A DNA stretch of 64,000 nucleotides, from contig NC_091972.1 of assembly GCF_036711975.1 (NCBI RefSeq), positions 7,259,001-7,323,000 of the forward strand. Reading direction: 5' to 3'. This stretch comes from Onthophagus taurus. Lineage: Eukaryota; Arthropoda; Insecta; Coleoptera; Scarabaeidae. Below are positions 1-64,000 of this stretch, in pieces. The notes under the pieces are model-generated. The model saw nothing but the letters and a program-made list of their open reading frames with translations, was not told where the DNA came from and made no database searches. The stretch's first letter is position 1, and each line of letters opens with the position of its first letter. The position numbers were made by a program, and so were the translations under genes.

Positions 1-2
1 AG

Positions 3-7030
<7,028 letters not shown>

Positions 7031-9240
7031 TATTTTTTTAAAAAATACTATTTTTAGGTGTTTTTTTACTTGTACAGAAAAATAATGACGATGATTTTGT
7101 AATTTATGTATCTAATTGTAATTTATTTATTTGATTCTTTATTAGGATATTTTTTATCTTATTATTTTTCTACGGATTATTGTTCTTTTTATTGGAGATA
7201 TGATCAAAAAAAATTTATAAAAAAAAACGCTCCACTTAAGCTTTAAACAATTTTTTTCTTTATTAATTATACTTACTAAAAGTGTACATAATCAAATAGA
7301 TTTAAAACGAAAAAATAATTAAAAAAGTATAGCGGTATTTTTTTCTCTTATAATAACGGACAATATAATGAGATTTTTCCAGGTTATTTTAATTATTTAA
7401 TAATTTAGGCTTTTTTTTTATTTTAAACCATTGTTTTTCGTTCTTTTTAATGTAGACTGAAAGTATTTAAACGGGTTATTTGAAAATTATACACAATTAA
7501 CTGTATAAAAAGATTTTTATGAGGTATATACAGGGTGATTTGCGTTAAATTTTTTGCATTCAAGTAAATCATCCTATATAATTAACATCTATATGATATT
7601 TTGAAGTTTTATTGGGTCGTTTTTGAAACACCGTTTTTTTATAATTTTTTGAGTGCAATACTAAAATAAAATAAATTCTTTGTTATCTTAATACAAAAAT
7701 TGTTAAAACCTCAATTAAAAGAACTTAATTAATTTTTAAATCACCCCGTTTAAATCTTAATTAATAAGGTATTGAAATTTTATTGGATCTCACACGTTTC
7801 GTTTTAGTATTATTTATAATTAATTTTTTATTCGTAAAAACCTATCGATAGATTTGTAAAAAAAATATCCATAAAAAAGGAGTTTTTTAGAAACGGACGC
7901 ATATTTTAATTTTTTTTAATCGCTTAATTATTCATTGAAAGAAAAATCTTGTATAATTTAAAAGTTCAGTGTAAACTAATTTGTAAAACAGAATTTTTGT
8001 TATTTGTTTTATTTTTTCTCTTTTTTACCAAAGATTGTTAATTGTATAGTATTTATGTATATATACCACATGCGAGAAATGTAAGATACATTCTCGAATA
8101 AAAAATACAAGTATGTAAAAACAAACATTTTCAGTTGACAAGAAAAATTCGCGATAAATTTTTTTTATTAATTTTCGGTTCTAACAGAAACTTCTTGTCA
8201 ACTGACTACAAAAAAATAAGGTAAAATGCTTCCTGTTATAATACAGTATATCTATAAGTACAAAGTAAATACAGTTGACCAAGTCGGCAATTTGAAAAAA
8301 AAAAAAATAAATAAAACATGTCGACTTTTTTTTAATTCCACGAGCTACCTCTCCGAAGTGTTAAAAAAAGAAAAATTAATTAAGTTTTTTCGTTTTCGCC
8401 AACATGACAAATAACAACAACACAAGAAACATTCAAACAAATAATACGCTATAATATACTCTGAATTATAATAAAAAAATTTGACTGATTCCTTTTTGCC
8501 GACAAATTAAAAAAAGAAAAGCAAAAGAAAAATCAAATATTTACCCGAAAAAGTTACGCTAAGTGCTAAAAAATTGTTTAAATTAAAAAAAAACAAGACA
8601 AAAAATACAATAACTAAAAATAAAAAGGTAAGAGTTCGCGTTCAAATAGATTAACAAAAATAAAAATAAAAACAAATTTTTTATTTGTTTATTAATAATC
8701 TGTGATTACGACAATTTACCGTTTGCTGTTATATTTTTGTGTTCGATTATTTTAAAATATGAAACAAAAACGAAAAAAATAAACTACATTCTTTGTTTCT
8801 AAAAACGTTTCAGTTTCTTTTTTTTTAAGTTCTTTGTAATATTATCTTTTTAATTAATAACTATTATAATTAATAAAAAATCGTGTAAATATACGTCTTA
8901 GATCTTTCGGCCCGATAAATGAATACGTTTCCATTCCATTAATTTCTTGTAAATTTGTTGTTTTTCTTTTTGAAATATTATTTCTCTTATACATTTTACT
9001 TGTAATAAAAAAACTAGTTAGAAAAACCATTGTACATATTGCCAAAAAAAATAAAACTTAGGTCATTAATTTGTTAAAAAAAAGAAAATAATTAATAATA
9101 ATAATAACGGAAACAATTGCAATCAATCGTTGCATTCAGTCTGTCTGTGTGTATGAATAATTTATGATTATTTTTATGAATAAATTAAAAAAAAATATTT
9201 GTAATTGATTTTTTTGTGTTTTATTTCATCAATTTAACAA
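7031..9240 (+). other. Probable ZSWIM 3' UTR and AT-rich downstream DNA
   Basis: No open frame worth calling. The sequence is very AT-rich with many T and A runs. AATAAA at 8097-8102 is a candidate polyadenylation signal for the upstream gene. ATACAGGGTGATTTGCG at about 7527 resembles the end of a mobile element, but no partner end was found. Short reading frames at 8226-8414 and 8854-9045 are low-complexity chance frames. Confidence 0.5.
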
Positions 9241-9596
9241 TATACGTAATAATATAACTTCATCTATCTAGCTATCAACATACACCAAATTAAACTCGAG
9301 TTAATCTGAATAGTCATAAATAATTAAGTTATTAGAGCTTTACGGAAGAACTTACGGGATAATAATAAAGATGTCACAATTTGGCACAAAACGCTCGCAA
9401 TGTTAGGGTAAAATGAACGTCTAAGCCAAGTATAAATCTTCTCTAAGAACTTAATATGGGTAAGATATAGAGGGGGGCGTAACGACATGTTAAAAAGGAC
9501 GCGAGCGGTACAACACTTGAGTTGGAAAAATAAAATGTTGAAACTACTAGATTTTGGTATTTCTATAGTAACAATTTTGAATATCCATATGTATGT

Positions 9597-9699
9597 ACAG
9601 TGTGTTAATTAATTATGTATGACGTCATCATTGCAAGTATGCAACCAATATCACAGAATTGGCATACTGGTCGGGTACGATAATTAATTAACACACTGT
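9597..9699. repeat. 103 bp MITE with perfect 19 bp inverted ends and TA flanks
   Basis: The left end ACAGTGTGTTAATTAATTA (from 9597) and its exact reverse complement (to 9699) bracket about 65 bp of unrelated sequence containing TGACGTCA. Each end is preceded or followed by TA, as expected for a Tc1/mariner-type target duplication. It is too short to encode a protein, so it is read as a non-autonomous element. It lies just upstream of the hAT remnant but is probably independent of it. Confidence 0.75.
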
Positions 9700-10960
9700 A
9701 TGATGGCTATGACATTATGGGAAGTCCCGAATCTATATCGATATGGAACAAACACCACGCAATTATGTGTTCGTTTTACTTCGATATGAACTCGACTAAA
9801 AACCGCAAATACAGTGATGAATATAATAAACATAGTTTGTTGCTATACCCAAAAATGATATCGACCAGCCGCAGTGTGTTATTTGTTACGAAGTGTTAAG
9901 CAATGATGCCATGAGACCTTATCGTCTGGAGCGACATTTGTCAACAAAACATAGTGCGTTAAAGGATAAACCAGAGGAGTTTTTTGCTGCCAAATCTACA
10001 AGCTTGAAACGCATTAAATTACATAGTACTGGATTTGCTCAGTCAACTGAAAAGGCGCTTGAAGCTTCGTGAAGACCAAGAAAAGCCACATTATTTGTGA
10101 AACACTTATCAAACCTTGCTTGTTAAAAGCCACTGAAAAATATTCACAAATACCTTTTCTGATAATATTGTGAAACGTCATATCGATGATATGGCCGCAG
10201 ACAGAAAAATTCAAGTAGTGGATGTCGTGAAAGAATCAAAGTTTTCCCAATGCGAAACAATCAAAGATAAAATGCTGTTTTCCACAGAGTTAACGATAAT
10301 TTCAAAAGCAATTGATATAATGACAGCTATCTCTGCATTTTTTGACAATTTATGAACTCTCATGGCAAAAGTTGATTCGTACAGTTGGTCAAAGAAAAAA
10401 ATCCTAATGTAACCGTTTTATACACCGTCAAGCTGTGACGACTAAAACATTTTCAAACGAATTACAAACATGTTTTAAAATTATGCATTGAAATTGTCAA
10501 TTATGTTAAAAAAAAGTGCGTTAAACACCTGACTTTTTAAAGTCTTTTGAGAAGATTTGAGCACAGAACATTAATTTTGTTTTTAGAAACCCAATTACCC
10601 AACTGAACTCTATGTTGTCAAACCATTTGCAGCACCTCACTGATGAATTCAAGCGTTACTTCTCTAACTCGTGCGATAATAACATTTATAAGTTGGTCAC
10701 GGATCCTTTTATATTAAAATAGATGAGCTACCAGAAACAATACAAGAGCAAATTTTGGATATTAAAAATGATTCTACTGCGAAATATGATTTTGAGAAGA
10801 TGGATAAGTCACTATTTTGAGTAAAATATCTCAAAGTTCATCCCAGTATAGCAGAACAAGGGCTGCAACTGTATTTATCTTATTTTAGCACCTATTTGTG
10901 CAAAATAGCTATTCAACCTAGAATTGGAAAAATTTTCAAAAGTATGCAAGCTCACTCATC
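9700..10960 (+). pseudogene. ZBED5/SCAND3-like hAT transposase remnant
   Basis: Fragments in shifting frames read, in order: KYSDEYNKHSLLL; a BED-type zinc finger PQCVICYEVLSNDAM...LERHLSTKHSALKDKPEEFF (about 9790-9990); KATEKYSQIPFSDNIVKRHI; an interior KLCIEIVNYVKKK; LSNHLQHLTDEFKRYFSN; and the C-terminal KVHPSIAEQGLQLYLSYFST (about 10830-10900). The order matches ZBED5-like hAT transposases (buster group) known from many animals. There are several stops and frameshifts and parts of the catalytic core are missing. A domesticated gene is unlikely with this damage. No hAT-type ends were identified. Confidence 0.8.
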
Positions 10961-12338
10961 TCATTGATTAAACACATGTATCTGAAAAAGTGTTCTATTG
11001 TAATAAAACTTTTACGAAATATGTAGTATGTTTTTTGTAGTTATATTATTACACCTATTACAAATTTACCGCAAGGGGGGCCTACTATTATGATTTTAGG
11101 TAATAGGGAGGCGTGATAAAAAAAAAACTGATTATGAATTGCTTTTTAATGCAATGTAGGTTTGTGAAAGGTGTAAAATGCAAGCGTGTAAAAAAATGAA
11201 TTAAAAATCAATTTAGAATCGAGGTCAATGCCTAGATGCCAACTAAACACTTAAGACTTCAAGTGCAAAACATAACTTGTAGAGAATAAACGGTTTCTTG
11301 AATAGCCAGTTTGGATAAAATCTGAATCTACTGCAAATCGAAACAGTACGTTATGAAACTTGATTCGGTTTCATTCATCAACATGTTAAAATGTGGAAAA
11401 AAGGCAATTCATTTGACGAATAATTGTCTCAAATACAAGTTTATCAGAAATTTTACAAACAGGCATTTACGCCTTACCATTTAATTGTATTTATTTTAGA
11501 TGTTACTAAAGCAAAATATAAACTGACGAAGGAAGAGTAAAACGAAACTATGAGCACACTTAGGGATATGTACGCTAATACTTGATTACTAACACTAATC
11601 TAATAGTTAAGCTAGAGGCGAAAATGGAACCATTTTCTGCAAAGAAATTGTATCCATTGGTACTGCTTTGCAAAAGAACCTTCCTGATATTGAGAAACTT
11701 CTTCCAACATTAAAACAATTTTCATGTGTTGTTTGTTCTTCAGCTTCAATAGAGAGAGGTATTCACAACATTTGGGATCGTCCACGCCAATATGTGCAAC
11801 AAATGAGGAGTAGAAAAGTTTAAAAATGACAAAGTGAAAATTAATTAAAACCAATGAAAATTTACATAGAAGTACAATAATAATTTCCGTTTCATACAAA
11901 GTTTTTAAATCACCTGTATATAACATGGTAAACACTGTGTATAGTTTATTGAATGACATTTGTAATACATTGATGTTTTGTAACAACCTCAAAAGTGACA
12001 TCTTACCGTAATTGGATTTAAAGTCTTTAATCTCCTCAAAACTTTAAAAACGTCATAAATACAATTTTATTAATCTTATTAAAGTTGCTGCTTAATACTT
12101 TTTTTGAGTACGTATTAGGTACGTATATTAAGATAAAATTAATAAATTAGCTTCTAAAATAATTTAATTATTAAAGTAGATAAAGTAGGTAACTGTCGAT
12201 ATTACATTTAAAAAGAAGTTCATATGTTTTGTTTTGACATTTTCAAGTTTGTTTTTAAAAGCGTTCACTTTTGAACGTCATTTATTAATTTTGTTTGTCG
12301 CGAATGAATAATTTTCGTTTGATTTTTGCCCATGTAAA
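10961..12338. other. Intergenic DNA upstream of the CSPP1-like gene
   Basis: No supported gene. A 129-codon minus-strand frame at 11612-12001 has no recognisable domain and its other strand reads equally well for about 65 codons (11620-11820), so I leave it uncalled. The 12200-12338 part should contain the promoter and 5' UTR of the CSPP1-like gene; no clear TATA box is visible. Confidence 0.4.
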
Positions 12339-15300
12339 ATGGATTTTGATTTAAAAGAAATAAAAGAGTATCAAAAAGTATTGTTGGCTGAAGAAAAAAA
12401 GAGGTTAGGATTATCGACCGTTGAAAATCAGGTATAAATATAATAGAATCGATTTTATATCAAATAACAATTTAGGATAGATTTTTTTCTTTAAAATGTA
12501 GGTCAAAGTTGTTTTTGGAAGTTAATTTGGCGACTGTGACGTTACTATAAGGGTGGGTAGGTTTAAAATAATTTTCACTTACCACATTGCTTTTAATTTT
12601 ATTGATGTAACCACCACTAATTTTCCGTTTGGTTGACTTCTAATCGTTTCTAGTGTTATTTTTTTCTATTATTATTTACTGACGTTCTGAGAATAGGAGT
12701 GTCCAAGGCATCTGACCTTGTTATTTATTGATTATTTCAACCACCCCCCTGGTTCTGACAGAAGAGCAGAGAACAGAATCAGTTCTTCTCTCATTTTGTC
12801 CTTGTCCCTATAATATGCACTCATCTCGTGTTTAATTTTGTACAAATTGCATGCTTTTCTTTAGTCCCAAAACAGTTATTTTATTACTTTAACAAAGGTT
12901 TGTATGGATTTTTTTATTTTTTACAATTCCATATTTTCACTTTCCATTTTGTTTACTTTAGTTTAATCCAAGTGAAGATCCAAATGTGCCACCAGCCAAA
13001 AATATAAATGAAACCGACAGAAATGGGGGTATAAATGAATTAATTTTATCACCAAATGTTAAAAAGCAGGTAATTATTCTTTTTCAATTAGTTATTTGCA
13101 AGAATTTCCTGTTTTTAATTAATTTTATAATAGTGTAGTTATTGATCCTTTTTCTCTTTTGATCAGTAGTGAGAAAACATTTTTATTTTTACGATTGAAA
13201 TATTTTTTGATTTTTTGTTTCTTTCTTTTTCTCTTAAATTTTTAGAACGTTGAGGTAGTCGAAAGGCTTGATTTAAGTTGCAAAGATGGCTCGTTAGACG
13301 AAAGGAAACAATCGTTTATTGATAGAATTATTCATTCTGAAAATCCCTTATCTTTTAGATCGGTAAGCATGAGAACATTATTTTTAGTACTCAGTAAAAG
13401 ATTTTTTTTATGCTTGAGTATGCAATTTAAAAAATAAATTTAACAACCAACTTCAAAAAAAACATTAAAATTTAACTAAGGTGAGTTATAAAGAAAGGTG
13501 AAATCTAAATTGGAGATTTTACAAAGGTTCCAAAATATGATTTTAAATAAATCAAATCAATTTAAAATAATTAAACCCCAATTTTAGATAGTTATTGGGT
13601 TAAACCCCAAGATGCAGTATTAATTTAAAGCTTTACATGTTTCTGATTGATTTATATCTTTAATTCAAGCTGAACATGGTCAAAAAATAAAGAAAGGAAA
13701 TTCTCTTACTACATTGGAAAGGAAAAACATTATAGGTGTGATTCTGTCTTACTAACTAACAATCAACCAGAAACCAATTCCAATAGTGGTTTATGATTAA
13801 TCCAATCTACACTCCGAATGACAAGAAAGTAGAAAATATGGTTTATTTGTTAATATTGCAAAAAAATAAACATATTTCTTGTTGTGCAAAGATCAACATG
13901 AGAAAATTTTTACTTATTTCATTTTGATATCTTTTGCATATTAACAATTAAATCAGGAAACTTCCTCATATCCACAATATGTACACATGGTCAAATTAAG
14001 AATTGTAAACATTTATTTTTGGTTTTGAAATTACAATGCAAGCATAGCAAACGTTATGTCTTTGAGAAAATATATGAAATATAATATCAAATTTACAAAA
14101 CATACTGAGTTCAAAATTCTATTCAAATTTTATGACTATGATATGGTGATTATGACGTGGTACAGAAGAAGAGCAAATTTCTGAAAAGCTCACTGAAGGG
14201 TCGAGATATTGATGCTTTCTTAATTGACTGTTTTGACCTCATATATAGTTTTGTAGTTATTTACATAAACTTCGTCTTTAATATTAATCGAGCTATAAAA
14301 TAAGGGGTAAGATCAGAAGAATATGCACACTTCTTAATTTGAAGATTATTATTTAGAAGTTACTAAAGCTTTAGTGATTTACTACTTAGGTTAGTTATCA
14401 ATGAAAACCATCTACATGGATATTCGAGATTCGATATCATTCTTTATTTTTTTAAAAGACAATGAAAAATACGATGAATTAACATTTAAGGCAATTGAGA
14501 TCCTTTTAGAGGTATTCTACATACAGGGTGTCTCACGTAACTGGTTCGTTAAAACTTTTTCAGGTTCCATTATTCGTAGAGATTTTAAATTTTGGTAGCA
14601 TGGGTTGTTCATTCGGAACGTTCGATTTAAAATATTTTCAAGACGGCCGCCACTTCCGGTCTAGCGGAAGTAGACCATAACTTCGTTATTTTAAATGGAA
14701 TGCTATAGTTTTTATTACACCGTTTAATTGTATGTAAAAGAAATAGGTTGACTTTGATAAAAGTTATTGGTACCTAGCGTTTTTCGTTTTCGAATTATTT
14801 TGGTTTTAAGCTTTTTTTTGGTAAATTTCAACATGGTCTTTAAAACCCCATATCTCAGCCAACGTTCATTCAAAAAAGGTCTACATTGGCACGATTACTC
14901 TTCAGATGTAGATTTGTTAAAACATGTACGAAATGCAGGTTTTTTTTATTAGAAAACTATGGAATTTTGACTGTTTTTGGTCCATGTTTGTATTATTGTT
15001 GTCATTAGTTACATTTGACGACGGGTTTAAGTCATTGGCAAACATCATGGCAGATTATTCCAACGCTATTTGAATTGATTTGATATTTTTATTAATAAAT
15101 AAGTTATAGCCATTTATTCTTTTAATTGGAAAATTGTTCAGGTAGTATGCTATGGAAACAATTGATAGATACGTTTGGTTATGACAGCTTATGGCAAACT
15201 ATGTTTCGTTTTGTTTCTAATTAACGTTGATTGAGGTTTTGCAAATTATAATCAATATGAATTTTTCTAATCAATAAAAGCGTGATATCATTAAATGTTA

Positions 15301-18300
15301 CATTTTATGTTATAAAAATACAATACAAGCTGCAGAACAGTATTTTGATCGTAACTAGCCTTTCTACCTACTTTGAAGAGGCTGATAATTTGGGTCCATA
15401 CCCGCTCAAATTATTTCTTTCTGTAGACTAACTAAAAATGCAAGACAGAAGTAAATGTATTAGCTCGAATCCATCAAGATGCATCGCTTTCAACACAAGT
15501 GGCATCTGAAGCAGGCACGTAGTGTCTTAAGAGACCTAAAAAAGCATAGATTTCATTCATATAAAATGGCAGTTTCACAAACACTACCCCCAGATGACTA
15601 CAAGTAGAATATTGTACGTGGTTTATTAGCATATGTGAAACATTTATGGATGCAGGAAAATCCGCACCATATTCAAGAGAGGAGACTTCAAGTTAAGTTT
15701 GGATGTAATGTTTGGTGCGATGTCATTTGTTCAAGAATGCTTGGTCTGTACATTTTTTATAATACGTTAAACGGAGATCGTTATCTTTACTTTCTACAGA
15801 ACGAGTTCAATAACATGTTGGATGAATTGCTCTTGCAGACACGTTATTTGCTTAAATGGTTTCAACACGATGGGGCACCACCACTTAATAAGCTAGCGGT
15901 ACGAAATCATGGAAACTTACGTTTGTAAACGTATCTAACAATTGTTTCCATAGCATACTACCTGTTTGCATTTTAAAAGAATAATGGCTATAATTTATTT
16001 ATTAATAAAAATATCCATATCATTAGAATCGTTGAGAAAAGGTCTTTTTTATAAAGTCCTGACCAACTATGGTTTCGATTAGAAAAATTACTAGTTTGTG
16101 TCATAATTCAAAAATTATTGCTTAAATAAAAAAATCAGTTAGACTGCTTTATTAAACATATAGTACCCTACAAATTTTTCCTTTACACATTTTTGCTAAA
16201 ATCAATAATAGCGGAGCCATAGGTATCTAACGACATAACAAAAAAACGGGTTTTTCGAGATATCTAATTAATAATAAGCCATGCATTTCATCCAAAAAAC
16301 AAAAAGCTTATTAAATTGAGTTCATGAAACTGTAATGCTTTCCCTATTTAATCGTCTCTCTATCTCCGCTAGTTTTCGAGATCTCCATACTAAACATGGA
16401 AAAAAACTCACCCTGTATTATTAGCATTATGATGGAAAATAATGTTTTTAAATCGATGCACATAATTTATTTTGACTGTTCTACGCAGTTCCAGCAAAAT
16501 ATCAAAGAATGTGTTTTACATAGTAAGATTTAAAAAAATGAGCAATGACTGCCTGAATGAGAAAAGAAAAGTTGAGTTAGGTCAGTTATATTTTGAAACT
16601 CTAATTATAACGTGAAGCGCGAAGAAAAGTTAGGATAGGTCAGTTTTGTTTCCACCTGTCAATTAACCCGGAAAAAAATATTTGGCAATATCCATCTTTG
16701 GTAATAAGAGATATTCGCGTTTGTCGTTTTCGCAATTTTTCTGCTTCAAATAATGAAAACAAAAAACGATAGGTTTTTGTTTGGAGTTTTCGGCATTTGG
16801 ATCTCGAAAAACGAGATTATGACTTGTATGCGGACAACGAATTTGGGCTCCTCGTAGAAAGTATTTTTATGTAATTTAAACCATCTTCAACATTCACATT
16901 AAAAAAATTTAAAATGATGATTATTAACCTCCTCTAATTTCAGTAAATGTATCAAATTGCAAATAACATTTAAGTTTATTGTTTTTAAGTGTCTAAATAT
17001 CCATTATTGTTCTAAAATGAGACTCTGTTAAGCCAAAGATCACATCACTAATTCCTTATAGTAAATTGTCATATTTTGGTGCCTAGAATTTCTTGGATTC
17101 TCAATTTTTTATGACTTACCTATATTTAAAACGTTAATTTAACATTTTAACCCTTTACCATAATTTGATATTACACACTAAATCGTTATCTTGAACTAAA
17201 ATATAAAAAAAAACATTAAACACTTCTTAAGGAGTCAATATAACATTCTTTTTTGTAACTTCTTATTCTGTTTTAGTTATTATATCGTTTTTAATTGATT
17301 TTTTTAATTTAAAGGGTTAATGTTAACTGAAATTTTAATTTTTATTATGAAATTGGTTAAAAATTATTTAAAATAAACATTGATAATATTATGTAGAAAC
17401 ATTTGTTATTACTAAATTTTACTTTGTACTTACTCTTTATTAAGTTTTGCTGATCATTTTTCATGTTTTGTTTATAAAAATAGGATGATAGCAATAAAGG
17501 TGCGATGTTTCGTTGGGGTGAATACAGCCCCAACAATCCACAATTACGCGTAACGACGGCACCTTACTTAGGATTCGGAGAGCACGAACAAAGAAAGTTA
17601 CTTTTGCAACAACAACGACAGGCAGATTATAAAGAACACTTAAATAACGTAAAAAAAATATGATACAATGTGTCTTAATTTTTATTTTTCAATTACACAT
17701 TTTCTTTAAATTTTTTTAGCAAAATGAAAATTTAAAAAATTCGTCGAAACGTTTATTGTATGAAAGTAAACTTATTTCATCCGGGCAAACGAAATCTGTA
17801 CAAACAGATATTCAAGATATTAATAATTCATTGGTAAGTTAAGTTAATACAGAATAAAATTTACAAATAAAGAGTGAAATTTTTATTTATTAGTTTTCGT
17901 ATAGTTGTGAATCGAGTCAGGCTTCCAAAGAATGTACTCCTTCTGACAGCAATCATTCTGATAAAGAAAACCACCAATTGTATGGTAACGCTAATGAACA
18001 ACGAATAGATCAGAGACTGACAAGTGATCAAAATTTGGAGTTGCAAGCAGCAAATATGGATAAACCAAGAAGTATTTTATCAAATAGAAGAACTCAAACA
18101 CCCACAGGTAAAATATGTATTAAAAATATAGGCAAAAAACAATAAAGGGAGTAATTTATGTTTTAGATCATTTATTATCTGATTATAATCATGGGTATGG
18201 AACAAGTTGCTTAGATGGATTTAGTTACCATGATAGGATTGACGTTGCTCAACGTGTAAGCTTTTAGTTTTTTTTTTAAATTATGATTCTAATGTGTTTT

Positions 18301-19650
18301 TTTTATAGGAGCGTTTAAAACGTGAGGCTTACCAACAAGAGCTCCGAATGCAAATAGAGGAGAAAAGGAGATTGGTCGAACTTCGTGAGGAACAGGAAAG
18401 GATCGAACAAGAACGTGAAAATCGAAGGTTAGAACAACAATTAATTCGGATGCAAGAGGAACAAATCAGAGAGGAACAGATACGTGCAATACGAGATGAA
18501 CAGGTAATAAAAAAATAATTCAATTATCACTTTAATATATGAATTTTGTTATTTTTTAGTCTCGAAGAACTACAGATGAGTTCCTACGTCGCCAACAAGA
18601 CCTCCAGCTGCGTTCGAGTTTTCGCAAACGTTACGAGTCCGAGAGCAGCCCACTAAGTCTTCGAAACACCAACGTTGCCTCAAAACTGTCCCATTATTCT
18701 CCGCCGGTATCCCGTCGTAGTCAACATCACTCGTATACCCTTCCATCCTCGTCATCCTCCTATCCAGGAACCTCACCCAGGTACGGTACGTTACCATCGC
18801 GTTACGAATCGATGGCAGCGCGTCGCGACGCCCTTAATCGTATGGACCTTCTCGGTGCTTATCACGATCCGATCAATAATTGCGCCGTCGCCACCAATTC
18901 CGATTATAGTAGATTTAGTCGTTTCGATTCGTTGAGTAGAATAGATGCGTTAAAACACCAGGACATGTTGAATAGGTTGGAAACGTTGAGCGTTGGCGAT
19001 GCGTTTGGTCGTGATGTACAGCAGAGGAGGCATAGTGCCACGCAACAAGATCTAAGCGCGATCCGTAAGAGTCCAAAAATGCAGCGCAGGAGTAGTTCTA
19101 GTCGATTGGATGATCCACTGCCCACGCCCGTACTTAAAGCGCACTCACCCGTCGCAAGGGAACTTAAAAACTCTATCGCCGTTAATTCTTCTAGTAGACC
19201 AGACGTTTTTAGACGTTATGAAGATAAATGGAATGTAAGAGAAAATATACAAGCAAATTTACTTTCTTCTCTATTTTTTAAGTGATACAAACTTATTTTA
19301 AACGACATAAAAAGGAACTTTTAAAGTATGTTGGTATTATCTTCTTCTTAAGGTTAACTTAATTAGAAGATGGTACTGACAAACATAAGAGGGCTGTCAC
19401 GCTAGCTAAGATTCATTAAATTTTATGCATACTTTGATTAAAATTGAAAATTTTATCACATCAATTTATTGCTTATTTATTTTTTTAGAAAGGTTTAGTG
19501 AATCACGGTGATTCTTATACGGACGGTCACAGTAGAAGCATCCTAACGCAGCTTGGTACCATGCGCATGCAGCTGCAGAAGGAGCAGCTAAGAATGGACG
19601 AAACGTTACGCCAGCGCAGTTCACAATCTAAGGCTGTTAACTTCCATTAA
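12339..19650 (+). CDS. CSPP1-like centrosome and spindle pole-associated protein
   Basis: Ten exons join in frame to 643 residues: 12339-12431, 12962-13069, 13246-13362, 17484-17648, 17720-17833, 17894-18107, 18167-18255, 18309-18503, 18560-19234 and 19489-19650. All introns are GT-AG. The N-terminus (MDFDLKEIKEYQKVLLAEEK) is charged. Exon 4 holds GEYSPNNPQLRVTTAPYLGF and then an ERKLLLQQQRQADYKEHL helix. Residues about 301-365 form a Glu/Arg/Gln-rich coiled coil (KREAYQQELRMQIEEKRRLV). Exon 9 is Ser/Arg-rich and low in structure, and the last exon adds a short MQLQKEQLRMDE helix. CSPP1 works at centrosomes, spindle poles and cilia by controlling microtubule ends; the assignment rests on coiled-coil wording and layout and is less certain than that of other genes here. 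It is about half the length of vertebrate CSPP1. If the exon 9 donor is skipped, the frame reads on to a stop near 19284, giving a different C-terminus. Confidence 0.75.
14524..16418 (+). mobile_element. Decayed mariner-like element in CSPP1-like intron 3
   Basis: The plus strand about 15440-15930 encodes broken mariner/Tc1-superfamily transposase: LKKHKFHSYKMAVSQTL-like, then MQENPHHIQERRLQVKFG, NVWCDVI, LNGDRYLYFLQNEF and the WFQHDGAPP block with the second acidic residue. Two inverted arms of about 105 bp (15075-15180 and 15925-16035, containing CAGGTAGTATGCTATGGAAA and its complement) flank it tightly. Wider TACAGGGTG (14524) and CACCCTGTA (16410) ends may bound the same or an enclosing element. 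Stops and frameshifts make it inactive. The outer limits are the uncertain part. Confidence 0.6.
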
Positions 19651-19839
19651 AAAGATACCAACAACCTGTTCACAAGTTCAAATAGTTTTTATATATAATA
19701 TTGTTAGATACGTATTTATATTTCTGAAATAGTCTATACTAATTATGTTGAGGAAATATATTGCTAACATTCAAAAAGTCGTTTTATTTATTTAAAGTAA
19801 GATATGTTATTATCTCTTCTTCTTTCTCTTCCACAGCAA

Positions 19840-20110
19840 GACCCTTGAGCAACTACATAGTCTTCCCTGGACTGGCTGCAATCTGCTTCACTACCTCTTC
19901 CTATGTTGCTCTTGATCTCATCTGTCCCATTTGTGTCTGACTAAAAAAATTATTGGGAATTATTGGCTGCATATTGAGCTCTTCTCGATTACGGCTGTTC
20001 CGTACTCTGTCCCTGTCCAGTCGTGTTTTTCCTGCAACCCTCCAGAAGCATTTCATTTGGACTTTAGATTTTCGTAGAATATAACCTATACCATGATTAA
20101 ACATGGTAAA
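19840..20110 (-). pseudogene. Non-LTR retrotransposon 3' fragment
   Basis: The minus strand reads VQMKCFWRVAGKTRLDRDRV followed by RNSRNREELNMQPI, the pattern found after the reverse transcriptase of many insect LINEs (a short block RVxGxTRxDRxRN then EELN). Only about 70 codons are visible, with no catalytic part. It sits between the CSPP1-like and the first RCHY1-type gene. Confidence 0.55.
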
Positions 20111-20416
20111 GAACAAATTTCCTTTGTGTGATATTATTAGATAAAGTATCTACATAATAATAGTGCGATCACTGATAAAACTATTTATTGATAAGAAGTA
20201 TCAATTAACTCTACTTAAATTTCACATATATTTAAAAAAAATGTATATTTAAAAAGATTAAGCTTAACGCATGCGCACACTGTATTTATTCAACAATATT
20301 ATCGTTCGGTACAAAACCCCAAGTATCGTATTGCACTTTTCTGTTTACCTCTGCAGACTTCCTACTATTATTGTTCCGACTTTAGTTATTCAGTGCAGTG
20401 TTTGGTTTTCTAAACC

Positions 20417-21275
20417 ATGGCCCAATCATCAATAGGATGTTCACATTATAAGAGACGAGCTATGTTATTGGTGAGTAATCTAACATTATCTAAACATCAA
20501 TAAATGTCGGTGTTTCCCAGATTTCGCGGTAAAATAACCTACAATTATTTTCTTAACTGTTTTTAATTATATGATATTTTTAATATATTAGCTGTAACCT
20601 TTTTAATGCTATCCAGGGTATTAATTACCATAGTTATAACGGATTTCTATTTTATCTTCATTTTTAGACACCATGTTGTAAAAAACAATATTGGTGCCAT
20701 TATTGTCATGATGCACAAGAAAATCACCGTTTAGTTCGGAAAAACGTAATAACAATTGTTTGTTCAAATTGTAATTATCCTCAAGAAGCCCGAAATACAT
20801 GTAGAAAATGTCATGTTATCTTCGCAACGGTATTTCTTTTATATTTAATTTTATTTAAATAATTCGAAAATGTTATTTTTTTTAAGTATTTTTGCCAAAA
20901 ATGTTGCTTATATGACGACACAGCTAAAGGTCAATTTCATTGCGATAAATGCACAATATGCCGTGTGGGGGGTTCCCAGAATTTCTTCCATTGCGACGTT
21001 TGTAACATGTGTTTAAATATAGGTATTCGAGAAACTCACAAGGTAAAAGAATATTTTACAAAGTTTCATAAAAAAAAATATTTTATTTTTAGTGTATTGA
21101 AAACAGTGGAAGAGATGGATGCACGGTTTGTTTAGAAGAAATTCATTCTTCAAGAATGGATTTAACCGTTCCAAAATGTGGCCATTTGATTCACACTAAA
21201 TGTTTTGAATCCTTGAAAAGCGTTAATATTACTCAATGCCCAACTTGTCGTGTTGAACTTAAAAGCATCATGTAA
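20417..21275 (+). CDS. Short RCHY1-type RING E3 ubiquitin ligase (paralogue A)
   Basis: Four GT-AG-bounded exons, 20417-20470, 20668-20829, 20887-21042 and 21093-21275, give 184 residues. A CHY zinc finger spans about residues 8-72 (CSHYKRRAM, TPCCKKQYWCHYCHDAQENH, CSNC, CRKC). A CTCHY finger spans about 73-121 (YFCQKCCLYDD, FHCDKCTICRVGG, FFHCDVCNMC). The RING is about 133-175 (CTVCLEEI, CGHLIHTKCF, CPTC). RCHY1/Pirh2 is a p53-directed and general RING E3 ligase in vertebrates; ligase activity here is inferred. It is shorter than the neighbour at 23881 because it stops seven residues after the last RING cysteine pair, so the C-terminal zinc ribbon is absent. The start ATG at 20417 (ACCATGG context) gives the expected short lead before the CHY finger. 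A polyadenylation-like AATAAA lies near 21308. Confidence 0.9.
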
Positions 21276-23880
21276 AATTAGTATGTAATAAGTACATTTA
21301 ACGTATAAAATAAATAAAAATTTATTTTCGAAAATAATAATATTAATCTTAATCTTCACAAAGAAAAGAATATATAAAAAAACAGTATAGTTCAGTTTAT
21401 TTTAAGTTTCATAAAATTTTATGATATATTTATGGGGAATTAATCAATTTGATTTTTATAATAGTGGAAGCACCTCTTTTATGTATAGTATGAATATAGA
21501 TGAATAGCTGAAATAACTTGGAGTTATCCTAGATAAAACCTTCTTTTGGAATAGCCAACTGCAGAGAGTCTTGAAGTGAGTTGGACTATTTTTGTGGTCA
21601 TACCGAAGTCCCTGTAATAGAAATTGCTATCCATGGAAAATCCATTGTATAATATAAATATTTTGCTAAGATCTCACAGTCAACAATTTTCTGCCAACCA
21701 AACCGCAGTCCAGATGGTGATTGCCGTAAAAACTGCTTTCGCTCTGGTTTATGGCTGCAAAAGAACATATAACTTATTGAGTGCTAGTAAAAGAGCTATT
21801 GCGATCTGTTTCATCAACACCAACGTGACTGACAATGAGGCCACGATCAACACAAACATGGCAACATCAAACCATGTTTACGTTGATTCAATTTTTTGGT
21901 TTCTTCTGTATCTCTTTTATTCCACTCGTTATCAGTGTTAAACTCATAGGTTTATTTGATTTTTTTTGTGTTAAATCCCTTACCCAGAAGTGGCACATAA
22001 CCTGAACACATGTTGAACCCTCATATAAACTGACTGTCTTCATAATTACGAAAAGCCATTTTAATGCAAAAGCGTCAATGAAACATTAATAGACTAAAGG
22101 TGACTAAATTTAATGAAGCAACGTGGCAAAGACGTTTGGAACTGTTTTGAAACATTTGTAAGCAAATGCAAGGCCCAGAAGACATGGGTAAAAATAATAC
22201 GACGAATGGAAGGACATTCGACAAGAGGAGGATATGGTGCAAGGGGCTCCATTAGCACCTAGAACGCTTACAGCAACCAGTGCAGAAGTTCTATCGAGTA
22301 TACTTTCACTGAACTTATTAGTTTACGAATGAAACAAAATGTACAAGATTTAGTATAAGATTTTTGAGTGCGATGATTTATTATGGTGGACACTACATCT
22401 ACGGCAAAGATCATGCTATAGCATTAACCACGGAGGTGAGATATGCTGAACATAAACCTCGGTGTCATATTACATGAGGCGACAACGTTATGGGAGTAGT
22501 AATGTTTGAAAAACAAACATATTTCATTTACATGTTGTCTCTCAGACGGCATCTTCGTGGTTAAGGGTTGAAGATGACGATGGAACCCCGTAGCCTAGTT
22601 TTATGAGAGAAGTGAAGAAGATTAAGGAAAAAGACGTTAAAATGGGATATTTTGGAGAACATGGGTGCACGCAGAATGTAGGTTATGCACGCAGAACGTA
22701 GATTATGGACGCAGAATGTAAATTGCGTTCATAATCCATTACCAAGAATTTGGTAAATTGAGTAAATGCGTACAAATAGGAGATTCTGAAGAAAATGGGT
22801 GCACACAGAATGTAGATTACATTCTTCATTTGTAGATTCATTCCATTACCAAGAACTTTGTAAGGAAATTCATCATTATATAACTCACTCCAAACTAAAC
22901 AACAATAACATAATTTACGGTTTCTTACCTTTCAATTAAACCAGATTTTACCCAATTTTTGAGTGCATTCTCAATTTATATTCAAAATTAAATTGTTAAT
23001 TATATAAGGTCTAATTAACCTTATTAATTTATAAGGTTTGGGTAGCTTAAATTCACACAAGAAAGAAATTTTTCACATTAAAGACAAGAAATAAATGTTT
23101 AATAGATTTATTTTATTTGAAATAGCAAATTTTACTAATAAATTACGTTTAATACGCTAGTAATCTGCCATAATGTGTGAAAATCGGGTTTATTAGGTAA
23201 AAATTTATATAAATAACTTTTTTGATACTTTTAATTAAATTTTAACATAATTTTAATACATTAATAAAGCAAATATATTTTTCATTCATTTTATTGAGTT
23301 GATATCGAATTAATAAGATTTTTTAATCAAGTATTGACAGTTCAAGTAAAATTTAACCTCATATTTATCTGTCAACTGTCAACATTCAATCTTATTTTAG
23401 GTTAGTTTCATTTTTTGTTAAATTCAGCACAATTTTACCACATTTTTTAAATCAAATTTATGTATTATATTCTATTTTCACATTTATACACAACAATAAC
23501 ATAAAAAAGGGAATTTTGAAAGTAACTTTTGAGGACCACTGTTTTTATCCAACTAACGTAATCCAACGAAGTTTAAATTGTACAATCTACTTATCTAAAC
23601 ATTCGAGACGAATAAACTGGGAGTTGTGAAGTTTCGTAATAAACTCTCAGTCCTCCGAGTGTGTAGAAATTGCTATCCCGAGCCCCCTTTTTTTGACAGG
23701 ATGATCATTAGTAACCAACTTCATCTCGTTTAACACGCGCGCACACACATACATATGTAGAAAGATTTTGTGGAAAAGTTGTCTTCGTATTTATTGCAGT
23801 ATTGCAATAGCTGCTGTTCGTCGTAGTGTTCGTACAAAACGTGGACGTTATTTAATAAATTACTAGGATATACAACAACG
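21276..23880. other. Spacer between the two RCHY1-type genes
   Basis: Apart from the direct repeats at 22645-22860, no gene is supported. A 105-codon plus-strand frame at 21624-21941 has no domain I recognise. The 22120-22640 stretch has broken coding-like runs that could be retroelement debris but show no motif. The last 120 bases before 23881 should be the 5' UTR and promoter of the full-length RCHY1 gene. Confidence 0.4.
22645..22860 (+). repeat. Short tandem and direct repeats around a GCACGCAGAATGTA unit
   Basis: Three 20 bp units ending GCAGAATGTA, GCAGAACGTA and GCAGAATGTA run head to tail across about 22664-22720. A larger diverged copy follows: ATGGGTGCACACAGAATGTA at about 22797, then CATTCCATTACCAAGAACTT, mirroring ATCCATTACCAAGAATTTGG at about 22734. 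The order suggests a duplicated block of about 130 bp with internal expansion. No coding role is seen. Confidence 0.6.
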
Positions 23881-26800
23881 ATGGCAGCTACACCAAGCGC
23901 TGAGGGGCCCCCTGAAGGAACCGTTAAGACAATTGGTTGTGCCCACTATAAAAGAAAATCGAAATTCGTGGTAAAGTATTGTCCTAATTATAATTTTTTT
24001 ATTCAAAAATGTTTTACTTATGGTGGTAATATTTTTAGAATTCTTTGTGTATTTGTTGTTGTTTTTGAAGATGATTTTTACATTTCGTTCTTTTTTACTT
24101 TTCTTTGTAGACGCCCTGTTGCAATAAAGTGTACACCTGTAGGTTTTGTCACGATGAAAAAGAAGATCACACGATGAATAGGAAAGAAGTCACCCAACTT
24201 ATATGCACACTTTGTGAAACTCGACAACCTGTACAAGCTGAATGCCAAAATTGTGGTATACGATTTGGGAAGGTAAGAGACTTTGATCATTCCGATGATC
24301 ATTTTTCAAAAAAGGTTAAACGATTATTTGACCTTTAATTGACTTAAGTGATTTGCTTATGTACCAGATAATTTTTCTTTCTTTCTTATTTACTTTATTT
24401 AACCACATGATTCTCATATAAAAGATATATTTAAATTAATTCATTTCATAAAAAAAATTCTAACCTCAATCACTTAATGTTTTTTACTTTTATTAATTTT
24501 AATATTTTTTGTAGTATACATGTCTTGAATGTAATTTATTTGATGATGAAGACAAGAATCAATATCACTGTTCAGGTTGTGGTATATGTCGAGTAGGAGG
24601 TTCGGACCGTTTCTTCCATTGCGAAACATGTAATATGTGTCTTCCCATTCAACTCCAAAACGGCCACAAGGTAAATAATAACAAATATTGCGATTAACTT
24701 AAATGTAAATTTTAATTACAAGCTATAATAAAATTGGTATGTTTGTATTTTGGGGAATGGTACACTCGCAATTGCGTTTTGTCGCCATCGTCATCGTCAA
24801 CAGACCGAATGTGGGCTATTTAACGCGTTATCTTTATGGTTGGGCAAATAAAATTATTATTATTGCACCTATTGAAGCCGGTTCTAACCTATATTTGGCA
24901 CAGGTTTATTGTCATTATTGCTATTGATCAACTATATTCAGACTTTGATTATCTTATTCTGGAATGTCTAATAATGTAGAAAAAAATATGTTATGTAATT
25001 TAATGTTGTGGGTTGGGTCTGGACATAAAAGGACTTTTTTTTATAATAAATTCTTTTCTTAATTTTTTTTGTAACATATTTTCTTTTTTTTTTCTTAGTG
25101 TGTGGAAAATGTATCACGTGCCAATTGTCCAGTATGTTTAGAAGATATCCACACGTCGCGGATACCGTGCCATATACCAGCCTGTGGTCATCTTTTACAT
25201 AGAACATGTTTTGAACAATTATTAAAAGCGGGACATTACGCTTGCCCAATTTGTCAAACTTCTGTAATGGACATGACGGAATTGTGGAAATTTCTTGATG
25301 ATGAAGTAGCCCACACTCCTATGCCACAAGAATATAGAAATTATATGGCGGCTATTTTATGTAAAGACTGTCACACGGTAAAAAATATTTGTATTTATTA
25401 ACCCTTCGGCGAGCGCGTCTCATAGAAAGTGATAAAATAAAAAATTTTTGATATCTAAACATCAACTAATCATTTGAATTGCTAATTGCAGAAAGGATGT
25501 ATTCTTATGTCAATAAAACTTAGGTTTGAGAAGAACTGGAAATTGCAAATTTTCTTCTGGCTAGTAAAAACATCAACTAGTATCAGTTTTTTTTGACATA
25601 GATCATAAAAATAAATTTGTGTAATTAATTTTTAGTAAGATTTAATGATCGAAATCTTATACTCTTTCTGCACTCAACTCCAAAGTTAATAAAAAAGAGG
25701 GATATTTTCCAAGAAACAGTTTATTCAACTAAATACAAGAACAAAAACTAAACTTACAATGATAAATACCAACTCAAAGCTACATTTCTGAAACTGCAGT
25801 CTTTCTATGCAGTTTGGGCAATAATATCCTTTTCATCTATTACATGAATCATGACTTTCTGTTTTGAAGTAGAGTTTGCTATTATCTCTACATATTGTTG
25901 AGTATAAACACGATCATACTTTTTTAATTTTCGCTTAATGTGGGAAAAATCTCTATCACAAGGTAGAAATGAGTGTTCTTTAATAGGAAAGTATTGTTCT
26001 ATTTTGTCATATCTACGTGTATCTGTTAAATAAAGACTCATTCGAATAAGAGTGTTATTTTTGTTCTGTCCAGGACAGTTGTCACTCAACAAGTGTAACT
26101 CTTTGGCATTATCAGGTATATAATTTCCAATATATTCATACAGAAAATCATTGGGCCTCTTTTTGGCGTTACCCTCATGATATATAAAATACACAACTGT
26201 CGTCATGTTATGAATACAGAACAAACTGACGGTTAATTGTCTTAAATAAAAGAGATCCTGTATAGGAATTTTTGGAGTTGCAAATTTTGCATGAAGTCGA
26301 AAGTTAATGCTACAACATTATTATTTTCTTTTGATAGTGCTGTTAATTCGTGTAAAGTTGTATAACATTTTTTGCTACCTCTTTTATGGATAATCATTTC
26401 TGCCACTGCAGCTTGTTTAACATTTTCGCTTACCCTTTATTTTTATTGAAAAGTTTTTGCACGCATCATGTATCTACTTCCTGCCTACCAAATTTAAGAT
26501 CAAAATCTTCTCTGAATAGTTTATTATAATATTCGTATTTCATTTTACTATTTGGAATTTTTTGTTGAATCATTGAATAGATAGTTTTCACTGTTAATTC
26601 TGAATTAGGGTAGTGATATTCCTTTGGCGAGTAATGGGACGTTTTTACAGGAAATGTAGAAATATGTTTGTGAATTCGTATTTTATCTACAGAACTGATC
26701 GCATTAGCAGTAGTCTGTTTCCCTGTTTTATCTTTAGGTGTCATGCAAAGAAGATAATATTTAAATGTCGAATTACGCAATTCTTCTGTCTTGCTGTTTG

Positions 26801-29662
26801 TATTTTTTCGTGGACGACGTTGAGCTCATCTTTAGTCGCTAAATTATAGAACCTCGTAAAAATTTAGTAAAGTTTACAATGACAAGGAGTTCCAACACAT
26901 TTAGCAGCAACAACAGAACTCTTGTAATTAACATCCTCTTTGCCCTTAACACTAGAATAAAAATTGCACCTAACCTTAAACTATCTTTTACGTGCGAGAA
27001 ATGAACTTACGGCTATTTTTTATGATGGTTCTTTTGTAATCATCAGAATTGATGACACCTCTTTTACGTTTAGTCCCAGTTAATTTCTCCATAATTTCAA
27101 AAATACACACTTTTAACTGACTTACAACATGCAAGAATCACGAAAACTGTACACTACACGATTCACGTTCTCCAAAATGCATGCAGTTGGCTGCAGAAGA
27201 GATACAATTGATTTCTACCCTTTCTGCGCTCAATGGTGAATAATTGAGGTGTTTTGAGACAAATGATATGTAATATACGTTTTCAAGAAAATCTCAAAAT
27301 GATCGAAATACTGACTTGTATCCTTTCTGCACTCATCGATTCAGTTATTTTTAACAAGAACATCTGTTAAAACAAAAACGAGAATGCAATAATAGAAAAA
27401 TCTGTCTTCTTCCATTTGATAATGGACACAATAATTATTGCCAGGAACAATGGCAAAATAAGTGAAAAATTAAACATTTATTAATAACAAAATATTAAAC
27501 TTCTCTTCAGACGTCTTCTTCCATTTGGCAACAAGTATCTCAAATGGCAGTCTTTTTTGAGTGATTTTTGTAAACAAATTGATAACATGTACTATAACTG
27601 TAGTTTTTTATGAGCATTACAAAGTTTGCACCTGCCACTTCGATTTTAGTTTACTGCTAAGGGTACCTCTGGTATCTCTCGATATTGGAAAAGAAATTCT
27701 ACCAAATCTTTTTGTCTAAATTTTGGCTCGTGCTCTTATATGTTCTTCCATAAGAGCCAACCCTAGTTCATTTAAAAATTTTCGTCTTTGGAGTTTCTCA
27801 AGTGGTTTTGTATTATTGAATATAATTTCAGAATTTATACCTGCAATATCTAGGATTTGAAAAATAATTGCAAGAGGCCATCTTCTGGTAACTCTTTGAG
27901 TAGTATAAAACGCACACTTCTAATCAACAGTATTTACACCATTTTTTGTGCTATTGTAAGATAGGATTATTTCTGGTTTGTTTGTTTTTTTGTCAACTTC
28001 ACCTGTGTCGTTCACTGTAGGAAGTAAAATTACAGCTTTATTTGTTTTGGGTACATAGAAAACGATGGTGCAACAACAGTACGCGATTTTTTTTTGAAAA
28101 ACTTAAGAGGAATTTCTTTTTTGTTTTTCTTTATCGTACCAATCAACGAGATTTTCCAGAAGATAAACAGCTAAAGGATAGCTAGTATTGTAATTATCGG
28201 TTGTTATATTTCGATTAGAATTTCTTATCGATTTCACCAACCTCTGGACTATGTCGAACGGTTTGTATTCCACAATATATCTCGAATATCCAAGTATAGA
28301 AGGTCTTGCTATCACACAGATTGCTTACTTGGCTGGTTTCTGTGGCATATATTGTACAAATCCGCATCTACCTCGAAATGGATGTACCATCTCATCTATT
28401 GTAACAAATTCTCCCAAACTGCAACTATTCATGCAATTCTTCACAAAACCTTCCTGATCCTTTCTAATTCTTACATCGTCAAAACGTAAAACGCGAAGTA
28501 GAAACAAAAATCTCTTATAACTAAATGCAGTCCTCAGTCTTATCATTCCAGTGCCATCTTTGTTCCATAATCCATGGACATTTACATGATTTCCTTTCTT
28601 TATCACAATAATTAACACTGCTCCTAACAATATTTCAATTTCTATCCCTTTGGTAGATAATTTCTGATCTTCTATTCTCAATATATTTGTGTGAGATACA
28701 ATATTGTCAATCATGTTCGGATTCACTATTGTGATCGCCTTCTTGAATATTTCCATTCTCGCCTTCACTTACATCATCAAAGTCGACAATATCTTCTTCT
28801 ACATCTGTTAAATTATCACAAACTGCAAATCAGCAACACACTTTGATGCTTCACATCAAACTGACTAAGTAGAGCCCAAAAACGTGTGATTACTACATTA
28901 ATTATTGCCTAAGATACCCAATAAAACATAGTGCCCAGTGAGTTTCGGCTAACCATATTTATAATACCACATCAAAACGGAAAAAGCGGCACAAAGTGCT
29001 GCTGTGCGCTCGCCAGAGGGTTAAGAAAAAAATGTGGGGTTTTATGTTATTAATCCTTGTCAGGCGGACATTATTATATTCCAATTATAAGCAAAACTAG
29101 TGGAGTAAACAGGTCTTTCTTTAGCATACTTACTGCACCAATCAGTGGAATATGCCAGAAGTTAGTAAGTCTACCACTGTTTCACCAATATTAACCTGTT
29201 GAGGACTATCTAGTGGTTTCCATATTTAGCCATATAATAAGCTTAGTATGACCTCTATATGGAAATAACTGTTGAAAATAACTTATTTAATTTTAAATAT
29301 ACGTTTACGAAGTAAGATTGTGCCGTCAGACAAGGGTTGGGTTGGGAAATAATTCTTTTATTTCTGAAATTAAATATTTTTTTTTAGGAAAGTACTGTAA
29401 AATTTCATGTTGTTGGTTTAAAATGTGGTAATTGCGGTTCATACAATACATGTCGTATGAAAGGACCACCGTGTTTGATCAGTACGTAAGTTATATGGAT
29501 TAAATTTACTAGGTATTTGTTGATATGTATTTTTTTTGTTATTTAGATCAAACGCAAGCAGGGTCGAGTAACGGTAGACGTCCACCTAGAAACGACGATT
29601 CAGAACAAAGCAGCTTGATCCAACCTGAGCAACAGGGAGGATCTACGGAACAAAATCTGTGA
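23881..29662 (+). CDS. RCHY1: RCHY1 (Pirh2) RING finger and CHY zinc finger E3 ubiquitin ligase, full length
   Basis: Six exons, 23881-23970, 24111-24272, 24515-24670, 25099-25377, 29388-29481 and 29547-29662, join to 298 residues. The CHY finger is about residues 20-84 ([30 protein letters not shown]), the CTCHY finger about 85-135 ([23 protein letters not shown]) and the RING residues 146-188 ([22 protein letters not shown]). A C-terminal zinc ribbon follows ([21 protein letters not shown]), then a polar Gln/Ser-rich tail. Vertebrate RCHY1 is 261 residues. The protein ubiquitinates targets such as p53 in vertebrates; targets here are unknown. Exons 2 and 3 are 162 and 156 nt, exactly the lengths in paralogue A, so the two genes share an origin by tandem duplication. 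Intron 4 is expanded to 4 kb by a piggyBac insertion. The donor after exon 5 is GTACGTAAG at 29482. Confidence 0.93.
25805..27095 (-). pseudogene. DUF7869-like putative transposase remnant nested in piggyBac element
   Basis: Minus-strand frames read, from the right: [19 protein letters not shown] (about 27090); [19 protein letters not shown] and [18 protein letters not shown] (26780-26466); then [15 protein letters not shown] and [20 protein letters not shown] (26224-25805). The DNCxGQNKN and FLPCDRxF motifs are typical of an insect-rich family of RNase-H-like putative transposases (I associate it with DUF7869). The frame is broken in at least two places. Near-identical direct motifs (GATCGAAAT...CTTTCTGCACTCA) occur on both sides, at 25646-25677 and 27301-27335. 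Confidence 0.65.
27560..28768 (-). pseudogene. piggyBac transposase remnant
   Basis: The minus-strand frame at 28768-28325 holds [33 protein letters not shown] and the first catalytic block [18 protein letters not shown]. The frame at 28315-28103 continues with [20 protein letters not shown], containing the second catalytic Asp. Further left, in broken frames, are NGVNTVD (third Asp block), [18 protein letters not shown] and [10 protein letters not shown]. Order and wording match the uninterrupted piggyBac transposase at 32761-34536, but the two are clearly diverged and not recent copies. Frameshifts and stops make this one inactive. Confidence 0.85.
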
Positions 29663-31323
29663 TTGATGTGCAACAAATTTATTATACATTTTTTTTTCTT
29701 TTGCTTTGAACAAGTAGTATTGATCCCAACATGGAAATTAAAGTGAGAATACTCCGATACAACTGAAAAGAAAAATGATAAACTAACAAAAAGAAACAAA
29801 TTTTTAATTGGTTTATTTTTATTATTTTTTAATTTTGACAAAAGTTTTTAATCTGTGTGTGTCATTTATTACTTTTTTCGTTCTAAGTATTTTTACACTC
29901 AGGTCATAATCTTTATTTTGTTTATTGTAAATCTTTTTTTGTAAACCCAAAAAGAGATGTTGATGATTTGTGCCGAATATTAATAACTTATGCGCATTCC
30001 GTTTTTGTATTTTGTGTCGTTTTTGATTAAAACGTTATAGCAAAAAGAACGAGGCACTACTCATCAGTTAAAAAGAACGTTTTAAATTATTTTATTATTA
30101 TTTTTTTTTGTAATTTGTTTTTGGCAATCTTATTATTTTGTTTTTTTATTTAGTAGCTTTAACGTTGGACTACAAATCATAATATATGATAAAAAAGAGA
30201 TCGAAAGCCGAAGTTGCAATTTTTAGTCAATTTTTTTCCGCATGTATATTTTAAAGAAATCGCGAATCTTAGTTGAATTTTTACGATTGTGATAATTTAG
30301 GAATTATATCTTCTCGCGCCGTTTAACCGGTTCGCCAAACGGAAACACTAAAAGCGACGAGAACTAAACAACAAACAAAAAAGACGATCCATTTGCTAAA
30401 CTATATTATTAAAACTGTAAAGCAATTCTAGAAACTGTACATATTTTACATTATATGAATGCTCTTGAAAGATCTTTTAGATTTTGTTAAAAAAAAATAT
30501 ATTTGTTTTTCAACGGCGTTTTCTTTTCTTAATATTTAATGTTATCACAGAAAGTTATTTTAACTTACCTTTTAATTAACTAATTTTTAAAATGAATTCG
30601 AAAAATTGGTTAGAATGTTTAAAAAGCAACAATTTAAAAATATTTAGGTTTCCATATTTTGAAAATTGTAAAAATGAGAGTAAAAATAAAAGAAAATAGA
30701 AACGCCGAAAATTACTTTGTATTAATTATTCATTAGTTAATTTTGAGCTAAAATTTGGAGTAATTGGAATATAAACAAATCAGGTTAAAAAGTCTATAAA
30801 GAGCGAAAATATAACTCATGTGAACTTTTTTTTAGATACATGGTATTCAAAATTGGTCAGATTGATTTAGATTAATAAGCAAGCGAAATAACAGATTTAT
30901 CATTGAAATGAAGTGGAAAGTCTGATATAGATATATGGGAGAAGGTCCATCATAGACGAGACATGGAAAACATCGCAATATAGATATCACAAAGTGGGTT
31001 ACCATCATTAAAATGTTATTATTTTTTATTCAACGTAGTATGTTGGTATCTATATACTTTTTATTCGATAACATTCAGATACAATTACATTCCAGAAGTT
31101 TTAAAAGTTGCTTTAGATTCCTTTCCATTTTACTAATATAAATTTCATATTCATCAAAGCAACACCAGTTGTTGTAAAGAAGGAAAATGAATTAAAAATA
31201 TTTTATTTAATTTATAAATGTACAAAAACATTTATTACTATAATAAATATAATAAAATTTATTGAATAATCAAAGTAAAAATCACCAAAATACTTATTAA
31301 TTATCTTATACTTATTATATTTA
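29663..31323. other. RCHY1 3' UTR and AT-rich intergenic DNA
   Basis: The first several hundred bases are probably 3' UTR of RCHY1. No open frame or repeat structure stands out. 31200-31300 contains AATAAA on the minus strand suited to the small minus-strand exon that follows. Confidence 0.4.
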
Positions 31324-31471
31324 CTATTCTTTTAATCCATCAATGTATTCAATCATCTTCGTCATTATTTCCTTATTAAAAGGACATCTTGGATAAATTG
31401 ATTTGCAATGTTTCCATGTTGATGATTGTATTGGTTTGTCGATAAAATAATGTTGAAGTTTTGGAAAAATT
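31324..31471 (-). CDS. Isolated 3'-terminal coding exon, unknown protein (49 visible residues)
   Basis: On the minus strand a splice acceptor AATTTTTAG ends at 31472. It is followed by an open frame IFPKLQHYFIDKPIQSSTWK, then HCKSIYPRCPFNKEIMTKMI and EYIDGLKE, stop TAG at 31324-31326. The composition looks like a folded protein rather than random AT-rich translation, and a minus-strand AATAAA lies about 80 bases downstream. I do not recognise the family and found no upstream exon between 31500 and 32700, so it may be a leftover exon of a lost gene, an unrecognised gene, or chance. Confidence 0.35.
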
Positions 31472-32760
31472 CTAAAAATTGAAATCAACTATTATTACAA
31501 CACTCATATAAGTTTTAATGCTTCATGGTCAATTTTATAGATATGCAGATAAAACTAGAGGCTTTGAACACAATTTTGACTTGACTGGACTTTTATTTCT
31601 GTGCGATGATTTTATATTAAACTTGGTACCTTTATGACATATCCACTTTTTGAAAAAACTTAACTTCCCTGATAATTTTCCATGGCATTGAATAATAAAT
31701 AATTTATTTCAGAAGTCATTTTGATTAACTCTGTACTCTAATGTAAATTGTTGCAAAAATACAACTTAAATGCACTAACAAACGCTGAATGATAATGGTA
31801 CATTTGTTTGTGTGTTAATTTTTCAAGCATTGTCCTGCAAAAACTGCGAACCAATTAAAAGATCTGGTAGAAATGTTACTCCTAAGAATTGATTTACAAG
31901 TATAGAGCTGTTGGTGAGCTTTATCTAGCAAACTATTTCTTATTACGATTACTAGATATAGTTTTTAAAAGTAGAAAGAGGTTGCCAGAAAATTTCGAGC
32001 TGTAAAATGCAGTTTGCTTAGGTTTTGTGAAAACACCATTTCAGCATCCTATGTGTATACCAAAAAAATGATACTATTGATGTAAATACTGGCAAGATAA
32101 ACATAGACACGGGCATTAATGTATCATTTATCATATAACCCTATTACAACTAGAATTAGAAAAGAGTTTCTACAAAATCTGATATAAAATTAACTGATGG
32201 TCATCTTCATTAACGTACTCAGCGTCGATGTTTGTTCAAGCAATTATCATCTAGAATAAAAGAAATTGTAGGACAGAATATCCACTGAATAAGGTTAAAC
32301 ACGAATTTAACTTCAAATTAACGACATCTTTTGCCTGGCGGCCGTTTTTACTGAGAATTGCGGACTCACAGTCTACCGCGCGTACTGAAAGGTTAAAAGT
32401 AGCACAAATTTAAAGGTCGCAAAAATGATCGTAGATTATACTACCTTCGGATCACAGATTAGTTTCAAACCTACCTTCATTATATCAAAACAAACGACTC
32501 AAGTTAATTAGATTTATAATTTTGATCATGTTAATCTGATGTATTTTCTACCGCTAGATGTCATACACAACAAAATTGCCCTTAATAACTTGACAACGCT
32601 GTGAAAGCTTCATGTGTATTCCACAATATTAGTCGATCGGGATATATTTATAATACGGTTGTTGCTATATAAGTTGTTTAAAGATCCACGTTACAGTGTA
32701 ATGTGTGAAAGTGTCGTTTAAGTGAAAAAAAGTGTTTTTGTGTTAAATAATAGAAAAATT
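31472..32760. other. Intergenic DNA leading to the piggyBac transposase
   Basis: No gene called. TTAA at 32319 is followed by CGACATCTTTTGCCTGGCGG, faintly like a piggyBac end, but no matching inverted partner was found on the right. The 32640-32760 part (ATATATTTATAATACGG, then ATATAAGTTG) is a plausible promoter and leader for the transposase. Confidence 0.35.
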
Positions 32761-34536
32761 ATGGAAGACCAAGAAATATTAGAAGTATGTAAACAAGAAA
32801 TATTGTCTGAATGTGACATTGAAAAAAACATTCAAGGACTATTTGATAATTCGCTAAAAGTAGAAGAAGATAGTGAAGCCGGAAGTGATTTGAGTGATGA
32901 AGCAATTGAACCGAATTATTTTGATAGCGCATCTGAAGAGAATATTTCAGATGATGAAGAAAACATTAAGACATACGCTAAAGATTTTTATGTTGGAAGA
33001 GACAATGTTAGCACGTGGATGAAAACAAAACACGCAAAATCAGGAGAAACTAAAACGATGGACATAACAAAAGAAATTCCAGGCCCTACTTATTGTGTAA
33101 AAAATCTTAGTGAGTTAGAGTTATTTCAAAAAATTATTGATATTTCAATGCTTGAAGATATTGTGACACATACAAATACATACATAGAATCTCTGAGATC
33201 AAATCATGATTACGCGCGAAGCAGAGATATCAAAGATACCAACACTATTGAATTAATGGCTTATTTGGGATTACTTTTCTTGTTGGGGCTTAAAAAGTCG
33301 AATTTTGCCAATGTAAAAGAAATTTGGAGCAACGATGGAACTGGTATTGAAATAACTAGAGCGGCAATGAGCTATAAACGATTTTTGTTTTTAACACGAT
33401 GTCTCCGTTTTGATAATAAAGCTACAAGAGACGACAGGCGTAAACTTGACAAATTGGCAGCAATTCGGAGCTTCTTTGATAAATTTGTAGAAAACAGCCA
33501 AGCATCTTTCAAATTAAGTGAATTCGTCACCATAGACGAAATGTTGCATCCCTTCCGAGGAAAGTGCGCATGGATTCAAAATATGCCAAGGAAACCCGCT
33601 AAATATGGGTTAAAAATCTACGCGCTTTGTGACGCAAAAACGTTTTATACATTTAATTTAGAGATTTATTGTGGCGAGCAACCAGACGGTCCGTATATGG
33701 TATCTAACGAACCGATGGATGTTGTAAAAAGATTAGTTAAACCGATTGAAAATTGTCATAGAAATCTTACCACCGATAATTATTATACCAGCGTTGCTTT
33801 GGCAGATTATCTGCTACAAAAAAAAATAACACTAATTGGAGCAATAAAAAAGTATAACCAAGAAATCCCGTCAGAATTCCTACCAAATAAAAGTCGAGTT
33901 ACTCATTCGACTTTATTTGGATTTCAATCAAACAAAATGTTAGCTTCTTATGTGCCACACAAAAATAGAGCCATCATTCTCCTATCTACGAAACACAATG
34001 AAGGAAAAATTTATGAAGGCACAAATAAGCCAGAAGTAATAATTGATTATAACTTTACAAAATGTGGAGTTGAAACAGTAGATAAATTATGTACCACTTA
34101 CACAGTATCACGCAAAAGTAAAAGATGGCCATGTGCGATATTTTTTTTCTTATTAAATGTTGCTGGTATAAATGCGTATGTTTTATATTCTTTTACAAAA
34201 ACAAGTGTTGCAAGCAGCCGTAGACATTTTTTAAAAAGTCTAGCCATTAGTTTGATGAAACCGCATTTACAATATAGAGCGACTTTGCCACTACCAATGC
34301 ATATAGCAGCATTTTTAAAATGTAATTACTCCCAATCGACGGCGACGGCTGAAAATAATACTACAGAACAACAGTCAGCCAAACGTGGAACTTGCCGTTT
34401 ATGTGTCATGGAAAAAATACGAACAACAGCATCAATGAAATGCTCAAAATGTTTTTCATTTACTTGTAAAAAACATTCTGTCGTAAATGTGGTTTGTTTA
34501 GATTGTGAACATGCAACCCATTCAAATTTGATGTGA
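32761..34536 (+). CDS. piggyBac transposase with uninterrupted reading frame
   Basis: 591 residues from ATG at 32761 (an in-frame GTG at 32722 would extend it but is unlikely in an animal). An acidic N-terminus (DLSDEAIEPNYF) is followed by the DDE_Tnp_1_7 core: the first catalytic Asp in [15 protein letters not shown], the second in NLTTDNYYTSV and the third in KCGVETVDKL. The C-terminal cysteine-rich domain is complete: CRLC, MKCSKC, CKKH and CLDC. All catalytic and zinc-binding positions I can recognise are present with no stop or frameshift, unlike every other DNA-transposon gene in the window except none. It could be a recently active element or a domesticated PGBD-like gene. I could not find a convincing pair of TTAA-flanked inverted ends. 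Confidence 0.9.
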   Translation: MEDQEILEVCKQEILSECDIEKNIQGLFDNSLKVEEDSEAGSDLSDEAIEPNYFDSASEENISDDEENIKTYAKDFYVGRDNVSTWMKTKHAKSGETKTMDITKEIPGPTYCVKNLSELELFQKIIDISMLEDIVTHTNTYIESLRSNHDYARSRDIKDTNTIELMAYLGLLFLLGLKKSNFANVKEIWSNDGTGIEITRAAMSYKRFLFLTRCLRFDNKATRDDRRKLDKLAAIRSFFDKFVENSQASFKLSEFVTIDEMLHPFRGKCAWIQNMPRKPAKYGLKIYALCDAKTFYTFNLEIYCGEQPDGPYMVSNEPMDVVKRLVKPIENCHRNLTTDNYYTSVALADYLLQKKITLIGAIKKYNQEIPSEFLPNKSRVTHSTLFGFQSNKMLASYVPHKNRAIILLSTKHNEGKIYEGTNKPEVIIDYNFTKCGVETVDKLCTTYTVSRKSKRWPCAIFFFLLNVAGINAYVLYSFTKTSVASSRRHFLKSLAISLMKPHLQYRATLPLPMHIAAFLKCNYSQSTATAENNTTEQQSAKRGTCRLCVMEKIRTTASMKCSKCFSFTCKKHSVVNVVCLDCEHATHSNLM

Positions 34537-34761
34537 ATCGATACATTTGTTTTTCCATTCCATTGATTATTTTGTTTTTAACAAGTACTATATTAAACAT
34601 TTTTGATGTAGTTTATGTGTGTTTTATTAAAAATAACTTAATACTTAAAATCGAAACAAACTTTTTCGTATCAAAGTATTTGCTGCAAAAGGCACGCGTG
34701 GCCTCTACTACAAACATAGATAGCACGAAAATTAAAAAAGGTTAATGCGAAGTCGTCGCCA

Positions 34762-34900
34762 TCAAATTTATGGCAAGCGCCTGGTCATGTTATAAAATCG
34801 ATCGCGCCCGCTCGAAGGTTATACGGGACTACGTCATAAAATTTATGACAAGCGCACGTTCATGTTATAAAATAGGGCGTGCCCGCTCGAAGGTTAAATA
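34762..34900 (+). repeat. Two direct repeats of about 75 bp downstream of the piggyBac transposase
   Basis: The segments beginning ATCAAATTTATGGCAAGCGC (34762) and ATAAAATTTATGACAAGCGC (about 34837) share TCATGTTATAAAAT and GCCCGCTCGAAGGTTA. The second ends in GGTTAAA, so a TTAA sits at its right edge (34894-34897). Subterminal direct repeats beside a TTAA are common at piggyBac ends, which makes 34897 a candidate right border, unproven because the left partner is missing. A 250 bp open frame across them is a by-product of the repeat. Confidence 0.55.
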
Positions 34901-36042
34901 CATGGAACATTCTAAAAATATTGGTGACGATATTTTAAAGTTGGTAATCAACGTTGAAAATATTGTGTATTATAATAAAAATAATGGTTTAAATCCCAAA
35001 CAAATTACTGATTTTATTTAAAAAAGAGAAGTATCTGATTCCTTTTATACTGGATTTCTTTGTTATATATATATAGTTTAAATGATTTCGACGCTATAAC
35101 TCAAGTGTATACTTGAGTTCAATCTTAATCAAAAAGACGTGCCGGTACCGTCGTTTCAGATGGTACATTTTTGCCATATTTTTGCATAATCAAAGGGAAG
35201 AACCCAAAGCAGGAGTTCTGTGATGGTTTTCCACGTGGTGCCGAAATAAACATTTCTCCAAAGTCTGGCTATATAAATAGTGAGTTATTTCTTTCTAGAT
35301 GGACATACATCGCATAATAGCTGTGTTGAAATGCTAGACTTCGCAGAAAAAAATTAACACCCACACCAGCCATTGGCTTCAGCTCTTAGATCGCGCTTTT
35401 TTGAACCCAAAAAACAACTACTATTCTGCTTACTCCGTCTGCATAACCAATAATCCCTCAAGGACTTAGGATTACCCGGTTGCAGTTTAGTGCGCTCCTT
35501 AGCTTAGCTTGGAGTAACTAAGTACACGTAGATAATGGGATTAGTGGTTTTAGAACCTGTGGAATCATTCCCTTTGAATTCGATGCGATACTACTTTCTG
35601 CCAGAATCCAGGCAATATACATCTCTTGTTTCCCAAAATGATATGATCGAGATTGTTGTTGCTGGTCCTAGTTGCCCAAGAAACGATATTAATGCTGGTA
35701 CTTGAAGAAAGTATAAACATGTTCCTGTGTCTGGATCTTCTGAACAATACAAAGATATATTTGAAAATGTAAATCCCTCGAATTTATTGGACAAAATACT
35801 TCCAATGCCTTGTGTCAATAAATTTCAGACTTCAAAAACAAAGGGTCAAATTGTAGCAACAGTTTTAAGCTCACCGAAAAAGAATTGCCCATTTTAAAAT
35901 CCTGAGTTGATGCTATTTCGTGTGATGGTCTTGATAAATTATTATAAACTGGTTTACCAGCAACTGGTTTTTCGGGATGCTCAACTTTTTTTGACAGGGT
36001 TCATAAAAATTACAATACGAGCCCTAACAACTAATAACTATG
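34901..36042. other. Non-coding or unclassified sequence between piggyBac and the Tc1 element
   Basis: Short overlapping minus-strand frames at 35565-35818 carry no recognisable motif. The 35100-36000 part has moderately higher GC than its surroundings and several coding-like runs in mixed frames, suggesting transposon debris, but I cannot name a family. Confidence 0.35.
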
Positions 36043-37560
36043 TATATATTGGGACATAATAGAATTTATATGTAATTAACAACAATTAAACAGATTATTT
36101 TGTTCTAATACATTTTTCAAATTAATATCATTTAATTAGACAATTAACAACAATTTTATCTAATGAACAACACAAAAACAAAATACATATCGTATTACTT
36201 CTAATTAAACTAGAAAAATGTAAATTTTGTCTGACAACTAAATATTGGGACATTGCACGACTTGTATTTCTAATATGGAGTAACATCGCCCTTAGATTTT
36301 ATAACCGCTTGAATTCGGTTGGGCATTGAATTCACTAAGCTTCTACACTGTTCAGGAGTAAATCCATCCTAAATTTGCTTTATTTTGGCTTTAAGTTCTG
36401 GCAATGTCCGTTCTGGGTTGTTCCTCAAAGTTTGTTTCATTTTGTGCCACACTGTTTCAATTACATTCAGATCTGGACTGTTGGTAGGCCAATATAGAAC
36501 ATTAATATTTTGATCGCCAACCACTTTTTTGTAGTTTTGGCCGTATGACAAGCCGCTCCATCCTGCTGAAATATGTAATTTTCGCCAACATTTAACTGCA
36601 CGATACTTGGTAGCATGCTGTTTTGTAGTGTTTGTTGATATTTTGCGGCGTTTACGGTGCCATCAATAAATTCAAAGCATCCTTATCCTGAAGCTGTCAT
36701 ACAGCCCCAAATGATTACTCCCTTCGGAAATTTTACACAACGTTTTCAACAATCTTTATGAAAAATCTCATGTTTATTGCAAATTTCGATTCATCGCTGA
36801 ATATTATCCTGGAAAAGTCTTTTGCTGACCAAGACAGTTTAGATTTTGCCCATGTGAGCCTGGCTTTCTGTTGTTTTTCTGTTAACAGTGGTTTTTTTTG
36901 CTTATAAAACAACAGTTTTCTAAAAGCGACATTTTTTAATTATTGCTTGTAAGTAAACGTCGTAAAACTTTAATCCACTTTTAAGAATCCAGTTTCATTA
37001 TTCCATTCAGCGGTAACTTGTCTTAAAATGTTTCTTCGTCCTTTTTTGGAGATTTTTACTAGTATTCTTTTATTTCTATCAGAAACTAACTTTGACGACC
37101 TGAACTTTTACCCTTTTTTTCTAAAATTTGCCCAGTTTCTCCATAATGTTTAATTACTTTCCAAGCTGTGCTTTTAGGAATATTAAGTTCGTCTGCTTTT
37201 TCACGTATTGTTTTATTGTGGCAATAATTTTTAATCACTAATTCACGGATTTTTGACTCTGTACAGATACCACGCACCATTTTAATTGATAAATACAGAT
37301 TAACTAGTTACAAGCTTTAGAACAAACCGGCAATTTAACATTTCATTTTACGTTATTTCCACAGTTTACTCTTATCTTAATTTGTTCCACTTTTATGGAA
37401 GTTACTTTGCATCGTCCCAATATTAAGTTGTCAGGTAAAATATACATTTTTCTAGTTTAATTAGAAGCAATAGGGTATGTATTTTGTGTAGTTCATTAGA
37501 CAAAATTGTTATTAATTATATAATCAAATGATATTAATCTGAAAAAATTATTAAAAGAAA
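36043..37560 (-). mobile_element. Decayed Tc1-like element with inverted ends of about 150-200 bp
   Basis: Left arm about 36090-36260 and right arm about 37405-37550 are inverted copies; both contain TACATTTTTCTAGTTTAATT (one reversed), TGTATTTTGT and CATTAGA(C/T)AAAATTGTT. The inner edges end with TGTCCCAATATT-type motifs, and another ATTGGGACA lies at the outer left (36049). Between them, minus-strand transposase fragments remain. The arms differ by numerous substitutions, indicating age. Confidence 0.75.
36369..37280 (-). pseudogene. Tc1-like transposase, frameshifted
   Basis: The N-terminal DNA-binding part runs 37280-37086: RGICTESKIRELVIKNYCHN, IREKADELNIPKSTAWKVIK, ending KKGKSSGRQS. 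The C-terminal catalytic part runs 36551-36369: VLYWPTNSPDLNVIETVWHK with the last acidic residue region, then MKQTLRNNPERTLPELKAKI. The central part (36560-37080) is recognisable only in broken frames (for example RIIFSDESKFAINMR-like text on the minus strand). Inactive. Confidence 0.8.
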
Positions 37561-37904
37561 ATATAATATAAATATATAGTTGTTAAGGCTGGTATATCAT
37601 GACAATTTCTACAGCAATGTTCTTGTATTTTACCTTAACTTCTTTCGTCTTCCATGGCCAATTCCAATATGGATTTCGTGAACAATATAAAAATTTGTAA
37701 TGTACAAGGTTTTCCAAAAGTAACGGATAAATTCGCTACTGTTTTATTACGACAATCATTGATTTTTGATATCCGAAACAGTTGGTTGCCATGGTTACGC
37801 ATGGCTACTCCTATTTTTTTATCTCGATTGAATGGAAAATTATGAAAAATAAAATAGCTTTTATTCCATAATTTTGCCGAACACTGTATAAATGTAAACT
37901 TTAA

Positions 37905-38260
37905 AGTTGTCAATGATATCGCTGATTTTATTTATATTAACGTGATATGATGTTACAACCACTCAGATTGCGTCACGACCGTAGCCAATCAATGACATCG
38001 CAGATTTTATTTATATTAATATGATATGATGTTGTTACAACCACTCAGATTGCGTCACGACCGTAGCCAAATCCTAAAAGGATAAGGTGAACGATCATCG
38101 ATGATATCATTCAAGGCTAATGCCTTAAAATCAATCCTTCTCACGCTCAGATCGCAGCGCTACATCTCGTCATCATGGTTGCAACGACTCCACAATTGAA
38201 TGTAGAGTATGTGAAGATATACTACAGAAATGATCCTGTGAAGTATGATCTTAAAGTATC
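37905..38260 (+). repeat. Unclassified interspersed repeat, copy 1, with an internal tandem duplication
   Basis: An 80 bp unit ending ACAACCACTCAGATTGCGTC then ACGACCGTAGCCAA occurs twice in tandem (37905-37990 and 37991-38071). It continues into GAACGATCATCGATGATATC, CTCACGCTCAGATCGC, GACTCCACAATTGAATGTAG and AAATGATCCTGTGAAGTATG up to about 38250. The same order of blocks recurs at 58989-59222 and, truncated by the window edge, at 63921-64000. The family has no protein frame and no obvious terminal inverted repeats. Confidence 0.75.
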
Positions 38261-38363
38261 CAACAAACTATCAAATCGGTCATACTAATAAAATGTGACG
38301 ATCGAAATAAGACAAAACAAACGCCATCTAGGAGTAAATAGTGGATAACTTGTTTTCTAAGCG

Positions 38364-38717
38364 TCAAGGTTGAAATTTTTTTAAAATAACTGACCTGGTT
38401 AAATTCGTGATGTTTTGCTCCGTTGGATTTAATTTATCTGGATTTGTTGATGTTTGGCATAAATAGCTTTTAAAGCAATCGATTGGGTCGTTTTTTAAAA
38501 TTGAATCGACGTTTTCATTGTTTACGAACTTTAACGATCTTTTTCCTAAAAGATGTTTGATGATTTGTGTTGGTCTTGTGATGTTTTGATAATCTACCGC
38601 TAAAATGTGGGCTAAATATAACCCGATTAAACCCAAAACTGTTAAAATTATTAATCGGAAGTGTCCTCTAACAACAATTATAATAATTAAGAATAAAAGC
38701 AGTTTTAAAAAGTACAT
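38364..38717 (-). CDS. Small hydrophobic, probably secreted or membrane protein, 117 aa, unknown family
   Basis: ATG at 38717 follows a splice acceptor (TTTTTTAG directly before it). A matching donor CC|GTAAGTG at 38776 defines a 59 bp intron in the 5' UTR. Residues 3-17 (FLKLLLFLIIIIVVR) look like a signal sequence and 23-40 like a second hydrophobic segment. The rest is polar with LLGKRSL, two cysteines spaced DCFKSYLC and four N-x-T/S-type sites. I do not recognise the family. The spliced leader, the TATA-like upstream sequence and the head-to-head position with ABHD2 argue for a real gene. A further 3' exon is possible. Confidence 0.55.
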   Translation of the reverse strand: MYFLKLLLFLIIIIVVRGHFRLIILTVLGLIGLYLAHILAVDYQNITRPTQIIKHLLGKRSLKFVNNENVDSILKNDPIDCFKSYLCQTSTNPDKLNPTEQNITNLTRSVILKKFQP

Positions 38718-38862
38718 CTAAAAAATTAAAAAAAAAACATTAGAAAATAAAAATAAATTAAATTAATTACACTTACGGTTAAGAATGGAATATTTTCTTG
38801 GGAAAACTTTTTAAAACAATGACAATTTTTTTGTATTTCTTTAAATTTATATCTAGAATATA

Positions 38863-38899
38863 TTCTATATATATATAACTTTTACTATATATAGTAAAA
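38863..38899 (-). promoter_or_regulatory. TATA-rich promoter candidate of the 117-aa gene
   Basis: TATATATA runs at about 38866-38877, and a short perfect inverted repeat CTTTTACTATATATAGTAAAAG (two 11-base arms) lies at 38879-38900. Both sit about 90-120 bases upstream of the 5' UTR donor at 38776, a reasonable distance for a core promoter read on the minus strand. Position and composition only; not proven. Confidence 0.35.
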
Positions 38900-39298
38900 G
38901 TGAAGAGAAAGTTTTAACATTAACACAATTTAAAAAACAAGATTAACAATTTTGATAAAAATTTCATAATAAAATAAAATTATTATTTACTTTTTAAATT
39001 TGCATTGCATAACTCAACATTTCTAATTTGTTTCTAAATTAATTTATTTAAGAAATATAAATCAATAACACAATTTTTTTTTAAATATATGCAACCAAAT
39101 TAACACCGTTGCTATGGTATCTGTGCGGCCGGCTGTCAGAAACATTTTGTTCATTTGACATTTTAACAGTCGTTCAAGTTTCAAGTCGTCGGGGGTATAT
39201 TGAATGATCGGCGTCCGTAGGAAAACTCCTGTGACCTCGGGGTGTTCCAACGGAAGAAGAAAAACATCATCTTTATACAGTGAGGGTTATCATCGAAA

Positions 39299-42200
39299 AT
39301 GTCCACCGCCCTCTTAGCCATTATCGCTGTCATATTGTGTGTTCTCTTTCGGATATTAAATGTAAACAGTCAACCTCAACGTCCGTCCATTTGGTGTTCA
39401 GATAAAACGTTTTTTGAGAGCATCTTAAGGATATCGCCACTTTTAGAAGAAGAGTAAGTAATAACTAAACGTTAATTTTTAGAAATTAAATTATATATTA
39501 ATTTAAATATTTAATAAATGATTAAATTAAACAATTCGTAGATGAAATTTTGAGTCATTTTTGTTATTGGTTTTATGATTCAATTTGTTATCGTATTTAA
39601 CGATTTTTTGCTTGCGATAACGTTAAATAGTATATGTATTAATTTTTTTCTTATTACTCAAATCGAATCGATGGTTAAAAATAAAATAAGTCGTCATCGA
39701 TTTCCTTTAAGAAGTAAATACGCTGTGACGACAGTTGTTAATCAACTAATTGACCCGATCTCTTGTAGCATTAATTTTCACCAATAAAAAGCAATTTTCT
39801 TGGAACAATTAGGTACTTACACTTCCCTGAGTTTCTTTTATGGTATCCACTGATTTTTACATGTTGTTTTATTACTATGAAATAAATAAAAATAAACTAA
39901 GAAATTTCGTCGACGAAACGTCTACATAGTTTAGGCCTTGTTGACCTGTACCTTTAGACCACCTCTTTCTCCTGTGTCCCACTGACCGTCTTCTTCTTGG
40001 TTTATACTGCAATGCCAATTTTGATACTCTGTCGTCCTGCATTTTCTGCCTACGGGGAGAACGGTACCATCTCCAACGTCTCATTCTCCAGGGAAAAATG
40101 GAGGGAAGAAAAAGAGGAATATGTAGAAAAAAATTATCGTGGTTAAGAAATATTCGTCAGTGAATAGTGATACAGGACTTCCAAACATTACAGAATGCAC
40201 ATAATACAACCATCTGATAGGAAATGCGATGAACGCCTACGCAGGAATCTGCATGGCACTTTTAGAAGAAGAAGCATTCTCTGTGCGGGGCTAATGCTTT
40301 GATAGTAGCGAGAGGAAGTTAGGAAAACCAAATGTCTTCAACAACAACGAAATTTTTATTTACAAAAAAACATGATGTAGGCCTTTAGGAACTTGATCCT
40401 TCATTTTGTTGATTAGATCATCTATATCTCCTTGATTAATGTAGTCAAATCCAAGTCTTAATCTGAAATACTGTTTATTGTTATAGCGATGTGTCTGTGA
40501 AGGCTCTTTATTGCTCTGCTTAAGTGATCAGGAAAGCTTCTTTTTTCCAGTATTGACCACAATTTGCTTCTTATTACGCCATCAAAGGCCTTAGTGTAAT
40601 CAATAAATGCGATATGTAGAAAAGTGAATATGGAAACACAACTAAGAAATTTATGTTTAAAAAAAAATTTTTACATTTCAACTTTACTAAAAAATTTTTA
40701 TAACAAATATTTAAAATAAATTAATTGTTTGATTAAAATTAATTGTTTATTTTACGATTATTTAAGAGTAAAATTGTGTTTTAAAACGTAGGTATGTTTC
40801 TTATCATATTTCTATTTTTATAACGCTTTTTAGGTTTGATTACATCATGGAATAAAAATGTTTTAGTTTATTAAACTTGTAATTTTGTGTTGTTCATTTT
40901 GTAATGTGGTGTTATTGGACTCGAAAGAAAGTTTATTATTATACCAATTAAAGTTTGTTGATATGTTGGCACGTCGATAGAAATTGTGTAAAAGTTACTT
41001 TCACTGGACTCATTAAGTAATTAAAAATAGCATCAGATGTTCTGTTATTTTTCTAATCCTATATATGAGCCGTTTATTTTGAAAGTGACCTAAGTCTATT
41101 TACACCTATTATTAGTAGTTCGTCTAATATAGCATTTAGAAATGTGTAATTCTGGAAGGTGTTGATCGCACAAATAAACAAATCGTCATCTCAATTAAAA
41201 CAAATAATTCTTATGCTAATAATAGTTCCTATAAACTTTATGGAAAGTATAGTGAAAATTGTCAATTATATTCGGAGCAGTACCACAAATTCGAGAATTT
41301 TCAAAATGTTATGTCATGAAGTTGATGCCGAAATACGTCAGCTATTAAGGTGAAATGTTTTAAACAGAGCGTTTGAGATGCGATAAGAAATAACTTCGTT
41401 TTTTGAAAATCGTATTCTATATAAAAAGAAAAGATAAAGCAAATATTTATCTCTATGTTGGTGTATTTGATTTTTTTACGAAAACTAGAACTTTACAAAG
41501 TTTCAGAGTTCAAGTTAGTGACATTGCAATTTCACTGATTCCATAGTTCAGGACCTATCTTCTTTGAAAAATTCGTTGAACCAATATTTCCCGGACATAG
41601 AAATTGTTCAGTTTCTTGAACTACGCGAAGACAGTACCTGAAAGGTGGAATTCCAAAATTGTGACCCAGCTCCGTTTTGGACAAAAATGCAGAGCGAATA
41701 TTTTATTTTAGCTGATAGGGCTTTAAGAATTCTAATTCCATTTGGGAATATATATATTTAGATGTAAGAGTGGGTTTTTAACTTTGGTTTCTATCAAAAC
41801 AAAATTTAAATCTTGACATAAAAAATCTTGTTAGGAAGAACATCAACCGAGATGTTAAGATTAGTTGTAAATCCCTAGTTCTGGGCAGGTCATATGGGTA
41901 ATGATGGTGCAAAGATTAAGAAACATTGTCATAAAGAAACTGTTCAGGTGTTTCAATAAATACTTATGATTACATCTGGACCGCCATTCTTCCAGTGAAG
42001 ATCTGTCAAAAATTCGTGGCATTAATGGTGTGTAATTTAAAATCAAGATTTCTGTCTACAACATGGCTAATCAAACCAACTCAATTGGATTTAGTTACGG
42101 AGGAAGTCTTAAAACATAGTGTCCTTTTTCGTTAAGTTTTTTATCTATTGGTAGATTATATAGTCTTATTATGAGACTTAACAATAAGAACTGACAAATG

Positions 42201-45200
42201 GACTTCGACCACTTTCAACATAAAAGCCTCATATATTAATACATAAGTATAGTTAAATATAAATGTCTGCAGTCATAGATTGATTGCAGTACTCCCTGAC
42301 TGCACTACTCGATGTGTAAAAGTCAGAGCACGTAAATTGAACGTAACTCAACCCTTCACTTGCGTGCAAATAGTAACGTTAACGATCGCGTGGATGATAA
42401 CAGTCATTCACTTGCTTTTAGCTACAAATTTGCATTGATTTTGCCATCCTTTGTATAAATTACTTTAATAGCTCCCACAAGCTTAATGAACATGAAAAAT
42501 GAACTGATGTGTAATATAAGACATCTATTTAGTCAATACAATCATATTATATTACACATTTACTTCACTTTTTTACTGCTACTAACTAATTGTAAGAAAT
42601 ACTAATGAATTATAAAAGAAACACAAATCTATCTTTATGGATTCATATCAAATTTGCCCATTGTTCTATAGCCATCTCCTTCATTCCATGGGGTTCGAGC
42701 ATTTCATCTTCTATTATATCAAGTAATTCAAGAAACAACAATGTTGAAAAAACAGCAACAACACTCATCATAGATTTTATTATTGTGTTAAGAGAGATAA
42801 CTTTGAACGAGGTTGTTGTGAATGCGAGCCTTTTTATATCTCATCTTACTTTCATTTCGTGTAATATTATTATATTTATTATTATTTATTAATATATTAT
42901 TTCTGCGCATACATTTAAATATGCGCAGAAAGATTTAGAACTGTTCGGAACTACAGATCTCTTGAACCAAAATAAGCCTATTGAGTTGAAAACATTAAAG
43001 AGAAGATCTGTTTACCAAACATTTCAAAATTTTAAGTAATATTGTTTTGAAACCATTTTGAATTGATGTTGCCAATTACGAGTGTGATTTGATTTATGAC
43101 TATAATAATGTTGCTGATAAGATTTCATTACTAAAAATTCAATTTGAGATCATCATGATCTTATGATGCTTATCTTAAGTTTTTATTTGAGCTATAAAAA
43201 TATACTTGATGTTCATCATGGAAAAAAGCGTATATCCAGCATCATTTTAGCTCCCAGAAAAACATTTGGAAACACTTGGGTGTATCTAAACTTGTTAAAT
43301 CAAGCTCGACTGCGATGATTAGGCTTATCTGGAAGGTGGTCTTCTACTACGAGTTATTGTTTCTGTAATCGGTTTGCTGTTTATTCTTTCATATTTATAA
43401 CTATAAACGAATTTGATGATTGATTTGATGACGAATTGATCTAGATAAAAGAAGAAGCAAGACATCAAATTCTTCTTATCAGTAGATTTTTTAAATATCA
43501 CTTAAAACCTTTATCTTTATTAATATTACTATGAAATAAATTTAATTTGTTGTGCTTTGTAATAAACTTAACATTACTTAAATCTTAAGTAATTTTTATC
43601 GATAATTTCAATTCAAATAATGCAAAATTAAAAGTGAACTTTAAATTCAATTATAATAAAATTCCTTACTTTGAGTTATTATGTAAATATATTTTTTTGA
43701 ACCACTTAAATCCGTTAAGTGATTTTTTCGTTATTGATTCAGCGTGCAATAGTTTTTTATAAACCTATGACGAATCGTCATGCATTATTAACCAAGGTCA
43801 GAATTGTTATGAATATTTCATAAGAAACTTAGTTTGGGTCAGTTATTATATCGTACGATAAATCATAAGTATAATTATCTTGAGTAGAGATTTCCGTGAT
43901 TTGAAAATTGTTTTGCATACACGATATTTTTAGATATATTTATAAAGCGAATAATCGAATTCTTCGCTTGAAACAGCAAACGTATTTTTAACTCATTTCA
44001 CCGTTTTGATTTCTGATTTTATTTAGATACATTCCTACAAGATTATGGGGTTTCAGCGGTCATGTTCAAACGATTCTTCACAGCATCGTCGGCCGTGTAA
44101 AATGTCCGTGGCCAACGGGAGAAAGAACTTATCTTTATTTAACAGATAATGCCACGTTAACATACGATTTGTATCAACCGTTAGGGGCCGCGTATGAAGG
44201 TACCTAAAGTTTTTATAAAAATGTTTTGATGTGTTTAGAATTATTTTTTTTAGATGAAATTACTATCGCGGTTTGTCCAGGAATTGGAAATACTTCAGAG
44301 AGCGTTTACGTTCGAACTTTTGTCCATTTAGCTCAATGTCACGGTTATCGATGTGCCGTTTTGAACCATGTCGGAGCTTTAAGAAGTGTACCAGTTACTT
44401 CACCAAGAATTTTTAGCTATGGTAAAAATAAAACTACACTATATTTTAATCGTACCATTTTTTATTATTTATTATTAATTATAGGTAATACAAATGACTT
44501 CCACGAAATGTTGAATCATCTCACCGGAAAGTATCCAGAAAGTAAGTTTCTTTGCGTTGGTTTTAGTTTGGGTGGTAATCTTATAACAAAATATATGGGT
44601 GAAACTGATCGCGAACGGCCTTTAGGAATAATTGGTGCGATTTCTGTTTGTCAAGGATACAATGCAATTGAGTGAGCTTTACAATTTATTTAGTTCAGAG
44701 AACAGTGTAATTTTTTGCAGGGGAACGAAATATTTATTAAACTGGCAAAACTTTCGTCGCTTTTACCTTTACATAATGACCGAAAACATGAAAACCATTA
44801 TATTACGTCACAGGACAGTTTTGCTGTCGGATGAAATGAAATCGCGTTTTAAATTAAACGAACACGAAATTATTTCCGCCGCTACATTACCGGAACTTGA
44901 TGACGCTTACACAAAACGGGTACATTCGTTTAAAACCATTTCGGATTTATATAAATGGAGCTCAAGTATTAATTATTTAAATAATATTAATAATACTACA
45001 ACTCCGATGGTGTTTATTAATTCTTTGGATGATCCAATAGTTCCAGATGCGCTTTTAGATCCAATACGGAATTATGCTGGTAAACTAAATTATTTCTGAA
45101 ATAATTTTTTTGAGTAGTTTTAATTGTTACATTTTTAGAGACGCACAATAACACTTTATACATTCAGTTAGCACATGGAGGTCATTTGGGATTTTACGAA

Positions 45201-45332
45201 GGCGGACTATTGTATCCAAATCCAGTGACGTGGCTCGATAGAGCTTTAGTTTCATTAATTGGAAGCTTAATGTTACATCACAACGACGTTCCGATGAAAT
45301 CTGACGCTCATCTACTGTCTCAACCATTGTGA
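39299..45332 (+). CDS. ABHD2: ABHD2-type alpha/beta hydrolase (monoacylglycerol lipase family)
   Basis: Six exons, 39299-39453, 44027-44199, 44254-44421, 44485-44671, 44721-45079 and 45139-45332, join to 411 residues (human ABHD2 is 425). An N-terminal membrane anchor lies at about residues 3-22 (LLAIIAVILCVLFRIL). Then come PTRLWGFSGHVQTILHSIVG, VCPGIGNTSESVYVRTF and GYRCAVLNHVGAL. The nucleophile elbow GFSLGG has Ser at about residue 193, the acid is in NSLDDPIVP and the catalytic His in HGGHLGFYEGGLL. ABHD2 hydrolyses 2-arachidonoylglycerol and related esters and is a progesterone-responsive lipase in mammalian sperm; the substrate here is inferred. Intron 1 is 4.6 kb and full of retroelement and hAT fragments; later introns are 49-60 bp. 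The 3' UTR reaches at least 45720, where ATTAAAATAAATA occurs. Confidence 0.93.
39875..40640 (-). pseudogene. Non-LTR retrotransposon (LINE) reverse transcriptase debris
   Basis: At the right (about 40640-40540) the minus strand reads AFIDYTKAFDGVIRSKLWSI, a typical RT-domain block with DYTKAFD. At the left (40084-39920) it reads DDRVSKLALQYKPRRRRSVG and then HRRKRWSKGTGQQGLNY, the usual LINE C-terminal RRxVGxxRKRW pattern. The middle, including the active-site YADD, is missing. Located in ABHD2 intron 1. Confidence 0.7.
41100..41760 (+). pseudogene. Second ZBED5-like hAT transposase fragment
   Basis: The plus strand at 41224-41352 encodes VKIVNYIRSSTTNSRIFKML followed by CHEVDAEIRQLLR, the block that precedes the conserved VRWLSRG motif in ZBED5-like hAT proteins. 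The reading breaks soon after, and the following sequence shows only scattered matches. It is a different copy from that at 9700-10960, since the overlapping block there differs. Inside ABHD2 intron 1. Confidence 0.6.
42901..42930. repeat. Short perfect hairpin in ABHD2 intron 1
   Basis: TTCTGCGCAT (42901-42910) and its exact complement ATGCGCAGAA (42921-42930) flank a 10-base AT loop. Nothing else in the 41760-44026 part of the intron has recognisable structure. It may be a chance hairpin or the junction of an old palindromic repeat. Confidence 0.5.
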
Positions 45333-45906
45333 TATTGTTATAATAGTATTATTTTGTATGAAAGGAAAAATTAATTTATTTGCTATTTGAGACTTACATA
45401 TTAGTAGCTTAAATGTTTCGCTTAAAAGTTATTATTATTAATGCACATTATAAAAAATTTAGACGGATGTTTATATTTATTTTTTTTGATTGATCATTGT
45501 TGGTGTTTACTGTTCTGTATTTTGATAATCTTGTGATACTTAAGCATTTTTATTGTTTGAAAACGATGAGTATTACTAAACTTTTAGGTGTTTGTACTGA
45601 ATCCACACAATGAATTTTTATGATAAATTGAATCATTTTTGATGGCTTTAACATTTTTTTGAGGTGAGAAATGTATTTTGTATAAATGTATTTTATATAT
45701 ATGTGATAATTGATTAAAATAAATATGCAATTTATACTAAAGGAATTTAATCAATTCGTTTAAACATTCCGCAAAATAAATGCATCTCACAATCACTGGA
45801 ATAGTCAAGTAAGCTATCAATTTTTGAGTAACACCAAGTTAATACATTTTTAACATTGACAATTAAAAGTCTTTTTGACTTTCTAAAAACCTATAAAGTG
45901 AAATAA

Positions 45907-46781
45907 ATGAAGAATTTAATACGAAGAACGTTAGAGAACCTCTCAAAGTTATTAAATCTTCTTTTAAATGTACAAATTGAGCCTAAACATTTTCGACATG
46001 CTAAATTTGATCAATCAGATGATGAAACGGTAAATTATAATTAAATTAGGTATAAGTGTGATCTAATTCGTTCTGGTTATTTAATTAGGTTATGATTTTT
46101 TGGTGTTTACTAAAAAAATTAACGAAAAATACAATTAATTCATCCGTGGATGACGTTAAACGAATTTTCCATTCTTTAAAATATAAATCGCTACGTTTTT
46201 ATTGTTTACCATCAGATATGACTCAAGGAAGTTACCAATTACTTTTAGCCTTTGGTTATTTAATCAACAATGGCTTCTTATATGATTATCTAAAAGAGAA
46301 CGTTTATAAAGAAACATTAAAACCGATTTCTCATACTTACAAATCACACCGTTTAGATTTAAATTGGAATAAAGATGAATTAACTAAAAAACAAACCATC
46401 GAATGGATTAAAGGAAAGATAAAAATTAACGAAAAAATAATCGAAGAAACAAATATTGCAATTGACAAATTTGTATCCCAATTAAATAAAGACGTTACAA
46501 AGCCATTGGGAAAGTTAACATTAATGCAATGGTTAGCTTTTGGAAAAGATAAACGTTACGAACGTGAATTTTTATGCGATATCGATAAGAAGATTATGAT
46601 TTTGGAATGTTACGAAAAGTTTATCCAAATGGAACGTGTATTTTGGGATTGGATGAGTTCTGTGCATCAAATGAATAGTGGAGATGTTCTAAATTACGAT
46701 GAAATTTTAAAATTTACCGAATTAATTTTGAAAGAACAGATTAAAAAGGAAAAAATGGTTTTGTTTAAATTAACAGAATAA
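45907..46781 (+). CDS. TEDC1-like (tubulin epsilon and delta complex protein 1)
   Basis: Two exons, 45907-46029 and 46089-46781, give 271 residues. The N-terminal order EPKHFRHAKFDQSDDE, then a helix with FWCLLKKL, then YCLPSDMTQGSYQLLLAFGY, matches what I know of TEDC1 (human C14orf80), where an FRRAKFD motif and a DGSQGSRELLLAL motif occupy the same places. The remainder is helical and Lys/Glu-rich with WIKGKIKINEKI and LTLMQWLAFGKDKRY. TEDC1 partners TEDC2 with delta- and epsilon-tubulin to stabilise centriolar triplet microtubules; that is known from vertebrates. Drosophila lacks delta- and epsilon-tubulin, so presence in an insect would be notable. It starts 575 bp after the ABHD2 stop, on the same strand. 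Confidence 0.7.
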
Positions 46782-47401
46782 ATAAAAGAAAATAACTTTA
46801 TTTTATACCTTATCAATACATTTATTATAGTAATACAGCAATTTCGACTTAAAGTTACATTGTAAATTTTGAAAAACGCCATCAAACGAGCTTGATTTTT
46901 AATTGACTTAAGTGTTTAGAGGTCTTGTTAATGACAAGTTCATATTTCAGGTTTGCTTTTAGATGCTTTTAATTTAATAAAGTCTTCATTTTGGTTTTCA
47001 TCTTGAAGTTGTAGCTTATGGTTTAACAGCGCTAGTAGTGATATGATAATTGAAGTACATGCAGCAGCAGACGATATGTTGAGTGTAGCTTTGTAAAAAT
47101 ATTTTAGCACATTTGTTAGGTTTGCATATTCCATAGAGATAGAGATGTGTAGCAGGTAAAGCCCCTTTCTCATCTCTGTCTATGGTAATTCTCTGACTCA
47201 GTGGCTGATTTTTGCGACTGAATGGGTTCATAGTGTGTTTGTGCTTTTATTTTGTCTTTCACGCATTCACTACTAATTCGTATTTCGTCTTAAGGAATTT
47301 TAGGGTTATCGTTCATAACTATGAAAATAAATACAGATGGAAAAAGGACAAAGATGGAAATGTAATTGCAAAGCCAAATTGGGTTTATCTTTATTCATTC
47401 C
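46782..47401. other. Intergenic DNA after the TEDC1-like gene
   Basis: AATAAA occurs directly after the stop (46780-46790 area, GAATAAATAAAAG), so the 3' UTR is probably very short. Overlapping short frames at 46940-47231 on the minus strand have no domain. Some may belong to the retroelement remnant that begins at 47402. Confidence 0.4.
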
Positions 47402-47755
47402 CTATTTATTACCTTCTAGTTTATTTAACATATACCTCATATCCTCTTCGTCTGCTGCAAAAATTTCGTCCACGAACCGCATGGTGTGTATGTGGCTGCC
47501 TCCTACCCATATTCTCATGGGATTGCATTTCCTTTTCCAATACCTTAGGATTGAGTGGATATAGATCTTGAATATTGTGGAAGAGAGGCAGCATCCCTGT
47601 TTGATACTTTTTGTGGGAGAGAAAACATCAGTTGTAAGTTTTTCTACCTGAACCTCTGCCGCGTTATCTCTGGATAACGCTTTCACAGCATGGATGTAAG
47701 TTCTGTTGATGCCTGCATCAATCAGGGCATCCCATAATTTCTGAAGCGGGACCAT
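47402..47755 (-). pseudogene. Non-LTR retrotransposon reverse transcriptase fragment
   Basis: 117 codons open on the minus strand: LWDALIDAGINRTYIHAVKA, then SPTKSIKQGCCLSSTIFKIY (the QGCxLSPxLF RT block) and HTMRFVDEIFAADEEDM in the place of the active site. The usual YADD/FADD box is changed to FVDE, so the catalytic aspartate pair is lost. 5' truncated and without a downstream continuation in frame. Confidence 0.75.
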
Positions 47756-47845
47756 ATCGAACTAAATATATAAACTAATATAAAACTAAAAAGGAGACGA
47801 TCATTTAAAATTCAGAATAAATCTTGTGAAAACATTATTTCAGCA

Positions 47846-48043
47846 ACATCACGTATTCACAAGGATGATAAAAAGCCAAGACCTTTGAGACTGGCCAAAT
47901 GCCAAGTTGTCAAATTCCCTAAATTTATTCCACCAACAGAAAAACTAAACATGTGCCCACAAGATGTTGCGCAAAATGCTGCAGAAAGGATAACCAGGCA
48001 AAAAGGGAAAGGACAAACTCGAAAAGACTTTTTTGAAAAATAA
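47846..48043 (+). CDS. Orphan 3'-terminal coding exon, unknown protein (65 residues)
   Basis: A good acceptor (ACATTATTTCAG ending at 47843) is followed by an open plus-strand frame beginning TSRIHKDDKKPRPLRLAKCQ and containing VVKFPKFIPPTEKLNMCP and QDVAQNAAERITRQKGKGQT, then RKDFFEK and stop TAA at 48041. Codon use and the basic, structured-looking composition resemble host coding DNA. No upstream exon was found; directly upstream is LINE debris. Options are the last exon of a gene disrupted by insertion, a stray duplicated exon, or a sequence carried by a retroelement. I do not recognise the family. Confidence 0.4.
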   Translation, partial: TSRIHKDDKKPRPLRLAKCQVVKFPKFIPPTEKLNMCPQDVAQNAAERITRQKGKGQTRKDFFEK

Positions 48044-49750
48044 ATCAGATTAAGGTTAATAAGAATAACAATTTCAGTGATATTTATTTATTATTGTAAG
48101 TGAATCAAAAAATTTACATAATTATAGCTTAAAATTAGTAAATACATTTTTTTCATTTATTATTTTTTCAATGTAATAAAATTTCATTTGTTTTATTACA
48201 ACATTTCCATAATTTCCTAACATTTCCATATTTGTATAACAGAAACCCATCTATTTAGATCTTTTCACAAAAAAAATAAAAATAGTAATAAGAATTTCGT
48301 TTAAACCCACCCAATATAGATACCATTATTTAACATATTCTATAATTATAGATATTCGTAATATTTTATTTCATTCAGTTCACAATGAATGAATCATTCG
48401 TTACTTTCCAGTCATTTTTTTTTTTAATTTTTGCCATTCGCATAATTTATACACCATTCATTTTTAATCTTAGTAAATTTTTCCGTCTTTTTTATTTACA
48501 CGTTATTATTTTTGTTATGAATGATTTCTTATAAAAAAAAACACGAATAAATCAAGAAATAATTTGTTGTTATTATCTTTTTAATAAGAAAATAAAGGCT
48601 TCCAAATTTACTTTTTAAATTTGGCACATGTTTTCAAAAATTTCTTTTTAATACTATTACAACAAAAAAATTCAAACTTTTTTAATTAATTATCTTTTAT
48701 TTTTAATCGTGTTTCTTTTTCATTGTTTAAGTCATTTCAAATGGTATATATGACTAGGAATTGCTTTAATATCCACAATCAACATCTTTTTTTTAACTTT
48801 TTATTTATGTTTATTTTTTCTTAGAAATGATAGTCCCATATTTAAATTAATTTATTTAAAATTTAAATCGTGTTCTTTTTAGTTACGTAAATTTATGTAC
48901 AAAATATCGAGAAATTTAAGAATGCCACGTTTCTTTTTTGTAAAGGGTGGTTGTGTTTACGGGTGATATACGTATTATTTTTTATCTATCCATTAAAGGG
49001 GGGACAAGTTTTATATCAACTATCTATTTACAGACTATTTTTGGATTAATACTTTTCTTTTTTTCCATTTTCATTGTTTTAAATAAGTATTAATTCCACT
49101 AGTTTATAGCAGTTTGCATCCGTGACACGATATAACATTTTTTTATGTAAAATCAAGGTAGAAATTAAGAAAGTAGAACATTTTTTAGCTCCAAATTTCA
49201 CATGCAACTTTACATAAGAAATGAGTAATGTCATGGAAACAATTTTTTGTTGAATATGTAAACTGGTGTTATTATTACATTGATATTTTAAACAGAATTG
49301 GGTTAACAAATAATTTTTTTTAGATTGTATCTAGATTCAATTAAAAAATAGTACGTTTTTAGTTAATTTAAACAATTTGTAATGAATTAATTAGTAAAAA
49401 TAATTAATTTTAGGACGGTTACTAAATGTATTTAAAAATAACTCGAAATAATCGTTAAAAACGTACTATTTTTTTGTAAAGAAAACAACTTGGTCTTTAT
49501 TTTTTTCTTTTAATCATATTTTTTAATATGAAATGAAATCATTGTCCTTTTACACTGATATATTCCAAAGAATCTTAAACTTCCTTCTTCTATCGTAAAG
49601 ACGTGCTGAGAAATGCCAAAAAAAGTAGAAGAAAATCTTTCGTTATGGATCCAGATGATGATTTCCTCATTAAAATTGCATCTACGTTGTCCCCTATAAA
49701 AGAAACATCAACAAAAATTTTAAAACTACAATTTTTATTCAAAAATTATA
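48044..49750. other. AT-rich intergenic DNA
   Basis: No gene supported. Long T and A runs dominate. A short plus-strand frame starting MDPDDDFLIKIASTLSPIKE at 49644 looks protein-like for its first 24 codons but runs to a stop at about 49757, overlapping the 3' end of the phosphatase gene; it could be a first exon reaching into that region. A similar alternative frame (MPKKVEENLSLW) overlaps it. Confidence 0.35.
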
Positions 49751-50302
49751 TTAAATAACAATACATTTCATTTTTCTTTTCTTATCAACCCGAATGTATT
49801 TGATTAAATGTTCGCATTGGTGTTCGTTAAACGCGCCCCTGCGTTTATTTCGTATTGTTTGTATTGCATGCTCCGGTTGCATTCCTAATTCGATTAAAGC
49901 AATAGCTACAAGAACGGGACCTCTACCTAAACCCGATTCACAATGAACAGCCAATGTTCCAGTTGGGTTTGATGTAAAATAGCTTTTACAAATCGCTGAC
50001 CATTGTTGTATTATAAACGCATCCGGAAATGAACCATCAGGAAATACTAATTCTTCAACTAAAATGCCATGAGAAGCTATTGAAAGATCGTCGTAAGTTT
50101 TTTCGCAAACTCGAACTAAAATTTTTGCTTCATATTGTTGAAGCATCTATAATTGTTTAATTTTTCTTTTATGCTTTACTTTATTGGGTTTATTTTTACT
50201 TACATGAACAAATTTGGTTATATTAAAGAGAGCCGGGGAATTTGTCACTAAAAATTTCAAATTTTTGTATTCTATTAACGTTGGAGCATGTAAACTGTTC
50301 AT
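49751..50302 (-). CDS. Divergent PRL/PTP4A-type prenylated tyrosine phosphatase
   Basis: Two exons, 50302-50204 and 50146-49751, give 164 residues. MNSLHAPTLIEYKNLKFLVT aligns with the PRL start (…EYKNMRFLITHNP). LVRVCEKTYDD keeps the regulatory cysteine (Cys47 here), FPDGSFPDAF holds the general-acid Asp70, and the P-loop HCESGLGRG keeps Cys102 and Arg108. RRGAFN follows, and the last four residues CIVI form a CAAX box after a basic stretch, so prenylation and membrane attachment are expected. Compared with standard PRL proteins (P-loop HCVAGLGRAP), Val-Ala is replaced by Glu-Ser and the Ala after Arg by Gly, and overall similarity is modest, so this is likely a divergent paralogue. An in-frame ATG at 50374 could extend it by 24 residues; the shorter start fits the family better. 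Confidence 0.88.
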
Positions 50303-50703
50303 CGTTTTTTGCAAAACTGTTTGAATCTTATAGGGATGTTTTATGTTACGTTTTAATAAAAATCTACGCGACAAATACGAGCGAAGTTATAAAGATAACG
50401 ATATTTACGTATTTTTGTTTGAATAATTACATAAAAAACATTTTTTTACTTAAAATTGTTTATCATGGTTAATTTTTTATAATTCATATCATTTTCATTA
50501 AATGAGACGTTTTAAATGTCAATTCGTTAAAAATTTACTTTCTTAAGTCATTGAAAATTCAAAGTTCCCATAGTTACTAATGTAACATGTATTGTGTATT
50601 GTTTTGTAATATTATTTTCGGAAGAAATCTCGACAGGTGATATTTTTGACATTAAAAGGAGATAAAAATATAAAATTGGAGTGAGATTGAGTGAAGACGC
50701 ACT
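50303..50703. other. Upstream region of the PRL-like gene
   Basis: The probable promoter and 5' UTR on the minus strand. No distinct motif is visible beyond AT-rich sequence; the 76-codon plus-strand frame at 50242-50472 is an antisense shadow. Confidence 0.4.
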
Positions 50704-50935
50704 GTGTTAGTTCTAGTTTTAGTTCAATGAAAAATATACAACAATTTAAAGCTGAATAACAACTAAAACTAGAACTAACACTAGACCTAGAACTAGAAAC
50801 ATGAGTTTAGCCGTCTTAATAGACGTAAGGCTAAATCCGAATGTTTCTAGTTCTAGGTCTAGTGTTAGTTCTACTTTTCTTTCAATAAAAATATATAATA
50901 ACAATTAAAACTAGAACTACTTTCCTTGATTTATA
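50704..50935. repeat. Palindromic CTAGAACTAACACTAGACC-type repeat, copy 1
   Basis: Arms at 50761-50803 (ACTAGAACTAACACTAGACC then TAGAACTAGAAAC) and 50843-50882 (its reverse complement) enclose GAGTTTAGCCGTC...GGCTAAATCC, itself an inverted pair. Further partial units lie on both sides (50704-50732 and about 50905-50930). The same unit appears three times at 56258-56580. The dominant hexamer rhythm is unlike a normal transposon end. Confidence 0.8.
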
Positions 50936-51027
50936 CGTCCTATAGACAACTCGAGGAATAAAAATAGATATTAAGATATACATAAATTATGTCGTATATA
51001 ACATAGCGGTAGAGCAAAGCAACTTCA

Positions 51028-51625
51028 TTGGGAACAAAATGGCCTGTAAGAAATTTTTTAACTGTCGGTAAAGCCAATGTAATAAGGGAGCCGTTAGTGA
51101 GCAGAGACAAAATCATACTTCCACCATTGCATATTAAGTTCGGAATGATAAAGCAATTTGTAAAAGCGTTGGACAAGGAAAGAGATTATTTTAATTACAT
51201 TTTTTGTAAAAAAGCTTAGTATGGAAAAGTTGAAAGGTGGAATATTTGATGGTCCTCAAATACGGCAATTGATGAAAGACACAGATTTTATTAAAGTTAT
51301 GACTGTTCCGGAAAGTAAAGCTTGGAAAAGTTTTGTGTTGGTAGTCGAAAATTTTCTAGGTAACCATAAAGCATTAAATTATAAAGAAATTGTACAAAAT
51401 ATGCTGACAAATTTTCAGACTCTAGGAGCAAAAATGAGTATCAAGTTACACTATCTCCGCAATCATCTGCATAAATTTTCTGATAATTTAGGAAATTATA
51501 GTGAGGAACAGGAAGAGCGCTTCCACCAGGATCTAAAAGTGATGGAGGAAAGGTACCAGGGTCGATGGGATTGTCACATGACGGCAGATTACTGCTGGTC
51601 TTTAAAAAGAGTTGAAAAATTATAA
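51028..51625 (+). pseudogene. Fragment of a widespread insect repeat-borne protein, one frameshift
   Basis: Frame 1 (51028-51219) has ILPPLHIKFGMIKQFVKALD and frame 2 (51221-51625) has GGIFDGPQIRQLMKDTDF, HYLRNHLHKFSDNLGNYSEE and QEERFHQDLKVMEERYQGRW. The wording is very like a highly repeated uncharacterised protein family I remember from aphid, beetle and other insect genomes (HYLHSHL...SEEQGERFHQDIK...EERYQGRWD). A single-base change in the A-run at about 51208-51213 separates the two halves. Only the C-terminal part is present. The mobile-element class is not known to me. Confidence 0.6.
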
Positions 51626-51829
51626 AAGCAAAGCTCATAAAAGGTGTTTTATGGAAATAACTCTATTTACTTCGATATATCCAAATTTTTCAAAACAAAA
51701 CTGATATTATAAATATATCTGTTATTTTGTTTCTTGTTTTCCGATTTTTGTAATGTAAAATGAAAATAAAGATTCAAAAAAAACGAGAGCAAATCTTACA
51801 AAATCATTGATAGTTTTGATCTTATATCT

Positions 51830-52620
51830 AGGGCAACACAACCACTGTAGACCAGTGTAATCGTATAATGGATCAAATCATAGAGGAAGTAACATCCTTA
51901 AATGTTGGGTATGTGATGGACACCAAGAAATTTAGTATGGTGTGCTACGCGGATGATGCAGCAATAGTCGGAGGAACAGAAGACGACGTACAATGAGAAC
52001 TCTACCACTTCTTGCAAGTAAGCCGTAAGCTTAATATGGCTATCTCCGTTGATAAAACCAAGTCCATGACTACTGCAAAAGATCCGATCAGATTTAAACT
52101 CGTAATAGATAATTATTCAATAGAACAAGTCATGCAATTTAACTATTTAGGTGTATACATATCTAGCGGTCATGATCCAGTGAAAGACTTGAGATAAATA
52201 AATTAACAAAACATCTGCAGTATCAGGGTGCTTAAGAGACACAATCTGGTCGAACCTTTATATGCGAATAGGCAGCAAAATTCGGATATACAAGACGTGT
52301 ATAAGACCGATAATGACATACGGAATAGAAATGAGGACAGAAATAAACAAAACCAAGAACATGCTACGAGTGGCTGAGATAATGACACTAAGATCAATTG
52401 CAAGGAAAACGAGAATGGACAGAGGAAGAAACTCGGATATTAGAAATCAATGCAACGTTCTAGACATGGTGAGATGGGGAAGACAGCGGGAAAGACAATG
52501 GAATAATCACGTGAGGCGTACGAATGATGATAAACTTCCGAAAATTGTTCTTGTAAATAACCCCCCGCCGTTTAAGATCACCTAGGAGACCCCCAAAGAG
52601 ATGGCGTGACAGCTAGCAAC
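51830..52620 (+). pseudogene. Non-LTR retrotransposon 3' part, broken
   Basis: The plus strand reads MDTKKFSMVCYADDAAIVGG (the RT active site YADD), then LNMAISVDKTKSMTT, QVMQFNYLGVYISSGHD, RKTRMDRGRNSDIRN and QWNNHVRRTNDDKLPKIVLV, with PKRWRDS-like sequence close to 52600. Several stops and a frame change show it is dead. Its right end lies directly beside the last visible dpr exon (52677), so it has inserted within about 60 bases of that splice donor. Confidence 0.8.
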
Positions 52621-52676
52621 CTCAGAATTAACAGATCGAAAAATGATACAATTTTTATTAAATTTTGTTTTCTTAC

Positions 52677-55082
52677 CTTCTGAGACAAATACATATATCG
52701 ATGCTGGTTCAGTATTTGAAGCTGAACAAGTGTAATTTCCTGAATCAGCATCGTTTGTATCTCTAATGGTAAGTCTACTTTGCGTACGAACACCCGGTGT
52801 AGTTTCAACACTTATACCTCCTCTTGCGGTATCGTAGTTGATCATATGATTGTTATGAAACCAGAAGACATATTGAGGAGGTGTTGGACTCTACAAAAAA
52901 AAATTGGTTCACAACTTCGTTTTCTTTTTTGTATACATGTTTAATTTACTTTTTCAATTATACAAACTAAATCGATTACGCTGCCGACGTCTACATGGTG
53001 TTCACCACTTCCACCTTGAATTGTTGCTTCAGGGACTACTATTTGTAGATTAACAAAATGTGAAATTGTACCAGTACTGCTAGAAACCTAAAAAAAGAAA
53101 CACATTAAGTAAAATTGAGTATTTAAATTTGTATGGTTGTTTGATTAAAGTGTTCGTGAAATATATAACTTATAAGGGCTTATTTTGATGAAAATACTAA
53201 TATGACGACGTTCCGTTCTTTTTCGTAGTGCTCCTGTTAGATTTTATCTTCTGGAGTTTCCAGAAAACGGCGACGAATTATTAAAGAGTTCATCTGGCCG
53301 CTGGTGGAGTGGAGCTTATAAATCTTTTACTTCCCTTGGAATTTGTAATAACCGAAATTATGGTGCAGGAGCTTAACTTTTGCGTTCCCATTTTGTAACT
53401 CTCAGATTTATACATTCACCGGAATAGCTATAATTCCGTTTTGATTGTCTTTTTTTCATTCCCTCAAGACTAAAATGTATAAAAACGTCATTTTACATCA
53501 AAAACTAACTTTTAAACTACCTAACAATTCCTTAAAACCAACTTAATCCTTTTTTTATGAACCCCATTCTTTATGAACGAATACATTTTTGATCAGGTTT
53601 TGAGAACACCCAGATTTTAATTTTCATTTATCTCGATATTTGTGTGTGCGCGCGGATGCAGGATCCATTGAAATTCAGGTAAAGGTCCAGGGGACAGGGA
53701 GGAAGGTACCTGCTGTGTGCGAGTTGCATACATACCTGGCATGCGTACGTGCCGTTGTCCCTCTTCTGGACGTATTTTATCTGCAGGGTCCAGTCGTCTG
53801 AACCCTCTGCGTGCAGAATTTGAAATCTCTCGTCGTTCGTATACGTGAACATACCGGAAGAGAGGATATGCCAGTCTCTTCTTCGTACCCACGATACAGG
53901 CTAAAGAGAAAAATTTTACAATAAATTAGAATTACTTAATTCTATTTATAGATTATTTATATGTTTACATTTTATTAAGATTAGTTAAATTCCAATGGAT
54001 TTATGTGTAAGATTATACAGGTTCCTCATTAAATTTTAATTAAAAATTAAAATCACGTTTCGTTAAATCCCCGTTTCAAGTGTGTGTTAAGAGATGGAAG
54101 GTGCCGACGTTTCCCTTCGAAATCCGAACACGTTCAAAAGCGTGCGTCAGCGTCTGAAGACGGGATATGTTTGAGGTATTTAACCATCCTCGCCTTGATG
54201 GAACGTAATCTCTGGTTTCCGACACGCTATCTAAATTCGTTCTCGGAATATGAGAATGTAAGAAGAGATCAATAATTTTAACCTAATAACGAACGATACG
54301 AAAAATTGAAGTAACTAGGTATTACAAAAGATAAAAGTAAATACTCATGATATTAATTAGTGTGGTTAACTCAAAATAAAAAGTGATCAAATTATGTCAC
54401 AACTTGCAATGTAATTATGAATAATTGGAAACATAGCGGTTTATAATTATCGGTTAAAACTAAAGGTTGACTGAAAACGGGTATAATTTAGTTAAAAATG
54501 TACTCTGAGCGAGTTTGATTCATTAGTATTTATAATTTACGGTTTGGGTCAATTGCGTATCGAATTTAAACAACAAAATGAATTATCGGTTTGGTGATCG
54601 ATTCAAACATTACGTACATTTTATTAGTTTTGTAATAATTTTTTAAAACGTTCTTTTTCTCTCTAATTTCGTTTTAATGGAAAAGTGCGGCTTCGCCGCA
54701 AATCAATTTAGGTTACTTTAGATGATGTAGTGGAACGGCATTAAGTTTTAATTGGTTCATTATTGAAAATTAGATGACGTTCGTAAACTCCACTCTAAAG
54801 GTTTGATTAATATAAAATTTTCAGTGTCCGAAGAGGAAAGTTAATTTAATTTGAAGTGGAAGGAAAAATATGATTTTCAAAGCTTTTTTACCTCAGTTCC
54901 TGCTAACGTTCGATCACCGGATGTCCTGATATGACAATGTAAATAAGCGGTGGCACCCAATTGTACGGTAACATTAGTCACCGTGTTATTTTCTCCAGCT
55001 GAACCTTCTGCTCTTGCAAATTCTTCGGCGTTTGAGTACCATAATTGTCTCCAATCGGAATATTTTTGGACATCTCTTTTTC
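52677..55082 (-). CDS. dpr-family two-Ig-domain neuronal cell-surface protein (partial)
   Basis: Four exons on the minus strand, 55082-54892, 53900-53736, 53087-52950 and 52890-52677, join in frame to about 235 residues. Ig domain 1: NVTVQLGATAYLHCHIRTSG...PVSWVRRRDWHILSSGMFTY, then SDDWTLQIKYVQKRDNGTYA and CQ. Ig domain 2: VVPEATIQGGSGEHHVDVGS, IDLVCIIEKSPTPPQYVFW, TRSRLTI-type strand (TQSRLTIRDTNDADSGNYTC) and ASNTEPASIYVFVSEG. This is the dpr signature; dpr proteins bind DIP partners to specify synapses in flies. Cysteine pairs of both domains are present. The signal-peptide exons lie beyond 55082, and the usual C-terminal tail (GDNMAA...-like) was not found below 52677. Without splicing at the 52676 donor, the frame ends after 31 more codons at 52582. 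Confidence 0.9.
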
Positions 55083-56257
55083 CTAATAAATAAAAATAAT
55101 GTATATAAAGTTAAACAAGTTTTTTTAAGCGTATATTAACTTAGAGTAAAAGAAAATGAAAGAAAATATGAACCATATTACATCATCGAAAGGTTTATAA
55201 CTTCGTTACTAGTTGTTCCCAGAAAGTTACCACCGACTGATAATAGCCGAGCTGTCGTGCTCTAAAAGTACAGGGTCCTGTTGAAATTTAATAACCGAGT
55301 CCTACGAGACTGCGCCACTGCTAAATAAATTACCAACTTTTGCTCAACGGTCGTTGGTTCAGTTCGGTCACGTGAATTAAACAAAGTCAATTTTTATTAT
55401 TTAATTATTAACCAACTTTTCCTTCTATATTTTTTACAAATCATAAACATTATTTCCGCAATAATATTTACGTAGCTAAGATATTAGCTACGTAAGATTA
55501 TTCCTTCCCGAAGTGATGTGGAGTATTGGTTATCTCCAAGACATGTATCACGGAATAATAGAATCTTTTAAATTATTTAAAACGACAGCTACAACGTGTC
55601 TGGAATGCAGCATTAATATTACAGAGATCTCCAAATGTCCAATGACTTTGAGGTTGAGCAGATTTTAGTCCACTACCTCATATGAATAATTTTGTAGAGA
55701 TCTTCGAATGAATCTATTAACTGCAAGAACTCTTGCAAAAACTTCGTCTTCAATCTGGTGCTAAAACTACGGTCAACCATCCGCTTTAAAAATAAGGAAA
55801 TATTGTTCATAATACCAAACATAGATATAGGAAAATATCTAACTATGCGAAATTAAATTCTGTTATACAAATAAGTTTTCTAGAGTTCTAGACAAAAAAT
55901 ATGTACGATAAAGGTTAGTATGCACCTTGAAAATTTGATCCAATTCATCTTACCAAAACTTTGAAAAATGTCGTGGCATAAATTTTGCACGTTTTGCCAA
56001 AACTGTGTTTTTTCTTTGACCTTAACCATCAGTTCAGAACTGGTATAGAAGAGGAGAATTCGAATGTTTCAAATATGAAGGAAGTACAAACACAGCATTA
56101 ATAACTGCTTTAAGAAGATTACTTAAATTGAGACTTCGAGTCGTATAACACGTAATATTTGAGGTCAAATTTGGTTCTGTTTAGAGGCAAATACTGAATC
56201 CAACCCAATTTAGTCGGATGAACTATTTACTAACTAAAAATAAAGCAAACTTCGCGA
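55083..56257. other. dpr intron or upstream DNA, no gene seen
   Basis: A stretch at 55235-55330 with CCGAGTCCTACGAGACTGCG has higher GC and short inverted similarity (GCTGTCGTGCTC... and CCTACGAGACTGCG), but I could not place tRNA-type internal boxes in it. Otherwise nothing recognised. Confidence 0.4.
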
Positions 56258-56580
56258 AACTAGAACTAACACTAGACTTAGAACTAGAAACATTCGGGTT
56301 TAGCCGCACGTCTCTCAAGACGGCTAAACCCGAATGATTCTAGTTCTAAGTCTTCTTGTGTTAGTTCTAGTGATAGTGCTAGTACAATACTAAAACTAAC
56401 ACTAGACCGAGAACTTGAAACATTCGGAGTTTGACGCATGTCTCTCAAGACGGCTAAACTCAAATGATTATAATTCTAGGTCTTGTGTTAGTTCTAGTGA
56501 TTACACTAGACCTAGAACTAGAAAGTTTTCCAAGTGTTTCTAGTTCTATGTCTAGTGTTAGTTTTAATTTTAGTTCAATA
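56258..56580. repeat. Array of three palindromic CTAGAACTAACACTAGAC-type units, copy 2
   Basis: Unit 1 (56258-56380): ACTAGAACTAACACTAGACT, AACATTCGGGTTTAGCCG, a CGTCTCTCAAGACGG centre, then the complement. Unit 2 (56390-56500) repeats this with a TTCGGAGTTTGACGC variant. Unit 3 (56503-56575) is shorter and lacks the CGGGTTTAGCC core. Each unit is an inverted repeat, so each could fold into a long hairpin. Homologous to 50704-50935. Confidence 0.85.
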
Positions 56581-58988
56581 AAAACATGCAACATAGTGAT
56601 ATCTTATGTTAACTAGAGCTATCTACCACTGTCATTAGAACAAACATTAGAGCTAGAAACATTCAGACATGTTGCATTTTATGATTTATGTCCCGGTTTC
56701 TATGAAAATATATTTTTGTGTATTGCATTTTAAGTGAAATTCACTGAATGTATAATTTGTTAGTGTCGGGACAAAACGATTTCGAGTTATACACATTTAA
56801 AGGATTCTAGTAATTCAATTATATCTTTTTTTCCAACTCTTGGACACGATATCATAAAAACTACTTGACCAATCTTATAAAATTTTTTTTACACACGTCT
56901 TCTTAACTCGGTCTTCATTCTTTCCACATAGTTTTTAAGTGGCTTGGAATTAGCCTTGTAGCGATTAAAATATTGTGGTTTAATCTAGTTTTGAAAGGAA
57001 AGTTGTGTCATCAACTTTACAAGTGTCTAAAAATATTGGTTTAATTAAACTACTGTACATCGATTTTACAAAGTTTCTATTCTTTATGACACGACCTCTA
57101 TAAAAAAAGTCATAACGAAACCAATAGAGCCTCGTAATTTTGATTAAAGCATTCTCATCCGCCCGATTTAGCTGGGTGTAATTTTGCCAGAAACGTTGTC
57201 GGGTGGGTCGTTCAATAATTCCTCGTTATCTGCAAACGTTGATTAACCGAACTCTACGGATTCGTCCCAGAATCGGGTAACAATGTCATTCTGGGCACGT
57301 GCAATTGCATGGAAATGCATCTACTTTTTAAATATATTATTTTAATTTTATTATTTTAAATAAAAATAGTTTCATCTTTCCAGATAGAGATCATATCTTT
57401 TGGTAATTAAAGAAAATGTTATAAAAACGGAATTTGTATATACAAAGAATATTCACCCTCAATTTACAGCTCGTCAACTTAAAATTGCCAAAGTCTGCGT
57501 TTGACACGGTTATTAACAGACCGTGAGAAGCAATTTTCGAACCGACAAAAAAATGTTAGAAAAACAAATTTGACATTGTATTTTTTTTTGTGAAAACATG
57601 TTATGAAAACGAGATATTGTTCTCACACGTTCACATATTACCACTAGAAATGTCCACCAGGAATAATAATTGTAGTTGTTTTCCGAAATAAATTACGCCC
57701 CGACTACAATTTCTGCCTGTAATACAATTGATGACTTAATAAATAACAACGCTGGGGAATCCCCCTCGACAAATAATTATTTATATTGTCGTTGCAGTCG
57801 CAATTTATTTCTGATTTATGTAACATCGAATCATTGGGTGAATTACCGTGTATGCTTTTTGTGATTAATCGCACATCCCTGCGTTTGGGGGCAGTATTCA
57901 TAATAATAATTATAATTGTACATTAATATTTGATGATTAATTTTGTCGTACTGTTTTGAATTCTCTAACATTTTATAAAGAGTTCAAACAAAACCGATTT
58001 AATTATTATCTCAAAATTGCTTTATTATAATAAAATCGATACAAATATTTTCGCAATGTGATTAAAATTAATAATAATCGGATTACATTGCAAAGATAGT
58101 TGATAAGATAATATAAAATTTGGAAAAAGCATTACAATGAAATGTAGTGAAAATATTATACCGTATCAAAACACCAAGATTATTAATTTAGACAAATGTG
58201 ATGGTTGAGTAACTTACAAGTAAATAGTTACATTCCTTGTCAATATGAATATTCCACAAACATAGATTTCTCAATAATGATGTTTATAGAGAAAATTTGT
58301 GGAAATAATATATACACGTGACCGTGTACACTTTGTTTGTATAACGTCCCGTTGAAATGGCCATTAACTAATAATCGAGGCGGAAATTACGAATGGTAGA
58401 CTCAAACATCAGTGGACCGAATTATGAATTTGATTGTTAGAATGTCATGAATGCACTAATTATGTCATGGAAATTGTGGATTTGGTCGATGCTCTTCCCG
58501 AATCATTCAACCTAACGGCCAGTTAGTCCACCTCTAACAATTCTCCAACAAACTCTCTAACGGTGAATCCATCGATTAATTTGTTTCGCGTTTACTGGGA
58601 TTGGGCGTGATTATCGATCTCTACCACCACATCCTTCTCCGCTTTAACAATAACCTGTACATTTAGATTAACAATCGATTTATTCATTTCTAGGTGAGGT
58701 AGACAAGGTTCCCTGGTACCCCATCACCAACGGTGAATGTATTGAATGTATTTGCACACGACAGGTTTACGTCACTTTTAATTTGCATTTGCGCCGGAAT
58801 ACGTTAAGCGAATGGATGCAATCCAGAATGGAGATGTAGAAGGGATGGGTTTTGAATTTGAGGTGGGGTAAATTAGACATTGCAGGAAATATAGGAAGAC
58901 AGGATGTCGATAAACCTGTGGGAATATCATTTGATTGTAATATCAATTATGTAGGTGGGGTATCTAATAAAAATAATTTAGTATGTTA
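56581..58988. other. dpr intron or intergenic DNA, no gene seen
   Basis: Scattered short frames (57676-57901, 58852-59043) have no motif. Sequence is AT-rich with no inverted ends that I could pair. Confidence 0.4.
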
Positions 58989-59222
58989 TAAATATTGTTA
59001 CAATCGCTCGGATTGCGTAACGATCTTAACACAATCTAAATGATTGGGCGAACGATCATCGATGATTTCATCCAAGACCAACTCAGGCCTTAAAATTAAT
59101 CCTCCTCACGCTCAAATCGCTACGCTACATCTCATCATCACGATTGCAACGACTCCACAATTGAATGTAGAGTATGTGAAGATATACTACAGAAATGATC
59201 CTGTGAAGTATGATCTTAATTT
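58989..59222 (+). repeat. Unclassified interspersed repeat, copy 2
   Basis: Shares ordered blocks with 38038-38260: GCTCGGATTGCGTAACGATC, CGAACGATCATCGATGAT, CTCACGCTCAAATCGC, ACGACTCCACAATTGAATGT and then a nearly identical stretch from GAGTATGTGAAGATATAC to AGTATGATCTTAA. Identity is highest at the 3' half, as in elements copied from a 3' end. Contains no tandem duplication at its 5' edge, unlike copy 1. Confidence 0.8.
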
Positions 59223-59721
59223 ATTCATTGTATCATCAACGTTGTGAGACAATAAAAATATAATGATTTTTATAAGAAGAGTCTAGCGCCATCTTGGAGA
59301 TAAAGTCTAATGTTATTGGAGACAGTTTTTATCTTTTCTAAATCAAAAGTGATTTTTATTTGATTTGTTTAGCATCAACATGTAACTTGTGGTTTTATAT
59401 GTATATGTAATAACGCCTCGTGACTAGCAATCGAGGATCGGGCGCAAGCGTATTTGAAAATATTGTTTTTTTAATCAAGAGCTCCAACGATCATGGGACA
59501 GGTACATGAAGTATGCATCTGCGATCGGCCAAATCATCCAATGATCGCGAACAAGCACGTATGGTCATGCCATTTAGCGCTTTGTATAATGGATTTGTAA
59601 AAGATCGATATGTCTGTTTGTTTCTGTTACTGAAAATGTGGGTAGTATTATTACAGAAGTAAAAACGTAGGAAAAGTAAAAAACTTTTTTGAGAAATAAT
59701 AATAAAATGTTTAATTTTATC

Positions 59722-59763
59722 AAGTATACATGTTTCGAAACTAATGTTTCATCTTCAGTACCT
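59722..59763 (-). ncRNA. Hammerhead ribozyme motif, left arm of the Penelope palindrome
   Basis: Exact mirror of the right-arm motif. On the minus strand, stem I AGGTA (59763-59759), core CTGAAGA, stem II GAAAC-ATTA-GTTTC, core GAAA, stem III CATG, TA before the predicted cut, then TACTT (59726-59722) completing stem I. Assigned by hand folding. Confidence 0.7.
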
Positions 59764-60112
59764 AAATTTAAAAGAAAATAAGAAACAATTAACAAATGTT
59801 AAACGGAACGTGTTAATACGGTAGGAGAAATCGGACTTTGAAAAAGTGAACTTACTTGGATTAATATACAATAAATGGAAAAATTATTAGGTAGTAGGTG
59901 GGGTTTAAAAATATATCAAGATATCCTTCTACTTTTCAACAGATAAAAAATTATTATCATAAATAATTTTTAAAAAATTATAAACAAAAAACCCTTTCAA
60001 CAATCTAGTCAATCTTGGAATACAAACATACAATAGGGGTGTGGTTTAAAAACGTTTTATGTCGGTACACGTACGGAATACAGAATGATGAAAAATTCTT
60101 TGAAGTAATCAG

Positions 60113-61330
60113 TTAAAATTTATGGTATAGGCGGGTGTATTTGTTATCTAATAATTCATTTAATAGAACATTGGTGTTATCCTTGGAATGTTTATAGATC
60201 TCATATTCTTCCAGTAAGTCCAACTTCAAAGATTTAGGTTGGTGATGAATGAGTTCTGTATTGTTAAGATTTATTTTATGATTAGTTTCATTAATATGTT
60301 TGAAAATCGCGGAATTTTTATCTTTATTATGTTCTTTGAAGCGTGTTAATAAATTTCTCCCTGTTTGACCTATATAAATTTTGTTACACTCACTACAGGA
60401 AATTTTGTAAACTCCATTGAGTAAGTGAAAATGAAATTTGTGTTTATTATTGACGAGGATATTGGAAATTTTAGTGTTGTTTTTAGTGGCTATGTATATG
60501 TTATGTTTTTTAGTTATGTGGTGTAATTGATTGATTATGGGGTTGTACTTAGATAAAGAAATATATTTAGGTGGCAGTTTGTAGTGAGGATAAACGAATG
60601 AGATGATTTTATTGTTATGTACTTTGTAGAAGATGGTTTGCATGTCTTTAATGTTATAACCGTTATTTAAGCCTATTTTTATGATATTACAAATTTCCGA
60701 ATTGAAATTTTCAGTGTTGAGGGGTGTGTTGATGGCTCTGTTGAATAGGAATCTAAACGCAGCCTCTTTATATTTGAAGCTGGTAAAGGAATTTTTAGGT
60801 ATAATTGTGTCTGTAGTAGTGGGTTTACGGAAAATGTTGAAAATGAGGGAAGAATTGGATAGGTTTTTGGAAATTTTTAAATCTAGAAAATTAATGCTAT
60901 TATTAACTTCTTTCTCAATTGTGTATTCGAGATTGCTGAGATTATTTATCAAATTAAATAGAGCTATAAAATTAGCATCAGACCCATCATAAAGAATGAG
61001 GATGTCATCAACATATCTACAATAGAATTTTATATATTTGGTGGCAAAATGATTTTTTAAGGAAAATAATTGATATTCTAAGTTGGAGACGTAAAATTTG
61101 CAAGAAGGCCAGACAAGGGGGAACCCATAGGTAAACCGTCTGCCATTTCGTAGAAATGGTCATTAAAAATGAAGAAATTTTGATTGGTTATGTTTTTAAG
61201 TATATTAATTAAATTATTTATATCATTATTGGTAATGTTTACTGGAAAATTATTATTATTGTAATCAGTCTTGTTAGAAATTAGAAAGTTTTTTATGATT
61301 TTTAAAGTTTCTTTGATTGGGACATTGGTA
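60113..61330 (-). pseudogene. Left-arm Penelope RT-endonuclease, frameshifted
   Basis: The C-terminal 279 codons (60952-60113) are identical in protein sequence to the right-arm copy, including the GIY-YIG nuclease. Upstream the minus strand still reads NLYTNVPIKETL and MADGLPMGSPLSGLLA, but at about 61100 the left arm has GCAAATTTTACG where the right arm has GCAGATTTTTACG, a one-base loss that breaks the RT frame. This arm keeps more of the 5' coding sequence but is not translatable as one protein. Confidence 0.85.
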
Positions 61331-61369
61331 TATAGATTTTTTATATAAAAAATCTATATATATCTATTA

Positions 61370-62530
61370 TTGTCTGATTACAATAATAATAATTTTCCAG
61401 TAAACATTACCAATAATGATATAAATAATTTAATTAATATACTTAAAAACATAACCAATCAAAATTTCTTCATTTTTAATGACCATTTCTACGAAATGGC
61501 AGACGGTTTACCTATGGGTTCCCCCTTGTCTGGCCTTCTTGCAGATTTTTACGTCTCCAACTTAGAATATCAATTATTTTCCTTAAAAAATCATTTTGCC
61601 ACCAAATATATAAAATTCTATTGTAGATATGTTGATGACATCCTCATTCTTTATGATGGGTCTGATGCTAATTTTATAGCTCTATTTAATTTGATAAATA
61701 ATCTCAGCAATCTCGAATACACAATTGAGAAAGAAGTTAATAATAGCATTAATTTTCTAGATTTAAAAATTTCCAAAAACCTATCCAATTCTTCCCTCAT
61801 TTTCAACATTTTCCGTAAACCCACTACTACAGACACAATTATACCTAAAAATTCCTTTACCAGCTTCAAATATAAAGAGGCTGCGTTTAGATTCCTATTC
61901 AACAGAGCCATCAACACACCCCTCAACACTGAAAATTTCAATTCGGAAATTTGTAATATCATAAAAATAGGCTTAAATAACGGTTATAACATTAAAGACA
62001 TGCAAACCATCTTCTACAAAGTACATAACAATAAAATCATCTCATTCGTTTATCCTCACTACAAACTGCCACCTAAATATATTTCTTTATCTAAGTACAA
62101 CCCCATAATCAATCAATTACACCACATAACTAAAAAACATAACATATACATAGCCACTAAAAACAACACTAAAATTTCCAATATCCTCGTCAATAATAAA
62201 CACAAATTTCATTTTCACTTACTCAATGGAGTTTACAAAATTTCCTGTAGTGAGTGTAACAAAATTTATATAGGTCAAACAGGGAGAAATTTATTAACAC
62301 GCTTCAAAGAACATAATAAAGATAAAAATTCCGCGATTTTCAAACATATTAATGAAACTAATCATAAAATAAATCTTAACAATACAGAACTCATTCATCA
62401 CCAACCTAAATCTTTGAAGTTGGACTTACTGGAAGAATATGAGATCTATAAACATTCCAAGGATAACACCAATGTTCTATTAAATGAATTATTAGATAAC
62501 AAATACACCCGCCTATACCATAAATTTTAA
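61370..62530 (+). pseudogene. Right-arm Penelope RT-endonuclease, 5'-truncated open frame
   Basis: 386 codons open to stop TAA at 62528 (first codon here is TTG, so the natural start is missing). RT blocks: DGLPMGSPLSGLLADFYVSN (about residues 45-64), YCRYVDDILIL with the catalytic YVDD (87-90) and NSINFLDLKISK. The GIY-YIG domain starts at about residue 286 with NGVYKISCSECNKIYIGQTG and RNLLTRFKEH; a Glu-rich LLEEYEIYKHS follows. This is the RT plus GIY-YIG order that defines endonuclease-bearing Penelope-like elements. The N-terminal third of the usual protein is absent, so activity is not expected. Confidence 0.88.
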
Positions 62531-62879
62531 CTGATTACTTCAAAGAATTTTTCATCATTCTGTATTCCGTACGTGTACCGACATAAAACGTTTTTAAACC
62601 ACACCCCTATTGTATGTTTGTATTCCAAGATTGACTAGATTGTTGAAAGGGTTTTTTGTTTATAATTTTTTAAAAATTATTTATGATAATAATTTTTTAT
62701 CTGTTGAAAAGTAGAAGGATATCTTGATATATTTTTAAACCCCACCTACTACCTAATAATTTTTCCATTTATTGTATATTAATCCAAGTAAGTTCACTTT
62801 TTCAAAGTCCGATTTCTCCTACCGTATTAACACGTTCCGTTTAACATTTGTTAATTGTTTCTTATTTTCTTTTAAATTT

Positions 62880-62921
62880 AGGTACTGAAGATGAAACATT
62901 AGTTTCGAAACATGTATACTT
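62880..62921 (+). ncRNA. Hammerhead ribozyme motif, right arm of the Penelope palindrome
   Basis: Hand folding gives a complete type I hammerhead. Stem I: AGGTA (62880-62884) with TACTT (62917-62921), one G-U pair. Core box CTGAAGA (62885-62891). Stem II: GAAAC (62893-62897), loop ATTA, GTTTC (62902-62906). Core box GAAA (62907-62910). Stem III: the self-complementary CATG (62911-62914). UA at 62915-62916 precedes the predicted cleavage. So short a palindromic stem III implies pairing between two copies. Penelope-like elements are known carriers of such ribozymes. Activity is not shown. Confidence 0.72.
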
Positions 62922-62983
62922 GATAAAATTAAACATTTTATTATTATTTCTCAAAAAAGTTTTTTACTTTTCCTACGTTTTTA

Positions 62984-63350
62984 TTTATTACTAGAGAAAT
63001 ATGGAGAATTTCATCCCATTTATTACAGAAGCTATATTGTCCTTCAAATGTGAATTTCGGTCGCTATTTTGAAAGTAGTTTACTTAGTAAGGTCATATTC
63101 AATTATAGTAAGTTAATGAAAAAAATTATAATGTAGATTATATCAAGTTATTTATTTTAAACAATAGATAAAAATATATATATTTAATAGATTTAGGGCT
63201 TAAAGTATGTAAAGGCGAATCCATCATCGATCCAACATCAAAGTAACTGGAAGCATACTAACTTCAGATATTTTGAACTTTTTAAGAACTTTTGTATATC
63301 TCAAGTTATTTTAGAAGATTCACTTTCAAATTTCCTCGAGTTATGTTAAT
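62984..63350. other. AT-rich DNA between the palindrome and the MITE
   Basis: No gene or repeat recognised. Confidence 0.4.
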
Positions 63351-63776
63351 ATACAGGGTGTATCAGGTGTAGTAGAAAATAATTGAATCGTTTTGCCATT
63401 CTTAAGATATGATACGATAAAGTTAAGGGTTTGAAAGTTTAAGTACTGCGTATAAAGAATTATACTAAGCAGGCTTTGCTTATGTATATAGCTTTAATTT
63501 GAGACATAAAAGTCATTTTTGAGGTATTCTTTTAGAGGTTGTTTACGTTATACCAATAAATTTATCACTTCTGTTTTATCACTCTTTAATGTGAAAGTTT
63601 ACAAAAATTTAGGTTTTAATAAATAAACTTGCTTAATTGTATTAAAAACAACAAAACTAGAAATATATCTTAAGAAGGATAAAGAATGGGACATTGTGTT
63701 AAAGAATTTTTTATTTAGAAAGAGGAGATCTATAACCCCTCAACTTTTCTTTACTCATACCTGATACACCCTGTAT
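63351..63776. repeat. 426 bp MITE with inverted ends ATACAGGGTGTATCAGGT
   Basis: The left end ATACAGGGTGTATCAGGT (63351) and its exact complement ACCTGATACACCCTGTAT (to 63776) are followed by a further diverged match. Flanks are AT-rich with TA on both sides. Interior has no open frame. Related TACAGGGTG-type ends occur in the CSPP1-like intron (14524, 16410) and a lone one at about 7527, suggesting a mariner-type family active across this region. Confidence 0.85.
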
Positions 63777-63920
63777 ATATATTATATAAATAAAGGATTA
63801 TGTAATGTAAATCGCTACCGTTATTTATTATAAACATATTTGATTCTAGTATCTCGGTATCAATCTATAGAGACACAATAATAAACATGTTCGCGGGTTA
63901 AAGTTAATTATAAAAGTTTT

Positions 63921-64000
63921 GCAACCGCTCGGATTGCGTCACGACCATGATCTAATCCCAAGAGATTAGACGAACGATCATCGATGACTTCATCCAAGAC
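63921..64000 (+). repeat. Unclassified interspersed repeat, copy 3 (cut by window edge)
   Basis: Begins TTGCAACCGCTCGGATTGCG then TCACGACC and reaches CGAACGATCATCGATGACTT before the window ends, following the same order as the copies at 37905 and 58989. Its first 30 bases are closest to copy 2. Confidence 0.8.

Follow-up and report, generated by a model that had tools for sequence, protein, structure and literature searches.

The window, a 64,000-nt stretch of the Onthophagus taurus genome, contains a palindrome at 59657–62986, which alignment against its own reverse complement recovers as one inverted repeat of 98.35% identity, the centre included. Nearly all of it is made up of two gap-free arm pairs, 59657–61096/61547–62986 (1,440 nt; 100% identical by self-comparison, 99.93% by blastn) and 61093–61268/61374–61549 (176 nt; 99% by self-comparison). 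Both arms are 5'-truncated copies of a Penelope-like element (PLE) with their 3' ends pointing outward, and each encodes the C-terminal part of the Penelope-like open reading frame (ORF). On a reference unit of 2,973 nt, the copies begin at positions 1288 (left arm) and 1366 (right arm). Only one substitution and one gap in 1,608 aligned nucleotides distinguish the arms, and the differences sit at a frameshift near 61100. The features of the locus are collected in Table 1.

Table 1. Features of the palindromic insertion, in window coordinates
Feature	Position	Strand	Remark
Left target-site duplication TTATTACAGAAG	59648..59659	.	length is an upper bound
Left arm, 5'-truncated PLE copy	59660..61346	-	3' end (about 59660) lacks the tail; inner end is unit position 1288
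Left-arm open frame after the frameshift, 348 aa, GIY-YIG	60113..61159	-	
pLTR intron of the left arm, GT-AG, 94 nt, retained	59762..59855	-	identical to 62788–62881
Perfect palindrome, 32 nt, at the junction of the arms	61329..61360	.	
Filler, 27 nt	61347..61373	.	first 14 nt repeat the left-arm end in inverted orientation
Right arm, 5'-truncated PLE copy	61374..62986	+	inner end is unit position 1366; body extends to the tail-less start site
Right-arm open frame, 393 aa: C-terminal reverse transcriptase part and GIY-YIG endonuclease	61349..62530	+	
TATA-like ATAAAA	62583..62588	+	31 nt upstream of the inferred RNA start; motif picked by eye
Inferred RNA 5' end (pLTR transcript start)	62614	+	both arms of minis L031 and L032 end there
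pLTR intron GTAAGT...TTTAG, retained	62788..62881	+	precisely missing from mini copies
Tail, 33 nt, right end only, containing the ORF start ATGGAGAATTTC	62987..63019	+	
Right target-site duplication TTATTACAGAAG	63020..63031	.	

An earlier note on this DNA had described a near-perfect palindrome of two head-to-head Penelope-like copies, with a one-base frameshift in the left arm near 61100. The self-alignment bears out both points, placing a gap between the arms at the frameshift. The C-terminus common to both arms, put at 279 residues in that note, comprises 327 residues. The right arm had also been said to lack a block containing the NLYTNVP motif. The NLYTNVP codons do fall in 78 nt possessed by the left arm only, but nothing has been lost internally; the right arm is simply truncated further from its 5' side.

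The 12-nt sequence TTATTACAGAAG lies directly outside the left arm, and its second copy follows directly after 33 nt of extra element sequence at the right end. These extra letters, for which the PLE literature uses the term tail (PMC3846280), run on into the opening codons of the element's ORF. Because the duplication surrounds the whole structure, it marks the palindrome as one insertion and not as an assembly chimera. Judged from the assembled sequence, the palindrome is real and represents one recent integration of a GIY-YIG PLE, as the earlier note had proposed in suggesting a single recent insertion.

An intact natural tandem copy of the element, present elsewhere in the genome, has a 2,973-nt unit with a single ORF of 835 aa, which matches RVT_1 with 54 bits (cut-off 29.6) and GIY-YIG with 31.6 bits (cut-off 22.6). 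The right arm in the window scores 30.7 bits for GIY-YIG and 26.4 bits, below the cut-off, for a partial RVT_1; GIY-YIG was found in the left arm too. Tandem arrays with a period of about 2,973 nt occur at C1:31.64 Mb and C19:0.17 Mb, while the window copy itself has no tandem unit. The element has the hallmarks of a PLE, with reverse transcriptase and a C-terminal GIY-YIG domain in a single ORF, pLTR-giving tandems, a 30–40-nt tail at some 3' ends, a short target-site duplication and an intron in the pLTR/5' UTR, the last of these being reported for some PLEs. The tail is 33 nt long in the window and 32–41 nt in other families (41, 36 and 32 nt in L049, L050 and L051, respectively). A search of 58800–64000 for a hammerhead ribozyme, which many PLEs are reported to have in the pLTR, gave no Rfam match up to E = 1, a threshold that a degenerate motif could escape, and no relative of solved structure emerged from a PDB sequence search at E 0.001.

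Dimers with a single tail across the genome

The survey covered a 290.8-Mb assembly in 33 contigs. Fifty-seven loci were examined, of which L001–L008 repeat places already in the window or in later loci. In the genome searches, 40 of 287, 217, 225, 188, 241 and 142 candidates were scored, and 105 of 3,904 in another; unpaired matches and older copies that were not retrieved were set aside. A DNA query consisting of one arm repeatedly returned minus-then-plus pairs with 99–100% identity (40 of 287 candidates scored). Among protein matches (at least 107), neighbours within 6 kb were arranged head to head in 16 cases, tail to tail in 2 and in the same direction in 10.

A tail was present at exactly one end in 31 of the 33 two-armed loci scored at both outer ends. 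If the two ends were chosen independently and with equal probability, 31 or more one-tail loci among 33 would be expected with a chance of 6.5e-8. The tail was on the left in 17 of these dimers and on the right in 14 (hand-scored). One exception, L052, carries a tail at both ends and lacks a duplication (3 nt in common); the other, L027, has an unclear tail state and was kept in the denominator. The count omits L038, L040 and L042, in which one outer end is missing, and C15:645188, which was seen in the match table only and was not scored. Nine more one-tail dimers, also known from the table only, are among the matches listed, the ninth being C6:30899905/30902848. The rule extends beyond close relatives of the window element. 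The 31 dimers include L049–L051, from families that differ by about 50% in protein sequence, and L053–L057 come from two of those families.

The outer ends of the dimers abut the duplication at one of two recurrent element positions. The longest common flank in the 31 one-tail dimers was 8–15 nt (8 nt in L049 and L053, at least 11 nt in the other 29); these values, like the 14 nt of L044, are upper bounds because chance matches of element letters may lengthen them. Random pairs of 32-nt windows had a common flank of at least 11 nt in 0.1% of cases and of at least 8 nt in 2.2%. With an earlier and cruder null, up to 7% of draws matched the flank length observed at short loci, a figure probably due to windows placed within the palindrome. 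Single-arm insertions with a duplication (common flank of at least 10 nt) were found only at L019, L022 and L045, among 13 candidate or incomplete loci. The inverted dimer is the usual insertion form among the PLE copies sampled. This goes beyond the earlier note, as do the tail, the target-site duplication and the intron signatures that accompany the form.

Large palindromes are a known source of artefacts, and the earlier note had raised the possibility of one at 61345. The palindrome in the window has its own duplication, and 30 other one-tail dimers are bounded by different ones, which at the sequence level argues against a chimera. A chimera would, moreover, repeat flanking DNA, and would not put a single tail at one end. 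We consider an assembly or library chimera exceedingly improbable.

The tail has already been described as optional at one of the inverted pLTRs in the rotifer Adineta vaga (PMC3846280), and the structure as such is of a known kind; it is the one-tail, one-template rule that is informative. We found no statement of a paired one-tail rule in the open-access literature, subscription papers being outside the scope of that search.

Arm identity, splice state and probable RNA start

Over about 600 nt of the last part of the element, the two arms of a locus were identical in nine of ten young loci and differed at one position in the tenth. Arms from different loci differed at 5.4 positions on average and at least at one (200 pairs). 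A comparison of the arms of 15 dimers over 15,533 aligned nt gave 26 differences, of which L049 accounts for 17. Since both arms carry the same source allele at each young locus and the loci differ from one another, copying from one template explains the identity, and the ongoing gene conversion invoked in the earlier note is unnecessary. Two separate insertions, or an inverted duplication arising after insertion and maintained by gene conversion, would also leave arms that are almost identical, as they are. Such a history is opposed by the single duplication that encloses both arms, by the recurrence of the same form across unrelated sites and across families whose proteins differ by about 50%, and by the locus-specific alleles in other element copies; it is very improbable. 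Both arms were probably templated by one RNA molecule. Two RNAs from one source locus would likewise give identical arms.

The splice state of the arms was concordant in all 16 dimers in which both could be read (14 by signature matching, L020 and L021 by alignment): four were spliced in both arms, 12 were unspliced in both, and none was mixed. L027, unspliced in both arms, was left out of this count. Signature matching revealed precise removal of the pLTR GT-AG intron in ten short loci ("minis") of two families, L031–L040. Both arms are spliced in the four dimers L031–L034, and L035–L040 are six further spliced loci. No spliced junction was found by the same procedure in the other F1–F3 loci examined, and long copies of families F1 and F2 with a readable site keep the intron. 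A rule that long copies always do so would be too wide; among the matches listed, those of the L050 family suggest that long spliced copies exist there. Because the GT-AG intron is precisely absent, the templates of L031–L040 are spliced sense RNA.

Minis also share their inner ends. Both arms of the F1 minis L031 and L032 end at unit position 2605, and an arm of each of the F2 minis L033 and L035–L038 ends at 2432–2437, so that mini ends lie at, or no more than 4 nt from, one position per family. This position is about 30 nt downstream of a TATA-like sequence in both families, and is likely the start of the RNA; in L031–L033, both arms would terminate at that start. As the promoter motif lies outside the minis, each of them probably arose de novo, templated by the spliced sense RNA of a longer copy.

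These results bear on an explanation offered for related elements. Pen families of A. vaga encode GIY-YIG and reverse transcriptase in an ORF and have pLTRs, a 31-bp optional tail and duplications of 8–10 bp, with head-to-head copies as the commonest arrangement and palindromes at the junctions (PMC3846280). That study (Arkhipova 2013) attributes such dimers to self-priming, in which an antisense transcript loops back at its 3' end and is extended along itself into a head-to-head repeat with a junction palindrome; it did not exclude an unspliced sense template (PMC3846280). Junction palindromes do occur in O. taurus (32 nt in the window), and retention of the intron in the long F1 and F2 copies is what an antisense template would give. 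However, a sense GT-AG intron is precisely missing from both arms of L031–L034 and from L035–L040, and F1 and F2 minis end at one position per family past a TATA-like box. Antisense self-priming also predicts equal outer ends, whereas the ends are unequal in 31 of 33 dimers. The spliced arms and unequal ends thus argue against the antisense version in O. taurus, where we find it quite improbable. As far as the A. vaga copies are described there, the systems differ further in that the inverted piece is often just a pLTR in the rotifer while both arms can be long in the beetle, in the splice state of the beetle minis, which reflects a sense template in place of the antisense one proposed for the rotifer, and in the end asymmetry, counted here over 33 loci.

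Inner ends and probable two-sided target-primed reverse transcription

The positions at which the two arms stop were compared as offsets (start of the tail-bearing arm minus start of the tail-less arm). In ten long dimers the offsets were 78, 153, 43, -814, -304, 21, 20, 29, 20 and 29 nt. Seven of the ten lie within 80 nt, compared to a permutation mean of 1.5 (p 1.6e-4), in a test from which arrays, old copies and members of other families were omitted, as were dimers bounded by the RNA 5' end. Among the F1–F4 dimers with coordinates, 10 of 23 were within 80 nt vs 1.9 expected (p 1e-5); here, a manual shift of 172 was applied to the F2 and F3 coordinates, and for L020 and the arrays only the coordinate of the innermost unit was used. 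The rank correlation over the same 23 coordinates was weak (rho 0.40, p 0.06; 0.32, p 0.16 without three run-off ties).

In all seven dimers with offsets of 20–78 nt, it is the tail-less arm that reaches further inward, and no case of the tail arm ahead at a small offset was seen among the dimers with offsets. Scored by hand over 39 dimers, eight of them known only from the table among the matches listed, the tail-less arm led in 24 and trailed in 10; in the other 5, the arms were level to within a few nt. The bias is modest (24 of 34 non-tied dimers, two-sided p 0.024), and the 10 dimers with the tail arm ahead have offsets from -249 to beyond -2,000. In this count, L020 and the arrays were judged by total arm length and L049–L051 by open-frame lengths, L057 was assigned manually to the level class, and the ninth table-only pair does not enter.

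At the centres, arms overlap by 1–5 nt or are separated by 2–56 nt of filler; L028 has no gap, and the old locus L021 has 136 nt. Arms of L031 and L032, level at the inferred RNA 5' end, meet with a 2-nt overlap or a 5-nt gap, and unequal arms are joined directly in L035–L037, L043 and L044. Some filler consists of short pieces of arm ends, which resemble products of polymerase theta end joining, and short foldbacks are present in the filler of the window locus and in L038.

We regard it as likely that the palindrome is the single product of two-sided target-primed reverse transcription by a GIY-YIG PLE. The enzyme would cut both target strands with a stagger of roughly 9–14 nt, and each of the two resulting 3' ends would prime reverse transcription of sense PLE RNA, one cDNA starting from the tail site, which lies a few codons into the ORF, and the other about 37 nt upstream, at the pLTR end. 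The two antisense cDNAs would extend from opposite sides of the break, stop before the element 5' end and be joined via microhomology or short filler, which would leave an inverted dimer, head to head and with outward-facing 3' ends, that has a single tail and is flanked by a target-site duplication. On a single RNA serving both primers, the upstream, tail-less start would lead and the tail start would trail; neither enzyme could use the other's start site, and both would copy the same allele and splice form. Should the leader stall, the follower would halt a few tens of nucleotides behind; should the leader run off the RNA 5' end, the arms would be level (L031–L033); and early detachment of one enzyme would give unequal or single arms. 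We infer priming on two strands, both reverse transcriptases on the same RNA molecule, and host end joining at the centre.

Two-sided priming is favoured because 31 of 33 dimers have one tail and ends that abut the duplication at two recurrent positions; because the arms match at each locus, their splice states agree and their inner ends are paired; because three minis (L031–L033) end both arms at the inferred RNA start; and because the enzyme of the lizard element PAc extends both strands from two adjacent sites, in the experiments reported for it (PMC11167929). Against it count the cases with the tail arm ahead, the weak rank correlation, the two-tailed L052, the single-arm L019, L022 and L045, and the flanks of only 8 nt at L049 and L053.

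Paired inner ends would likewise result from fold-back of a cDNA. A simple fold-back, suggested by several dimers whose arms are 20–29 nt apart, was rejected, as it cannot give a tail at one end only. In a more elaborate form, a tail-less target-primed first strand would snap back, copy itself and then anneal to a short tail-bearing cDNA from the other target end. This accounts for the paired inner ends, the 20–78-nt loop and the lead of the tail-less arm in close pairs; the short foldbacks in the window filler and at L038 are consistent with it, and L052, with two tails and no duplication, resembles a pure fold-back. It still requires a second, tail-bearing cDNA, however, since a strand that lacks the tail cannot serve as its template, and it predicts neither level arms at the RNA 5' end (L031, L032) nor the direct joins of unequal arms (L035–L037, L043, L044). 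As a general explanation, cDNA fold-back is unlikely; it may be a contributing step, and may explain L052.

Two-sided priming also bears on the dimeric intermediate suggested in the earlier note. The dimer does arise in one event, but its ends are not equivalent (one tail), both are apparently target-primed, and the join is on the 5' side, so that it looks made at the target instead of having arrived there preassembled. A wider proposal, plausible to us although we stop short of favouring it, is that the basic product of a GIY-YIG PLE is an inverted dimer made from one RNA by two simultaneous reverse transcriptases in convoy, from sites about 37 nt apart, with exactly one tail and with the tail-less arm leading. 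Single and partial-tandem copies would then be derivative, one cDNA being short or absent or the RNA multimeric.

In LINE-1 twin priming, two target 3' ends likewise prime on the element RNA, and microhomology helps to join the cDNAs; because the second primer anneals at an internal position, one copy acquires a 5' inversion. Unlike in twin priming, both PLE cDNAs would begin at 3' start sites, giving two overlapping inverted copies. For PAc (Poseidon, Anolis carolinensis), both target strands were cut and extended in vitro, with initiation at two adjacent internal sites, which define the tail, and without apparent strand difference in the data presented (Frangieh 2024, PMC11167929). In the account given there the start sites are pooled by strand, and the O. 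taurus genome adds that in a single event the two sites are divided between the two sides. The sequence context also differs, both F1/F2 start sites lying in TTTAT (by eye) and the PAc sites in an AC-rich stem-loop.

At stake is how PLEs integrate, and why their copies appear as odd mixtures of inverted and tandem pieces. The O. taurus genome offers many young natural insertions with readable ends, tails, splice states and junctions, and these tie the in vitro result, extension of both strands from two start sites, to chromosomes. If the model of one RNA and two primers is true, PLEs would stand apart from LINEs and LTR elements by their symmetrical use of the two target strands, and large palindromes would be a built-in product of their integration, with possible effects on genome stability and on double-stranded RNA.

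U3 snoRNA matches and open frames in the window

U3-like copies were observed on both sides of the Penelope-like element (PLE) palindrome. The DDE_Tnp_1_7 transposase domain is of the piggyBac type.

U3 snoRNA matches and protein-domain matches in the window
Feature	Position	Strand	Remarks
DUF7869 match	25808-26317	-	short open frame
DDE_Tnp_1_7 transposase domain	32722-34536	+	273.9 bits; 604-aa open frame
U3 snoRNA match	38040-38252	-	full
TEDC1 match	46089-46778	+	short open frame
U3 snoRNA match	59003-59217	-	full
U3 snoRNA match	63924-64000	-	partial, ended by window edge; score below gathering score

PLE arrays and a two-tailed palindrome

Two loci, L011 and L012 (C1:31.637-31.652 Mb), form a PLE tandem array with a period of 2,973, in which two units had 0 differences between them and the 835-aa ORFs are intact. 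The array faces further PLE copies head to head, with one tail and one duplication overall. In another array, on C19, a 1.68-kb insertion lies within a PLE unit (L014:7026-8701).

L052 (C6:21006600-21007060) is a small PLE palindrome with a tail at each end, and a target-site duplication is absent there. Among the 33 two-armed loci scored at both outer ends, it was the sole clear exception to the rule that exactly one outer end carries a tail. L052 is possibly a true fold-back product, generated by cDNA snapping back at its 3′ end and copying itself.

Possible long spliced copies in the L050 family

Among the matches listed, long copies of the L050 family (C3:8404354, C7:40448559, and C6:18208853), one of the PLE families diverged by ~50% in protein sequence, appear to lack a stretch of ~50-70 nt retained in other copies. 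The missing stretch suggests that long spliced copies may exist in this family.
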